Source: Pseudooceanicola sp. (GTDB lineage Bacteria; Pseudomonadota; Alphaproteobacteria; Rhodobacterales; Rhodobacteraceae). From it: a stretch of DNA of 37,836 bases. Positions 1 through 37,836 of the stretch are shown here, in pieces (position 1 is the stretch's first letter; every line of letters begins with the position of its first letter). The translations under genes and the position numbers were made by a program. The notes under the pieces are model-generated. The model was not told where the DNA came from, ran no database searches, and saw nothing but the letters and a program-made list of their open reading frames with translations. The stretch is taken from assembly GCA_002709085.1 (NCBI GenBank), contig PAPR01000045.1, forward strand, positions 1 through 37,836, written 5' to 3'.

Positions 1-1043
1 AAAAAATTCTTAAAAAATCCCCCCATAGTCATCTTTCCCTGCCATAAAATTCTGTTTGCAAGCTGTAGATATATAAAATCATTCTTAGATAGCGCCTCGT
101 GAAACTCTTTTAGTTTTTGCGCCACTTGATGGCGGTCTTTAAATTCCACCCACACCACCTGCTTTTTCCAATCGATTTCGTTTTCAAAGGGCAAGGCACA
201 ATCGGTATTTATAAAAACGGGGATTCTGCCCATGGCCAGGGTTTCGTAAAACCGAACGGAGAAATTGCCAGCCCCTCGAACACAAACTACGTAGTCTGAA
301 TCTTTCAAGTTGTTGTAAAATTCCAAGGTAGTGCTATGTGTGTCTTTATGCTCCATAATTCCGGCCCTATATTTTTTTCGAATTATAAAATTGGTTTCCA
401 CAAAGGAAGCATGCTTTAACCTTTTTAAAACCGAAGCTCTTAAAAAAGATGTGGATAACAGTTGCTGGGCTTCGTCTTTTGACTTCCCAATAAAGCTTTT
501 TAGATTTCGCAAGGATGTTTTGAAAACCTCTTTTGCGGCATTGAACACAGAAGGATTAGCTTGTCCGCAAAAACCAACAACGGCTTTCGTTTCATAGGGT
601 CTTTCAAAGATTTTATCAGTCTCAAAATACTTCTTTAAAGGATCAGCAATAAGAGCTGGAAATGCGTATTCGTTGTTGGTAAATTTAGATTTATAACCGC
701 TGGGACGAAGTACAATCAGATTTCCGTAATAAGGAATCCGCACTCCAAAATCGCCTGCGTTAAAGGCAATCACCTTTTTGTTGGCGGCAGCACATTCTTT
801 TACGAAATTGATGGCGAGCTTTTGCTGTTTTGTTTTCAGGTAATAATTCCAGGCCATGGGCAACAGCACTGCATCGGCCGCTTCCAGCTCCTCTACAAAT
901 TCAAAAGCGCGTTCTGAAAGTCCGTACAAGGCTATCCGCTCCGCGTCGGTAAAACCTTCATTTTTAATAAAAGGCTTGAGCAAAGGAAAAACCAATCCGC
1001 GGTGGGCTTTGTTGTAGTGGGATTTTGGGTAGTAGAGTTTCAC
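1..1043 (-). CDS. Exostosin-family glycosyltransferase (GT47-like), 3' end cut off by window edge
   Basis: An open frame begins at a GTG (1043-1041) and runs off the left edge without a stop, giving 347 residues. The protein opens VKLYYPKSHYNKAHRGL and carries a stretch at about residues 251-275 containing CVRGAGNFSVRFYETLAMG followed by RIPVF. This is the hallmark C-terminal exostosin block (RG.GNFS.R.YE.L..G.IPV), which in bacterial homologues marks a sugar-nucleotide-dependent glycosyltransferase. No ATG lies in frame just upstream and a stop closes the upstream frame, so GTG is the likely start. It is the last gene visible in the minus-strand glycan locus, separated from the next gene upstream by the repeat array at 1089-1821. 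The substrate is unknown; a role in the same surface glycan is inferred from position. Confidence 0.8.
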   Translation of the reverse strand, partial: MKLYYPKSHYNKAHRGLVFPLLKPFIKNEGFTDAERIALYGLSERAFEFVEELEAADAVLLPMAWNYYLKTKQQKLAINFVKECAAANKKVIAFNAGDFGVRIPYYGNLIVLRPSGYKSKFTNNEYAFPALIADPLKKYFETDKIFERPYETKAVVGFCGQANPSVFNAAKEVFKTSLRNLKSFIGKSKDEAQQLLSTSFLRASVLKRLKHASFVETNFIIRKKYRAGIMEHKDTHSTTLEFYNNLKDSDYVVCVRGAGNFSVRFYETLAMGRIPVFINTDCALPFENEIDWKKQVVWVEFKDRHQVAQKLKEFHEALSKNDFIYLQLANRILWQGKMTMGGFFKNF

Positions 1044-1088
1044 GTAGGTAAATATAGTGTTTAGGATATTATAATTTAAGTCGGAAGG

Positions 1089-1821
1089 GGTTCTCGATAC
1101 ATTTTTTATTTTCCGCTACCGCTCCAAATAAAAACCACTCGAACTGACAGAGGGAAGCCAATTGTCAGGTCGAGTGAATTTTAAGAAGGCGAGAGCCGAG
1201 TTAAAAGTTGTATCGAGACCATTTTTGATGGGGAGACAGCTTTTGCAGAACAAGGGTTCTCGATACATTTTTCATTTTCCGCTACCGCTCCAAATAAAAA
1301 ACACTCGAACTGACAAAAGTAGGCCGAATGTCAGGTCGAGTGAATTTGAGGGAGGCGGCAGCCGAACTCAAATTTGTATCGAGACCATTTTTTGCTGGGG
1401 AGACAGCTTTTGCAGAACAAGGGTTCTCGATACATTTCGACAAGCTCAATACAAGCATTTTTTATTTTCCGCTACCGCTCCAAATAAAAAACACTCGAAC
1501 TGACAGAGGAAGGCAGAGCAACGGTTCTCGATACATTTTTTTAACAACGCTAACGCTATGTTGAAAAACACTCGAACTGACAAAAGTAGGCCGAATGTCA
1601 GGTCGAGTGAATTTGAGGGAGGCGGCAGCCGAACTCAAATTTGTATCGAGACCTTTTTTTGCTGGGGAAACAGTTTTTGCGGATCAAGGTTCTCGATACA
1701 TTTTTTATTTTCCGCTATCGCTCCAAATAAAAAACACTCGAACTGACATAGGGAGGCCGTGAAAGGTTCTCGATGCAAATCCGAAAATGCTATCTCATTT
1801 TCAGATTCACTCGAACTGACA
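1089..1821. repeat. Array of palindromic REP-like elements in alternating orientation
   Basis: Six elements of the form GGTTCTCGATACA ... CACTCGAACTGACA begin at 1089, 1255, 1422, 1523, 1688 and 1765, ending at 1149, 1315, 1505, 1582, 1748 and 1821. Three inverted relatives (TGTCAGGTCGAGTG ... TTGTATCGAGACC) lie at 1163-1220, 1329-1386 and 1596-1653. A plus/minus pair plus spacer makes a higher-order unit of about 166 bp, seen at 1089, 1255 and 1523. Each element folds on itself: outer arms are conserved and inner arms differ between copies but remain complementary. The copy at 1422 has about 20 extra bases (CGACAAGCTCAATACAAG type). Open frames crossing this array are artefacts of the repeats. 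The array fills the gap between the exostosin gene and the GT4 gene at 1828. Confidence 0.88.
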
Positions 1822-1827
1822 GAGGGA

Positions 1828-2994
1828 TTAAGAGTAAAAATTCAAAAACTCCTTCTGTTGCTTTTCAATATTAAATTCTTCCTTCACGCGTTTTTGAGCG
1901 TTTTGTGATATTGTTGATTTCTCTTCGGGACTTAGGGCCACTACTTTACTGATTGTTTGCGCCAAAGCGTTTGGAGCGTATTTCTGTACTACCCAGCCCG
2001 TTAGTTCGTGAAGCACATTTTCGGATAGTCCCTCGGCATTACTTACTATACAGAGCTTGCCCATGGCCTGCGCCTCCAATACGGCATTGCAAAAGCCTTC
2101 CTGTATACTGTATTGGATATATATACTTGCACTCTCCAATTCATGCTTTACCTGATGATGCGGTAATTTTCCCAAAAATAGAACCTCATTTCTTAAACCC
2201 AACTCATAGGCCGCAAAGGCGATGCGCTCATATTCGGGTCCCTCTCCTATAATCTTATAGGTAAAATTCAAGCCTTGCGCTTTCAAAATCGCCAAAGCTT
2301 CAATAGTGTGTACAAAGCCTTTTTTCCAATGCAGGCGACCGGTGGTCAAAAAAACTATATTTTTGGGTTCCTGAAAATCGGTTGGTTTTGATTGAAATAA
2401 ATTAATATCAATTGCAGGGGTAATTTTTTCAATAGGAATACTGTCTGGTAGCCCATGCTTTTTTGCCAATACAAGTAGATCATTAGATATGGTATGCCCT
2501 TTATTCAAATATTTCCACAGCATTCTATAACAATCTGGTTGTTTCACTGGATAAACGGCAATATCAAACCCCCGAAAGCTCACCGCCATTTTTGCATTTA
2601 TTGCTTTGGCCACCGTCTCACTGCCCAATGCTAAGGTCGCAAAACCAAAGTGCAGCCAGTCCAAGTTGGCTTTTAATAAATGCGCGTTGAGATATGTCTT
2701 TTTAAAAAGTTGAAGCACCCCGGTACCCTCTTTGTGTTCCAGCTTTATATAGCGGATTACGGCGAGTAAATGTGGTAAAAGCAAAACAAATTCCTTTAAG
2801 AAATACCAGGACTGCAGAAGGGGATTGCGGCTTATCCGTGGACTAAGTATAACAGGGCAAAGGTTAAAATCGTCTTTTTTGCTCTGGCAATATAAACGGA
2901 CGTCCATTCCATGCTCCCGAAGCCCCTTAATCTTGGAATTAAAAAAGGTTTCGGAATAACCGGGGGTTTGGGAGAGGACTATACCAATTTTCAC
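1828..2994 (-). CDS. Glycosyltransferase family 4 (GT-B), 388 aa
   Basis: A retaining GT-B glycosyltransferase, expected to act on the cytoplasmic face of the inner membrane, adding a sugar from a nucleotide donor to the growing lipid-linked glycan. The N-terminal Rossmann half has SQTPGYSETFFNSKIKGL (8-25) and SFRGFDIAVYP (139-149). The C-terminal half opens at FLTTGRLHWKKGF (215-227) and has KIIGEGPEYE and the EX7E-type donor motif EGFCNAVLEAQAMG (E299, E307). The GTG start at 2994 forms a GTGA overlap with the stop of the upstream gene (2991), which supports it and implies coupled translation. Sugar specificity cannot be read from sequence. Confidence 0.9.
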   Translation of the reverse strand: MKIGIVLSQTPGYSETFFNSKIKGLREHGMDVRLYCQSKKDDFNLCPVILSPRISRNPLLQSWYFLKEFVLLLPHLLAVIRYIKLEHKEGTGVLQLFKKTYLNAHLLKANLDWLHFGFATLALGSETVAKAINAKMAVSFRGFDIAVYPVKQPDCYRMLWKYLNKGHTISNDLLVLAKKHGLPDSIPIEKITPAIDINLFQSKPTDFQEPKNIVFLTTGRLHWKKGFVHTIEALAILKAQGLNFTYKIIGEGPEYERIAFAAYELGLRNEVLFLGKLPHHQVKHELESASIYIQYSIQEGFCNAVLEAQAMGKLCIVSNAEGLSENVLHELTGWVVQKYAPNALAQTISKVVALSPEEKSTISQNAQKRVKEEFNIEKQQKEFLNFYS

Positions 2995-4118
2995 GATTTG
3001 TAAATTATTGATTTGTATAATAGTTCATGCTTTTCAATTTCCTTGGTAATTGGATAATTTTCAACGACATGGGCACGAAACATTAGTCCTCGTTCTCGCA
3101 GATCCTCGGGCGATTTTGACATAAAATATTCAAGTTTAAGAGATAAATCCTCAATATTTGAAGGTTCAAATAAATTGGAAGGAAAGTCTTCCAATTGATC
3201 CCCAATTCCTGGAACATTCGACCCAATGACTACTTTTCCAGCCGCCATAGCCTCTAAGAGTGCAACAGGTGAACCCTCCCTTCTTCCTTCATTTTTTGTT
3301 GGCAAGACAAAAATCTCTGCCCTATTTAGTTGTGGCCTCACATCCAACAGTTTTCCTGAAAACTGAATTCGCTCCTCCATTTTTAAATTACTGACAATAG
3401 CCTGCAACTGTCTCCCATAATCATTACTTGCATCCCCAACAAGCAAAAGCCTCCAATCAGTATGTTTCTTATATATATTATAGAAAGCTTGAATAAGTAT
3501 TTCTATTCCCTTAACAGGCACAAAATTTGCCACACATATCAAATTTCTTGAAGTAGATTTAATACTTGGTTTAATTTTTTTCGTATCTAAAAAGTGTATT
3601 GGGTGAAAATGTTCAATATTTACCCCTCTCGGGATTAACACGGTCTTTTTGCTGTTTCTATAAAATAAAGACTGCATATCCTTATTTTGAACGGCAATTT
3701 TTTTTGCAAGAAAGGATCTAAGTTTCCAGGCATTTTTTGATTTCCCCCCCCAATTCATATTTTTCTTAGTAAACACCCATGGGATGCCTGCCATCCACGC
3801 AGAGAGAGCCTCGGTATAGTTGGCACTGTAGTTATAACTATGTATAATATCAGGATTAATTTTTTTCAAATATCTTGATACTCTCCAACATTCCTTAAAC
3901 ATAACCGACAGTGGCCGCGATTCAGGAATATAATTAAAAAGATGTACCCCCAGTTTAGAACTCTCCACTTTTTCAAATAATGATCCTTTATTATGTAAAC
4001 ACATAATGTGAACTTCAAATTTTTCAGAGTCCAGGCCTTGGGCTATATTTAACAACGCCTTTCCGCTTCCTGCAGTATCAAAATTGGGAATTGTAAAAAG
4101 CACTTTTATTCGTTTCAT
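2991..4118 (-). CDS. Glycosyltransferase family 4 (GT-B), 375 aa
   Basis: A second GT4-type enzyme. The N-terminus has the acceptor-side glycine loop NFDTAGSGKALLNIAQGLD (12-30). The C-terminal half starts near NLICVANFVPVKGIEILI (192-209), with LLLVGDASND and the donor motif EGSPVALLEAMAAG (E281, E289), preceded by NEGRR. Length is normal for the family. Its ATG (4118) overlaps the asnB-type stop (4115) as ATGA, and its own stop overlaps the next GT4 start as GTGA, so three genes in a row are translationally coupled. Family assignment is firm; linkage formed is unknown. Confidence 0.9.
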   Translation of the reverse strand: MKRIKVLFTIPNFDTAGSGKALLNIAQGLDSEKFEVHIMCLHNKGSLFEKVESSKLGVHLFNYIPESRPLSVMFKECWRVSRYLKKINPDIIHSYNYSANYTEALSAWMAGIPWVFTKKNMNWGGKSKNAWKLRSFLAKKIAVQNKDMQSLFYRNSKKTVLIPRGVNIEHFHPIHFLDTKKIKPSIKSTSRNLICVANFVPVKGIEILIQAFYNIYKKHTDWRLLLVGDASNDYGRQLQAIVSNLKMEERIQFSGKLLDVRPQLNRAEIFVLPTKNEGRREGSPVALLEAMAAGKVVIGSNVPGIGDQLEDFPSNLFEPSNIEDLSLKLEYFMSKSPEDLRERGLMFRAHVVENYPITKEIEKHELLYKSIIYKS

Positions 4119-5950
4119 CTAAACTTTGTTAGGGCGTAGAGCGTAAAGATAGGCCATTTTAAATCCTCATTTTTCTGAAAATGGGAGCTGAGCATCTTTT
4201 CGACATTCTTCTTTTCAAAACCAAATCTGGAAAGATCTGCATCCAATAGATGCTCGCTAACTTTTTCTCTCAAATCTTGTCTCAACCAAGCAGTAAGTGG
4301 AACTGAAAACCCTTTCTTTACTTTTTCTTCCGCAACAGCAGGTATGCGTGAGTTAAGCAATCCTTTTAATAATTGTTTTTGTTCCCCTTTGCCATAACTT
4401 AGTAAGGGATCTATTTGCAAGGAAGCTTCTATCACATTTTTATCCAAAAAGGGTACGCGAACTTCGAGACTATTCTGCATACTTGCCAGATCTACTTTTC
4501 GCAAGGTTTTCTGCATCATTCCATAGAATTCTGAATACCGCATATTGCACAATAATTGACGGATATCCCGGGTATTGGAGTATTGATACACTCCATAAGA
4601 TTGAGGCAGTTCTATATCTTGCAAGTGTGGCGCAATTTCGTTGAGCCAATTTTTTCGGAATCGAGAATGAAGGCCTTGTTGCGCTTTGCCTTGACTAGGG
4701 GCCAATAAAACGCTATTCACACGCTTATTACCTGTGGTATATTTATCAATTCCATACAAAAGCTTTCTGAAGATTTCCGGGTAATGTTGATAGGATATGT
4801 TTTTTCCAATACTCCAAAAGCGTTCATAGCCAAAAAAAAGTTCATCTCCTCCATCCCCACTTAAAGAAACAGTAACTTTTTTCTTAGCCAATTTGGATAC
4901 TAAATAAGTTGGTAAAATACTAAAATCAGCAAACGGCTCATGTAATGAAGCCATTGCCTCGTCCCAATAGCTTAAAGCTTCGGTTGCCGACAGTTGCCAA
5001 ATTTGCTGCTGCAATTCCATGGCCTCCGCAAATTGTTGGGCCCTGGCAGATTCATCGTGTTTCTGGCTATCGGAACCAATTGTAAAAACCTGCGGGTTCC
5101 TAGTATAATCCCTTATATAAGAAGTTATTAAACTCGAATCTACTCCCCCAGATAAAAAAGCTCCCAGGGGAACATCCGAAAGTAACTGGCTACCCACCGA
5201 TTGGGAAATTTTATCGGAAATATATTGTGACGCTTTCTTTCTATCTATAACGGAATATATAGATGTTTTGGGCAATTCCCAATATCGTGTTTTATTATAC
5301 TGTCCATTCTTTGTGAAAGTAATAATTTCACCAGGATTGACTTGATAAGTATCGGTATATAAGCCGAAAGGAGCAGGCATGAAATGTTGTTCCAAATAGA
5401 GTTTTAGAACTTGGGGATCTATGGATTTTTCTGTAAAACTGGGATGTGAAAAAATCTGATCATATTGACTTGCGGCCACTAAAGTGTGTCCATCCCATCC
5501 ATAAAAGAGGGGCTTGATTCCAGCAAAATCGCGGACTAAATGTATTTCATCCAAATCCTTATCATAAACAACCATTGAAAACATACCATTCAATTTCTTT
5601 ATGGTATCAATCACTCCCCACTCAACAAAGCAGGCTACAATGGTCTCCGTATCACTATGGCCTTTAAAGGCAATATAATCCAATTGCCGTCGCAATTCCA
5701 GATGATTATAAATTTCACCGTTAAAGACTAGGGTATAACGAGCGTTATGGCTATGCATTGGCTGCTCCCCGGCCGCGGTGAGTTCCAAGATAGCAAGTCT
5801 ATTGAAGCCGAACTGTAAATTTGAACCGTTGGAAAACCATCCTTGCGAATCGGGTCCACGCCTTCTTGATTTGCGCAACAAATCGAGAAAATGAGGTTTA
5901 GACATGATCGATCGTCCCCCTATATTAAGCTCAACCAAAAATCCGCACAT
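4115..5950 (-). CDS. asnB: Glutamine-dependent asparagine synthetase-like amidotransferase (AsnB type)
   Basis: A complete two-domain class II amidotransferase of 611 residues. The start is fixed by MCGF: Cys2 becomes the N-terminal nucleophile that releases ammonia from glutamine. The glutaminase domain shows RRRGPDSQG (29-37), NRLAILELTAAGEQPM (50-65) and FNGEIYNH (76-83). The synthetase domain has the PP-loop SGGVDSS (267-273) for ATP and a later SLSGDGGDELFFGYERF. In polysaccharide loci such proteins are thought to amidate uronic acids or similar carboxylates rather than make free asparagine; that role is inferred here from the neighbours. The gene overlaps the next GT4 gene by 4 bp and follows the sulfotransferase stop (5956) after 5 bp. 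The symbol denotes the family, not proven function. Confidence 0.88.
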   Translation of the reverse strand: MCGFLVELNIGGRSIMSKPHFLDLLRKSRRRGPDSQGWFSNGSNLQFGFNRLAILELTAAGEQPMHSHNARYTLVFNGEIYNHLELRRQLDYIAFKGHSDTETIVACFVEWGVIDTIKKLNGMFSMVVYDKDLDEIHLVRDFAGIKPLFYGWDGHTLVAASQYDQIFSHPSFTEKSIDPQVLKLYLEQHFMPAPFGLYTDTYQVNPGEIITFTKNGQYNKTRYWELPKTSIYSVIDRKKASQYISDKISQSVGSQLLSDVPLGAFLSGGVDSSLITSYIRDYTRNPQVFTIGSDSQKHDESARAQQFAEAMELQQQIWQLSATEALSYWDEAMASLHEPFADFSILPTYLVSKLAKKKVTVSLSGDGGDELFFGYERFWSIGKNISYQHYPEIFRKLLYGIDKYTTGNKRVNSVLLAPSQGKAQQGLHSRFRKNWLNEIAPHLQDIELPQSYGVYQYSNTRDIRQLLCNMRYSEFYGMMQKTLRKVDLASMQNSLEVRVPFLDKNVIEASLQIDPLLSYGKGEQKQLLKGLLNSRIPAVAEEKVKKGFSVPLTAWLRQDLREKVSEHLLDADLSRFGFEKKNVEKMLSSHFQKNEDLKWPIFTLYALTKFR

Positions 5951-5955
5951 TCCAA

Positions 5956-6729
5956 TTATTGTTTTTTATTAAATTCCCTTTTTAAATTCTTTGCTTTTCC
6001 AATAATAGGTTTAATTTTTTCCAAATCGCAAATTTCCCTTAAATTAAATATGTCAATAATTCTTGTAAATCCCTCTATCGTATTTAATTCTTCGAGGGTA
6101 ACGTTTATATAAGTGATCTGTGGAAAATCCTTTTTAAATTTTTCGCTCAAGGCATAGGTTTCATCATAATACCACTTCAAAAGCGCTTCAGATTTCTTTT
6201 CAAAAAATTTAGGATAAGTTTGGATTTCACTATGTAACTCACCTTTAAAAAACCAAAAAAACTTTAAAACATATCGGTAAAGGCTATACCAAAATCTATT
6301 AATTGGAGGTTGTACCAGAGCATTTCTATAAGGCACCATAATCCATTTCCTACCTTTATAGGAAAAGGGACCCGACTGAACGCGTTGTGTACTTTTAACA
6401 ACTTCTTCTTTAGGTCGTTTTAAGATAATAACCCCTATTTCAGGTTGGGCAATATGATTGGGCAATTCCCACCCGAAACCCTTAATAAAAAGGTGGCTCG
6501 TATCTACAAATAATTTTGAGGGCTCTTTAAATATTTTAGTAAGTTTTAAGGGCAATTGCTCTCTAAGAGCTTCTTTATTTCCATTGAGGTAAGTACGCAT
6601 TTGTTCGTTATGGAGCAAGGGTTTTTGTTCGTGAAAGGCGTTGCACTTATCCAATTGATTGAAAAGACCACAAAGATAATCGGTTCCACAACGTCCAGTA
6701 CTGATGCAAAATATATATTTTACACTCAT
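5956..6729 (-). CDS. Sulfotransferase-like P-loop protein, 257 aa
   Basis: Likely transfers sulfate from PAPS to a sugar hydroxyl. The N-terminus KYIFCISTGRCGTDYLCGLF (residues 4-23) fits the 5'-phosphosulfate-binding loop of divergent sulfotransferases ([S/T]GRCGT[D/S]), and VIILKRPKEEVVKSTQRVQ fits the 3'-phosphate-binding strand (R then S). I chose ATG 6729 because the frame upstream extends only to a TTG at 6738. A TATATTTG box (6768-6775) lies about 40 bp upstream, so this gene may begin a transcription unit containing asnB and the GT4 genes. It is the first of three sulfotransferase-like genes in the window. It could instead be a glycan-unrelated P-loop protein, but context favours sulfation. 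Confidence 0.72.
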   Translation of the reverse strand: MSVKYIFCISTGRCGTDYLCGLFNQLDKCNAFHEQKPLLHNEQMRTYLNGNKEALREQLPLKLTKIFKEPSKLFVDTSHLFIKGFGWELPNHIAQPEIGVIILKRPKEEVVKSTQRVQSGPFSYKGRKWIMVPYRNALVQPPINRFWYSLYRYVLKFFWFFKGELHSEIQTYPKFFEKKSEALLKWYYDETYALSEKFKKDFPQITYINVTLEELNTIEGFTRIIDIFNLREICDLEKIKPIIGKAKNLKREFNKKQ

Positions 6730-6767
6730 TTTAAACAATATTTTAAATAAGGCCTTACTACGTAAAA

Positions 6768-6775
6768 CAAATATA
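6768..6775 (-). promoter_or_regulatory. Possible -7 promoter element
   Basis: On the minus strand this reads TATATTTG, an exact match to the Bacteroidota -7 consensus TAnnTTTG. It sits about 40 bp upstream of the sulfotransferase ATG (6729), in the 148-bp gap after the GT2 gene. I see no good TTTG at the expected -33 distance, so the call rests on the -7 box alone. Confidence 0.35.
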
Positions 6776-6877
6776 ATTTATAAAGATTTAAGCTTCCTGA
6801 TACTGTAATCAATGAAATAAACGGTTTATGTAGTGGCGGAATTTCTATAGGCCTTATTTCCAATAATAGTTTATTTT

Positions 6878-7708
6878 TCAATGTAATTCGTGCCTTAAAC
6901 CTTTGGTTAAGGCAATCATTTTTGCAAGGGAACCGTAAGTCTTGTACAGAATTTTTTTCTTAAACTCATGCGGGGTTTTGGTTGTAGTGTAATACGGAAT
7001 ATGTTCATGTATCAATGGTTCCCAATAGGTAAACACCTTTTCTTTCTGAACTTTGTTCTGTATAGAAACGGTGGATTCCTGATGTCTGTGGTAAAGCATA
7101 ACAAATTTATCGATGTGCGCCACCTTACATTCCATACCCAACTTTACCATAAAGGCAGCATCTTCCCCCAATAAAAGGGAGGTGTTGAAATTTCCAATTT
7201 TTTCAAAAACTCTTTTTCTATGTACGAAACTTGGAGTGCCCGGTAAAGTGCTATAATCAAGCCAACGGATCCCCCAATACTTTTCAGGATGGATGGTAAC
7301 TTTTAAGGTTTCATTTGGGATAGTAACATCATCAATATGTTTACGGGACTTAACAATATTCCCAAACACGCTATCTATCTCCGCATTGTTTTCCAATACC
7401 TCAATCAAGGTATTTAAAGCATTAGGAAATAATTCATCATCCACATCAAAAAAGTAAACATAGGATCCGCTTGCATATATCAAACCTTTGTTTCTGGCAG
7501 CCGCAGCCCCTTGAATAGATTCTTTGAGCAGAATGACCCTTTCATCCTGCATTTGGATTTTTTTCACCAGTTGTAAAGAATTATCACCTGAGTTATTATC
7601 GATAAAAATCAGTTCAAAATCAGTAACTTTTTGATCTTGCACATATTGATATGCATTATCAATGAATTTGTTCCCATTATATACTGGTATGATAATGGAT
7701 AATTTCAT
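6878..7708 (-). CDS. Glycosyltransferase family 2 (GT-A), 276 aa
   Basis: Inverting GT-A glycosyltransferase. It opens MKLSIIIPVYNGNKFIDNAY, has FIDNNSGDNSLQL for nucleotide binding, then the metal-binding DxD region YFFDVDDELFPNAL near residue 95, and GEDAAFMVKLG further on. The frame is open ten residues further upstream, but ATG 7708 makes an exact ATGA overlap with the stop of the upstream asparagine-synthase-like gene (7705-7707) and puts the family N-terminus at residue 1, so I prefer it. Acceptor and donor unknown. Confidence 0.88.
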   Translation of the reverse strand: MKLSIIIPVYNGNKFIDNAYQYVQDQKVTDFELIFIDNNSGDNSLQLVKKIQMQDERVILLKESIQGAAAARNKGLIYASGSYVYFFDVDDELFPNALNTLIEVLENNAEIDSVFGNIVKSRKHIDDVTIPNETLKVTIHPEKYWGIRWLDYSTLPGTPSFVHRKRVFEKIGNFNTSLLLGEDAAFMVKLGMECKVAHIDKFVMLYHRHQESTVSIQNKVQKEKVFTYWEPLIHEHIPYYTTTKTPHEFKKKILYKTYGSLAKMIALTKGLRHELH

Positions 7709-9099
7709 TCTGTGTGAGCTTTTCGAGATTGGCTCCAAACACAGAGCGTTAGCAGCATACTAAGAGGATGCGAATATTTCACCGCGTCAACCGCCTTAAA
7801 GTTATTATAAAAGCGCGCAATTAGTGGTTTTGATAAAAAAGGGTGGAGATTTTCTTCAAAAAGCCATTGCTGTAATTTTTCATCATTTTCCATCCCTAAA
7901 AATTGCAGTTCCCAATTGCGTTGTATGTATGGTTTGCCCATTTTACCTCTCACCTCCCGTTTCAATTTATTGCCGATTCTGTATGGCAGATTGTGTGGGG
8001 ATTTATTTCTTTCAAATGTATATAAATTATAGGGCCTATGATCTTGCCACGTAATTTTTGCCAAAGCCGGATTTTGTTGTTTAATATAAGCTATTTGTAG
8101 TTTTCTATCGGCCAGATATTCTTCTGGGATGGTACAGATAAATTCACACAACCTATCGTCATAATAGGGTAAGCTTATAGGGTGTGCGGCCTCAAAGACG
8201 GAAAGATTGACCGAGGTCCAGCGCGGCGCCCAATACAGACTTTTAAAAGCCCGTAGTTTAGCACTTGGGTTTTCAATGTCAATTTTTTTAAGTAATCCAG
8301 CAATTCTTTCGCGTAAATAGCTTTCACAGTCGCCCTCCAAATTCCATTCCTTCCATAAGGCGGCCGCAAGCTCCATTCCTCCTTTTTTTACAATCTTCTT
8401 TAAAATTATTTCAAGAACTTGTTCAGCCGTCGTTTCTTCAGGAGCGCCTCGGTCAAACAGCACATCGCCCCAATGGCCCAATGAAAAAATACCTTCCATT
8501 TTTTTAAGCTCGTCCAAAATGGCCATTTGTCGGGGGTGAGTGAAATCTGAATAACATTGATTGATGGCAGCCAGCTCCTCCAATTTTGGCCAAAGATATC
8601 CCGATTCTATAGTAAACTCCTTAAAATCAAAACTACAGGTTTTTGCAATCTTTTTCCCGATTCCACTTTCAGAAAAACCACCTTTGAATGAATAACTATA
8701 TGCTGCAACAGGGGTTTTCATCTTAGCCAGTGCAACGGCTTGCGTTCGGCTATCCAAACCTCCTGAAAGTGGCAGGATTACGTTTGAATCTTTAACTTGT
8801 TCAGCAATTATCTGTTCAATGAGCGAGGTGAATTCTTCCAAAGCCGCCTCGAAGGTAATATTACGCGGACTATAATGCCATTGGAACCACGGTTTGCTTT
8901 TAATTAAAAAACCGTTTTCATCAAGTGTATTTTCGGAAGCGGCGGGCAATACTTTTTTGTTTTTCCAATAGGTATCAGAATCCAAAAAGAACCCGGTGGC
9001 GGCAAAAATGCAGATGGCTTTTTTGTCCAATTCATATGGAGCGTGGACCTTTGCGAATTGTTGACGAGTGGGTATTATAGGGGTTTTGATTGTAGTCAC
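7705..9099 (-). CDS. Asparagine-synthase-related protein lacking a functional glutaminase domain, 464 aa
   Basis: Contains the ATP-pyrophosphatase PP-loop LSGGLDSRTQA (111-121) of the asparagine synthase family. The region before it is only about 110 residues. CIFAATGFFLDSDTYWKN (30-47) resembles the tail of the glutaminase domain, but there is no Met-Cys start, no RGPD block and no NGEIYN block. The second family block, normally SGDGGDELF, is altered to GHWGDVLFDRG (about 208-218). It presumably adenylates a carboxylate and uses free ammonia or another amine, possibly on a sugar or substituent; this is inference. The start is GTG. The gene lies between two glycosyltransferases and overlaps the downstream GT2 by 4 bp. 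A complete paralogue sits 1.7 kb further on (4115-5950). Confidence 0.8.
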   Translation of the reverse strand: MTTIKTPIIPTRQQFAKVHAPYELDKKAICIFAATGFFLDSDTYWKNKKVLPAASENTLDENGFLIKSKPWFQWHYSPRNITFEAALEEFTSLIEQIIAEQVKDSNVILPLSGGLDSRTQAVALAKMKTPVAAYSYSFKGGFSESGIGKKIAKTCSFDFKEFTIESGYLWPKLEELAAINQCYSDFTHPRQMAILDELKKMEGIFSLGHWGDVLFDRGAPEETTAEQVLEIILKKIVKKGGMELAAALWKEWNLEGDCESYLRERIAGLLKKIDIENPSAKLRAFKSLYWAPRWTSVNLSVFEAAHPISLPYYDDRLCEFICTIPEEYLADRKLQIAYIKQQNPALAKITWQDHRPYNLYTFERNKSPHNLPYRIGNKLKREVRGKMGKPYIQRNWELQFLGMENDEKLQQWLFEENLHPFLSKPLIARFYNNFKAVDAVKYSHPLSMLLTLCVWSQSRKAHTE

Positions 9100-9181
9100 A
9101 GTTTGGGGGAACGTATTTTGGTGTGGTAAATATAAAGAATTAAGAGTTTGAACGTTGAACGCTTATCCTTTAAAAGTTTAA

Positions 9182-9224
9182 CCACAGAGGCGCAGAGTTC
9201 ACAAAGGGCTTTGTGCCTTTGTGG
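9182..9224. repeat. Imperfect inverted repeat (CCACAGAGGCGCAGAG / CTTTGTGCCTTTGTGG)
   Basis: In the 134-bp gap between two locus genes, two 16-bp arms pair at 13 of 16 positions around a short loop. On the plus strand it is followed by a run of A, so on the transcribed minus strand the T-run precedes the hairpin. That is wrong for an intrinsic terminator, so I class it as an interspersed inverted repeat. Confidence 0.6.
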
Positions 9225-9233
9225 AAAAAAACC

Positions 9234-10421
9234 CTATCTTGCATTTAAGGAAAGAACCTCATAATACAAATCCTCCATTCCTTTAACCATCTGTTCTTCG
9301 TTATGTTGTTGTTCCACTTTTTTCCGTGCCGCCAAACGTACTTCTTCAACCTTATTTAGGGATAACCCTAAAAAAGCCTCAATTGCTCCCGCCAATGCTT
9401 GAGGATTACGTGTAGGCACCAACCAACCTTCCTTATCCTTTGTAATCAATTCCGGTACTCCCCCACAGTCTGTACTGATTACCGGTAGCCCAATGGCCAT
9501 AGCCTCCACCACCACATTCGGGATGCCCTCTTCCAAACTGGGCATCAAAAGCAGGGAAGCTTCCTGCATTAGGTTGAATACTTCCGATTGCGGCTTTCGT
9601 CTTTCCAAAACCACATAGTTCTTCAACCCAAGATTGTCCACTAAAAACTGTAGCTCCTCATCGCCTGCACCGCCAATAATTGTATAGTGAAAAGGAATGT
9701 CTTTTTCTTTTAATTGCTTACAAGCATGCAAGGCATAATCATAACCTTTTATCCAATGTGCCCTGCCTATTGATAGCAGCCTCAAAGGAGTTGAACGCAT
9801 ATAATTTTCAGAAAAAGGTATTTCCTGCAAGGGTAGGCCTGTATAAATTACTTTATCAGTCTTTATTGAGGAAGCCCAAATTTTATCACCATTGGCAGCA
9901 ATAGCTTTGGAAACCGATTGAAAGCCAGCTATTTTGGGATACCATTTATTTAAATATTCAAAATTTGCTTCATCAACAAAGGGACGGACGTTGCTGTGAA
10001 ATCCACGTTGGCTCAAAACAACCTGTATTTTTTGTTCCATAAGAACTTCTTCAAACCACGGAATTACGGAGGGCCATTGTAAATGTATTAGGACTGGGGC
10101 AATATTTTTAAGGACCAAGTTTAAGTTTTGTTGTTGCAATGCTTGACGCTTTCCCTGTATTAATTTTCTTAGTGTAGGGAGCAATAAATTGAATTTCTTT
10201 GACTGTAAAAGCCTGCTCAAAGTAGTAACCGTAAACTTTAATTTGCTTTGGTTGCTACCTAGCGACACATAATTTACTCCGCTTATAGGGTTGGTCAACT
10301 TTTCATTGAAACCTAGGATATATACCTGATGGTTTAAAACCAGCCCTTTCACCAACCGATTAATAAAGGGCGTGGTCTTAAAACTGCCGTCGAAGATTAT
10401 TATTTTTAAAGCTTTTGGCAT
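9234..10421 (-). CDS. Glycosyltransferase family 4 (GT-B), 395 aa
   Basis: GT4-type enzyme. The C-terminal half begins at LRLLSIGRAHWIKGYDYAL and contains YTIIGGAGDEELQFLV, then the donor motif EEGIPNVVVEAMAIG followed by LPVISTDCGGVPELI. The N-terminal half starts MPKALKIIIFDGSFKTTPF, and HLQWPSVIPWFEEVL marks its last part. ATG 10421 is the preferred start; a TTG at 10433 would instead overlap the upstream stop as TTGA and add four residues. The 134-bp gap downstream contains the inverted repeat at 9182-9224. Typical length for the family. Confidence 0.88.
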   Translation of the reverse strand: MPKALKIIIFDGSFKTTPFINRLVKGLVLNHQVYILGFNEKLTNPISGVNYVSLGSNQSKLKFTVTTLSRLLQSKKFNLLLPTLRKLIQGKRQALQQQNLNLVLKNIAPVLIHLQWPSVIPWFEEVLMEQKIQVVLSQRGFHSNVRPFVDEANFEYLNKWYPKIAGFQSVSKAIAANGDKIWASSIKTDKVIYTGLPLQEIPFSENYMRSTPLRLLSIGRAHWIKGYDYALHACKQLKEKDIPFHYTIIGGAGDEELQFLVDNLGLKNYVVLERRKPQSEVFNLMQEASLLLMPSLEEGIPNVVVEAMAIGLPVISTDCGGVPELITKDKEGWLVPTRNPQALAGAIEAFLGLSLNKVEEVRLAARKKVEQQHNEEQMVKGMEDLYYEVLSLNAR

Positions 10422-10429
10422 ATTTTTAT

Positions 10430-11452
10430 TCAACTTAATTTTTCATAAAACCCATTAATATCCCTCGTTACTTTCTCCCACTCCAACTCCACTGCTCTAT
10501 TTCTTGAAGATTTACCCATATTAGTCAAGCGAAGTTCATCCTGCAATAACGCAATAGTTTCATCAATAAAACCATCAACATTTCCGCTTTCAACCAAGAT
10601 ATTGGAAGTATTTTTTAAATAATTCGCATTACCACCAACATTAGTTGTAATTATTGGCAAGCCACAAGCCATCGCTTCCAAAAGGGAGTTGCAGGCCGTG
10701 CTGTCCAGCAGGGGCAAATACAAAAGAGTAGCTTGTTGGTAAAGTGTTCGCAGTTGTTCGTCATTTACGTCAGATAAAATATCGACACAACTATGTGGCT
10801 CAATTTTGCTACTATATGCAGGATGAATAACTACTCTAATCTGCAAATTAGCGATTGCTGCGGCGAGTTTTGGAACGGTTTTATTGAACGTGTCAAAATC
10901 ACGAAGGTGCTGCCCCACAAACAAGAGGCTGTTGTTTTCTTTTACTGAAGTATTTAGCCCAAAAAACTCGGTATCTACGCCATGTGGTATATAGGCCACA
11001 TTTTCCAACTGCAACCAATTTTTTAAAAAATCCACTTGATTTGTACCTACAGCAATGGCAGCATCCAACTTTTGCAATGCTTTAGGGTTTGGAATAGTCT
11101 GATTTAATACCTCAGAAGGTTTGTGAAAGGTGGCACAGAATTTTGTGTTGGGAAAGTTGCGTTTAAAAAAGCCCAGATGGCGAACATCCCGTTCGCCATT
11201 TAAAAAATGAACCACGTTGCTTTGACCTTTGTGTTTTTTGAGCAATTGATACAGTTCAATCGCTTTTAATACACTCCCAACATTATAGTTCCCCATACTT
11301 TGAGAATGAAAACCCGCTAAAATTTTTGCGATTCCAAACGGAAATTTGGTAGTGCCATAAACCACTTTTGCATTTAGATAATCCATCAACCTACCGTAAC
11401 CGGAATTGATGGCGTGATGTGGGGAACGATGGTGGATTAGGAATACATTCAC
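10430..11452 (-). CDS. Glycosyltransferase family 4-like (GT-B), 340 aa
   Basis: GT-B fold protein with VAYIPHGVDTEFF at the domain junction, SLLFVGQHLRDFDTFNKTV, and a C-terminal block LLDSTACNSLLEAMACGLPI with TTNVGGNANYL. The first acidic residue of the usual EX7E motif is shifted or replaced (DSTACNSLLE), a minor departure from the neighbours. Start is GTG at 11452, 2 bp after the upstream TAA. The N-terminus FLIHHRSPHHAINSGYGRL may form the acceptor loop. Function in glycan assembly is inferred from family and operon position. Confidence 0.82.
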   Translation of the reverse strand: MNVFLIHHRSPHHAINSGYGRLMDYLNAKVVYGTTKFPFGIAKILAGFHSQSMGNYNVGSVLKAIELYQLLKKHKGQSNVVHFLNGERDVRHLGFFKRNFPNTKFCATFHKPSEVLNQTIPNPKALQKLDAAIAVGTNQVDFLKNWLQLENVAYIPHGVDTEFFGLNTSVKENNSLLFVGQHLRDFDTFNKTVPKLAAAIANLQIRVVIHPAYSSKIEPHSCVDILSDVNDEQLRTLYQQATLLYLPLLDSTACNSLLEAMACGLPIITTNVGGNANYLKNTSNILVESGNVDGFIDETIALLQDELRLTNMGKSSRNRAVELEWEKVTRDINGFYEKLS

Positions 11453-11454
11453 AA

Positions 11455-12591
11455 TTACACAAGCGGTTTGTTTAACATAAGCTCCAAGATACGCTTTGTA
11501 TTTTGAACAGGATGCACGTGTTTTTCAAAATAAGCTCGGGCGTTTTTTGATAGACGGGCAGCAAGGGCTTTGTCCTCTAAAGCTATTTTTATTTTTTCAA
11601 TAAGCTCTGTATCGTTTTGAAAATACAACAGTTCTTTTCCCTCTGTAAGTGGTACGGGTAATTCTGTGCTAAGTGATTCTGCAATAATTACTTTTCCCTG
11701 CGAAAGATATTCTGCCATTTTCCAAGCGGGGGAATTTGCCAAGCCACGGGTATAGATCACTATTTTCGCTTTTTTCATGGCATCCAAATATTTCTCTGGA
11801 GTGGTGGGCACATTAGTAAGAGCGTCACTGTAATTTTTGTTTGCAACTCTTGAGGGCACAAAACCTCCCATAAATGTATCTGGAAAGTGCTGCCTTAATA
11901 ATTGTATTATATGGTAACGCTGCTGGTGGATTTGTTTTACATCCAAATCATTTTCGTGAAGAAAGGTTCTTGTTTGAAAAAGAATTGTATTATTTAAAAA
12001 TTCTTTTTCAAAATTTTCAAATCTTTCTATTCGCCTATTGTCTTCGGTTTTTTTAATATGGTATAGATTAGTATTATAAGTATCTATCAACCTTTTAAAA
12101 AAACGACTATCAAATTTGATATTTAAAAGTAGGTTTGAGAACATCATTCCCACCTTTAATATGAATTTCGGCCTAGTTTGGTCAGATTTCACTCTGAAAG
12201 TGAGTCCAAGAGGATGTGTTTTATTTAAAAATCTAGCACTTAAATTATTAACTAGCCTACTCTCAAAATTACGCTTAAAATAATAATCACAACCGTTAAG
12301 TGCAGCTTCCGAAAAATGTTCAGCAAAGTCATATAAATCGGTGGCAAAGGAAATTCTTTTGTTAGTTGATCTATCAATTAAAGTATAAAAAGAAGTTTTG
12401 GGATTGGGACGGGAGGATGTTGTAATATCGCCCTGTTTGTCCACGGTCAAGGTGCCCTTATTTTTTTTAAGGTATAACCGCACCACAACTTTTATCAGCC
12501 CCTTTTTCTCAAGTTCGAAAAGCCCCGTTTGTATATAGGAAGAATGATTGAGTTCCTGCGGGGTGTGGATGATGACGGTATAATTCGGCAT
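11455..12591 (-). CDS. Glycosyltransferase-like protein of uncertain family, 378 aa
   Basis: Weaker similarity to GT-B enzymes than its neighbours. The N-terminal 230 residues match no family I can name; they include YTVIIHTPQELNHSSYIQTG and many basic residues. The C-terminal part has PEKYLDAMKKAKIVIYTRGL, SPAWKMAEYLSQGKVIIAES and a terminal LSKNARAYFEKHVHP. This layout, with a sugar-nucleotide half, a late acidic residue (E in KMAEYLSQG) and a helical tail, is what divergent GT4/GT1 or exostosin-like proteins show. It sits between two GT4 genes, 2 and 9 bp away, so it is almost certainly part of the glycan operon. Confidence 0.65.
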   Translation of the reverse strand: MPNYTVIIHTPQELNHSSYIQTGLFELEKKGLIKVVVRLYLKKNKGTLTVDKQGDITTSSRPNPKTSFYTLIDRSTNKRISFATDLYDFAEHFSEAALNGCDYYFKRNFESRLVNNLSARFLNKTHPLGLTFRVKSDQTRPKFILKVGMMFSNLLLNIKFDSRFFKRLIDTYNTNLYHIKKTEDNRRIERFENFEKEFLNNTILFQTRTFLHENDLDVKQIHQQRYHIIQLLRQHFPDTFMGGFVPSRVANKNYSDALTNVPTTPEKYLDAMKKAKIVIYTRGLANSPAWKMAEYLSQGKVIIAESLSTELPVPLTEGKELLYFQNDTELIEKIKIALEDKALAARLSKNARAYFEKHVHPVQNTKRILELMLNKPLV

Positions 12592-12600
12592 TATATCTTT

Positions 12601-13728
12601 TTAAAGAGCAGCTTTAACGGATTCTCGTAATACTTCAAAGGTAGCATTGATGCTGTATTCTTTTATTACTTTTTCACGGGCATTTTTCCCAATTTCTCTA
12701 GCCCGCTCTGAGTTTTTAAAATAATCTAGAATTGTGACCGCATAATTTTCGGGTGTTGACAACAATCCATTTTCAAGATGTGTAATGACGTCTGCAGGAC
12801 CTCCAGGACAATCTATCCCTGCAACTGGAGTACCACAGGCCATCGCCTCAATCATTACCATTCCAAAGGTTTCTTTATCACTGGGCAATGTGAAAAGATC
12901 GGCTTCTTGAAAATATCCTGGAAGCTCTGAATGTTCTTTGTGACCTAAGTACTCGACATTTTTTTCTAATCGCTTGTCGATAAGCATATTTTTTAAGGAT
13001 TTATAATAATTTTCCGAGCTTATTGGTCCTATTATTCTTAAGCGGGCATCGGCAAAACCATTTTCTTTAAGAAGCTGAATTGCTTCAATAGCCAAATGGA
13101 TTCGCTTCCACTCCACTATTCTTCCAACATATAATAAATTAGGCCCTATGGGTTTTTTATCCATAGTTTTAAAAATGGCACAATCCACCCCCAAAGGAAA
13201 TACCCGAATATCCAAACCTTTAAACAGGTCCAATCTTTCCATTTCCTGTTTTTGGATATGTGTGTGTACCAAGATATGATTTGCATTTTTGTAGTATTCG
13301 CGGAACATTTGATTATCCGTATAGTGTTGCCCGCCAAGCATTGCTATATAGTTCTTACCTTTTTCCAGAATAATTTTCGACAATTCATAGGAAAACGGAC
13401 TGGAATGTCCAGACATATTGATAATGGTAACATCTGGGGTATTTTTTTTATATTTTTTCAGACATTTTTTTGAGACCTGCTTTTTCCATTTTTTGTGGTC
13501 ACCATTCCATTTAAAGTCAACCGGATAAAAAACGTACTGAATTTTATTAAAAGTAAGGGAATACTGTTTACATTTTGAAGTGAAATATTCTATGCTACAT
13601 TCATTTCCAGTTTTGGCAGCCAATATTTCCATTGCCTTTAAATGCGGCTGGCTGTGGTAGGTGGTCACGCTCTTTTCAACAACGCCCGCGGCTTTGGGTG
13701 TAAAGGGATGGAGAATAGAAATTTTCAT
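12601..13728 (-). CDS. Glycosyltransferase family 4 (GT-B), 375 aa
   Basis: GT4-type glycosyltransferase. It opens MKISILHPFTPKAAGVVEKS, has DIRVFPLGVDCAIF before the C-terminal domain, then NLLYVGRIVEWKRIHLAIEA, DARLRIIGPISSENYYK, YLGHKEHSELPGYFQEADL and the donor motif KETFGMVMIEAMACG followed by TPVAGIDCPGGPADVI. All expected blocks are present, so it is probably active. It begins 2 bp after the pyruvyltransferase stop (13731). Confidence 0.9.
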   Translation of the reverse strand: MKISILHPFTPKAAGVVEKSVTTYHSQPHLKAMEILAAKTGNECSIEYFTSKCKQYSLTFNKIQYVFYPVDFKWNGDHKKWKKQVSKKCLKKYKKNTPDVTIINMSGHSSPFSYELSKIILEKGKNYIAMLGGQHYTDNQMFREYYKNANHILVHTHIQKQEMERLDLFKGLDIRVFPLGVDCAIFKTMDKKPIGPNLLYVGRIVEWKRIHLAIEAIQLLKENGFADARLRIIGPISSENYYKSLKNMLIDKRLEKNVEYLGHKEHSELPGYFQEADLFTLPSDKETFGMVMIEAMACGTPVAGIDCPGGPADVITHLENGLLSTPENYAVTILDYFKNSERAREIGKNAREKVIKEYSINATFEVLRESVKAAL

Positions 13729-13730
13729 AT

Positions 13731-14852
13731 CTAAATACTATTTAAAAACAAATCCAAACACTCGCGTTGTTCCTTTTTTGCTTTTTTCATTCTATCGTTG
13801 AGCTTGGATTGTTCAATATCAAGATTTGAATAAATCGCTTCAATTTTATTCATTATAACCCTAATATTTAATCTATCAACCTGTTCACTATTATCGCTTA
13901 CATTGATAGTCTCTAAAAAGTCTTTAGTTTTAGGCTCATATTCTAATGCGAAAAAGGGTGTTGAAACTGTTGCTGCGAAAATAATAGAATGTAACCGTTG
14001 TCCAACAAATATATCCATAGATTCTAAAAAGTCCAGAGAGCTTTCAATATCGGTATAGTTTGAATAGGTATTTACTCCCAGGATATTTTTTAAACCAATT
14101 TTGTTAAGCATATATTCCATATCTGATTTTGCAGTAGGATAAAGAAATACAGTCCATCCATCTTTTTGAAGCATTTTTACAAAACCTGATGCAAAATCTT
14201 TAATCAAATCTTGATTTTTCCCATAAATGCGATTCCCAATATCGGCAAAATTTACACCTATCCTTTTTTGCATTCTTTTTTTATTAAATTTTTCTCGTGT
14301 AAACCATATGGCAGGGTCATGAATAATGTTAACCTCTTTATTTAAATGCCAAGAATCTAATAGTCGTTTGGAACGAACTCCTCTTACTGATATAAAATTA
14401 GATTGGTTTAAAAACTTTTTCCATCCTTCTACATCAATTGGAAACCCTATAAAGTCAGCAAAATCAGGTTCCGCAACGCCAGGGCCAATGGTTGCCGTTT
14501 TGGCATTTGGCCATACTTTAATGGATTCATTTAAAAGTTTTAAATAACTTTCATCTGCTCCTTTTCTAATTATGGTACCACCTCCCAAAATTATATAGCC
14601 TGGGTTTTTTACAAATAATCGTCGTAGGTATTTTCCCGAAGAAGGTTTATTGTACGATAAATCATACAAATAAAAATGCCGGCTAAGCATTAAATTAATT
14701 GCTTTTAATATAGCTTCATCGCCCAAATTACCATGGCCTGTGCAACCTATGTATATAGCTTTTTTCTTTTTTGCAAAAAAATAGATTAAGCTTTTTGGAA
14801 AGTATATAATCTCGCTTTTGAGTTGGGATATATAATAGTTAAAATTTATCAA
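13731..14852 (-). CDS. Polysaccharide pyruvyl transferase family protein, 373 aa
   Basis: Matches the PF04230 family that adds ketal-linked pyruvate (from PEP) to sugars, giving them a negative charge. Visible blocks: YIGCTGHGNLGDEAILKAIN (the GN.GDE..L motif, about 35-54), GYIILGGGTIIRKG, and late GQRLHSIIFAATVSTPFFAL (the R-H-S/A-I-AL block), followed by YEPKTKDFL. The start appears to be a TTG at 14852 (TTG ATA AAT); no other start lies before the conserved glycine loop. It is placed 4 bp after the DUF6625-like gene. Confidence 0.87.
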   Translation of the reverse strand: MINFNYYISQLKSEIIYFPKSLIYFFAKKKKAIYIGCTGHGNLGDEAILKAINLMLSRHFYLYDLSYNKPSSGKYLRRLFVKNPGYIILGGGTIIRKGADESYLKLLNESIKVWPNAKTATIGPGVAEPDFADFIGFPIDVEGWKKFLNQSNFISVRGVRSKRLLDSWHLNKEVNIIHDPAIWFTREKFNKKRMQKRIGVNFADIGNRIYGKNQDLIKDFASGFVKMLQKDGWTVFLYPTAKSDMEYMLNKIGLKNILGVNTYSNYTDIESSLDFLESMDIFVGQRLHSIIFAATVSTPFFALEYEPKTKDFLETINVSDNSEQVDRLNIRVIMNKIEAIYSNLDIEQSKLNDRMKKAKKEQRECLDLFLNSI

Positions 14853-14856
14853 GTTT

Positions 14857-15774
14857 CTAATTTATTAGTTTTTTTAATTTTTTTACTAAGCGCTTCCTAA
14901 AAAGTATTTTGTAATATCCATTATATAAGTTCTTAAATCGATTGAGAAGTATTTCAAACGCTGAATGAGGTTTATAGTGCATTCCAGTATAACTTATATA
15001 AAATTGCTGTGGATTATCTTGCCATTTTATCTCACTAAATCTCATCGTTCGTTTCCAATTGATAAAGTGGAGGTACATATGTTCTTTTTTAGTAGGAGCG
15101 TATAAATCATATATCTTATCCTTTTGAAAAAGCCATCTATTCAGATAGTATTCTTGCTGCTTTTCTGATTCAATACCTTTTTTAATAATTTCTGTATCCC
15201 AAAAAACCCTAAATGGATTTTTATTCTTTCCAATCAAATTTTTTAAATGATCGGTAAAAATAACCTCATCAAACCACATAAATTTAGGAACTTCAAAAAG
15301 CTTTTTATAATTCGGAATTGATTTATAGAATGTGTTTAAGTTTTCTCTATTTCTGAACAAATTGAAATGACCTGAGATTGCCTCTGGCCTGCTACATATA
15401 ATATCGTAATCACTTAAAAGTTCCGGGGTCATAAATTTACGGATGTCGCCCCAAACAATATCCATATCACAAATCCCCCAGAAATCATAAGCTGCAATAT
15501 GCTCTTTAAATATATCACCATAGGCGGGTTTTAAGTCACAAAACTTTCTTGGATTTAATGGAACATTTGCATCTACTACTGTATTTACATGGGTGTTTAG
15601 AGCAGAAATTGAAATTGGCAGAAAGGTGATGTTTTCTGGATGTTTTAATGGGATTTCACAATCAGTGGGGCAAAGCCACTGAATGGTGGGATTAGCGGCT
15701 ACAGAACACAGATAAGCATCAAACCAAACTGGCCATTTTCCAAAATAGGGAATAATCAAGATAATAGAATTCAC
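14857..15774 (-). CDS. DUF6625-like putative glycosyltransferase, 305 aa
   Basis: Resembles a family of polysaccharide-locus proteins with a degenerate GT-A-like fold. The N-terminus is SIILIIPYFGKWPVWFDAYL, followed by FCDLKPAYGDIF, then YDFWGICDMDIVWGDIRKF, whose DMD can serve as a DxD metal site. It ends with ISGHFNLFRNRENLN and a WFDEVIFTDHL block. GTG is the start. The family name is from memory of similar proteins; activity is untested and the donor is unknown. AT-rich relative to gmd or the HU gene. Confidence 0.65.
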   Translation of the reverse strand: MNSIILIIPYFGKWPVWFDAYLCSVAANPTIQWLCPTDCEIPLKHPENITFLPISISALNTHVNTVVDANVPLNPRKFCDLKPAYGDIFKEHIAAYDFWGICDMDIVWGDIRKFMTPELLSDYDIICSRPEAISGHFNLFRNRENLNTFYKSIPNYKKLFEVPKFMWFDEVIFTDHLKNLIGKNKNPFRVFWDTEIIKKGIESEKQQEYYLNRWLFQKDKIYDLYAPTKKEHMYLHFINWKRTMRFSEIKWQDNPQQFYISYTGMHYKPHSAFEILLNRFKNLYNGYYKILFRKRLVKKLKKLIN

Positions 15775-15807
15775 TGCCTTTCTTTTAATTTACAATAAGC
15801 CAATTCA

Positions 15808-16518
15808 TTATTTTTTTATTAGGCATTTCAGAGTTAACATCAGATGCTTAAAAACGTCCTTTCGTGAGTTTAAGAACTTAGGTTTAAATATTTTTTTATT
15901 GTAAAGTTTGGGATGTATCAATGCATTTATAGTTTCTTTTGCTTCCTTATTTTTAAAAGCAGGATGATCTTTTTTTGCAAAAAGAAGTATATTTTGTTGG
16001 TACCACCAAAGAACATCATCGTTATTCCACAAATCTCCTCTTAAAAAATCATAGCCAAGAAAACCTCTTTTCTTAAATTTTAAGTGCCAATATTCTGGCC
16101 ATTGCTCATTTACATGATATTGTCCACCCTGCCCGGGAATAGCAGCTGAAAAAAGAATTACATCGCTATGGCAAACAAGGTTATCCACAAAAGTCTCGGC
16201 GGCAGCTTCAGGAAGATGTTCTGCTACTTCCAAAGAAATTACCATATCAAATTTTCTTTCGAGGCTTAGCTCCTTGGTCAAATCATATTTCAGAAATTCA
16301 TCTTCTCTAATCAACAACTCACTACTTGGCACTAGAATACCGTCAATTCCATATATTTCTTTTACCCCAAGGTCTTTACAAACTTTCAACCAACTGCCAT
16401 TGCCACATCCAATATCCAATACCGATCTAGGATTAACAACATTAATAACAGAAGGTAATATTATCCCTGCTGAAGTTGGGTTATGAGTATGTAAAGTATG
16501 TTTATAATTAATTTTCAT
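15808..16518 (-). CDS. Class I SAM-dependent methyltransferase, 236 aa
   Basis: Motif I SVLDIGCGNGSWLKVCKDLG (32-51) binds the SAM methionine end, IYGIDGILV supplies the acidic residue at the end of strand 2, and FDMVISLEVAEHLPEAAAET is the post-motif with E and H typical of the Methyltransf_23/11 group. A basic C-terminal tail (KPKFLNSRKDVFKHLMLTLK) might contact membrane or acceptor. In this setting O-methylation of a sugar is the likely reaction. It begins 8 bp after the GT2 stop at 16527. Confidence 0.85.
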   Translation of the reverse strand: MKINYKHTLHTHNPTSAGIILPSVINVVNPRSVLDIGCGNGSWLKVCKDLGVKEIYGIDGILVPSSELLIREDEFLKYDLTKELSLERKFDMVISLEVAEHLPEAAAETFVDNLVCHSDVILFSAAIPGQGGQYHVNEQWPEYWHLKFKKRGFLGYDFLRGDLWNNDDVLWWYQQNILLFAKKDHPAFKNKEAKETINALIHPKLYNKKIFKPKFLNSRKDVFKHLMLTLKCLIKK

Positions 16519-16526
16519 GGTAAAAG

Positions 16527-17453
16527 CTAATTAGGTTTAATTTTATCAAATCCCCTTTTCGTTAAAAGGTTGTAACACATAAAAAGAAAGAATAGCATGG
16601 CTGTTTTATGATGTACTTTCCGAAAAAAATTAAATTGCTTTAAAATCATTTTTAAATTTCCGCTTTGTGCCAATCTTTTATATGTTTTACGGCCCTGTCT
16701 TTCAGCTCTTGCAATAATTTGCAGATTATTTCTGTGTCTCTTTATCAGTAATTTGGAAAGATATATTAATGATTCCACCTGAGCAGAGTTGCCTTTGGAA
16801 GTGTATTTGGAAATGGAATCTTTACTCTCCCTATAATGCGTAAGCGGTAAATCAACAAAACAATATGTTAGTTTCTGTTCAAACAACCGTGCGAAAAATT
16901 CATATTCCTGCGCTTTATGCAAGTTTTCATCAAACCGATGTAAAGCTACAATTGATCTTCGAAACATAACATCGTTAGTAATGAGCGGTTTTTCACCTAA
17001 AATATAATCCACATAAAAATCAGCACTTTCAAAGATTTCTAACTTTGGGTTATTGTTTAAAATTATATTGTTTTCAGTGGTATGGGTGGCAACAACTACA
17101 TCGGCCTTTTCGGAAAATGCGTATTTTATTTTAATCCCTAATTTCTTAGGATGCATCAAATCATCGCTGTCAAACCATTGGATATATTCCCCTTTGCTTT
17201 TTTCATATCCGTAATTTCTACAGGCGTTGGCACCTTTGGGTTTGTTAGTGGGCCTTGAAAAGTATTGAAAACGGGCATCCTTTTTTGAGTACTCTGTTAC
17301 TATTGCCTTGGTGTCATCAGTACTCCCATCATCCACCACAATACACTCCCAATTTTGATACGTCTGTGCCAAAATGGAATCCAACGTTTCTCCAATAAGA
17401 TGGGCGCGATTGTAGGTGGGGATAATGATGGATACTAAGGGTAAAGTATTCAC
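16527..17453 (-). CDS. Glycosyltransferase family 2 (GT-A), 308 aa
   Basis: Classic GT2 N-terminus LPLVSIIIPTYNRAHLIGET, then CIVVDDGSTDDTKAIV, ANACRNYGYEKSKGEYIQWF and the metal-binding DSDDLMHP. HKAQEYEFFARLFEQ corresponds to the catalytic-base region. Start is GTG at 17453. This is the first gene of the second half of the locus, next to the HU region, so it probably needs its own promoter between 17454 and 17877; I could not find a convincing -7/-33 pair on the minus strand there. Confidence 0.88.
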   Translation of the reverse strand: MNTLPLVSIIIPTYNRAHLIGETLDSILAQTYQNWECIVVDDGSTDDTKAIVTEYSKKDARFQYFSRPTNKPKGANACRNYGYEKSKGEYIQWFDSDDLMHPKKLGIKIKYAFSEKADVVVATHTTENNIILNNNPKLEIFESADFYVDYILGEKPLITNDVMFRRSIVALHRFDENLHKAQEYEFFARLFEQKLTYCFVDLPLTHYRESKDSISKYTSKGNSAQVESLIYLSKLLIKRHRNNLQIIARAERQGRKTYKRLAQSGNLKMILKQFNFFRKVHHKTAMLFFLFMCYNLLTKRGFDKIKPN

Positions 17454-17490
17454 GGAAATAGGTTTGGGGTACTAATGTATGAAAAAGTTT

Positions 17491-17570
17491 TGGGTTGTTT
17501 GTTCTCAGTTCTCGGTTGTCTGTTCTCGGTTGTCGGTTGTCGGTTTGAGCTTTGCCTGATTAAGGTTGCC
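17491..17570. repeat. Heptamer array plus unique tail; copy 1 of a direct repeat shared with 34536-34609
   Basis: Contains units GTTCTCA, GTTCTCG, GTTGTCT and GTTGTCG with 7-bp spacing (17501-17545), then a non-repetitive segment TTTGAGC ... GCCTGATTAAGGTTG. The same order, starting from GGGTTGTTTGTTCTC and ending in the same tail, recurs at 34536-34609 in the same orientation. The stretch lies directly upstream of the GT2 gene. Confidence 0.75.
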
Positions 17571-17774
17571 TTTTTTCTGGTTAATTTGTCTGTTTTAGAC
17601 AGTATTTTTTCATAGTCAGGGGCTAAAAATATAAAGATGTCAATAATTTATGTGATATAGACTAAAAATTAATCGGTTGACATTTACTATTTCTCAACTT
17701 TTTATTGTTGATAACTTTATAAATATACTGACATTCAATGCATTAACAATTTATTGTTAACAACTGAAAAATAT
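17571..17774. other. AT-rich intergenic region with repeated operator-like motifs before the HU gene
   Basis: No gene is evident. Two copies of a 15-base motif occur about 50 bp apart: TTTATTGTTGATAAC at 17701 and TTTATTGTTAACAAC at 17750. The second overlaps an inverted repeat TAACAAT/ATTGTTA (17744-17759) and the palindrome TTGTTAACAA (17754-17763). They could be binding sites controlling the HU gene or its divergent neighbour; no factor is known to me. Confidence 0.4.
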
Positions 17775-17846
17775 ATGTTGGATAAAACAGTAAATAATCT
17801 TCTTAAATTAGCAATGTCCGAAGGAATAGTCCCAAGGACCGCCTGA
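17775..17846 (+). CDS. Possible 23-residue leader ORF upstream of the HU gene
   Basis: An ATG at 17775 opens a 23-codon frame (starting MLDKTVNNLLKLAMSEG, ending IVPRTA) that stops at TGA 17844-17846, 31 bp before the HU start. Its end overlaps a short hairpin (GTCC CAA GGAC, 17829-17839), and a second stem (CGCC/GGCG, 17840-17857) follows. The peptide is not low-complexity, but so short a frame can arise by chance. It may be a leader peptide or simply a structured 5' untranslated region. Confidence 0.25.
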   Translation: MLDKTVNNLLKLAMSEGIVPRTA

Positions 17847-17877
17847 ATAAAAGGGCGCCATTAATTCTATAAAAGCC

Positions 17878-18261
17878 ATGATAAACATCAAGGCCATCCC
17901 GAGAGGGAACCCGCAGGACGTGAATGCGCCTGCCAAGTTTTATGCCCATGCCATTGCAACGGGTGAAGTCAGCCTAGAACGGTTGGCGTATTTAGTGTCC
18001 AACCAATGTACCGTGCGCGAGAGCGACTGCTATGCAGTGTTGCTTGCCATGATGCACAACGTAGCCGATGAGCTTAGCCAAGGCCGCATTGTGGATATGG
18101 GCGTACTGGGTCGCTTTCAAGTGGGCGTACGTTCGGAAGGACTGGATGCGGCGGCAGATGTAAGTACTGCTGCCGTAAGAAGTGCCCACCTTAATTTTAG
18201 GCCGGGCAAAAGGCTACGCAAAACGCTAGCCACCCTTGAATACAAACTGATAGACGGATAG
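17878..18261 (+). CDS. HU-family (DNABII) DNA-binding protein, divergent Bacteroidota type, 127 aa
   Basis: Small basic DNA-binding protein. It opens MINIKAIPRGNPQDVNAPAK, then LERLAYLVSNQCTVRESDCY and AVLLAMMHNVADELSQGRIV, the helical dimerisation core. VDMGVLGRFQVGVRSEG fits the beta-arm entry, and HLNFRPGKRLRKTL the C-terminal strand and helix. This extended form with an added N-terminal strand is common in Bacteroidota. The gene has about 55% GC, far above its flanks, reads opposite to nearly all locus genes, and has its own terminator. It could bend DNA or regulate the surrounding glycan genes; that is inference from position. Confidence 0.85.
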   Translation: MINIKAIPRGNPQDVNAPAKFYAHAIATGEVSLERLAYLVSNQCTVRESDCYAVLLAMMHNVADELSQGRIVDMGVLGRFQVGVRSEGLDAAADVSTAAVRSAHLNFRPGKRLRKTLATLEYKLIDG

Positions 18262-18287
18262 CACCCGAAGTTTGTTTAATTCAAATT

Positions 18288-18318
18288 CCCGGATAGTTCT
18301 AGCTGTCCGGGTTTTTTT
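18288..18318 (+). terminator. Rho-independent terminator of the HU gene
   Basis: CCCGGATAG and CTGTCCGGG form a 9-bp stem with one wobble around TTCTAG, followed directly by seven T. It begins 26 bp after the HU stop and isolates this gene transcriptionally. Confidence 0.85.
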
Positions 18319-18558
18319 GCTTGTATTTCAATAAAAATAAACCGCTTTATGTTACAAAATCGCTTAGCAAGTTTGGAGAACTGATAGGCTATTCATAAAA
18401 ATCCCTTAGCTATTTTAAAAATTGATCGCTTGGTTTAGACCTCTCCGTATCAATCTCATATTTTATCCTAAATATCTTATTTTCTTAGATTAATAAACTT
18501 TCTTGTATGTGCTGGTGGATTCTAGTTTGCCGACAATTTATCAACAAAAGGTTTATAA

Positions 18559-18667
18559 CCGGGCGGAAAAAATAGCCATAAAAAAAGCTCAAAAATTCGC
18601 GACGGATAGCACCACTTGCTTCATTTTGAGCTGTTTGAATAATTCAAATTCCCGAAGAGTTCTAGCA
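18559..18667 (+). pseudogene. Degenerate copy of the HU gene's 3' end and downstream region
   Basis: The HU tail and the sequence beyond it recur here in decayed form. GACGGATAGCACC (18253 and 18601), AATTCAAATTCCC and AGTTCTAGC appear in the same order in both. In the matching frame this copy reads PGGKNSHKKSSKIRDG-stop, against RPGKRLRKTLATLEYKLIDG-stop in the intact gene, and an in-frame TAA immediately precedes it. The terminator stem is ruined in this copy. The rest of 18319-18747 is AT-rich with nothing else I recognise. Confidence 0.45.
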
Positions 18668-18747
18668 AATCGAAAACGTGTTATAAAATTACAAGGATTC
18701 CCTTAAGGAGAAAAATTTTGATGTTAAATTTTTGTTTTGTCTGAGTA

Positions 18748-19851
18748 TTATTTGAATATACACGTATTTAAAACGTGTTGAAGTGATGTAATATGCCGTT
18801 GTATACTAAAGTTATCCTTAATGTTCGTTTTTCCAGCACGTCCTAATTCTTTAGCAAAATTATGTTTATCCAGCAGAGAAATTATATTTGCCGCCATACT
18901 ATCCACATCATGCTCATTACAAAGCAAACCCGTTTTACCATCTATAATCACATCAGGAATACCAGCGTGATATGTTGAAATAACCGGCAGTCCCGCAGCA
19001 CTTGCCTCCAAAACAGCCAAAGGGGTGCCTTCCATATCACCATTATCAGCTGTTATTGAATGCTGGACGAAACCCAAAGATTCTGATAGAAGTTCTTGAT
19101 ATTTTGCAGGAGTAATAACTCCAGGAAAATCCACTTGGGTTTCCAATTTATAATGTTTAACCAGGTTTTTACATGTATTCAGCAATTGCCCATCTCCTGC
19201 CATAATCAAATTGGCGTCAGGATGTTTTTTTATGGCATTTTTAAAAGCTAGTATGGTAAAATAGGGCGCTTTCTTATCGGTAAATCTTCCGATGGCAATA
19301 AACTGTTTTTTAGTGAATTTTGGCTGGACTTCCAAAAATTCAGGTTGTGGGCCATATACGTTATAAACCAGTTTTTCGCGGGGACATCCCAAATCCAAAA
19401 GCATTTGTTCCATTTTTTTTGAAACTGCAATTACCTTAACGGCGTATTGAAAAACTTCCTTATAGTTGTTGTGTTTTTGAACTACTTCCGTTATACTCGC
19501 ATCAAACCCGTGGAAATGCACCACCATAGGAAGACCTGCTTTTTTTATTGCCGACAGTATATGATGGGCATGTGTTCCATACTCGGCAAGTACTACGTCA
19601 ATATTGTTTTCCTTAAGCGATTTTAGAATGATAGCGTCCCGCACAAAAGTGCCCGGTTTTTTTAAAAATCGTCTTTTTAAATTTAAAATTCTTCGTTCCC
19701 AGGGTGTGGCAAGTGGGGATGCCCCCTCCAGTTGGATATTTCTTCTTCCGTAATAATAAAAAACCTTGTTTTTGAGGTACTTTTTATGCGCCTGAATAAA
19801 GGTTTCGGAATACGGGTTTTGGTTGGGGTTGAAGATGGCGATATTGGGCAC
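18748..19851 (-). CDS. Glycosyltransferase family 4 (GT-B), 367 aa
   Basis: GT4-type enzyme resembling colanic-acid-type transferases. It opens MPNIAIFNPNQNPYSETFIQ, has AEYGTHAHHILSAIKKAGLP and VVHFHGFDASITEVV in the N-terminal half, KQFIAIGRFTDKKAPYFTIL and ANLIMAGDGQLLN after the junction, and the donor region DMEGTPLAVLEASAAGLPVI. The start is GTG at 19851, just after the TAA/TAG of the upstream GT2 (19855). It resembles the GT4 at 1828 in its N-terminal layout (YSETF ... FHGFD/FRGFD), suggesting related acceptor recognition. Confidence 0.9.
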   Translation of the reverse strand: MPNIAIFNPNQNPYSETFIQAHKKYLKNKVFYYYGRRNIQLEGASPLATPWERRILNLKRRFLKKPGTFVRDAIILKSLKENNIDVVLAEYGTHAHHILSAIKKAGLPMVVHFHGFDASITEVVQKHNNYKEVFQYAVKVIAVSKKMEQMLLDLGCPREKLVYNVYGPQPEFLEVQPKFTKKQFIAIGRFTDKKAPYFTILAFKNAIKKHPDANLIMAGDGQLLNTCKNLVKHYKLETQVDFPGVITPAKYQELLSESLGFVQHSITADNGDMEGTPLAVLEASAAGLPVISTYHAGIPDVIIDGKTGLLCNEHDVDSMAANIISLLDKHNFAKELGRAGKTNIKDNFSIQRHITSLQHVLNTCIFK

Positions 19852-19854
19852 GGG

Positions 19855-20775
19855 CTAATTTTTCAGTTTAAATCTAAGAAATTTTAAAAGTAAGGAAAAT
19901 TTATCGTCAATTGAATGCCCCATTTTGTAGAATGATCCTGAAAACATGGCCGTGATTGGGTGTAGGCTAAACCACTTCTTTAATAATCTTCTGTTGCTGG
20001 CTGCCTCATATAAGTTTAATTTCCCCAAAAGATATTTTCTAATTTCCGATTCTTCCAGCAACCGTCTTCTCTTTTTGGCAGCGGTAGTATGGGTGCGCGA
20101 TATGGCAGCATGGTGCCGGAAATAATTCAAGGGTTCTGCCACAAATGCAACATTCGTTTTTTCAGAAAGTTTTACCCAAAAAAACCAGTCGCCGCACATC
20201 TTCATTTTCAATAGCGGCTGTGAAAAAATGGAATTATCCACTAGCTCTTTTTTGAACAGGACAGCACTGGCATTGGGAATAACATTCTTTTTTATGAGAT
20301 AGTTTTCAATAAATTTTAAGCCGTCCATCCTAAAATTACTACGCCAAATATTGGGCGAAAATTCTGCTGTGTACTCCTCCCGGTTTAAAAGTTGCTTGCC
20401 ATTTTCGTCCACGTCTATTGTTTGCGCATAGCATATACCTGTATGCTTATCCATTTGGGCGAGCAAACGTTCCAAAAAGTGCAATTGGCAGTAATCGTCA
20501 CTTTCAGCGATCCATATATATTCCCCCTTTGCCAGAGCAATTCCTTTTTGCCACTGTTTAAAGGGGCTTTTTGAATTGTTTTCATTTATTACCAAATGGA
20601 AAACCTTGGGATGGTTTTTATAGTTCTTAAGCAGCACGGGGCTACCGTCGGTAGAGGCATCGTCCAAAAGAATGACCTCAAAATCTTGAAAGGTTTGACC
20701 AAATATGGCATCTAAGCGTTTTTTTAAATACGGTTTGTGATTATAATTTGGAACAATAACACTTACTTTAGTCAT
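19855..20775 (-). CDS. Glycosyltransferase family 2 (GT-A), 306 aa
   Basis: GT2 enzyme whose family N-terminus MTKVSVIVPNYNHKPYLKKR starts at ATG 20775. The frame stays open for 57 more codons upstream, but that part would run antisense through the start of the plus-strand sulfotransferase and has no family similarity, so I exclude it. Further blocks are VILLDDASTDGSPVL, AKGEYIWIAESDDYCQ (metal site ESDD) and MKMCGDWFFWVKLSEK. It ends 3 bp before the GT4 start (19851). Confidence 0.87.
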   Translation of the reverse strand: MTKVSVIVPNYNHKPYLKKRLDAIFGQTFQDFEVILLDDASTDGSPVLLKNYKNHPKVFHLVINENNSKSPFKQWQKGIALAKGEYIWIAESDDYCQLHFLERLLAQMDKHTGICYAQTIDVDENGKQLLNREEYTAEFSPNIWRSNFRMDGLKFIENYLIKKNVIPNASAVLFKKELVDNSIFSQPLLKMKMCGDWFFWVKLSEKTNVAFVAEPLNYFRHHAAISRTHTTAAKKRRRLLEESEIRKYLLGKLNLYEAASNRRLLKKWFSLHPITAMFSGSFYKMGHSIDDKFSLLLKFLRFKLKN

Positions 20776-20873
20776 CCAATCCACTTTTGAATATTTGTAA
20801 AACTGTTTTGCCCATCGTACTAATTGAATATCTAAAAATAAGTAACTTCGAAAATTATATAAAACACCTTTAA

Positions 20874-21671
20874 ATGTCCACGCTAAAAAATCAGAACTTA
20901 ATATTCCTGCATTTGCCAAAGAATGGTGGAACAACAATACATTCAATTTTAAATAGACAGTACAATTCTGAAAATATACACAATATTAAAGTGGTAAATA
21001 ATTCAAGATTAAGCACCAAAGAGTTTATTGAACTTTCCGAAATTGAAAGAAAAAAAATTAAACTTTTAAAGGGCCATATGCTTTTTGGACTGCATGAATA
21101 TTTATATGGCGAAAGTAAATATATTACTTTTTTGCGCAAACCAGAAAATAGAGTTGTATCGCTTTATTACTATTTGAAAAATAAACCAAACTATAAAATT
21201 AGAAATGAAATTCCTATCGATACTTTAACTTTTGACGACTTTGTAAAAGATATAAATATTCCTGAACTACATAATGCTCAAATACGACTCATTAGTGGGC
21301 TAGAACACGGGACCGAAAAAGAAATGTTGGATCAGGCTTTACTAAACTTAGATGCACATTTTTCATTTGTTGGCCTTCAGGAACAGTTTGACACCTCCAT
21401 TATAATGCTAAGTAATTTATACAAATGGGGAATTCCATATTATAAATCTCTTAACAAGGGCAAGTACAAAGAAACCAAAATCAATCCAAGCACCTTAAAA
21501 TTAATCAATGATTATAATAACGGCGACAACCTGTTATATCAAGAAGTAGAAAAAAGATTTAATAAGAAAAAAAATGGGGCATTTTGGTTACCTTTTAAGG
21601 AACATCAACTTAAACTTGCAAATAGAATTTATTCAAGTTATAAATTAAAACAAATCAAAAAACTATTCTAG
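20874..21671 (+). CDS. Sulfotransferase family 2-like protein, 265 aa
   Basis: Reads opposite to its neighbours. LIFLHLPKNGGTTIHSILNR (residues 9-28) is the PAPS 5'-phosphosulfate loop of the carbohydrate sulfotransferase (PF03567-like) group, and YITFLRKPENRVVSLYYYLK is the 3'-phosphate site with the usual R...S pattern. It probably sulfates a sugar of the local glycan. GC is about 25-30% against about 50% in the WbsX-like gene next door. Its stop overlaps the convergent WbsX-like stop by 9 bp, and its start lies 98 bp from the divergent GT2 start. These signs suggest a recently inserted cassette. Confidence 0.82.
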   Translation: MSTLKNQNLIFLHLPKNGGTTIHSILNRQYNSENIHNIKVVNNSRLSTKEFIELSEIERKKIKLLKGHMLFGLHEYLYGESKYITFLRKPENRVVSLYYYLKNKPNYKIRNEIPIDTLTFDDFVKDINIPELHNAQIRLISGLEHGTEKEMLDQALLNLDAHFSFVGLQEQFDTSIIMLSNLYKWGIPYYKSLNKGKYKETKINPSTLKLINDYNNGDNLLYQEVEKRFNKKKNGAFWLPFKEHQLKLANRIYSSYKLKQIKKLF

Positions 21672-22745
21672 GGCGCTTCTGGTTGCTTGGAGGTATGCTT
21701 TGCCGAACTTAACACAAGGTTCCAAATGATTCCCTTCTGCCCATTCGTTCATAGCATTAATGAAAATAAAATTTTCCTCTTTTGAAAAAGGCTTGAAAGC
21801 TGTTACGGTCTCTTTTAACCAATATTCATATAGATCGGGACTACTGCCCAAAGCCACTACCCCGTTTTCTCCCTTTCTTGGGGTATTATCCCAAGCTGGA
21901 GTAACACTTCGGTATAATTTGTAATCTGGTACTATTCTATTTATAGCCTGCTCCACACCTAACTTAAAATCTCGAAAGTCTATATTAACCCATTCTTTGT
22001 TTGCTTTTGAAAACCTATTAAATAAAGAAATTTTATTTACTGGGGTTTTAATTCTATTCTTAATAACTGCATGTGGCGAAAACTCAACAGAGGCATCAAA
22101 GCCTAAGCTTTCCGGACTTGTACGGTCGTTAAAACTCTCGGCAACCATTAAATAAAGTCCCTTGAGTCCAAATTCATTGCTAGCAATATCGCGCCAAGTT
22201 ATTAAGGTTTTTTCAATATCAGGAAATAGATTGTGCCTATAAACCATAAAAACGGGTTTATCAGCCACACGAATATAGCGTTTATCTGAAAAAATATTTT
22301 TACATAACCAGCGCATATGTGCAACATCATCCTCATCGCTATAGTTCTGTTTTATTAAAATCTCATGGTCTTTCCCATCCCAACGGCGGGTCCAGTTTTC
22401 ATTGGCCCAACACAACATAAAGGGCATATCCAAATCCTGTTGTTTTAGCAGACCGTCTATAGGTTGGTCCAAAAGACGTTTCCCATTAAACCAATAATGG
22501 TAATAGCAAAAGCCATGGATGCCGTATGCTTTTGCCAAATCGGCCTGTTCCTTTCGCGCTTCTGGTAAGCGGAGGTCGTAAAATCCCAAATCGGTAGGCA
22601 AATGGGGTTGGTAATGGCCCTCAAATAGTGGTTTTGCCTTTGTAACGTTCGTCCATTCCGTAAATCCCTTGCCCCACCAGGCATCGTTTTCAGGTATGGG
22701 GTGAAATTGGGGAAGTACAAATGCTAAGGGTCTAAGCTTGGCCAT
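21663..22745 (-). CDS. WbsX-like glycan-locus protein (GH99-like fold), 360 aa
   Basis: Recognisable as Glyco_tran_WbsX (PF14307): RPLAFVLPQFHPIPENDAWW, GKGFTEWTNVTKAKPLFEGH, YQPHLPTDLGFYDLR, YGIHGFCYYHYWFNGKRLL and MPFMLCWANENWTRRWDG, ending near INAMNEWAEGNHLEP. These aromatic and acidic clusters resemble GH99-type catalytic modules, and the family is widespread in O-antigen loci. Whether it is a transferase or a hydrolase is unresolved for most members. Its start overlaps the preceding methyltransferase gene by 14 bp, so the two are probably coupled. Confidence 0.88.
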   Translation of the reverse strand: MAKLRPLAFVLPQFHPIPENDAWWGKGFTEWTNVTKAKPLFEGHYQPHLPTDLGFYDLRLPEARKEQADLAKAYGIHGFCYYHYWFNGKRLLDQPIDGLLKQQDLDMPFMLCWANENWTRRWDGKDHEILIKQNYSDEDDVAHMRWLCKNIFSDKRYIRVADKPVFMVYRHNLFPDIEKTLITWRDIASNEFGLKGLYLMVAESFNDRTSPESLGFDASVEFSPHAVIKNRIKTPVNKISLFNRFSKANKEWVNIDFRDFKLGVEQAINRIVPDYKLYRSVTPAWDNTPRKGENGVVALGSSPDLYEYWLKETVTAFKPFSKEENFIFINAMNEWAEGNHLEPCVKFGKAYLQATRSALE

Positions 22746-23526
22746 GTAGCGCAGGTTTTTTCATTACAATTATTTCGATATACTCTGCCCGAATACCGTG
22801 AGACAGGTCGTCAAGATATACAATTTTAACTTCTGCACCCGTGTGTGTTTTTATAAAATCCACAATATCATAACCCCAATGCATGGTAACCGGGGAACCC
22901 TTTTTGGATACTGGATTGCTATGCCATTCGGGTTTAAACAGAAATTGTGGGTTACCATTTTTATCTTTTTTTGCCCAACGCTGTGTAGGGTTGTGCTTAT
23001 TGATAATAGGTACCGAAAAGATATGGGCACCTCCTTGTTTTAAAGTGCGGTAAATTTCCTGGAAGGCTTTATCGGGCTCATAGATGTGCTCCATAACATC
23101 GGAAGTTATAACTAAATCAAATTGGCCATCGGGAAAGGTTTGCTGTTCCAGATCTTCGCAACGTATTCCATTTACAATGCAACCCAATTCTTCATTGGGA
23201 AAATATTGGGTTTCGGTGTATGATTTTGCTTTTTTCCGCAACAATACCGAATGGCCCCTGTTTCCGGGTGAGGACTCATGTATCTTTAATGCCTGCCAGT
23301 TTGGGTATTCGTTTTTAATGGTAAGCATTAGGGCGCGTTCGCGAGGGATGGAATGACAATTACTACATTTAAAATAATCCCGTAGCCAGGGGTGTTTGGA
23401 CGTGAATGTAACGTTTTGCTCGCAGCACGGGCAAAAGCCTTGTTGTTTAAAATAGAAGGAGGCTATATGATTCTCATAAATTGTTGAAATTTTTGCCTTT
23501 ACGTATTTTTTTAAAATCTTAATCAC
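22732..23526 (-). CDS. SAM-dependent methyltransferase with N-terminal zinc-ribbon-like motif, 264 aa
   Basis: An N-terminal FCPCCEQNV ... FKCSNCHSIPRERA supplies two CxxC pairs, probably a structural zinc site. The methyltransferase part follows: LKIHESSPGNRGHS replaces the canonical GxGxG loop, then FDLVITSDVMEHIYEPDKAF and RTLKQGGAHIFSVPI. Such proteins are common in Bacteroidota polysaccharide loci. The start is GTG 23526, overlapping the GT2 stop (23523) as GTGA. Likely modifies a sugar; target unknown. Confidence 0.8.
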   Translation of the reverse strand: MIKILKKYVKAKISTIYENHIASFYFKQQGFCPCCEQNVTFTSKHPWLRDYFKCSNCHSIPRERALMLTIKNEYPNWQALKIHESSPGNRGHSVLLRKKAKSYTETQYFPNEELGCIVNGIRCEDLEQQTFPDGQFDLVITSDVMEHIYEPDKAFQEIYRTLKQGGAHIFSVPIINKHNPTQRWAKKDKNGNPQFLFKPEWHSNPVSKKGSPVTMHWGYDIVDFIKTHTGAEVKIVYLDDLSHGIRAEYIEIIVMKKPALHGQA

Positions 23527-24344
23527 GCCTTTATTTTTAGAGATATACGCTGTAAAAAATCGTGAAGCTTTGTTTTGAAAGGATAATACTTTTTTTGCAA
23601 CTGCCTCACTTTTTGATGCTTTCGAAAACTAGGGTTGTTTAATAAATCATGAAATAAATCTATATTAAAATACTTTTGAATATTGGATATATATTCCTTT
23701 TCAAAACGTGGATCACTTCCGTTGGTAGATAGTCCACCCGAATAAAAGTTCGCAATCACAATATCAACATAATAAAATTCTGTTTTTGCCCAACATCTTA
23801 AATTAAAATCCCAATCGGAGCATATTGTGTAGGCTTTATTAAATATACCTATGTATTCCTTTATAAATTTTGTATTATAAAAAATAGCTTGATGACTAAT
23901 ATTTTTATTCAGAAGCTTCAGGGTAGCAAACTTACCGTCATAAATGTCACCATCCTTTGCCCAACCTGTATCACCTACTATTTTTACATTTCCGTAAATT
24001 AAATCAGCATTATTTAGGGATATTGTGGAAGCTACTTTTTCAAGAGTGGTATTTTCAAATAAGGTATCATCACTACCCATAAAATAGAGCCAATCCCCTT
24101 TTGCCAATCCTATCCCTTTGTTCATGGCGTCATAAATACCCTCGTCCTTTTCAGAATGCACCACTATATTGGCATGCTTAGTTTGATATTGTGCTACAAT
24201 TTCTAGGGTTCTATCGGTAGAAAGACCATCAACAATCAAAACTTCAACCTCTTTTATAGATTGCCCAAGAATGCTATCTAATGCATCGCCAATTGTTTTT
24301 TCACAATTATAGGTGGGTATAATGATTGTTATTAAATAATTCAT
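23523..24344 (-). CDS. Glycosyltransferase family 2 (GT-A), 273 aa
   Basis: GT2 protein: NYLITIIIPTYNCEKTIGDA, VEVLIVDGLSTDRTLEIV, YDAMNKGIGLAKGDWLYFMG and SDDTLFE as the metal-binding motif. The IYDAMNKGI phrase is typical of the WcaA/colanic-acid-like subgroup, as in the GT2 at 26510. CSDWDFNLRCWAKTEF lies in the acceptor half. It lies 17 bp after the fcl stop and overlaps the methyltransferase by 4 bp. Confidence 0.9.
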   Translation of the reverse strand: MNYLITIIIPTYNCEKTIGDALDSILGQSIKEVEVLIVDGLSTDRTLEIVAQYQTKHANIVVHSEKDEGIYDAMNKGIGLAKGDWLYFMGSDDTLFENTTLEKVASTISLNNADLIYGNVKIVGDTGWAKDGDIYDGKFATLKLLNKNISHQAIFYNTKFIKEYIGIFNKAYTICSDWDFNLRCWAKTEFYYVDIVIANFYSGGLSTNGSDPRFEKEYISNIQKYFNIDLFHDLLNNPSFRKHQKVRQLQKKYYPFKTKLHDFLQRISLKIKA

Positions 24345-24361
24345 TGTAAAGGGAATAAACC

Positions 24362-25294
24362 TTATTCTTTTTGTATTGAAAATTTTTGATTATAAACTCT
24401 TCTAATCCCTTCCATCAATTCTATTTCATGTTTCCACCCTAAACTATGTATTAAGGAAACATCCAACAATTTTCTGGGGGTGCCATCGGGTTTGGAGGTA
24501 TTCCAATGAATTTCCCCCTGAAATCCCACAATTTCCTTTATCATTAAAGCTAAGTCTTTTATGGATAAATCTTCGCCTGTACCTATGTTTACCGATACAT
24601 TGCCTTGATAGGTTTCCATTAAGTGTAAACAAGCCTTTGCCAGATCGTCCACATGTAGAAATTCCCGTTTGGGTGTACCGGAACCCCAGACCTCAACAGT
24701 ATCAGCACCTTGTTCTTTTGCTTCGTGAAATTTTCGCAGCAATGCGGGTAAAACGTGCGAATTCTTTAAATCGTAATTGTCATTCGGGCCGTATAGATTT
24801 GTTGGCATTACCGAAACAAAATTGCAACCGTATTGTCTATTATAGTTTTCACACATTTTCACGCCCGCTATCTTGGCAATAGCATAAGGCTCATTGGTGG
24901 GTTCTAACAGGCCGGTAAGTAAATATTCCTCTTTTATGGGCTGGGGTGCAAACTTGGGATAGATACAGGAAGAAGCCAGAAATAATAGTTTTTCAACACC
25001 GTGAACATAGCTTTGATGGATTACATTGTTTTGAATCATCAAATTTTCATATAAAAAATCAGCTCTATAGGTGTTGTTAGCTTCAATACCACCTACTTTG
25101 GCCGCCGCGAGAAAAACATACTCTGGCTTTTCCTTTTCAAAAAAGGATTGCACCTCACTTTGAACACGCAAGTCAAGTTCTTTGGATGTTTTAAGAAGTA
25201 AATTTGTGTAGCCCAAGGCTTTTAACGCTCTAACAATTGCAGAACCAACCATTCCATTATGACCCGCAACATATATCTTGGCTTTTTTATCCAT
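24362..25294 (-). CDS. fcl: GDP-L-fucose synthase
   Basis: Epimerises and reduces GDP-4-keto-6-deoxymannose to GDP-L-fucose with NADPH, in the cytoplasm. It is an SDR fold protein: [15 protein letters not shown] (10-24) is the nucleotide-binding glycine loop, [20 protein letters not shown] holds the catalytic Ser and Cys, and [20 protein letters not shown] holds YxxxK plus the active-site Lys region. [13 protein letters not shown] and [16 protein letters not shown] are family blocks. Length 310 matches known enzymes. It follows gmd after 15 bp, so the two steps of GDP-fucose synthesis are adjacent. Confidence 0.95.
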
Positions 25295-25309
25295 GCTCTA
25301 AATTCTTAA

Positions 25310-26422
25310 CTATTCGTGGTAGTCTAAGGTGTCGTGCCCAGCGTCGCGCAAATATTTTTCTTTTTTAAAAAGTTTTAAATCTGCTTCCATCATTTCTGCA
25401 ACCAACTGCGGCAAGGTATGCTTTGGAGTCCAGTTTAATTTTTGCTGACACTTGCCAGCATCACCAATCAACAAGTCAACCTCTGTGGGGCGATGGTAAT
25501 TGGGGTCTACCTTAACTACCGCTTTTCCTTTTGGTAATTGATATTCCGGATTGTCACAAGATACTACTGCGCCCACTTCCTTTTCGCTTTCTCCGCTAAA
25601 ATTTAAGGATATTCCAACTTCGGCAAAAGCCATTTCTACAAACTCTCGAACGGAAGTTGTTTTGCCGGTTGCAATTACATAGTCATCGGGTTTATCCTGT
25701 TGCAGCATTAGCCACATTGCCTCTACATAGTCCTTGGCGTGGCCCCAGTCGCGTCTTGCATTCAGATTCCCTAAATACAGCGTATCCTGCATGCCCAATA
25801 CTATTTTTGCAGTGGCACGGGTAATCTTGCGGGTAACAAAGGTTTCACCTCGCAGGGGCGATTCGTGATTGAATAAAATACCGTTACAGGCAAAAATGTT
25901 ATAGGCTTCCCTATAATTTACTGTAATCCAATAGCCGTACAATTTTGCCACACCATATGGACTACGTGGATAAAAGGGGGTTTTTTCAGTCTGCGGCACT
26001 TGTTGTACCAATCCGTATAGTTCAGAGGTTGAGGCTTGATATATTTTGGTTTTTTGGGTTAGCCCCAGCAAACGAACGGCTTCCAATATTCGCAATGTCC
26101 CCAAACCATCCACATTGGCAGTATATTCTGGAGTATCAAAACTCACTTTTACGTGGCTCATTGCCCCGAGATTATAAATTTCATCGGGTTGTACTTCCTG
26201 AATGATGCGGGTAAGGTTCATGGAGTCGCTTAAATCACCATAATGCAATTTAAAGCGGATGTTCTTTTCGTGGGGGTCTTGGTATAGATGGTCTATACGG
26301 GAAGTGTTAAAAGAAGAAGCCCTTCTTTTTATTCCATGGACCCGATAGCCTTTGTCTAGTAGCAGTTCGGCTAAATAAGCTCCATCCTGTCCGGTAATTC
26401 CTGTAATAAGCGCCTTTTTCAT
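25310..26422 (-). CDS. gmd: GDP-mannose 4,6-dehydratase
   Basis: Converts GDP-D-mannose to GDP-4-keto-6-deoxymannose, the first step to GDP-L-fucose. [20 protein letters not shown] (2-21) is the NADP glycine loop, [20 protein letters not shown] the following conserved stretch, [19 protein letters not shown] holds Ser/Thr-Glu of the active site, and [15 protein letters not shown] has YxxxK. GC (about 50%) is higher than most of the locus, as expected for a conserved housekeeping-like gene. The 87-bp gap before it has no recognisable promoter. GDP-mannose itself must come from genes outside the window. Confidence 0.96.
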
Positions 26423-26509
26423 TTAGGTAAAATCATTACTAAAGTGGATAAATAGGTAAGGTGTGATTAATTGGATTACAAATTACGCCAATCTAGGCGA
26501 GGTAAAAAA

Positions 26510-27358
26510 TTAATCTATCCATTTAGGAGAATCCATCATCTGTACAATCCATTTCCTTTTAAACATTTTAAAGATACTCCAAGGAAGTATATTCGCTATT
26601 TTGCTATAGAATTTAAAAAGAAAGAAATGTATCTTTTTATACCGTGGTAATTTATTGAAGTTAGATTTTAATGCCTGCTCCACCTCCTTTAGGTACCCTT
26701 TTTTATCACTTGACTTTTGGCCTTCCCGTACCCTAAATGCTGCCAGCTGTTTTTTACTGCAATAGAGAATTTGGTGTCTAAAAAACCGCATCCATAGATC
26801 AAAATCGGCTGCCATTTTATACTCTAAGTTTAGGGTGCCTCCCGCTTTATTCCATAATTCCCTTGTCCAAAAGGTAGATTCTTGTTGTATAAAAGAAAAA
26901 TGTTTTCTGTGTTCGCTAAGGTAAAAGAACCAAGGAGAAAAAACGTGTTCCCGTTGAAGAATTAATTCTTCTTTTTCATTAATCACGGAAGGCAATCCTT
27001 GCAACCAATGCATTTTTTTATTCGCTGTAAACTTCTTTGCTATATAGTTTAGGGAACCTTCCCAAAGAACATCATCAGAATTAATCCAGCACATAATAGT
27101 CCCTGATGATCTTGAAAACCCTTTATTGATAGCGTCATACATACCCTTATCGGGTTCGCTAACCCAATAGTGTAATTTTTTGCTGTACTTAGCTATGATA
27201 TCCGAAGAAGAATCAGTACTGCCCCCATCAATAATAATATATTCTAAATTGGGATATTCTTGGTTCAATACAGATAAAATGGTCTGCTCCAAAAAATCCC
27301 CTTGATTGTAATTAGGGGTTACTACTGAAATTTTTGGATATGGATTATTTGATATCAA
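26510..27358 (-). CDS. Glycosyltransferase family 2 (GT-A), 282 aa
   Basis: GT2 enzyme: YPKISVVTPNYNQGDFLEQT, EYIIIDGGSTDSSSDII, SEPDKGMYDAINKGFSRSSG and metal site NSDDVLWEG. The MYDAINKGF phrase puts it with WcaA-like transferases. KMAADFDLWMRFFRHQILY is the acceptor-side segment. The start seems to be TTG at 27358 (TTG ATA TCA), because a stop codon directly precedes it and no Met lies before the conserved strand. Spaced 20 bp from the FkbM-like gene. Confidence 0.88.
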   Translation of the reverse strand: MISNNPYPKISVVTPNYNQGDFLEQTILSVLNQEYPNLEYIIIDGGSTDSSSDIIAKYSKKLHYWVSEPDKGMYDAINKGFSRSSGTIMCWINSDDVLWEGSLNYIAKKFTANKKMHWLQGLPSVINEKEELILQREHVFSPWFFYLSEHRKHFSFIQQESTFWTRELWNKAGGTLNLEYKMAADFDLWMRFFRHQILYCSKKQLAAFRVREGQKSSDKKGYLKEVEQALKSNFNKLPRYKKIHFFLFKFYSKIANILPWSIFKMFKRKWIVQMMDSPKWID

Positions 27359-27378
27359 TTAATAAGAATAATATAAGG

Positions 27379-28125
27379 CTATACCGAATCATAGGTGTTG
27401 TTCAAAAACAATGGTGTTTTTGATGGAATGAAAAAAATATCCATTTGCCAGAAAGCCTGATCCTTTTTTCTGAGCATTAAGTCTACTAAATCTACAGGCA
27501 AAAAACCAAGCCTTTCCATATAGCTGCATAGTTCCCAAAACTTAAGACTATCTTCAGTTAACTGAAAATTGTATGCCTCAATAATAATAAGCTCCGCTTC
27601 CTTGATTATATTTTTTGCGCCTTCCAAAATAGGTATTTCAAAACCATGGGTATCTAACTTTAATAAATAGGGTCCCTTCAAACCTCTTTTTCTAATCTCC
27701 GTATCCAATGATACTACTGGCACTTCAATAAAGTTAGTTCCCTGTGGTTTTTCTGAGGCCATTCCTCCAAATAAATTGCTATTATCAAAATAGATAGTGC
27801 CCGCTTCCTTACCTGCTGCTGCCAACACAAAGTCAAGATTTGGATAACGCTGTTTACAGTTCCTTAAACCCTCTAAATGTCCTTCTTGGGCTTCTACCAA
27901 AAGGTATTGTGCTTCGGGATAAAATTTCATACATCTTTCAGACCATCTGCCATCAGAAGATCCTACATCTATTACTGTTTCTATCTTAACACCACGTTTT
28001 ACGCAACGCTTAAAAGCTTCATTAAAAGTGTATTTATTATATATTTTATACTTGGGGGTATCGCCTATCCTTTTTATTTGATACCCTTTTTTGCGAAGTA
28101 TTTTTTTAATAAGTCCTTTTATCAT
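27379..28125 (-). CDS. FkbM-family methyltransferase, 248 aa
   Basis: FkbM-like SAM-dependent methyltransferase. VKIETVIDVGSSDGRWSERC is motif I, QYLLVEAQEGHLEGLRNCKQ ends strand 2 with its acidic residue, and LLKLDTHGFEIPILEGAKNI is the family-typical K-D-x-x-G-x-E block (usually KIDVEG.E). The N-terminus is basic (MIKGLIKKILRKKGYQIKRI), possibly membrane-associating. I take ATG 28125 over an upstream TTG (28149); it overlaps the GT4 gene by 20 bp. Likely O-methylates a sugar. Confidence 0.87.
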   Translation of the reverse strand: MIKGLIKKILRKKGYQIKRIGDTPKYKIYNKYTFNEAFKRCVKRGVKIETVIDVGSSDGRWSERCMKFYPEAQYLLVEAQEGHLEGLRNCKQRYPNLDFVLAAAGKEAGTIYFDNSNLFGGMASEKPQGTNFIEVPVVSLDTEIRKRGLKGPYLLKLDTHGFEIPILEGAKNIIKEAELIIIEAYNFQLTEDSLKFWELCSYMERLGFLPVDLVDLMLRKKDQAFWQMDIFFIPSKTPLFLNNTYDSV

Positions 28126-29401
28126 TTTTTTTATCCAAAATATTTTCAAACAGAGTAAGATAAGCCTTTGTCTGAACTTTTAAATCATATTTTTTAATTG
28201 CCTCAGTACGTATAACCTTCCTATCAAAATGTTCAATATTATTTAAAAAAATATTTAACGACTCTAATAAAGCATCGACACTGACCTCTTTTGCCAAAAG
28301 GCCATTTTTACCATGTGCTACCATATCTAAAATTCCACCCACAGGAAAACCAATAACCGGAGTACCGCACATTAAAGATTCCAGCACTGTATTAGGTAAA
28401 TTATCCATCAATGAGGGGATCACAAAAACATCTGCTGCCGAAAATGCAATGCTCATTATACGTTCGTCCTGAATTAGACCTAATTCTAGTACATTATTTT
28501 TTGTATCAAAAGCGTTGTCTGACTGCCCTATAGCACATAACACAACATCATTTCTTTCAAGTTTTTCAAAAGCCTTTTTAAGATATACAAACCCTTTACG
28601 GTTATTGCTAATTGAATCTGCCACAAATAAAATTACTTTCTTGTCCTTTGGTAGATTTAATAGCTCTCTGGAATATTTACGGTCGTGCGGCTTAAATATT
28701 TCAGAATTTAATCCATAAGGTATACAGTAGACTTTTCTGTTTTGAAAGGCATCACTTTTTTTGGCTTCTGTGGCCAACCAAGTTGATGGTGCAACAATTG
28801 TCAAGTTTTGAACCTTCTTAAGTGCTTTAATAATTAATCTTTGATTTTTGGAAGAAACATTCTTCTCGTAATTTGTTTTAGCTCTTTTTAATGGAAATCC
28901 ATCAGCATCCATCCCCAAATATTTCTCTTCATAATGTTCTCCGCCCGTAAATGGGTGCATATCGTGAAGTGTCCATATTAAAGGTTTTTTATTTTTTTTA
29001 AAAAAAGATTCATAATCCAAAAATCCAGCTACCCAATGCAAGTTTACTATATCGGCTTCTTGGTACAATGGTGAATTAGTAATATCAAAATTGGATGTCG
29101 GAAAACTGAACCACTCCAGTCCCTTTGATCTACTTTTCAGAAAAGCATTATCCTCTGAAACAGGCTCTTTTACAAGTAATTTTAATTTTTTCAAAACTCT
29201 TCTAAACTTACCTTGAATCTTTGAAATAACGGACTGTTTTTTTTGATTTGGGTTTAAGGTATGCGCATTAGGTATATTGTTTTTTTTGTTTTGCAATAAT
29301 AAAGATGCGGCAATATTTTCATTTAATAAATCCTCATACAATCGTAAACATGCATTTGCTGCCCCTCCTTTGTCAAAGGTATTTACAATAAGTATTTTCA
29401 T
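28106..29401 (-). CDS. Glycosyltransferase family 4 (GT-B), 431 aa
   Basis: WcaC-like GT4 protein. It opens MKILIVNTFDKGGAANACLR, has PLIWTLHDMHPFTGGEHYEE (a WTLHDMWPFTGGCHY-type block that is diagnostic of this subgroup), YCIPYGLNSEIFKP at the junction, VILFVADSISNNRKGF, and MDNLPNTVLESLMCGTPVIG as the donor motif. ATG 29401 overlaps the preceding stop (29398) as ATGA. Low GC, like the rest of 28.1-32.6 kb. Confidence 0.9.
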   Translation of the reverse strand: MKILIVNTFDKGGAANACLRLYEDLLNENIAASLLLQNKKNNIPNAHTLNPNQKKQSVISKIQGKFRRVLKKLKLLVKEPVSEDNAFLKSRSKGLEWFSFPTSNFDITNSPLYQEADIVNLHWVAGFLDYESFFKKNKKPLIWTLHDMHPFTGGEHYEEKYLGMDADGFPLKRAKTNYEKNVSSKNQRLIIKALKKVQNLTIVAPSTWLATEAKKSDAFQNRKVYCIPYGLNSEIFKPHDRKYSRELLNLPKDKKVILFVADSISNNRKGFVYLKKAFEKLERNDVVLCAIGQSDNAFDTKNNVLELGLIQDERIMSIAFSAADVFVIPSLMDNLPNTVLESLMCGTPVIGFPVGGILDMVAHGKNGLLAKEVSVDALLESLNIFLNNIEHFDRKVIRTEAIKKYDLKVQTKAYLTLFENILDKKNDKRTY

Positions 29402-30240
29402 GATTTTTTTGCCTCTAGAAATAAAGAATCTGGTTTTCTAACTTCTCCATCAATTACATCCAATTGGTATTTTCCCCAATTGTCAATTTCACTTTCAAAA
29501 GCATTACTATGAATTATTTCGCTAAAACCTACTTCTTTTAAAAGTTCTGTAAGAGAATATCTATCATACATCCACTGATGTATTTCCCCATTTAATCTAA
29601 ATTGACCTATACGAAGTGCTTTTTTTTGCGCTACAGTTAAAACTTTATTTTTGGATTTATGGAAAAATTTGTTTTTAAGCTTTTTTAAAAGATGTTTTAT
29701 GAGGGAGTTTCTTTTTGATGATGCTTTTAACTTTTTTTTCCTTGAAGTTGGACTGTTCAAAAATGCTTGTCTGATTATTTTTCCTTCCATACCAATTCGT
29801 TCATAAACATAATTCTCATTAGGAATCGTAGGTTGAAATAAATATTCTTTCATTGCCCCACCAGATTCATTTCTAACCATTTGATCAAGGAGTTCTAATT
29901 TTATCCATTCATAATTATTTTTTCCATTTACGTCTCCCATTGAAGCCAGTTCAAGATTCTTCAAATATTCTTTAGCTATACTTTCAAGATCTGGAACGGC
30001 AATTCTTATAATTCCACTTGGCTTTAAAACCCGAAAACACTCTTTTAAGAAGTTTAACCCATCAATTTTTGAGAAATGCTCTAGAACATGAGAATGATAG
30101 ACTACGTTTACTGATTTATCATCCAATGGAATACCTTCCAACAAATTATGGGAAATAACATTATCACTATTGGATACAAAGTCAATATTAATCCAGTCTT
30201 TATGATATTTTTGGCCACAACCTAAATTCAGTAATTTCAT
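29398..30240 (-). CDS. Class I SAM-dependent methyltransferase, 280 aa
   Basis: MKLLNLGCGQKYHKDWINID is motif I with the D of strand 2 close behind, a compact N-terminus typical of glycan-locus methyltransferases. VVYHSHVLEHFSKIDGLNFL and CFRVLKPSGIIRIAVPDLES complete the fold. The insert at about 120-220 is basic and lysine-rich. It sits 3 bp after the FkbM-like gene (30244). Probably methylates a sugar; it is also a candidate for a chain-terminating methylation because it lies close to wzt. That last point is speculation. Confidence 0.85.
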   Translation of the reverse strand: MKLLNLGCGQKYHKDWINIDFVSNSDNVISHNLLEGIPLDDKSVNVVYHSHVLEHFSKIDGLNFLKECFRVLKPSGIIRIAVPDLESIAKEYLKNLELASMGDVNGKNNYEWIKLELLDQMVRNESGGAMKEYLFQPTIPNENYVYERIGMEGKIIRQAFLNSPTSRKKKLKASSKRNSLIKHLLKKLKNKFFHKSKNKVLTVAQKKALRIGQFRLNGEIHQWMYDRYSLTELLKEVGFSEIIHSNAFESEIDNWGKYQLDVIDGEVRKPDSLFLEAKKS

Positions 30241-30243
30241 AGA

Positions 30244-31074
30244 CTATTTTTCTTTATATCCAAAAATATTCAATTGAAAATCCATATTGCAATAACTACC
30301 TAAACCCATCAATGGTGAGTTCAAAGAATTATTCCCTGGTATAGACATATATATTCTAAACTTTGCTTTGGTAAGTATATCAATGATTACATTTAATGTT
30401 TGAGGTTGTCCAACAAAGGAATGATATTCTACAAAAATTCTTTCAACTTTTCCAAGATCGTTCTCAATATCTTTTAAAACTTCAGTTTCTGCCCCTTCTA
30501 TATCCAATTTTAAAAAATCCACAGTTCGATTTAAATATGGTTTAAGCGATAAAACACTTATTGAATTTGTTGCAGCTACAGTTTTATCTAATGATGCTAT
30601 TAACCCCGCATCTGCACCTTCAGATTTGAATTGAATGGTGGTGTCCTCTTTCCAAATTCCTTTTTGAATTAATTCAACGCTTTTTAAAGCATAAGACTCG
30701 ATGTTTTTTTTTAAAATATTAAAAATTTCAGCGTCTGGTTCAAAAGCTAAAATATTAGAAGAAGGATATAAAAGTTTTAAATAAATTGTAGCAAGACCAA
30801 TGTTAGCACCCCCATCAATTATATATGGTTCATTTTTTTTAGTTTTAAACTTATAAATGTGTTGTTCAAAAATTTCTTTTTGCATAAAAAGAAAAGAAGC
30901 ATTATCTGGGATAATTAACTCTCTTCCTTTAAAATATAGTTTAGTTTTTGTATACCGCGGAATTTTTCTCAGTTCTTCGAAAGGGTCTTTTTTAAGGTCT
31001 TTTTCTATTAAACCTAATTTCCTTTTTATAAGCCTTTTAATTTCAGGCGGAATAATTTTTTTTAATTTTATCAA
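30244..31074 (-). CDS. FkbM-family methyltransferase, 276 aa
   Basis: FkbM-type: PYIIDGGANIGLATIYLKLL (motif I), NILAFEPDAEIFNILKKNIE (strand 2 acidic end), GIWKEDTTIQFKSEGADAGL, and VDFLKLDIEGAETEVLKDIE, the canonical family block. The N-terminus is strongly basic (IKLKKIIPPEIKRLIKRKLG). The start is TTG at 31074 (TTG ATA AAA); an ATG 5 bases upstream is out of frame and runs into a stop at once, and the next in-frame Met is at residue 64. A second FkbM-like gene lies 2.1 kb downstream (27379-28125), so two different sites may be methylated. Confidence 0.88.
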   Translation of the reverse strand: MIKLKKIIPPEIKRLIKRKLGLIEKDLKKDPFEELRKIPRYTKTKLYFKGRELIIPDNASFLFMQKEIFEQHIYKFKTKKNEPYIIDGGANIGLATIYLKLLYPSSNILAFEPDAEIFNILKKNIESYALKSVELIQKGIWKEDTTIQFKSEGADAGLIASLDKTVAATNSISVLSLKPYLNRTVDFLKLDIEGAETEVLKDIENDLGKVERIFVEYHSFVGQPQTLNVIIDILTKAKFRIYMSIPGNNSLNSPLMGLGSYCNMDFQLNIFGYKEK

Positions 31075-31114
31075 AACATCAATTATTACTTAAATCTTAT
31101 AAAATTATTTAATA

Positions 31115-31927
31115 TTACAAATAACCTAAATACTTTAATTCTTTGTTTGATTCTGATTCAAAAATACGAATTAAGTTTTCTGGTACCTCCTCTTTATAAG
31201 ATCCTATTTTTCCCTTTCTGATAAAGTCTTTTTGAGGGTCCCAATTCTTATTATTCCAACCAAACTCAACTTCCTTTCTTTTCATTTCAACAAATGTATT
31301 TCCTTGAATTGCTCTATTAATAACCTCGTCAGTGCGGTCTAATTGCGCGAAGGCAAGAACAGCTATCATTTGATTTAATGGGTCTCTTATTAAATCTTCA
31401 TATTTCACTATTAAAATTTCTGCATTATATGGGTTATTTATCCATTGTCTCGTGTGCTCGTGCCACTTAGAAGGATAAATATCTTTTCCAGAAACAATCA
31501 TGTCTTCAAGACTAGTGATTTTACCCAATGCTTTATTCATTGCATAATATGATGCCATAACATCTCTACCGTCTCTAACTAAATGAATAACGCGTTTCAT
31601 TTTTTCAGATGGTAAATTGTGGGTTTTAAAAAACATACTATCAGAAAATCGTTTATAGTAATCTTTACCATGAACATCAGGAATTAATTCCTGTGTTAAT
31701 GTGTCAGGAAGCAATGAAGTTTCAATACCGTATTTGACTCCAGCAATTAGATTCTGCATCCAAGTATTTCCTGATTTTGGATAACCTGCAATAAAAATGT
31801 CACTTTCGTTTGTTTTTTTAATAGATACAAAATCTGTCGGAAGTAAACTGGTTTTTTGATTTAATTTTCGTTTTTCCTTCTCAGAAAGCACTATTTTTAA
31901 AATAGCCTTTTTTAGTTTATTTTTCAT
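31115..31927 (-). CDS. Sulfotransferase (PF00685-like), 270 aa
   Basis: DIFIAGYPKSGNTWMQNLIA (about 44-63) is the classic 5'-phosphosulfate-binding loop (YPKSGTTW), RVIHLVRDGRDVMASYYAMN the 3'-phosphate site (R and S), and MKRKEVEFGWNNKNWDPQ with FIRKGKIGSYKE the C-terminal RKG.xGdWK block, altered to RKGKIGSYKE. All cofactor-binding elements are present. ATG 31927 is preferred; the frame reaches a TTG at 31957. Likely PAPS-dependent sulfation of the glycan. It is the gene right after wzt, 63 bp away. Confidence 0.9.
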   Translation of the reverse strand: MKNKLKKAILKIVLSEKEKRKLNQKTSLLPTDFVSIKKTNESDIFIAGYPKSGNTWMQNLIAGVKYGIETSLLPDTLTQELIPDVHGKDYYKRFSDSMFFKTHNLPSEKMKRVIHLVRDGRDVMASYYAMNKALGKITSLEDMIVSGKDIYPSKWHEHTRQWINNPYNAEILIVKYEDLIRDPLNQMIAVLAFAQLDRTDEVINRAIQGNTFVEMKRKEVEFGWNNKNWDPQKDFIRKGKIGSYKEEVPENLIRIFESESNKELKYLGYL

Positions 31928-31990
31928 GATAAATGACCATTCAATATGCCAAAACAATTCTTATTTATATTATTAGTTTGAAATAAAAAG

Positions 31991-33199
31991 CTAGTTTTTA
32001 AAATTCTGAAATTCTGTTGTCAACAAAAAGGGGGGAAAAATATCTCTATCATCAATTACTTGAAAAAATAACACTCCATTGATTCTGAGATAATAATCCT
32101 GAGTAGAGGTTTTACCCGCCACTATATGAACTGTGTATACCCCCTTGGACAGTTGTAGGCTTTTATGCGTCACAATAAATTCAATAGTGCTATCAATGAT
32201 TTTCAATCCTGCAGATTCATCGTTACAATTCAAATAAGCTACAGGTCGTTGTTCTTTATCAAAAATTATTACCGTAAAAATTGGAATGGCCTTTAGAGCT
32301 TTTTTTATTTTAAATCTAAAATGAAATTTTAAATCATCCAACCATTTTAATTGTGGCACACCATCAATTATATTTTGAGACTCTAATAAATTAACCTCTT
32401 CCAATTCAATTGTATTATCATTATATACAAGATTAAACTTATTATCCACAAAACGTTCATAATATAAATCTATTCCTTTTGCAACATCATTTCCTTGAAA
32501 TTTAGAAATTCCATTTTCCATCAATATGATCTGGTTACAAATCCGAGAAACCATGGGCATAGAGTGAGAAACAAAAACAATGGCCGTTTTGGGTAGAATG
32601 GCATCAATCTGTTTAAAACATTTTATTACAAAACCCATATCCCCCACCGCCAGTACCTCATCAATAATCAACACATCCGGCTCCATCTGTGCTGCCACGG
32701 CAAAACCCAGGCGCACCTTCATCCCGCTGCTGTAGTTTTGTACGGGCATATCTATAAACTCGCGTATCTCGGCAAAGTCAATTATCTCCTCCACTTTTTG
32801 GTCAATCTCCTTTCGGGTAAAGCCCAAAATAGCACCGTTGTTATAGATGTTTTCGCGGCCACTTAAAATTGGGTTAAAACCAGCACCAAGTTCTATCAAG
32901 GCGCCTACCCTGCCCTTGATGGTTACCTTGCCAGCATCGGGGTTAATAAGGCCGTTCAATATTTTTAATAGGGTAGATTTTCCTGCTCCGTTATGGCCAA
33001 TTAATCCAAGGCATTCGCCACGCCGTAACTCAAAACTAATATCCTTTACCGCCCAAAACTCCTTGGGTCTCAGCTCACGTTCGTTGCGATTGCCGCTCAA
33101 GCCAGAAGCCAGATCCTTCACTCCATACCAAAGGCTGGTCTTAAGGTCTTTGCAGAACTTTTTGGAGAGGTTTTCAACGGATACTAGGACTTCGCTCAT
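31991..33199 (-). CDS. wzt: ABC transporter ATPase for polysaccharide export with C-terminal recognition domain
   Basis: Energises export of the finished lipid-linked glycan across the inner membrane with Wzm. ATPase motifs: Walker A GLIGHNGAGKST (65-76), signature YSSGMKVRLGF (156-166), Walker B DVLIIDE (175-181), H-loop SHSM (211-214). Residues from about 255 to 402 form an extra domain (FNLVYNDNTIELEEVNLLES onward) that fits Wzt_C, which reads the non-reducing end modification in E. coli O9a-type systems. GC drops sharply near 32640, within the ATPase domain after the D-loop, and the C-terminal part is 23-33% GC. The wzm gene ends 161 bp upstream, across a heptamer repeat spacer. Confidence 0.94.
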   Translation of the reverse strand: MSEVLVSVENLSKKFCKDLKTSLWYGVKDLASGLSGNRNERELRPKEFWAVKDISFELRRGECLGLIGHNGAGKSTLLKILNGLINPDAGKVTIKGRVGALIELGAGFNPILSGRENIYNNGAILGFTRKEIDQKVEEIIDFAEIREFIDMPVQNYSSGMKVRLGFAVAAQMEPDVLIIDEVLAVGDMGFVIKCFKQIDAILPKTAIVFVSHSMPMVSRICNQIILMENGISKFQGNDVAKGIDLYYERFVDNKFNLVYNDNTIELEEVNLLESQNIIDGVPQLKWLDDLKFHFRFKIKKALKAIPIFTVIIFDKEQRPVAYLNCNDESAGLKIIDSTIEFIVTHKSLQLSKGVYTVHIVAGKTSTQDYYLRINGVLFFQVIDDRDIFPPFLLTTEFQNFKN

Positions 33200-33254
33200 T
33201 GGTGATTCAGGATTCGGGATTTGTTGATTTGTTGTTGGGTTATTGGGTAATTGG

Positions 33255-33360
33255 GTTATTCGTTAATCGTTATTCGTTATTCGTTATTCGTTATTCGAAA
33301 GACATTATCAAAATCCTATTCACTATTCACTATTAACTATTCACTACTCACTATTCACTA
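33255..33360. repeat. Two heptamer arrays in the wzm-wzt spacer
   Basis: 33255-33297 is six units of GTTATTC/GTTAATC with 7-bp period. 33316-33360 is six units of CTATTCA-type (CTATTAA, CTACTCA variants), also 7-bp, ending at the wzm stop. Just before it, 33233-33260 has an 8-bp GGGTTATT-like run. The spacer is presumably transcribed with the operon. Confidence 0.8.
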
Positions 33361-34206
33361 TCAAGCACTCATCCTCTCAACCAAAATAGGAATTGAAATT
33401 CTATAGAACAACAAAGCAATAAAAAACAGGGGGATACAGCAAGCGATTACTATTAAAAAATAGGTGAGATGTGCTGGGGGCATGCCTACGGCTAGGTCTC
33501 GGGCTGTTAAAATTATTGGGGTAAAAGGGTTTAATTCCATTACCGTTTTCATTATTCCACTTTTGGGAATTCCATAGACCACAGGTGTAACGTACATCAA
33601 AAAGCCCAGCCCAAAGCCTATCAAGCGACCAATGTCTTTATAAAGCATCCCTAAGGGGGTGATAAACAACCCAAGAGTAGTACCAAACAATACCCCGCCC
33701 AAAATAGCCAGGGGAAAAAGCAAAAGACTCCAATGAAAGCCTACCCCAAAAAAGAAGATAAACACCAATAACAGCAATACTTTTATGGAGCTATTAAACA
33801 AGAGCTTATATACGCCCGAAACTACTAATGCTTCCTTTGGGAAATTGATTTTTGACAGGATGGACTTGGCGCTGTTGGTACTGGTCATAGGTGAATTGAT
33901 GGATTCGGTAATAATAGACCACAACAAAGTACCCGAAAAGGCATAGACCGGATACGGTATTCCGGTATCGGTAACGCGTACCGTTCCTGAATTGTTCAGA
34001 AATATCCAAACAAAGGCCGTAGCAAGAGGGGTTACAAACGCCCAAATAATACCCAGATAGCTCTGGCGGTACTGTGCTTGTATGTCACGCTTTGCCAATT
34101 GGAAGGACAAAAACCGCGACCGCGCTATATCGGCCAGGCTCTCTTTCAGCAACTTGCCTATACGAAGGTTGTTTTCTTTTTGATAGACTTTGGTTTCCAG
34201 TTCCAT
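33361..34206 (-). CDS. wzm: ABC-2 type polysaccharide export permease
   Basis: Membrane subunit of the O-antigen/polysaccharide ABC exporter. The N-terminal cytoplasmic part has LSFQLAKRDIQAQYRQSYLG, the family-typical RD...YRQS.LG stretch before the first membrane span (IIWAFVTPLATAFVWIFL). Further spans are near LLLVFIFFFGVGFHWSLLLF, AILGGVLFGTTLGLFITPLG, IGFGLGFLMYVTPVVYGIP and a last one near YFLIVIACCIPLFFIALLFY, giving about six in total. Its partner wzt follows. It is the first gene of the minus-strand operon; no convincing promoter is visible in the repeat-rich DNA upstream. Confidence 0.93.
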   Translation of the reverse strand: MELETKVYQKENNLRIGKLLKESLADIARSRFLSFQLAKRDIQAQYRQSYLGIIWAFVTPLATAFVWIFLNNSGTVRVTDTGIPYPVYAFSGTLLWSIITESINSPMTSTNSAKSILSKINFPKEALVVSGVYKLLFNSSIKVLLLLVFIFFFGVGFHWSLLLFPLAILGGVLFGTTLGLFITPLGMLYKDIGRLIGFGLGFLMYVTPVVYGIPKSGIMKTVMELNPFTPIILTARDLAVGMPPAHLTYFLIVIACCIPLFFIALLFYRISIPILVERMSA

Positions 34207-34263
34207 TGGGTTTGGGGAGCGGGTTTTATTCTTTGGGGCTAAGATAGGGATTTTGGTTAAACT

Positions 34264-34461
34264 GTTGTCGGTTATCGGTTATCTGTTATCTGTTATCGGT
34301 TATCTGTTGTCGGTTATCGGTTAATCGGTTATCTGTTATCGGTTGTCGGTTCTCGGTTGTCGGTTGTGGATTGGGGATTGGGGATTTGGAATTTGGGATT
34401 TTTGGTTTCTTGTTTCTTGTTTCTGGTTTCTCGTTTCTTGTTTCTTGTTTCTTGTTTTTTG
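34264..34461. repeat. Successive heptamer arrays upstream of wzm
   Basis: 34264-34369 holds about 15 units of GTTATCG/GTTATCT/GTTGTCG/GTTCTCG with 7-bp period and one 8-bp slip (GTTAATCG). 34370-34400 has GGGGATT/TGGGATT units, and 34406-34461 eight units of TTTCTTG with single-base variants. All three motifs keep the 7-bp period although their sequences differ. No gene is present. Confidence 0.85.
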
Positions 34462-34475
34462 TTTTAGGATTTAAC

Positions 34476-34531
34476 TGTCAGGTTGAGTGGATTTGGGGGA
34501 GCGGTAACTAGCTCAAGTTTGTATCGAGACC
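34476..34531 (-). repeat. REP-like palindromic element, minus orientation
   Basis: Begins TGTCAGGTTGAGTG and ends TTGTATCGAGACC, the same outer arms as the inverted copies in the 1089-1821 array more than 32 kb away. The inner arms (GATTTGGGGGAGC / GCTCAAGTTT) differ from those copies but still largely pair. Confidence 0.75.
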
Positions 34532-34535
34532 TTAT

Positions 34536-34609
34536 TTGGGTTGTTTGTTCTCGGTTGTCTGTTGTCTGTTGTCTGTTGTCGGTTTGAGCTTGCCTGATTA
34601 AGGTTGTCT
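34536..34609. repeat. Heptamer array plus tail; copy 2 of the direct repeat shared with 17491-17570
   Basis: Starts TTGGGTTGTTTGTTCTC, continues with GTTGTCT/GTTGTCG heptamers (34547-34582) and ends with TTTGAGC ... GCCTGATTAAGGTTG, the same order and orientation as at 17491-17570. The main differences are heptamer variants and one T fewer in the tail. Confidence 0.75.
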
Positions 34610-34642
34610 GTTCTCGGTTATCGGTTGTCGGTGGTGGATTCA

Positions 34643-34671
34643 GGATTTGGGATTTGGGATTTGGGATTTGG
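34643..34671. repeat. GGATTTG heptamer array
   Basis: Four perfect 7-bp units of GGATTTG. A further GTTGTCT/GTTCTCG/GTTATCG run occupies 34603-34631. The remainder to 34768 is low-complexity with no gene. Confidence 0.75.
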
Positions 34672-34768
34672 CACTTCGACAAGTGTGACAGTTGGGGAAT
34701 TGGTGAATCTGTGAGTGTGTGAGTATGTTGAAGCGGTTAATTGGGATTTGGGGTTGCAGTACAGAAGC

Positions 34769-34816
34769 GGTTCTCGATACATTCGCCTCGTGCCTCGGCG
34801 AACACTCGAACTGACA
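34769..34816 (+). repeat. REP-like palindromic element, plus orientation
   Basis: GGTTCTCGATACA and CACTCGAACTGACA flank an inner stem TTCGCC/GGCGAA that is unrelated in sequence to the inner stems of the other copies but perfectly self-complementary. Confidence 0.8.
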
Positions 34817-34845
34817 AAACTGACAAAAGAGCAAATTGGAAGTAA

Positions 34846-34883
34846 TAAAAAACCCTACAAAGCTTTTTTGGCTTGCAGGGTTT
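34846..34883 (-). terminator. Rho-independent terminator of the large secreted-protein gene
   Basis: Read on the minus strand, AAACCCTGCAAGC and GCTTTGTAGGGTTT pair (about 12 of 13) around a short A-rich loop and run into a T-tract. It lies 26 bp after the stop codon at 34909. Confidence 0.82.
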
Positions 34884-34908
34884 CAACAAACTATTTAGAT
34901 AAAGTTTT

Positions 34909-37338
34909 TCATTTTTCCTTCGTATTTAAAATATCAGAAGTGGCAGGTGTATTAACCTTTTCTACTTGAACTTCTGAGGGAATGGAAATAGGCTGCGTTT
35001 GTTGTTCATTGTTTTTCACATCAGCACTTGCTTCACTAGCACCATTAGACTTTATAGGTATTTTTGCAACATCTTGTAATTGACTTCTTACTGGTGTTTT
35101 AATTTCATTTTTTCTAGTATCTGTAATTGATTCATTATTTTTCGCAGTAAGGTTAAGTGGTCCTGGCCCTTCTGGCAATCTAAGACCTACATGTTTTGAA
35201 ACCACTCTACCATTTGCGTCTTTAGTATCTGCTCGGTTTGCAACAATTTGCCACGAAAAAGGCACATTGCTAGTTCCATTTTGTAATTCCTTTACCGTAA
35301 AACCATCGGCTGATTTGTTTGTAACATACACACCATTACAATCCCCTTCTAAAGTAACAAAAACCTTTAAAGGATGTTCGCTATCTATATGTAATGATTG
35401 TTTTAATACAGGATCTAATGCAATATACGCCTGACCATTTACCAACTGCCCTACGCCATAATCCTGAAACACGATTTCTGGTGCTTCTGGCGCAAACATA
35501 ATTCGCGGTACGTTATTGCTATCATTTATAAGAGTAGATACAGTTCCTGGCCCCACTATTTTAAAATCAGTTCCGGATAGGCCATCACCGACGGTTTCAT
35601 ATCGTAAACCAACATAGGCATAAGAAGGGATAGTTGCGGCTCCACCTGTTCTTACGGTACCTCCGCTAAAATATCCTCCGAAATAACTATCCCGTGCTGG
35701 AAAAGAGGTTCCTGAATTATCATTAAAAGCAATATTATCAAACCCTGCAATTACAGCACTTGCTCTAATTCCATTGTTATTATTTGCGCCATTGTTACTG
35801 ACGTTATTATCTGTATCTAACATAAAAATGCCTCCTGCATTTCCTCTATTTCCATTAGCTACAGCTCCCAAACCAGCATAACCAAACACTCCATTTCGGG
35901 TCCCGCTACCTGCAACGCCGCCGCCATTTGTATTTGTAATGATTGATGTACTATTATTTCCAGTTCCAATAACACCTGTACCAGTTGCAACTCTACCATG
36001 ACTAAATATACCATTTTCACCATTTGAAGCAATTCCGGTTCCAGAGGCTAAGTATGAAGATAAAGGAATATTATTTCCAGTGGCTAAAAGACCTGTTCCT
36101 GTAGCACTTATATGAAAACCACTAATTCCAAATCCACCTGCATTATTGGATATTCCATAAACACCACTACCAGTTCCAGTATTTTGACCATACACACCAT
36201 TATTAGCATTGCCCGCATCCCCCCTAACACCATTCCCGGTTCCTTGATTCCAACCGTATACTGCTGTTCCACTAGAAGTGTTATAACCTGCTACACCAAT
36301 CCCTACTCCATCGTTAAAACCTCTTACGCCAAGACCCGCAGCAGGATTATAACCATCCACGCCAATACCACCACCAGTACTTTGCCCATACACTCCATAT
36401 CCTACAGCTACATTCCCAAATACACCTACTGAATTTGTTGTAGCGTTTTCTCCATATATACCTACACCACCTGCCCCAGATGCATAACCATTTATAGCAT
36501 ATTCATTATTTGCACCCTGTACAGTTAAACGATCCCCTGCAATTGGTGCTCCTGTATCATTAATTACTACTTGACCATTAGCAAGAAAACGCATTCGTTC
36601 TGTGGCAGTAGTTGAAATTGCTAATGTATTTGCAGCGCTTCTGTAAATTCCAATATCTGGATCTGAAACCCAGGAATAAAAAGGCAATGCCGCAGTTCCA
36701 TTTGAATTGGCATGTACCTGATTTGAATTTGGTATCCTAAATCGTTCAGTACCATTTGTAGAAAAACCTATCACATTGGCTGCCTGTTGAAACATCCCTG
36801 TTCCCACGTTAGCGTTCCAAGAATAGATAGGTGATGAAGCATCTCCATTTGTATATGCTCTTAGTCTTCCTCCATTTGCTTGGGTTGTTCCATTGGTTAT
36901 TTCAAAACGATCGAAAGATGTTGTTTTAATTCTTAGGGCAATGTCATCTGTAGTGCCCAAAAAATTGGTTCCCGGAACGGTACCCGCATTTCCCCAACGG
37001 CCCCAATCGTTATTTGGTGCATCGGTGGCAAGGCGCACCCACTGCGAACCATCATTATAATAATAGCCCGGAGTAACATCGCCAGCTGTGTTTTTGTTAT
37101 ACACGACCATGCCTTGTACGTGGGCCGTCATGGGGGCAAAATTTGATGTATTTACAAGATTTACTCTTGGCAGTAACAAACCCTTTGTAGTCGTGGTGGC
37201 ATCACCAATTTCGAGAAGCGAATCGTCATTTGGATTTGTATTCCCAATACCAACTTGGGCAAAAGTGCTAAATGAAAGAATTAAAAAGAGACCGTAAATA
37301 CTAAAAGCAAGCCCCTGGGGAGTGTACATTTTTTTCAT
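34909..37338 (-). CDS. Large secreted repeat protein with GxGVxG-type repeats, 809 aa
   Basis: Signal peptide at residues 1-28 (MKKM... LFLILSFSTFAQ), then QVGIGNTNPNDDSLLEIG, a start shared by many Bacteroidota proteins with tail-fibre-like segments. Residues about 140-270 hold three loosely repeated blocks (FEITNG, TERFRIP, TERMRFLANGQVVIND). Residues about 284-490 are glycine-rich repeats of the form G.GVYGxN / GVGIYGEN / GVRGFN, likely a beta-helix or fibrous stalk. About 610-725 is a more globular domain (IVFQDYGVGQLVNGQAYIAL, VFVTLEGDCNGVYVTNKSAD, VKELQNGTSNVPFSWQIVA) that I recall from diverse large environmental proteins. The tail (735-809) is polar and probably disordered. No type IX sorting domain is seen. 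Monocistronic. Confidence 0.8.
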   Translation of the reverse strand: MKKMYTPQGLAFSIYGLFLILSFSTFAQVGIGNTNPNDDSLLEIGDATTTTKGLLLPRVNLVNTSNFAPMTAHVQGMVVYNKNTAGDVTPGYYYNDGSQWVRLATDAPNNDWGRWGNAGTVPGTNFLGTTDDIALRIKTTSFDRFEITNGTTQANGGRLRAYTNGDASSPIYSWNANVGTGMFQQAANVIGFSTNGTERFRIPNSNQVHANSNGTAALPFYSWVSDPDIGIYRSAANTLAISTTATERMRFLANGQVVINDTGAPIAGDRLTVQGANNEYAINGYASGAGGVGIYGENATTNSVGVFGNVAVGYGVYGQSTGGGIGVDGYNPAAGLGVRGFNDGVGIGVAGYNTSSGTAVYGWNQGTGNGVRGDAGNANNGVYGQNTGTGSGVYGISNNAGGFGISGFHISATGTGLLATGNNIPLSSYLASGTGIASNGENGIFSHGRVATGTGVIGTGNNSTSIITNTNGGGVAGSGTRNGVFGYAGLGAVANGNRGNAGGIFMLDTDNNVSNNGANNNNGIRASAVIAGFDNIAFNDNSGTSFPARDSYFGGYFSGGTVRTGGAATIPSYAYVGLRYETVGDGLSGTDFKIVGPGTVSTLINDSNNVPRIMFAPEAPEIVFQDYGVGQLVNGQAYIALDPVLKQSLHIDSEHPLKVFVTLEGDCNGVYVTNKSADGFTVKELQNGTSNVPFSWQIVANRADTKDANGRVVSKHVGLRLPEGPGPLNLTAKNNESITDTRKNEIKTPVRSQLQDVAKIPIKSNGASEASADVKNNEQQTQPISIPSEVQVEKVNTPATSDILNTKEK

Positions 37339-37386
37339 AAAAATAGTTTTAAAATTAAAACGAAATTATTATGATAAGGGGCATAA

Positions 37387-37418
37387 CAATGATATGGAAG
37401 TAGTGAAAAAAACGCAAA
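37387..37418 (-). promoter_or_regulatory. Bacteroidota-type promoter of the large secreted-protein gene
   Basis: On the minus strand TTTG (37418-37415) is followed after 20 nt by TATCATTG (37394-37387), a 7-of-8 match to the -7 consensus TAnnTTTG at the usual spacing. The ATG lies about 48 bp further at 37338, leaving a 5' leader of about 40 nt. Confidence 0.6.
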
Positions 37419-37625
37419 TTTTTTAAGCTATACTTAGCTCTACGGGCTTTTTGATACAAAATGCTCAAAATATTCGTTAAGACGTTTTTGATTTTCGACA
37501 AAGGGTTAAAATATGTAGGAAAAATACATATTGAGTAAGTGCTTAAATTGTAGGAATTTAAAACTTTAACATTTTGAAATTGTTAAAATCGGGGGGAATT
37601 CTTCTAGAAGTAGGTTTTTTGGGCT

Positions 37626-37731
37626 GTGAATTGTGAACTGTGAGACGTGAATAGTGAATAGTTAGTAGTTAGTTGTTAATAGTTAGTAGTTAATAGTTGT
37701 AGTCAGTAGTCAGTAGTCAGTAGTCAGTAGT
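37626..37731. repeat. Heptamer array abutting an insertion sequence
   Basis: About 15 units in a 7-bp period: GTGAATT, GTGAACT, GTGAATA, GTTAGTA, GTTAATA, then four TCAGTAG units. GTGAATA is the reverse complement of the TATTCAC-type units at 33316-33360, so the two arrays are the same type in opposite orientation. The DNA between 37419 and 37625 is AT-rich with no gene I recognise. Confidence 0.82.
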
Positions 37732-37738
37732 GAATTAA

Positions 37739-37836
37739 TGTACGTCCCTGATATAGGTTGACCACTTAAAGCGTGGAAAACTATGAAAGCAAATGTACGA
37801 AGTATTCGCAAGACGCGTAAATACTCAATTGAATTT
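37739..37836 (+). mobile_element. Left end of a probable IS3-family insertion sequence (truncated by window)
   Basis: TGTACGTCCCTGATATAGG at 37739 looks like an IS3-family terminal inverted repeat (begins with TG), right after the heptamer array. A transposase-like start follows 44 bp in. The right end lies outside the window, so the left boundary is a best guess. Confidence 0.5.
37783..37836 (+). CDS. Start of IS3-family transposase OrfA-like protein (partial)
   Basis: Eighteen codons from ATG 37783 read MKANVRSIRKTRKYSIEF and run off the window. The RKYSIEF phrase matches the start of HTH_Tnp_1-type OrfA proteins (RKY..EFK), the DNA-binding half of IS3 transposases. Only the N-terminus is present, so the family call rests on this short motif and the adjacent repeat-like end. 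Confidence 0.5.
   Translation, partial: MKANVRSIRKTRKYSIEF

Follow-up and report, generated by a model that had tools for sequence, protein, structure and literature searches.

The hairpin array and its contig

The window, by which we mean the whole 37,836 bp stretch analysed (contig PAPR01000045.1 of an assembly labelled Pseudooceanicola sp., GCA_002709085.1), contains an array of nine hairpins between 1090 and 1821, and a further two near 34.5-34.8 kb (Table 1). Positions 1828-33199 hold a surface-sugar type gene cluster with glycosyltransferases, an asparagine synthase, an ABC transporter and a sulfotransferase-like ORF. All copies named in the initial annotation are present where it placed them; absent from it were a minus-strand copy (1163-1220) and a decayed one (34476-34531). 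The arms read xyTCTCGATAC on the left and ACTCGAuvTGACA on the right, where x,y = G,T accompanies u,v = A,C in plus-strand copies and G,G accompanies C,C in minus-strand copies; the GT/AC and GG/CC outer arms are themselves a compensatory change.

Table 1. Hairpins and spacers in the window, named by the x,y/u,v bases of their outer arms; z, DNA folding score.
Feature	Position	Strand	Remarks
hairpin GT/AC	1090..1149	+	inner stem TTTTTTATTT/AAATAAAAA; z -2.53 on TGTCA strand, -1.78 on other strand
hairpin GG/CC	1163..1220	-	inner stem TTTTAA/TTAAAA; left end of unit 1163-1315; z -2.40 on TGTCA strand, -1.52 on other strand
spacer between unlike unit ends	1221..1255; further copies 1387-1422, 1654-1688	.	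GIY-YIG gene in one such place in L198
hairpin GT/AC	1256..1315	+	right end of unit 1163-1315
hairpin GG/CC	1329..1386	-	inner stem AATTTGAG/CTCAAATT; left end of unit 1329-1505
hairpin GT/AC	1423..1505	+	~23 extra bases in left part, including TTCGACAAGCTCA core
hairpin GT/AC	1524..1582	+	inner stem including AACA/TGTT; z -1.93
hairpin GG/CC	1596..1653	-	left end of unit 1596-1748
hairpin GT/AC	1689..1748	+	right end of unit 1596-1748
hairpin GT/AC	1766..1821	+	inner stem AATCCGAAAATG/CATTTTCAGATT; z -4.30
decayed hairpin GG/CC	34476..34531	-	one arm is ACTCAA
hairpin GT/AC	34770..34816	+	inner stem TTCGCC/GGCGAA; z -1.70

On the TGTCA strand, five window copies gave folding z-scores between -1.70 and -4.30, so individual copies are not all remarkable by themselves. 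The interior of the most distal hairpin is identical in Aequorivita sp. UBA3180 (L041), and the sequence between the two distal hairpins (34540-34680) contains runs of GTTGTCT/GGTTGTC and of an ATTTGGG unit.

The contig looks misbinned and probably derives from an Aequorivita-like flavobacterium: its G+C content is 36.9%, compared with 55.5-63.2% in 11 stretches taken from 10 of the assembly's other contigs, and the flanks of the array are 93-94% identical to L198, a locus from a MAG titled Aequorivita sp. UBA3180 and the best relative among the loci fetched. The remainder of the assembly, judged by its G+C and by familiar repeats, is probably Rhodobacteraceae-like. The element pattern had no exact match on any other contig of the assembly or in a sample of 197 other genomes of the assembly's family, and Y1 transposase had no match in the assembly; because the contig looks misbinned, the negatives from its own assembly say little.

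Distribution and covariation of the hairpins

A genome scan with the element pattern yielded at least 119 stretches. Among the matches listed, titles were of Flavobacteriaceae or other Bacteroidetes, except for two Candidatus Dojkabacteria MAGs and one cyanobacterial MAG (L056, L061, L132); the first two of these look like true elements, perhaps binning errors, while L132 is scarcely paired and chance-like. Within one family (sample around G209) the pattern occurred in 58 of 199 genomes and a reversed control in none of the 199.

We analysed 464 copies in 160 loci, counting identical contexts once; loci L035-L153 had been selected with a search pattern in which the arms are partly fixed, and nuclease loci (see below) otherwise. 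Positions x and v form a Watson-Crick pair in 444 of the 464 copies (G-C 289, C-G 134, A-T 13, T-A 8), and y pairs with u in 460. The tag reads TGTCA in 384 copies, CGTCA in 70, AGTCA in 6 and GGTCA in 4, the search pattern having left only the first base free. Further in, a mean of 5.38 of the first six positions are paired, against 2.94 +- 0.05 with shuffled partners (368 of 374 unique cores; best of 1000 shuffles, 3.12). The 136 unique interiors among the matches listed in the genome scan gave 5.47 for the first six inner pairs, against 2.95 +- 0.09 (maximum 3.26 in 2000 shuffles), and one copy per locus (156 loci) gave 5.49 against 2.96 (highest shuffle 3.24). Sliding one partner by 1-3 bases lowered the paired fraction from 0.90 to 0.30-0.53. 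All six inner positions are paired in 198 of the 368 cores, so pairing is the rule, with exceptions; the inner stem has a median of 7 pairs, and loops are longer in many copies.

Pairing thus maintains the hairpin at two places, the foot (x-v, y-u) and an inner stem whose sequence is free, around a TCGA/TCGA pair that is constant. The initial annotation had proposed that inner stems differ between copies yet stay complementary; this is borne out well beyond the window, and the outer bases covary too. Its suggestion of selection for the hairpin is likewise supported by the excess of pairing over shuffled partners, and in none of the three sets (136 interiors, 368 cores, one copy per locus) are the interiors random with respect to complementarity.

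Stem arms drift by ordinary single mutations. Of 69 near-identical pairs of array copies, 42 have identical stems, and the remainder show 35 one-sided and 3 two-sided changes, a ratio that fits mutation followed by selection for pairing. Orthologous Maribacter loci (L037, L116, L137), compared by eye, mix one-sided and compensated changes. Adjacent copies in a Polaribacter array (L101:56-1412) show stepwise change at the same stem pairs.

Folding seems to take place on the strand that starts with the tag, since single internal mismatches in otherwise good stems become G-T/G-U on the TGTCA strand in 45 cases and on the opposite strand in 11 (p 5e-6); counted by locus the asymmetry is 33 to 11 (p 0.001), to which related copies or mutation bias could contribute.

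Paired units with unlike ends

A unit has the form TGTCA-hairpin-spacer-hairpin-TGACA, an inverted pair with a TGTCA (or CGTCA) tag facing outward at both ends. In clusters away from locus ends (window and L035-L153) we counted 68 single hairpins and, among pairs, 39 tag-outward, 7 tag-inward and 2 direct; many copies therefore stand outside any recognisable pair (68 isolated singles against 48 isolated pairs).

The two ends of an inverted pair are nearly always of unlike foot type. Feet differ between adjacent hairpins in 100 of 106 pairs with tags outward and in 71 of 72 with tags inward, but in only 4 of 47 direct pairs. With one pair per locus, unlike feet were found in 64 of 70 outward pairs (expected 46.5, maximum of 2000 shuffles 59), 35 of 36 inward pairs (expected 22.5, maximum 30) and 3 of 28 direct pairs (expected 13.0, minimum 6). 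Interiors behave in the same way, with identity over six bases of 0.50 and 0.49 between inverted partners and 0.85 between direct ones. Each end of a unit carries its own, internally compensated foot pairs.

A solo GIY-YIG nuclease gene between the hairpins

An all-against-all comparison of ORFs in the at least 119 loci and the window revealed one small gene that lies near the repeats throughout its cluster, encoding a solo GIY-YIG protein of 96 residues found at 7 loci. All 7 members lie 0-158 bp from an element, and among the eight widest ORF clusters this one alone does so. The other seven were rejected as candidate partners, since they sit for the most part hundreds to thousands of bases away from any element, and the four whose representatives were scanned proved to be ordinary host genes (coding for an ABC exporter, a LytTR regulator, a VWA/TonB-type protein and a leucyl-tRNA synthetase, the last an ORF containing a DUF559 domain, L086:386-3823). 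One of the seven GIY-YIG loci, L089, belongs to a different clade; there (5422-5775) a different solo GIY-YIG protein sits amid other repeats, with the form TGTCATTC...GAAGAATCT.

Arms with at most one mismatch occur within 300 bp on both sides of all 46 nuclease loci at 61% identity or more, of which 19 came from genomes chosen for the repeat and 27 from a family sample drawn regardless of it; the latter are flanked on both sides in 27 of 27 cases. Arm density is 20.6 per kb in the first 150 bp around the gene and about 0.3 per kb beyond 900 bp, and arms often lie ~27 bp upstream and ~11 bp downstream of it. Where both types are readable, the bracketing ends are mostly unlike. Units bearing the nuclease measure 395-468 bp from tag to tag (21 of 46 loci, those with both ends found close by), and four of them (L205, L219, L220, L222) have CGTC at both ends. 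Visual inspection of 8-base flanks at the 21 units showed no evident target-site duplication; some mobile elements leave none. Two loci depart from the pattern: L207, at 59% identity, has arms on one side only, and L245 has a different palindrome.

A nuclease match at 1e-10 was found in 32 of 40 element-bearing genomes and in none of the other 8. A contrast of these 32 of 40 genomes with 3 of 197 in the assembly's family was set aside, as the two sets seem to represent different lineages. In the 199-genome sample around G209, 73 genomes have a nuclease match at 1e-12 and 33 at 3.2e-31 or better; with the latter set, 26 genomes have both nuclease and repeat, 7 the nuclease only, 32 the repeat only and 134 neither (Fisher p 8.8e-11, kinship ignored). 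Thus 32 of the 58 repeat-positive genomes are without a close nuclease in their assemblies. Conversely, 7 of the 33 nuclease genomes are without the exact pattern; in six of these (G305, G275, G407, G356, G432, G268) the nuclease locus is flanked on both sides by arms that have no more than one mismatch.

The protein matches the PF01541 profile (E 1.5e-15), and 36 aligned proteins share 17 invariant columns, among them Y7, Y17, G19, R27 and E65, which we take to be the catalytic residues. A fold search with its AlphaFold model (pLDDT 84.7) returned the UPF0213 protein 1ZG2 (E 3.4e-5), 1YWL (0.011), Slx1 (0.09) and the UvrC N domain (0.5), 1ZG2 alone falling below 0.001. The nuclease thus resembles UPF0213 and other solo GIY-YIG proteins (1ZG2 BH0048, 1YWL EF2693), Slx1 and the UvrC N domain in predicted fold and in PF01541, and would be expected to cleave DNA. 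It is under purifying selection: dN/dS is 0.04-0.20 in 15 of 18 close pairs and undefined in 3, several synonymous distances exceeding 1 (saturated) and some pairs coming from other clades.

Gain and loss at orthologous sites

The GIY-YIG nuclease gene is absent from the window. In its relative, L198, the corresponding array comprises ten hairpins, and an intact GIY-YIG gene of 97 codons lies there with a GG/CC end on one side and a GT/AC end on the other. The flanks of the two arrays match, and the window is without a ~545 bp segment that includes the gene, with breakpoints inside two GT/AC hairpins; window region 1252-1327 matches two L198 hairpin copies and contains the breakpoint of the missing segment. 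Since one window unit is in turn missing from L198, units come and go. Homologous recombination between hairpins suffices for the loss in the window and explains it equally well. Both arrays share an interruption (window 1435-1457) in which TTCGACAAGCTCA forms the core of another repeat type, and this interruption is therefore older than the split between window and L198.

A Maribacter site is, depending on the genome, empty, occupied by another REP-like repeat, occupied by a single hairpin, or occupied by the nuclease with hairpins; its flanks are too diverged to place the insertion point. Presence and absence at orthologous sites are thus seen both here and between window and L198, with boundaries that are too diverged, or lie within repeats, to display a clean insertion.

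Nuclease clades and their repeats

Flanks read at nucleases of less than 61% identity contain other palindromes. In this range 25 of 34 loci share 14-mers between the upstream and downstream 400 bp, compared with 3.0% of 3000 random windows, a background unmatched for intergenic setting. Four arm types, defined after the flanks were read, account for 97 of 110 loci (arms within 350 bp), and 13 loci carry none. On a tree of 109 nucleases, poorly resolved with 63 of 106 inner branches open, type A repeats change twice against a shuffled mean of 36.3; the corresponding figures are 4 (10.7) for type B, 13 (22.7) for C, 7 (10.6) for D and 11 (12.5) for loci with none. Repeat type tracks nuclease clade.

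A nuclease from the assembly's family, used as query, had matches in 30 of 289 genomes of the assembly's class. We take this class to be the Alphaproteobacteria, and thus another phylum; named plasmid matches, including Methylobacterium, Sphingomonas and Sinorhizobium, fit that assignment. A strict scan for tagged hairpins beside nucleases of this class found them on either side at 7 of 32 loci (the 30 plus L185 and L187) and on both sides at none, with a background of 18 in 320 windows. A different hairpin, TGAG...TCGAA, lies within 300 bp on some side of 16 of the 32 loci and on both sides of 11, against 2 of 123 more distant windows, a count made after the motif had been seen in the flanks and so no independent test. 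In its long version, ATCCTGAGGA...TCTCGAAGGAT, constant arms enclose covarying interiors (4.43 of 5 positions paired against 2.40 shuffled, maximum 3.04; 23 interiors, 12 loci). The GIY-YIG loci of these presumed Alphaproteobacteria are of the same design, with other arms, and less regular.

Proposed mechanism and alternatives

Taken together, the hairpins are likely a mobile element. Judging from sequence, it is probable that the GIY-YIG nuclease drives their spread and that the window array is degenerate and built of short non-autonomous elements. We infer mobility by the nuclease from the anatomy of the units. The enzyme would recognise the constant foot (TCGA pair, two-base bulge and tag) together with a stem of any sequence, and would nick close to the tag whenever the TGTCA strand was in an extruded or single-stranded state. 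Such a nick could start copying or movement of whatever the two ends enclose, be it the enzyme's own gene (a unit of ~0.4 kb) or a mere spacer (a unit of ~0.1-0.2 kb). Because the stem would be read by shape, its letters could drift freely as long as they pair, and unlike ends would probably stop the two inverted ends from annealing together.

A different relation between gene and repeats, which we consider unlikely, is that the GIY-YIG gene is a homing-type gene landing in arrays, or a guard that trims replication-stalling hairpins, while the repeats spread by other means. Adjacency and co-divergence suit a target or substrate equally well as an element's own end, repeats without a close nuclease are common, and the structure-specific Slx1 and UvrC N domain are listed after UPF0213 in the fold search, at weak E values (0.09 and 0.5). 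Against this stands the tight bracketing (~27 bp upstream, 11 bp downstream) by mostly unlike ends, as in gene-free units, which is expected of the ends of the gene's own unit.

Selection might instead act on a transcript, with the hairpins serving as terminators or mRNA stabilisers. The tolerated mismatches, mostly G-U/G-T on the TGTCA strand (45 vs 11), are expected of RNA and of single-stranded DNA alike; the adjoining of both orientations in inverted pairs, an Rfam search whose one match in 901 bases was at chance level (E 0.33; 18.8 bits against a gathering score of 184), and the nuclease, which an RNA function leaves unexplained, make such a role quite improbable.

The initial annotation had pointed to a RAYT-like transposase, that is, to movement of the hairpins by a Y1 (HUH) enzyme, TnpA_REP. 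Inverted REP pairs do look like REPINs, Y1_Tnp matches above the cut-off are present in 22 of 40 element-bearing genomes, and complete hairpins lie within ~0.6 kb of 2 of 30 Y1 loci (L166, L177). The remaining 18 genomes, however, are without a Y1 match, including the complete chromosome NZ_CP058983.1, which has a flanked GIY-YIG gene; the other 28 of the 30 Y1 loci examined (of 57 listed places) are without a complete hairpin of the TGTCA type; and there is no conserved GTAG next to the hairpins, the tag being TGTCA. We regard a RAYT as very improbable as the main agent here.

Scarcely credible is a templated process (gene conversion, strand switching or reverse transcription) that rewrites both stem arms at once: interiors do differ wholly between families while remaining paired, but the 35 one-sided against 3 two-sided changes among the 69 near-identical pairs, and the mixture of one-sided and compensated changes in the three Maribacter orthologues, leave the diversifying or reverse-transcriptase process of the initial annotation unsupported.

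Relation to known repeats

The preferred reading, a GIY-YIG nuclease moving units between unlike hairpin ends, bears on a known group of repeats. REPs tagged with CGTC, with TGTC variants, were described in 2013 as being without a dedicated transposase (Di Nocera, De Gregorio, Rocco 2013, PMC3733652). As far as that paper's text describes them, they have an unpaired CGTC (or TGTC, CCTC) tag at one foot, an 8-9 bp stem and a 4-5 base loop; inverted dimers predominate, heterodimers are frequent and left unexplained, and REP-decorated excinuclease ABC proteins are mentioned (PMC3733652). Relative to this description, the hairpins here have in common the CGTC/TGTC foot tag, the inverted dimers, the frequent heterodimers, the lack of a Y1 gene beside them and similar hosts (Bacteroidetes and alphaproteobacteria), and differ in a two-base bulge, an inner stem of free sequence and a bracketed GIY-YIG gene (PMC3733652). 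Their TGTCA/CGTCA foot carries the tag; in place of the short stem and loop they show foot pairs, a bulge and a separate inner stem; and isolated pairs are inverted in 39 + 7 cases against 2 direct, although tag-outward may not equal the HH orientation of PMC3733652. Because stem length and inner stem are unlike those of the 2013 families, we treat the hairpins as a variant of CGTC REPs.

REP/RAYT systems (REPtrons and REPINs, as presented in PMC6006769) likewise place a small nuclease gene amid many hairpins, with non-autonomous inverted pairs elsewhere. There the enzyme is an HUH tyrosine nuclease and the foot GT[AG]G; here it is a GIY-YIG protein with a TGTC/CGTC tag and unlike ends, and the hairpins lack the GT[AG]G foot and seldom lie beside a Y1/TnpA_REP gene. 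No report tying GIY-YIG genes to REP-like repeats was found in the open-access literature, judged by titles and the beginnings of abstracts, and the terms GIY-YIG and GIY are absent from the main texts of PMC6006769, PMC3733652 and PMC12306157.

A broader proposal, for which we see the chances as even, is that solo GIY-YIG nucleases are the missing enzymes of the CGTC/TGTC REP superfamily and form with their hairpins a separate class of very small (~0.4 kb) autonomous mobile elements, whose unlike hairpin ends are recognised by their shape and not their sequence; such elements would occur in two phyla or more and account for some of the most common intergenic palindromes of bacteria. The proposal would explain two oddities, namely the complete change of interiors that nevertheless remain paired and the rarity of identical ends in inverted pairs. 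If true, this mobile DNA system would be very small, consisting of a 96-residue nuclease that acts on hairpins recognised by shape. REPs are common small bacterial repeats, and a nuclease clade that is itself bracketed by them makes the question of their missing enzyme testable at the bench.

In integron attC sites the foot is constant, some bases are bulged, and the paired interior varies in sequence and is recognised by its shape; the hairpins here share the constant foot, the bulge and the variable paired interior, and differ in sequence, and no integrase or cassette was noticed. Beside other GIY-YIG clades, the short palindromes TCGAGCGCAGTCGAGA and TGAGCTTGTCGAA look nearer to the stem and loop of the 2013 CGTC REPs.
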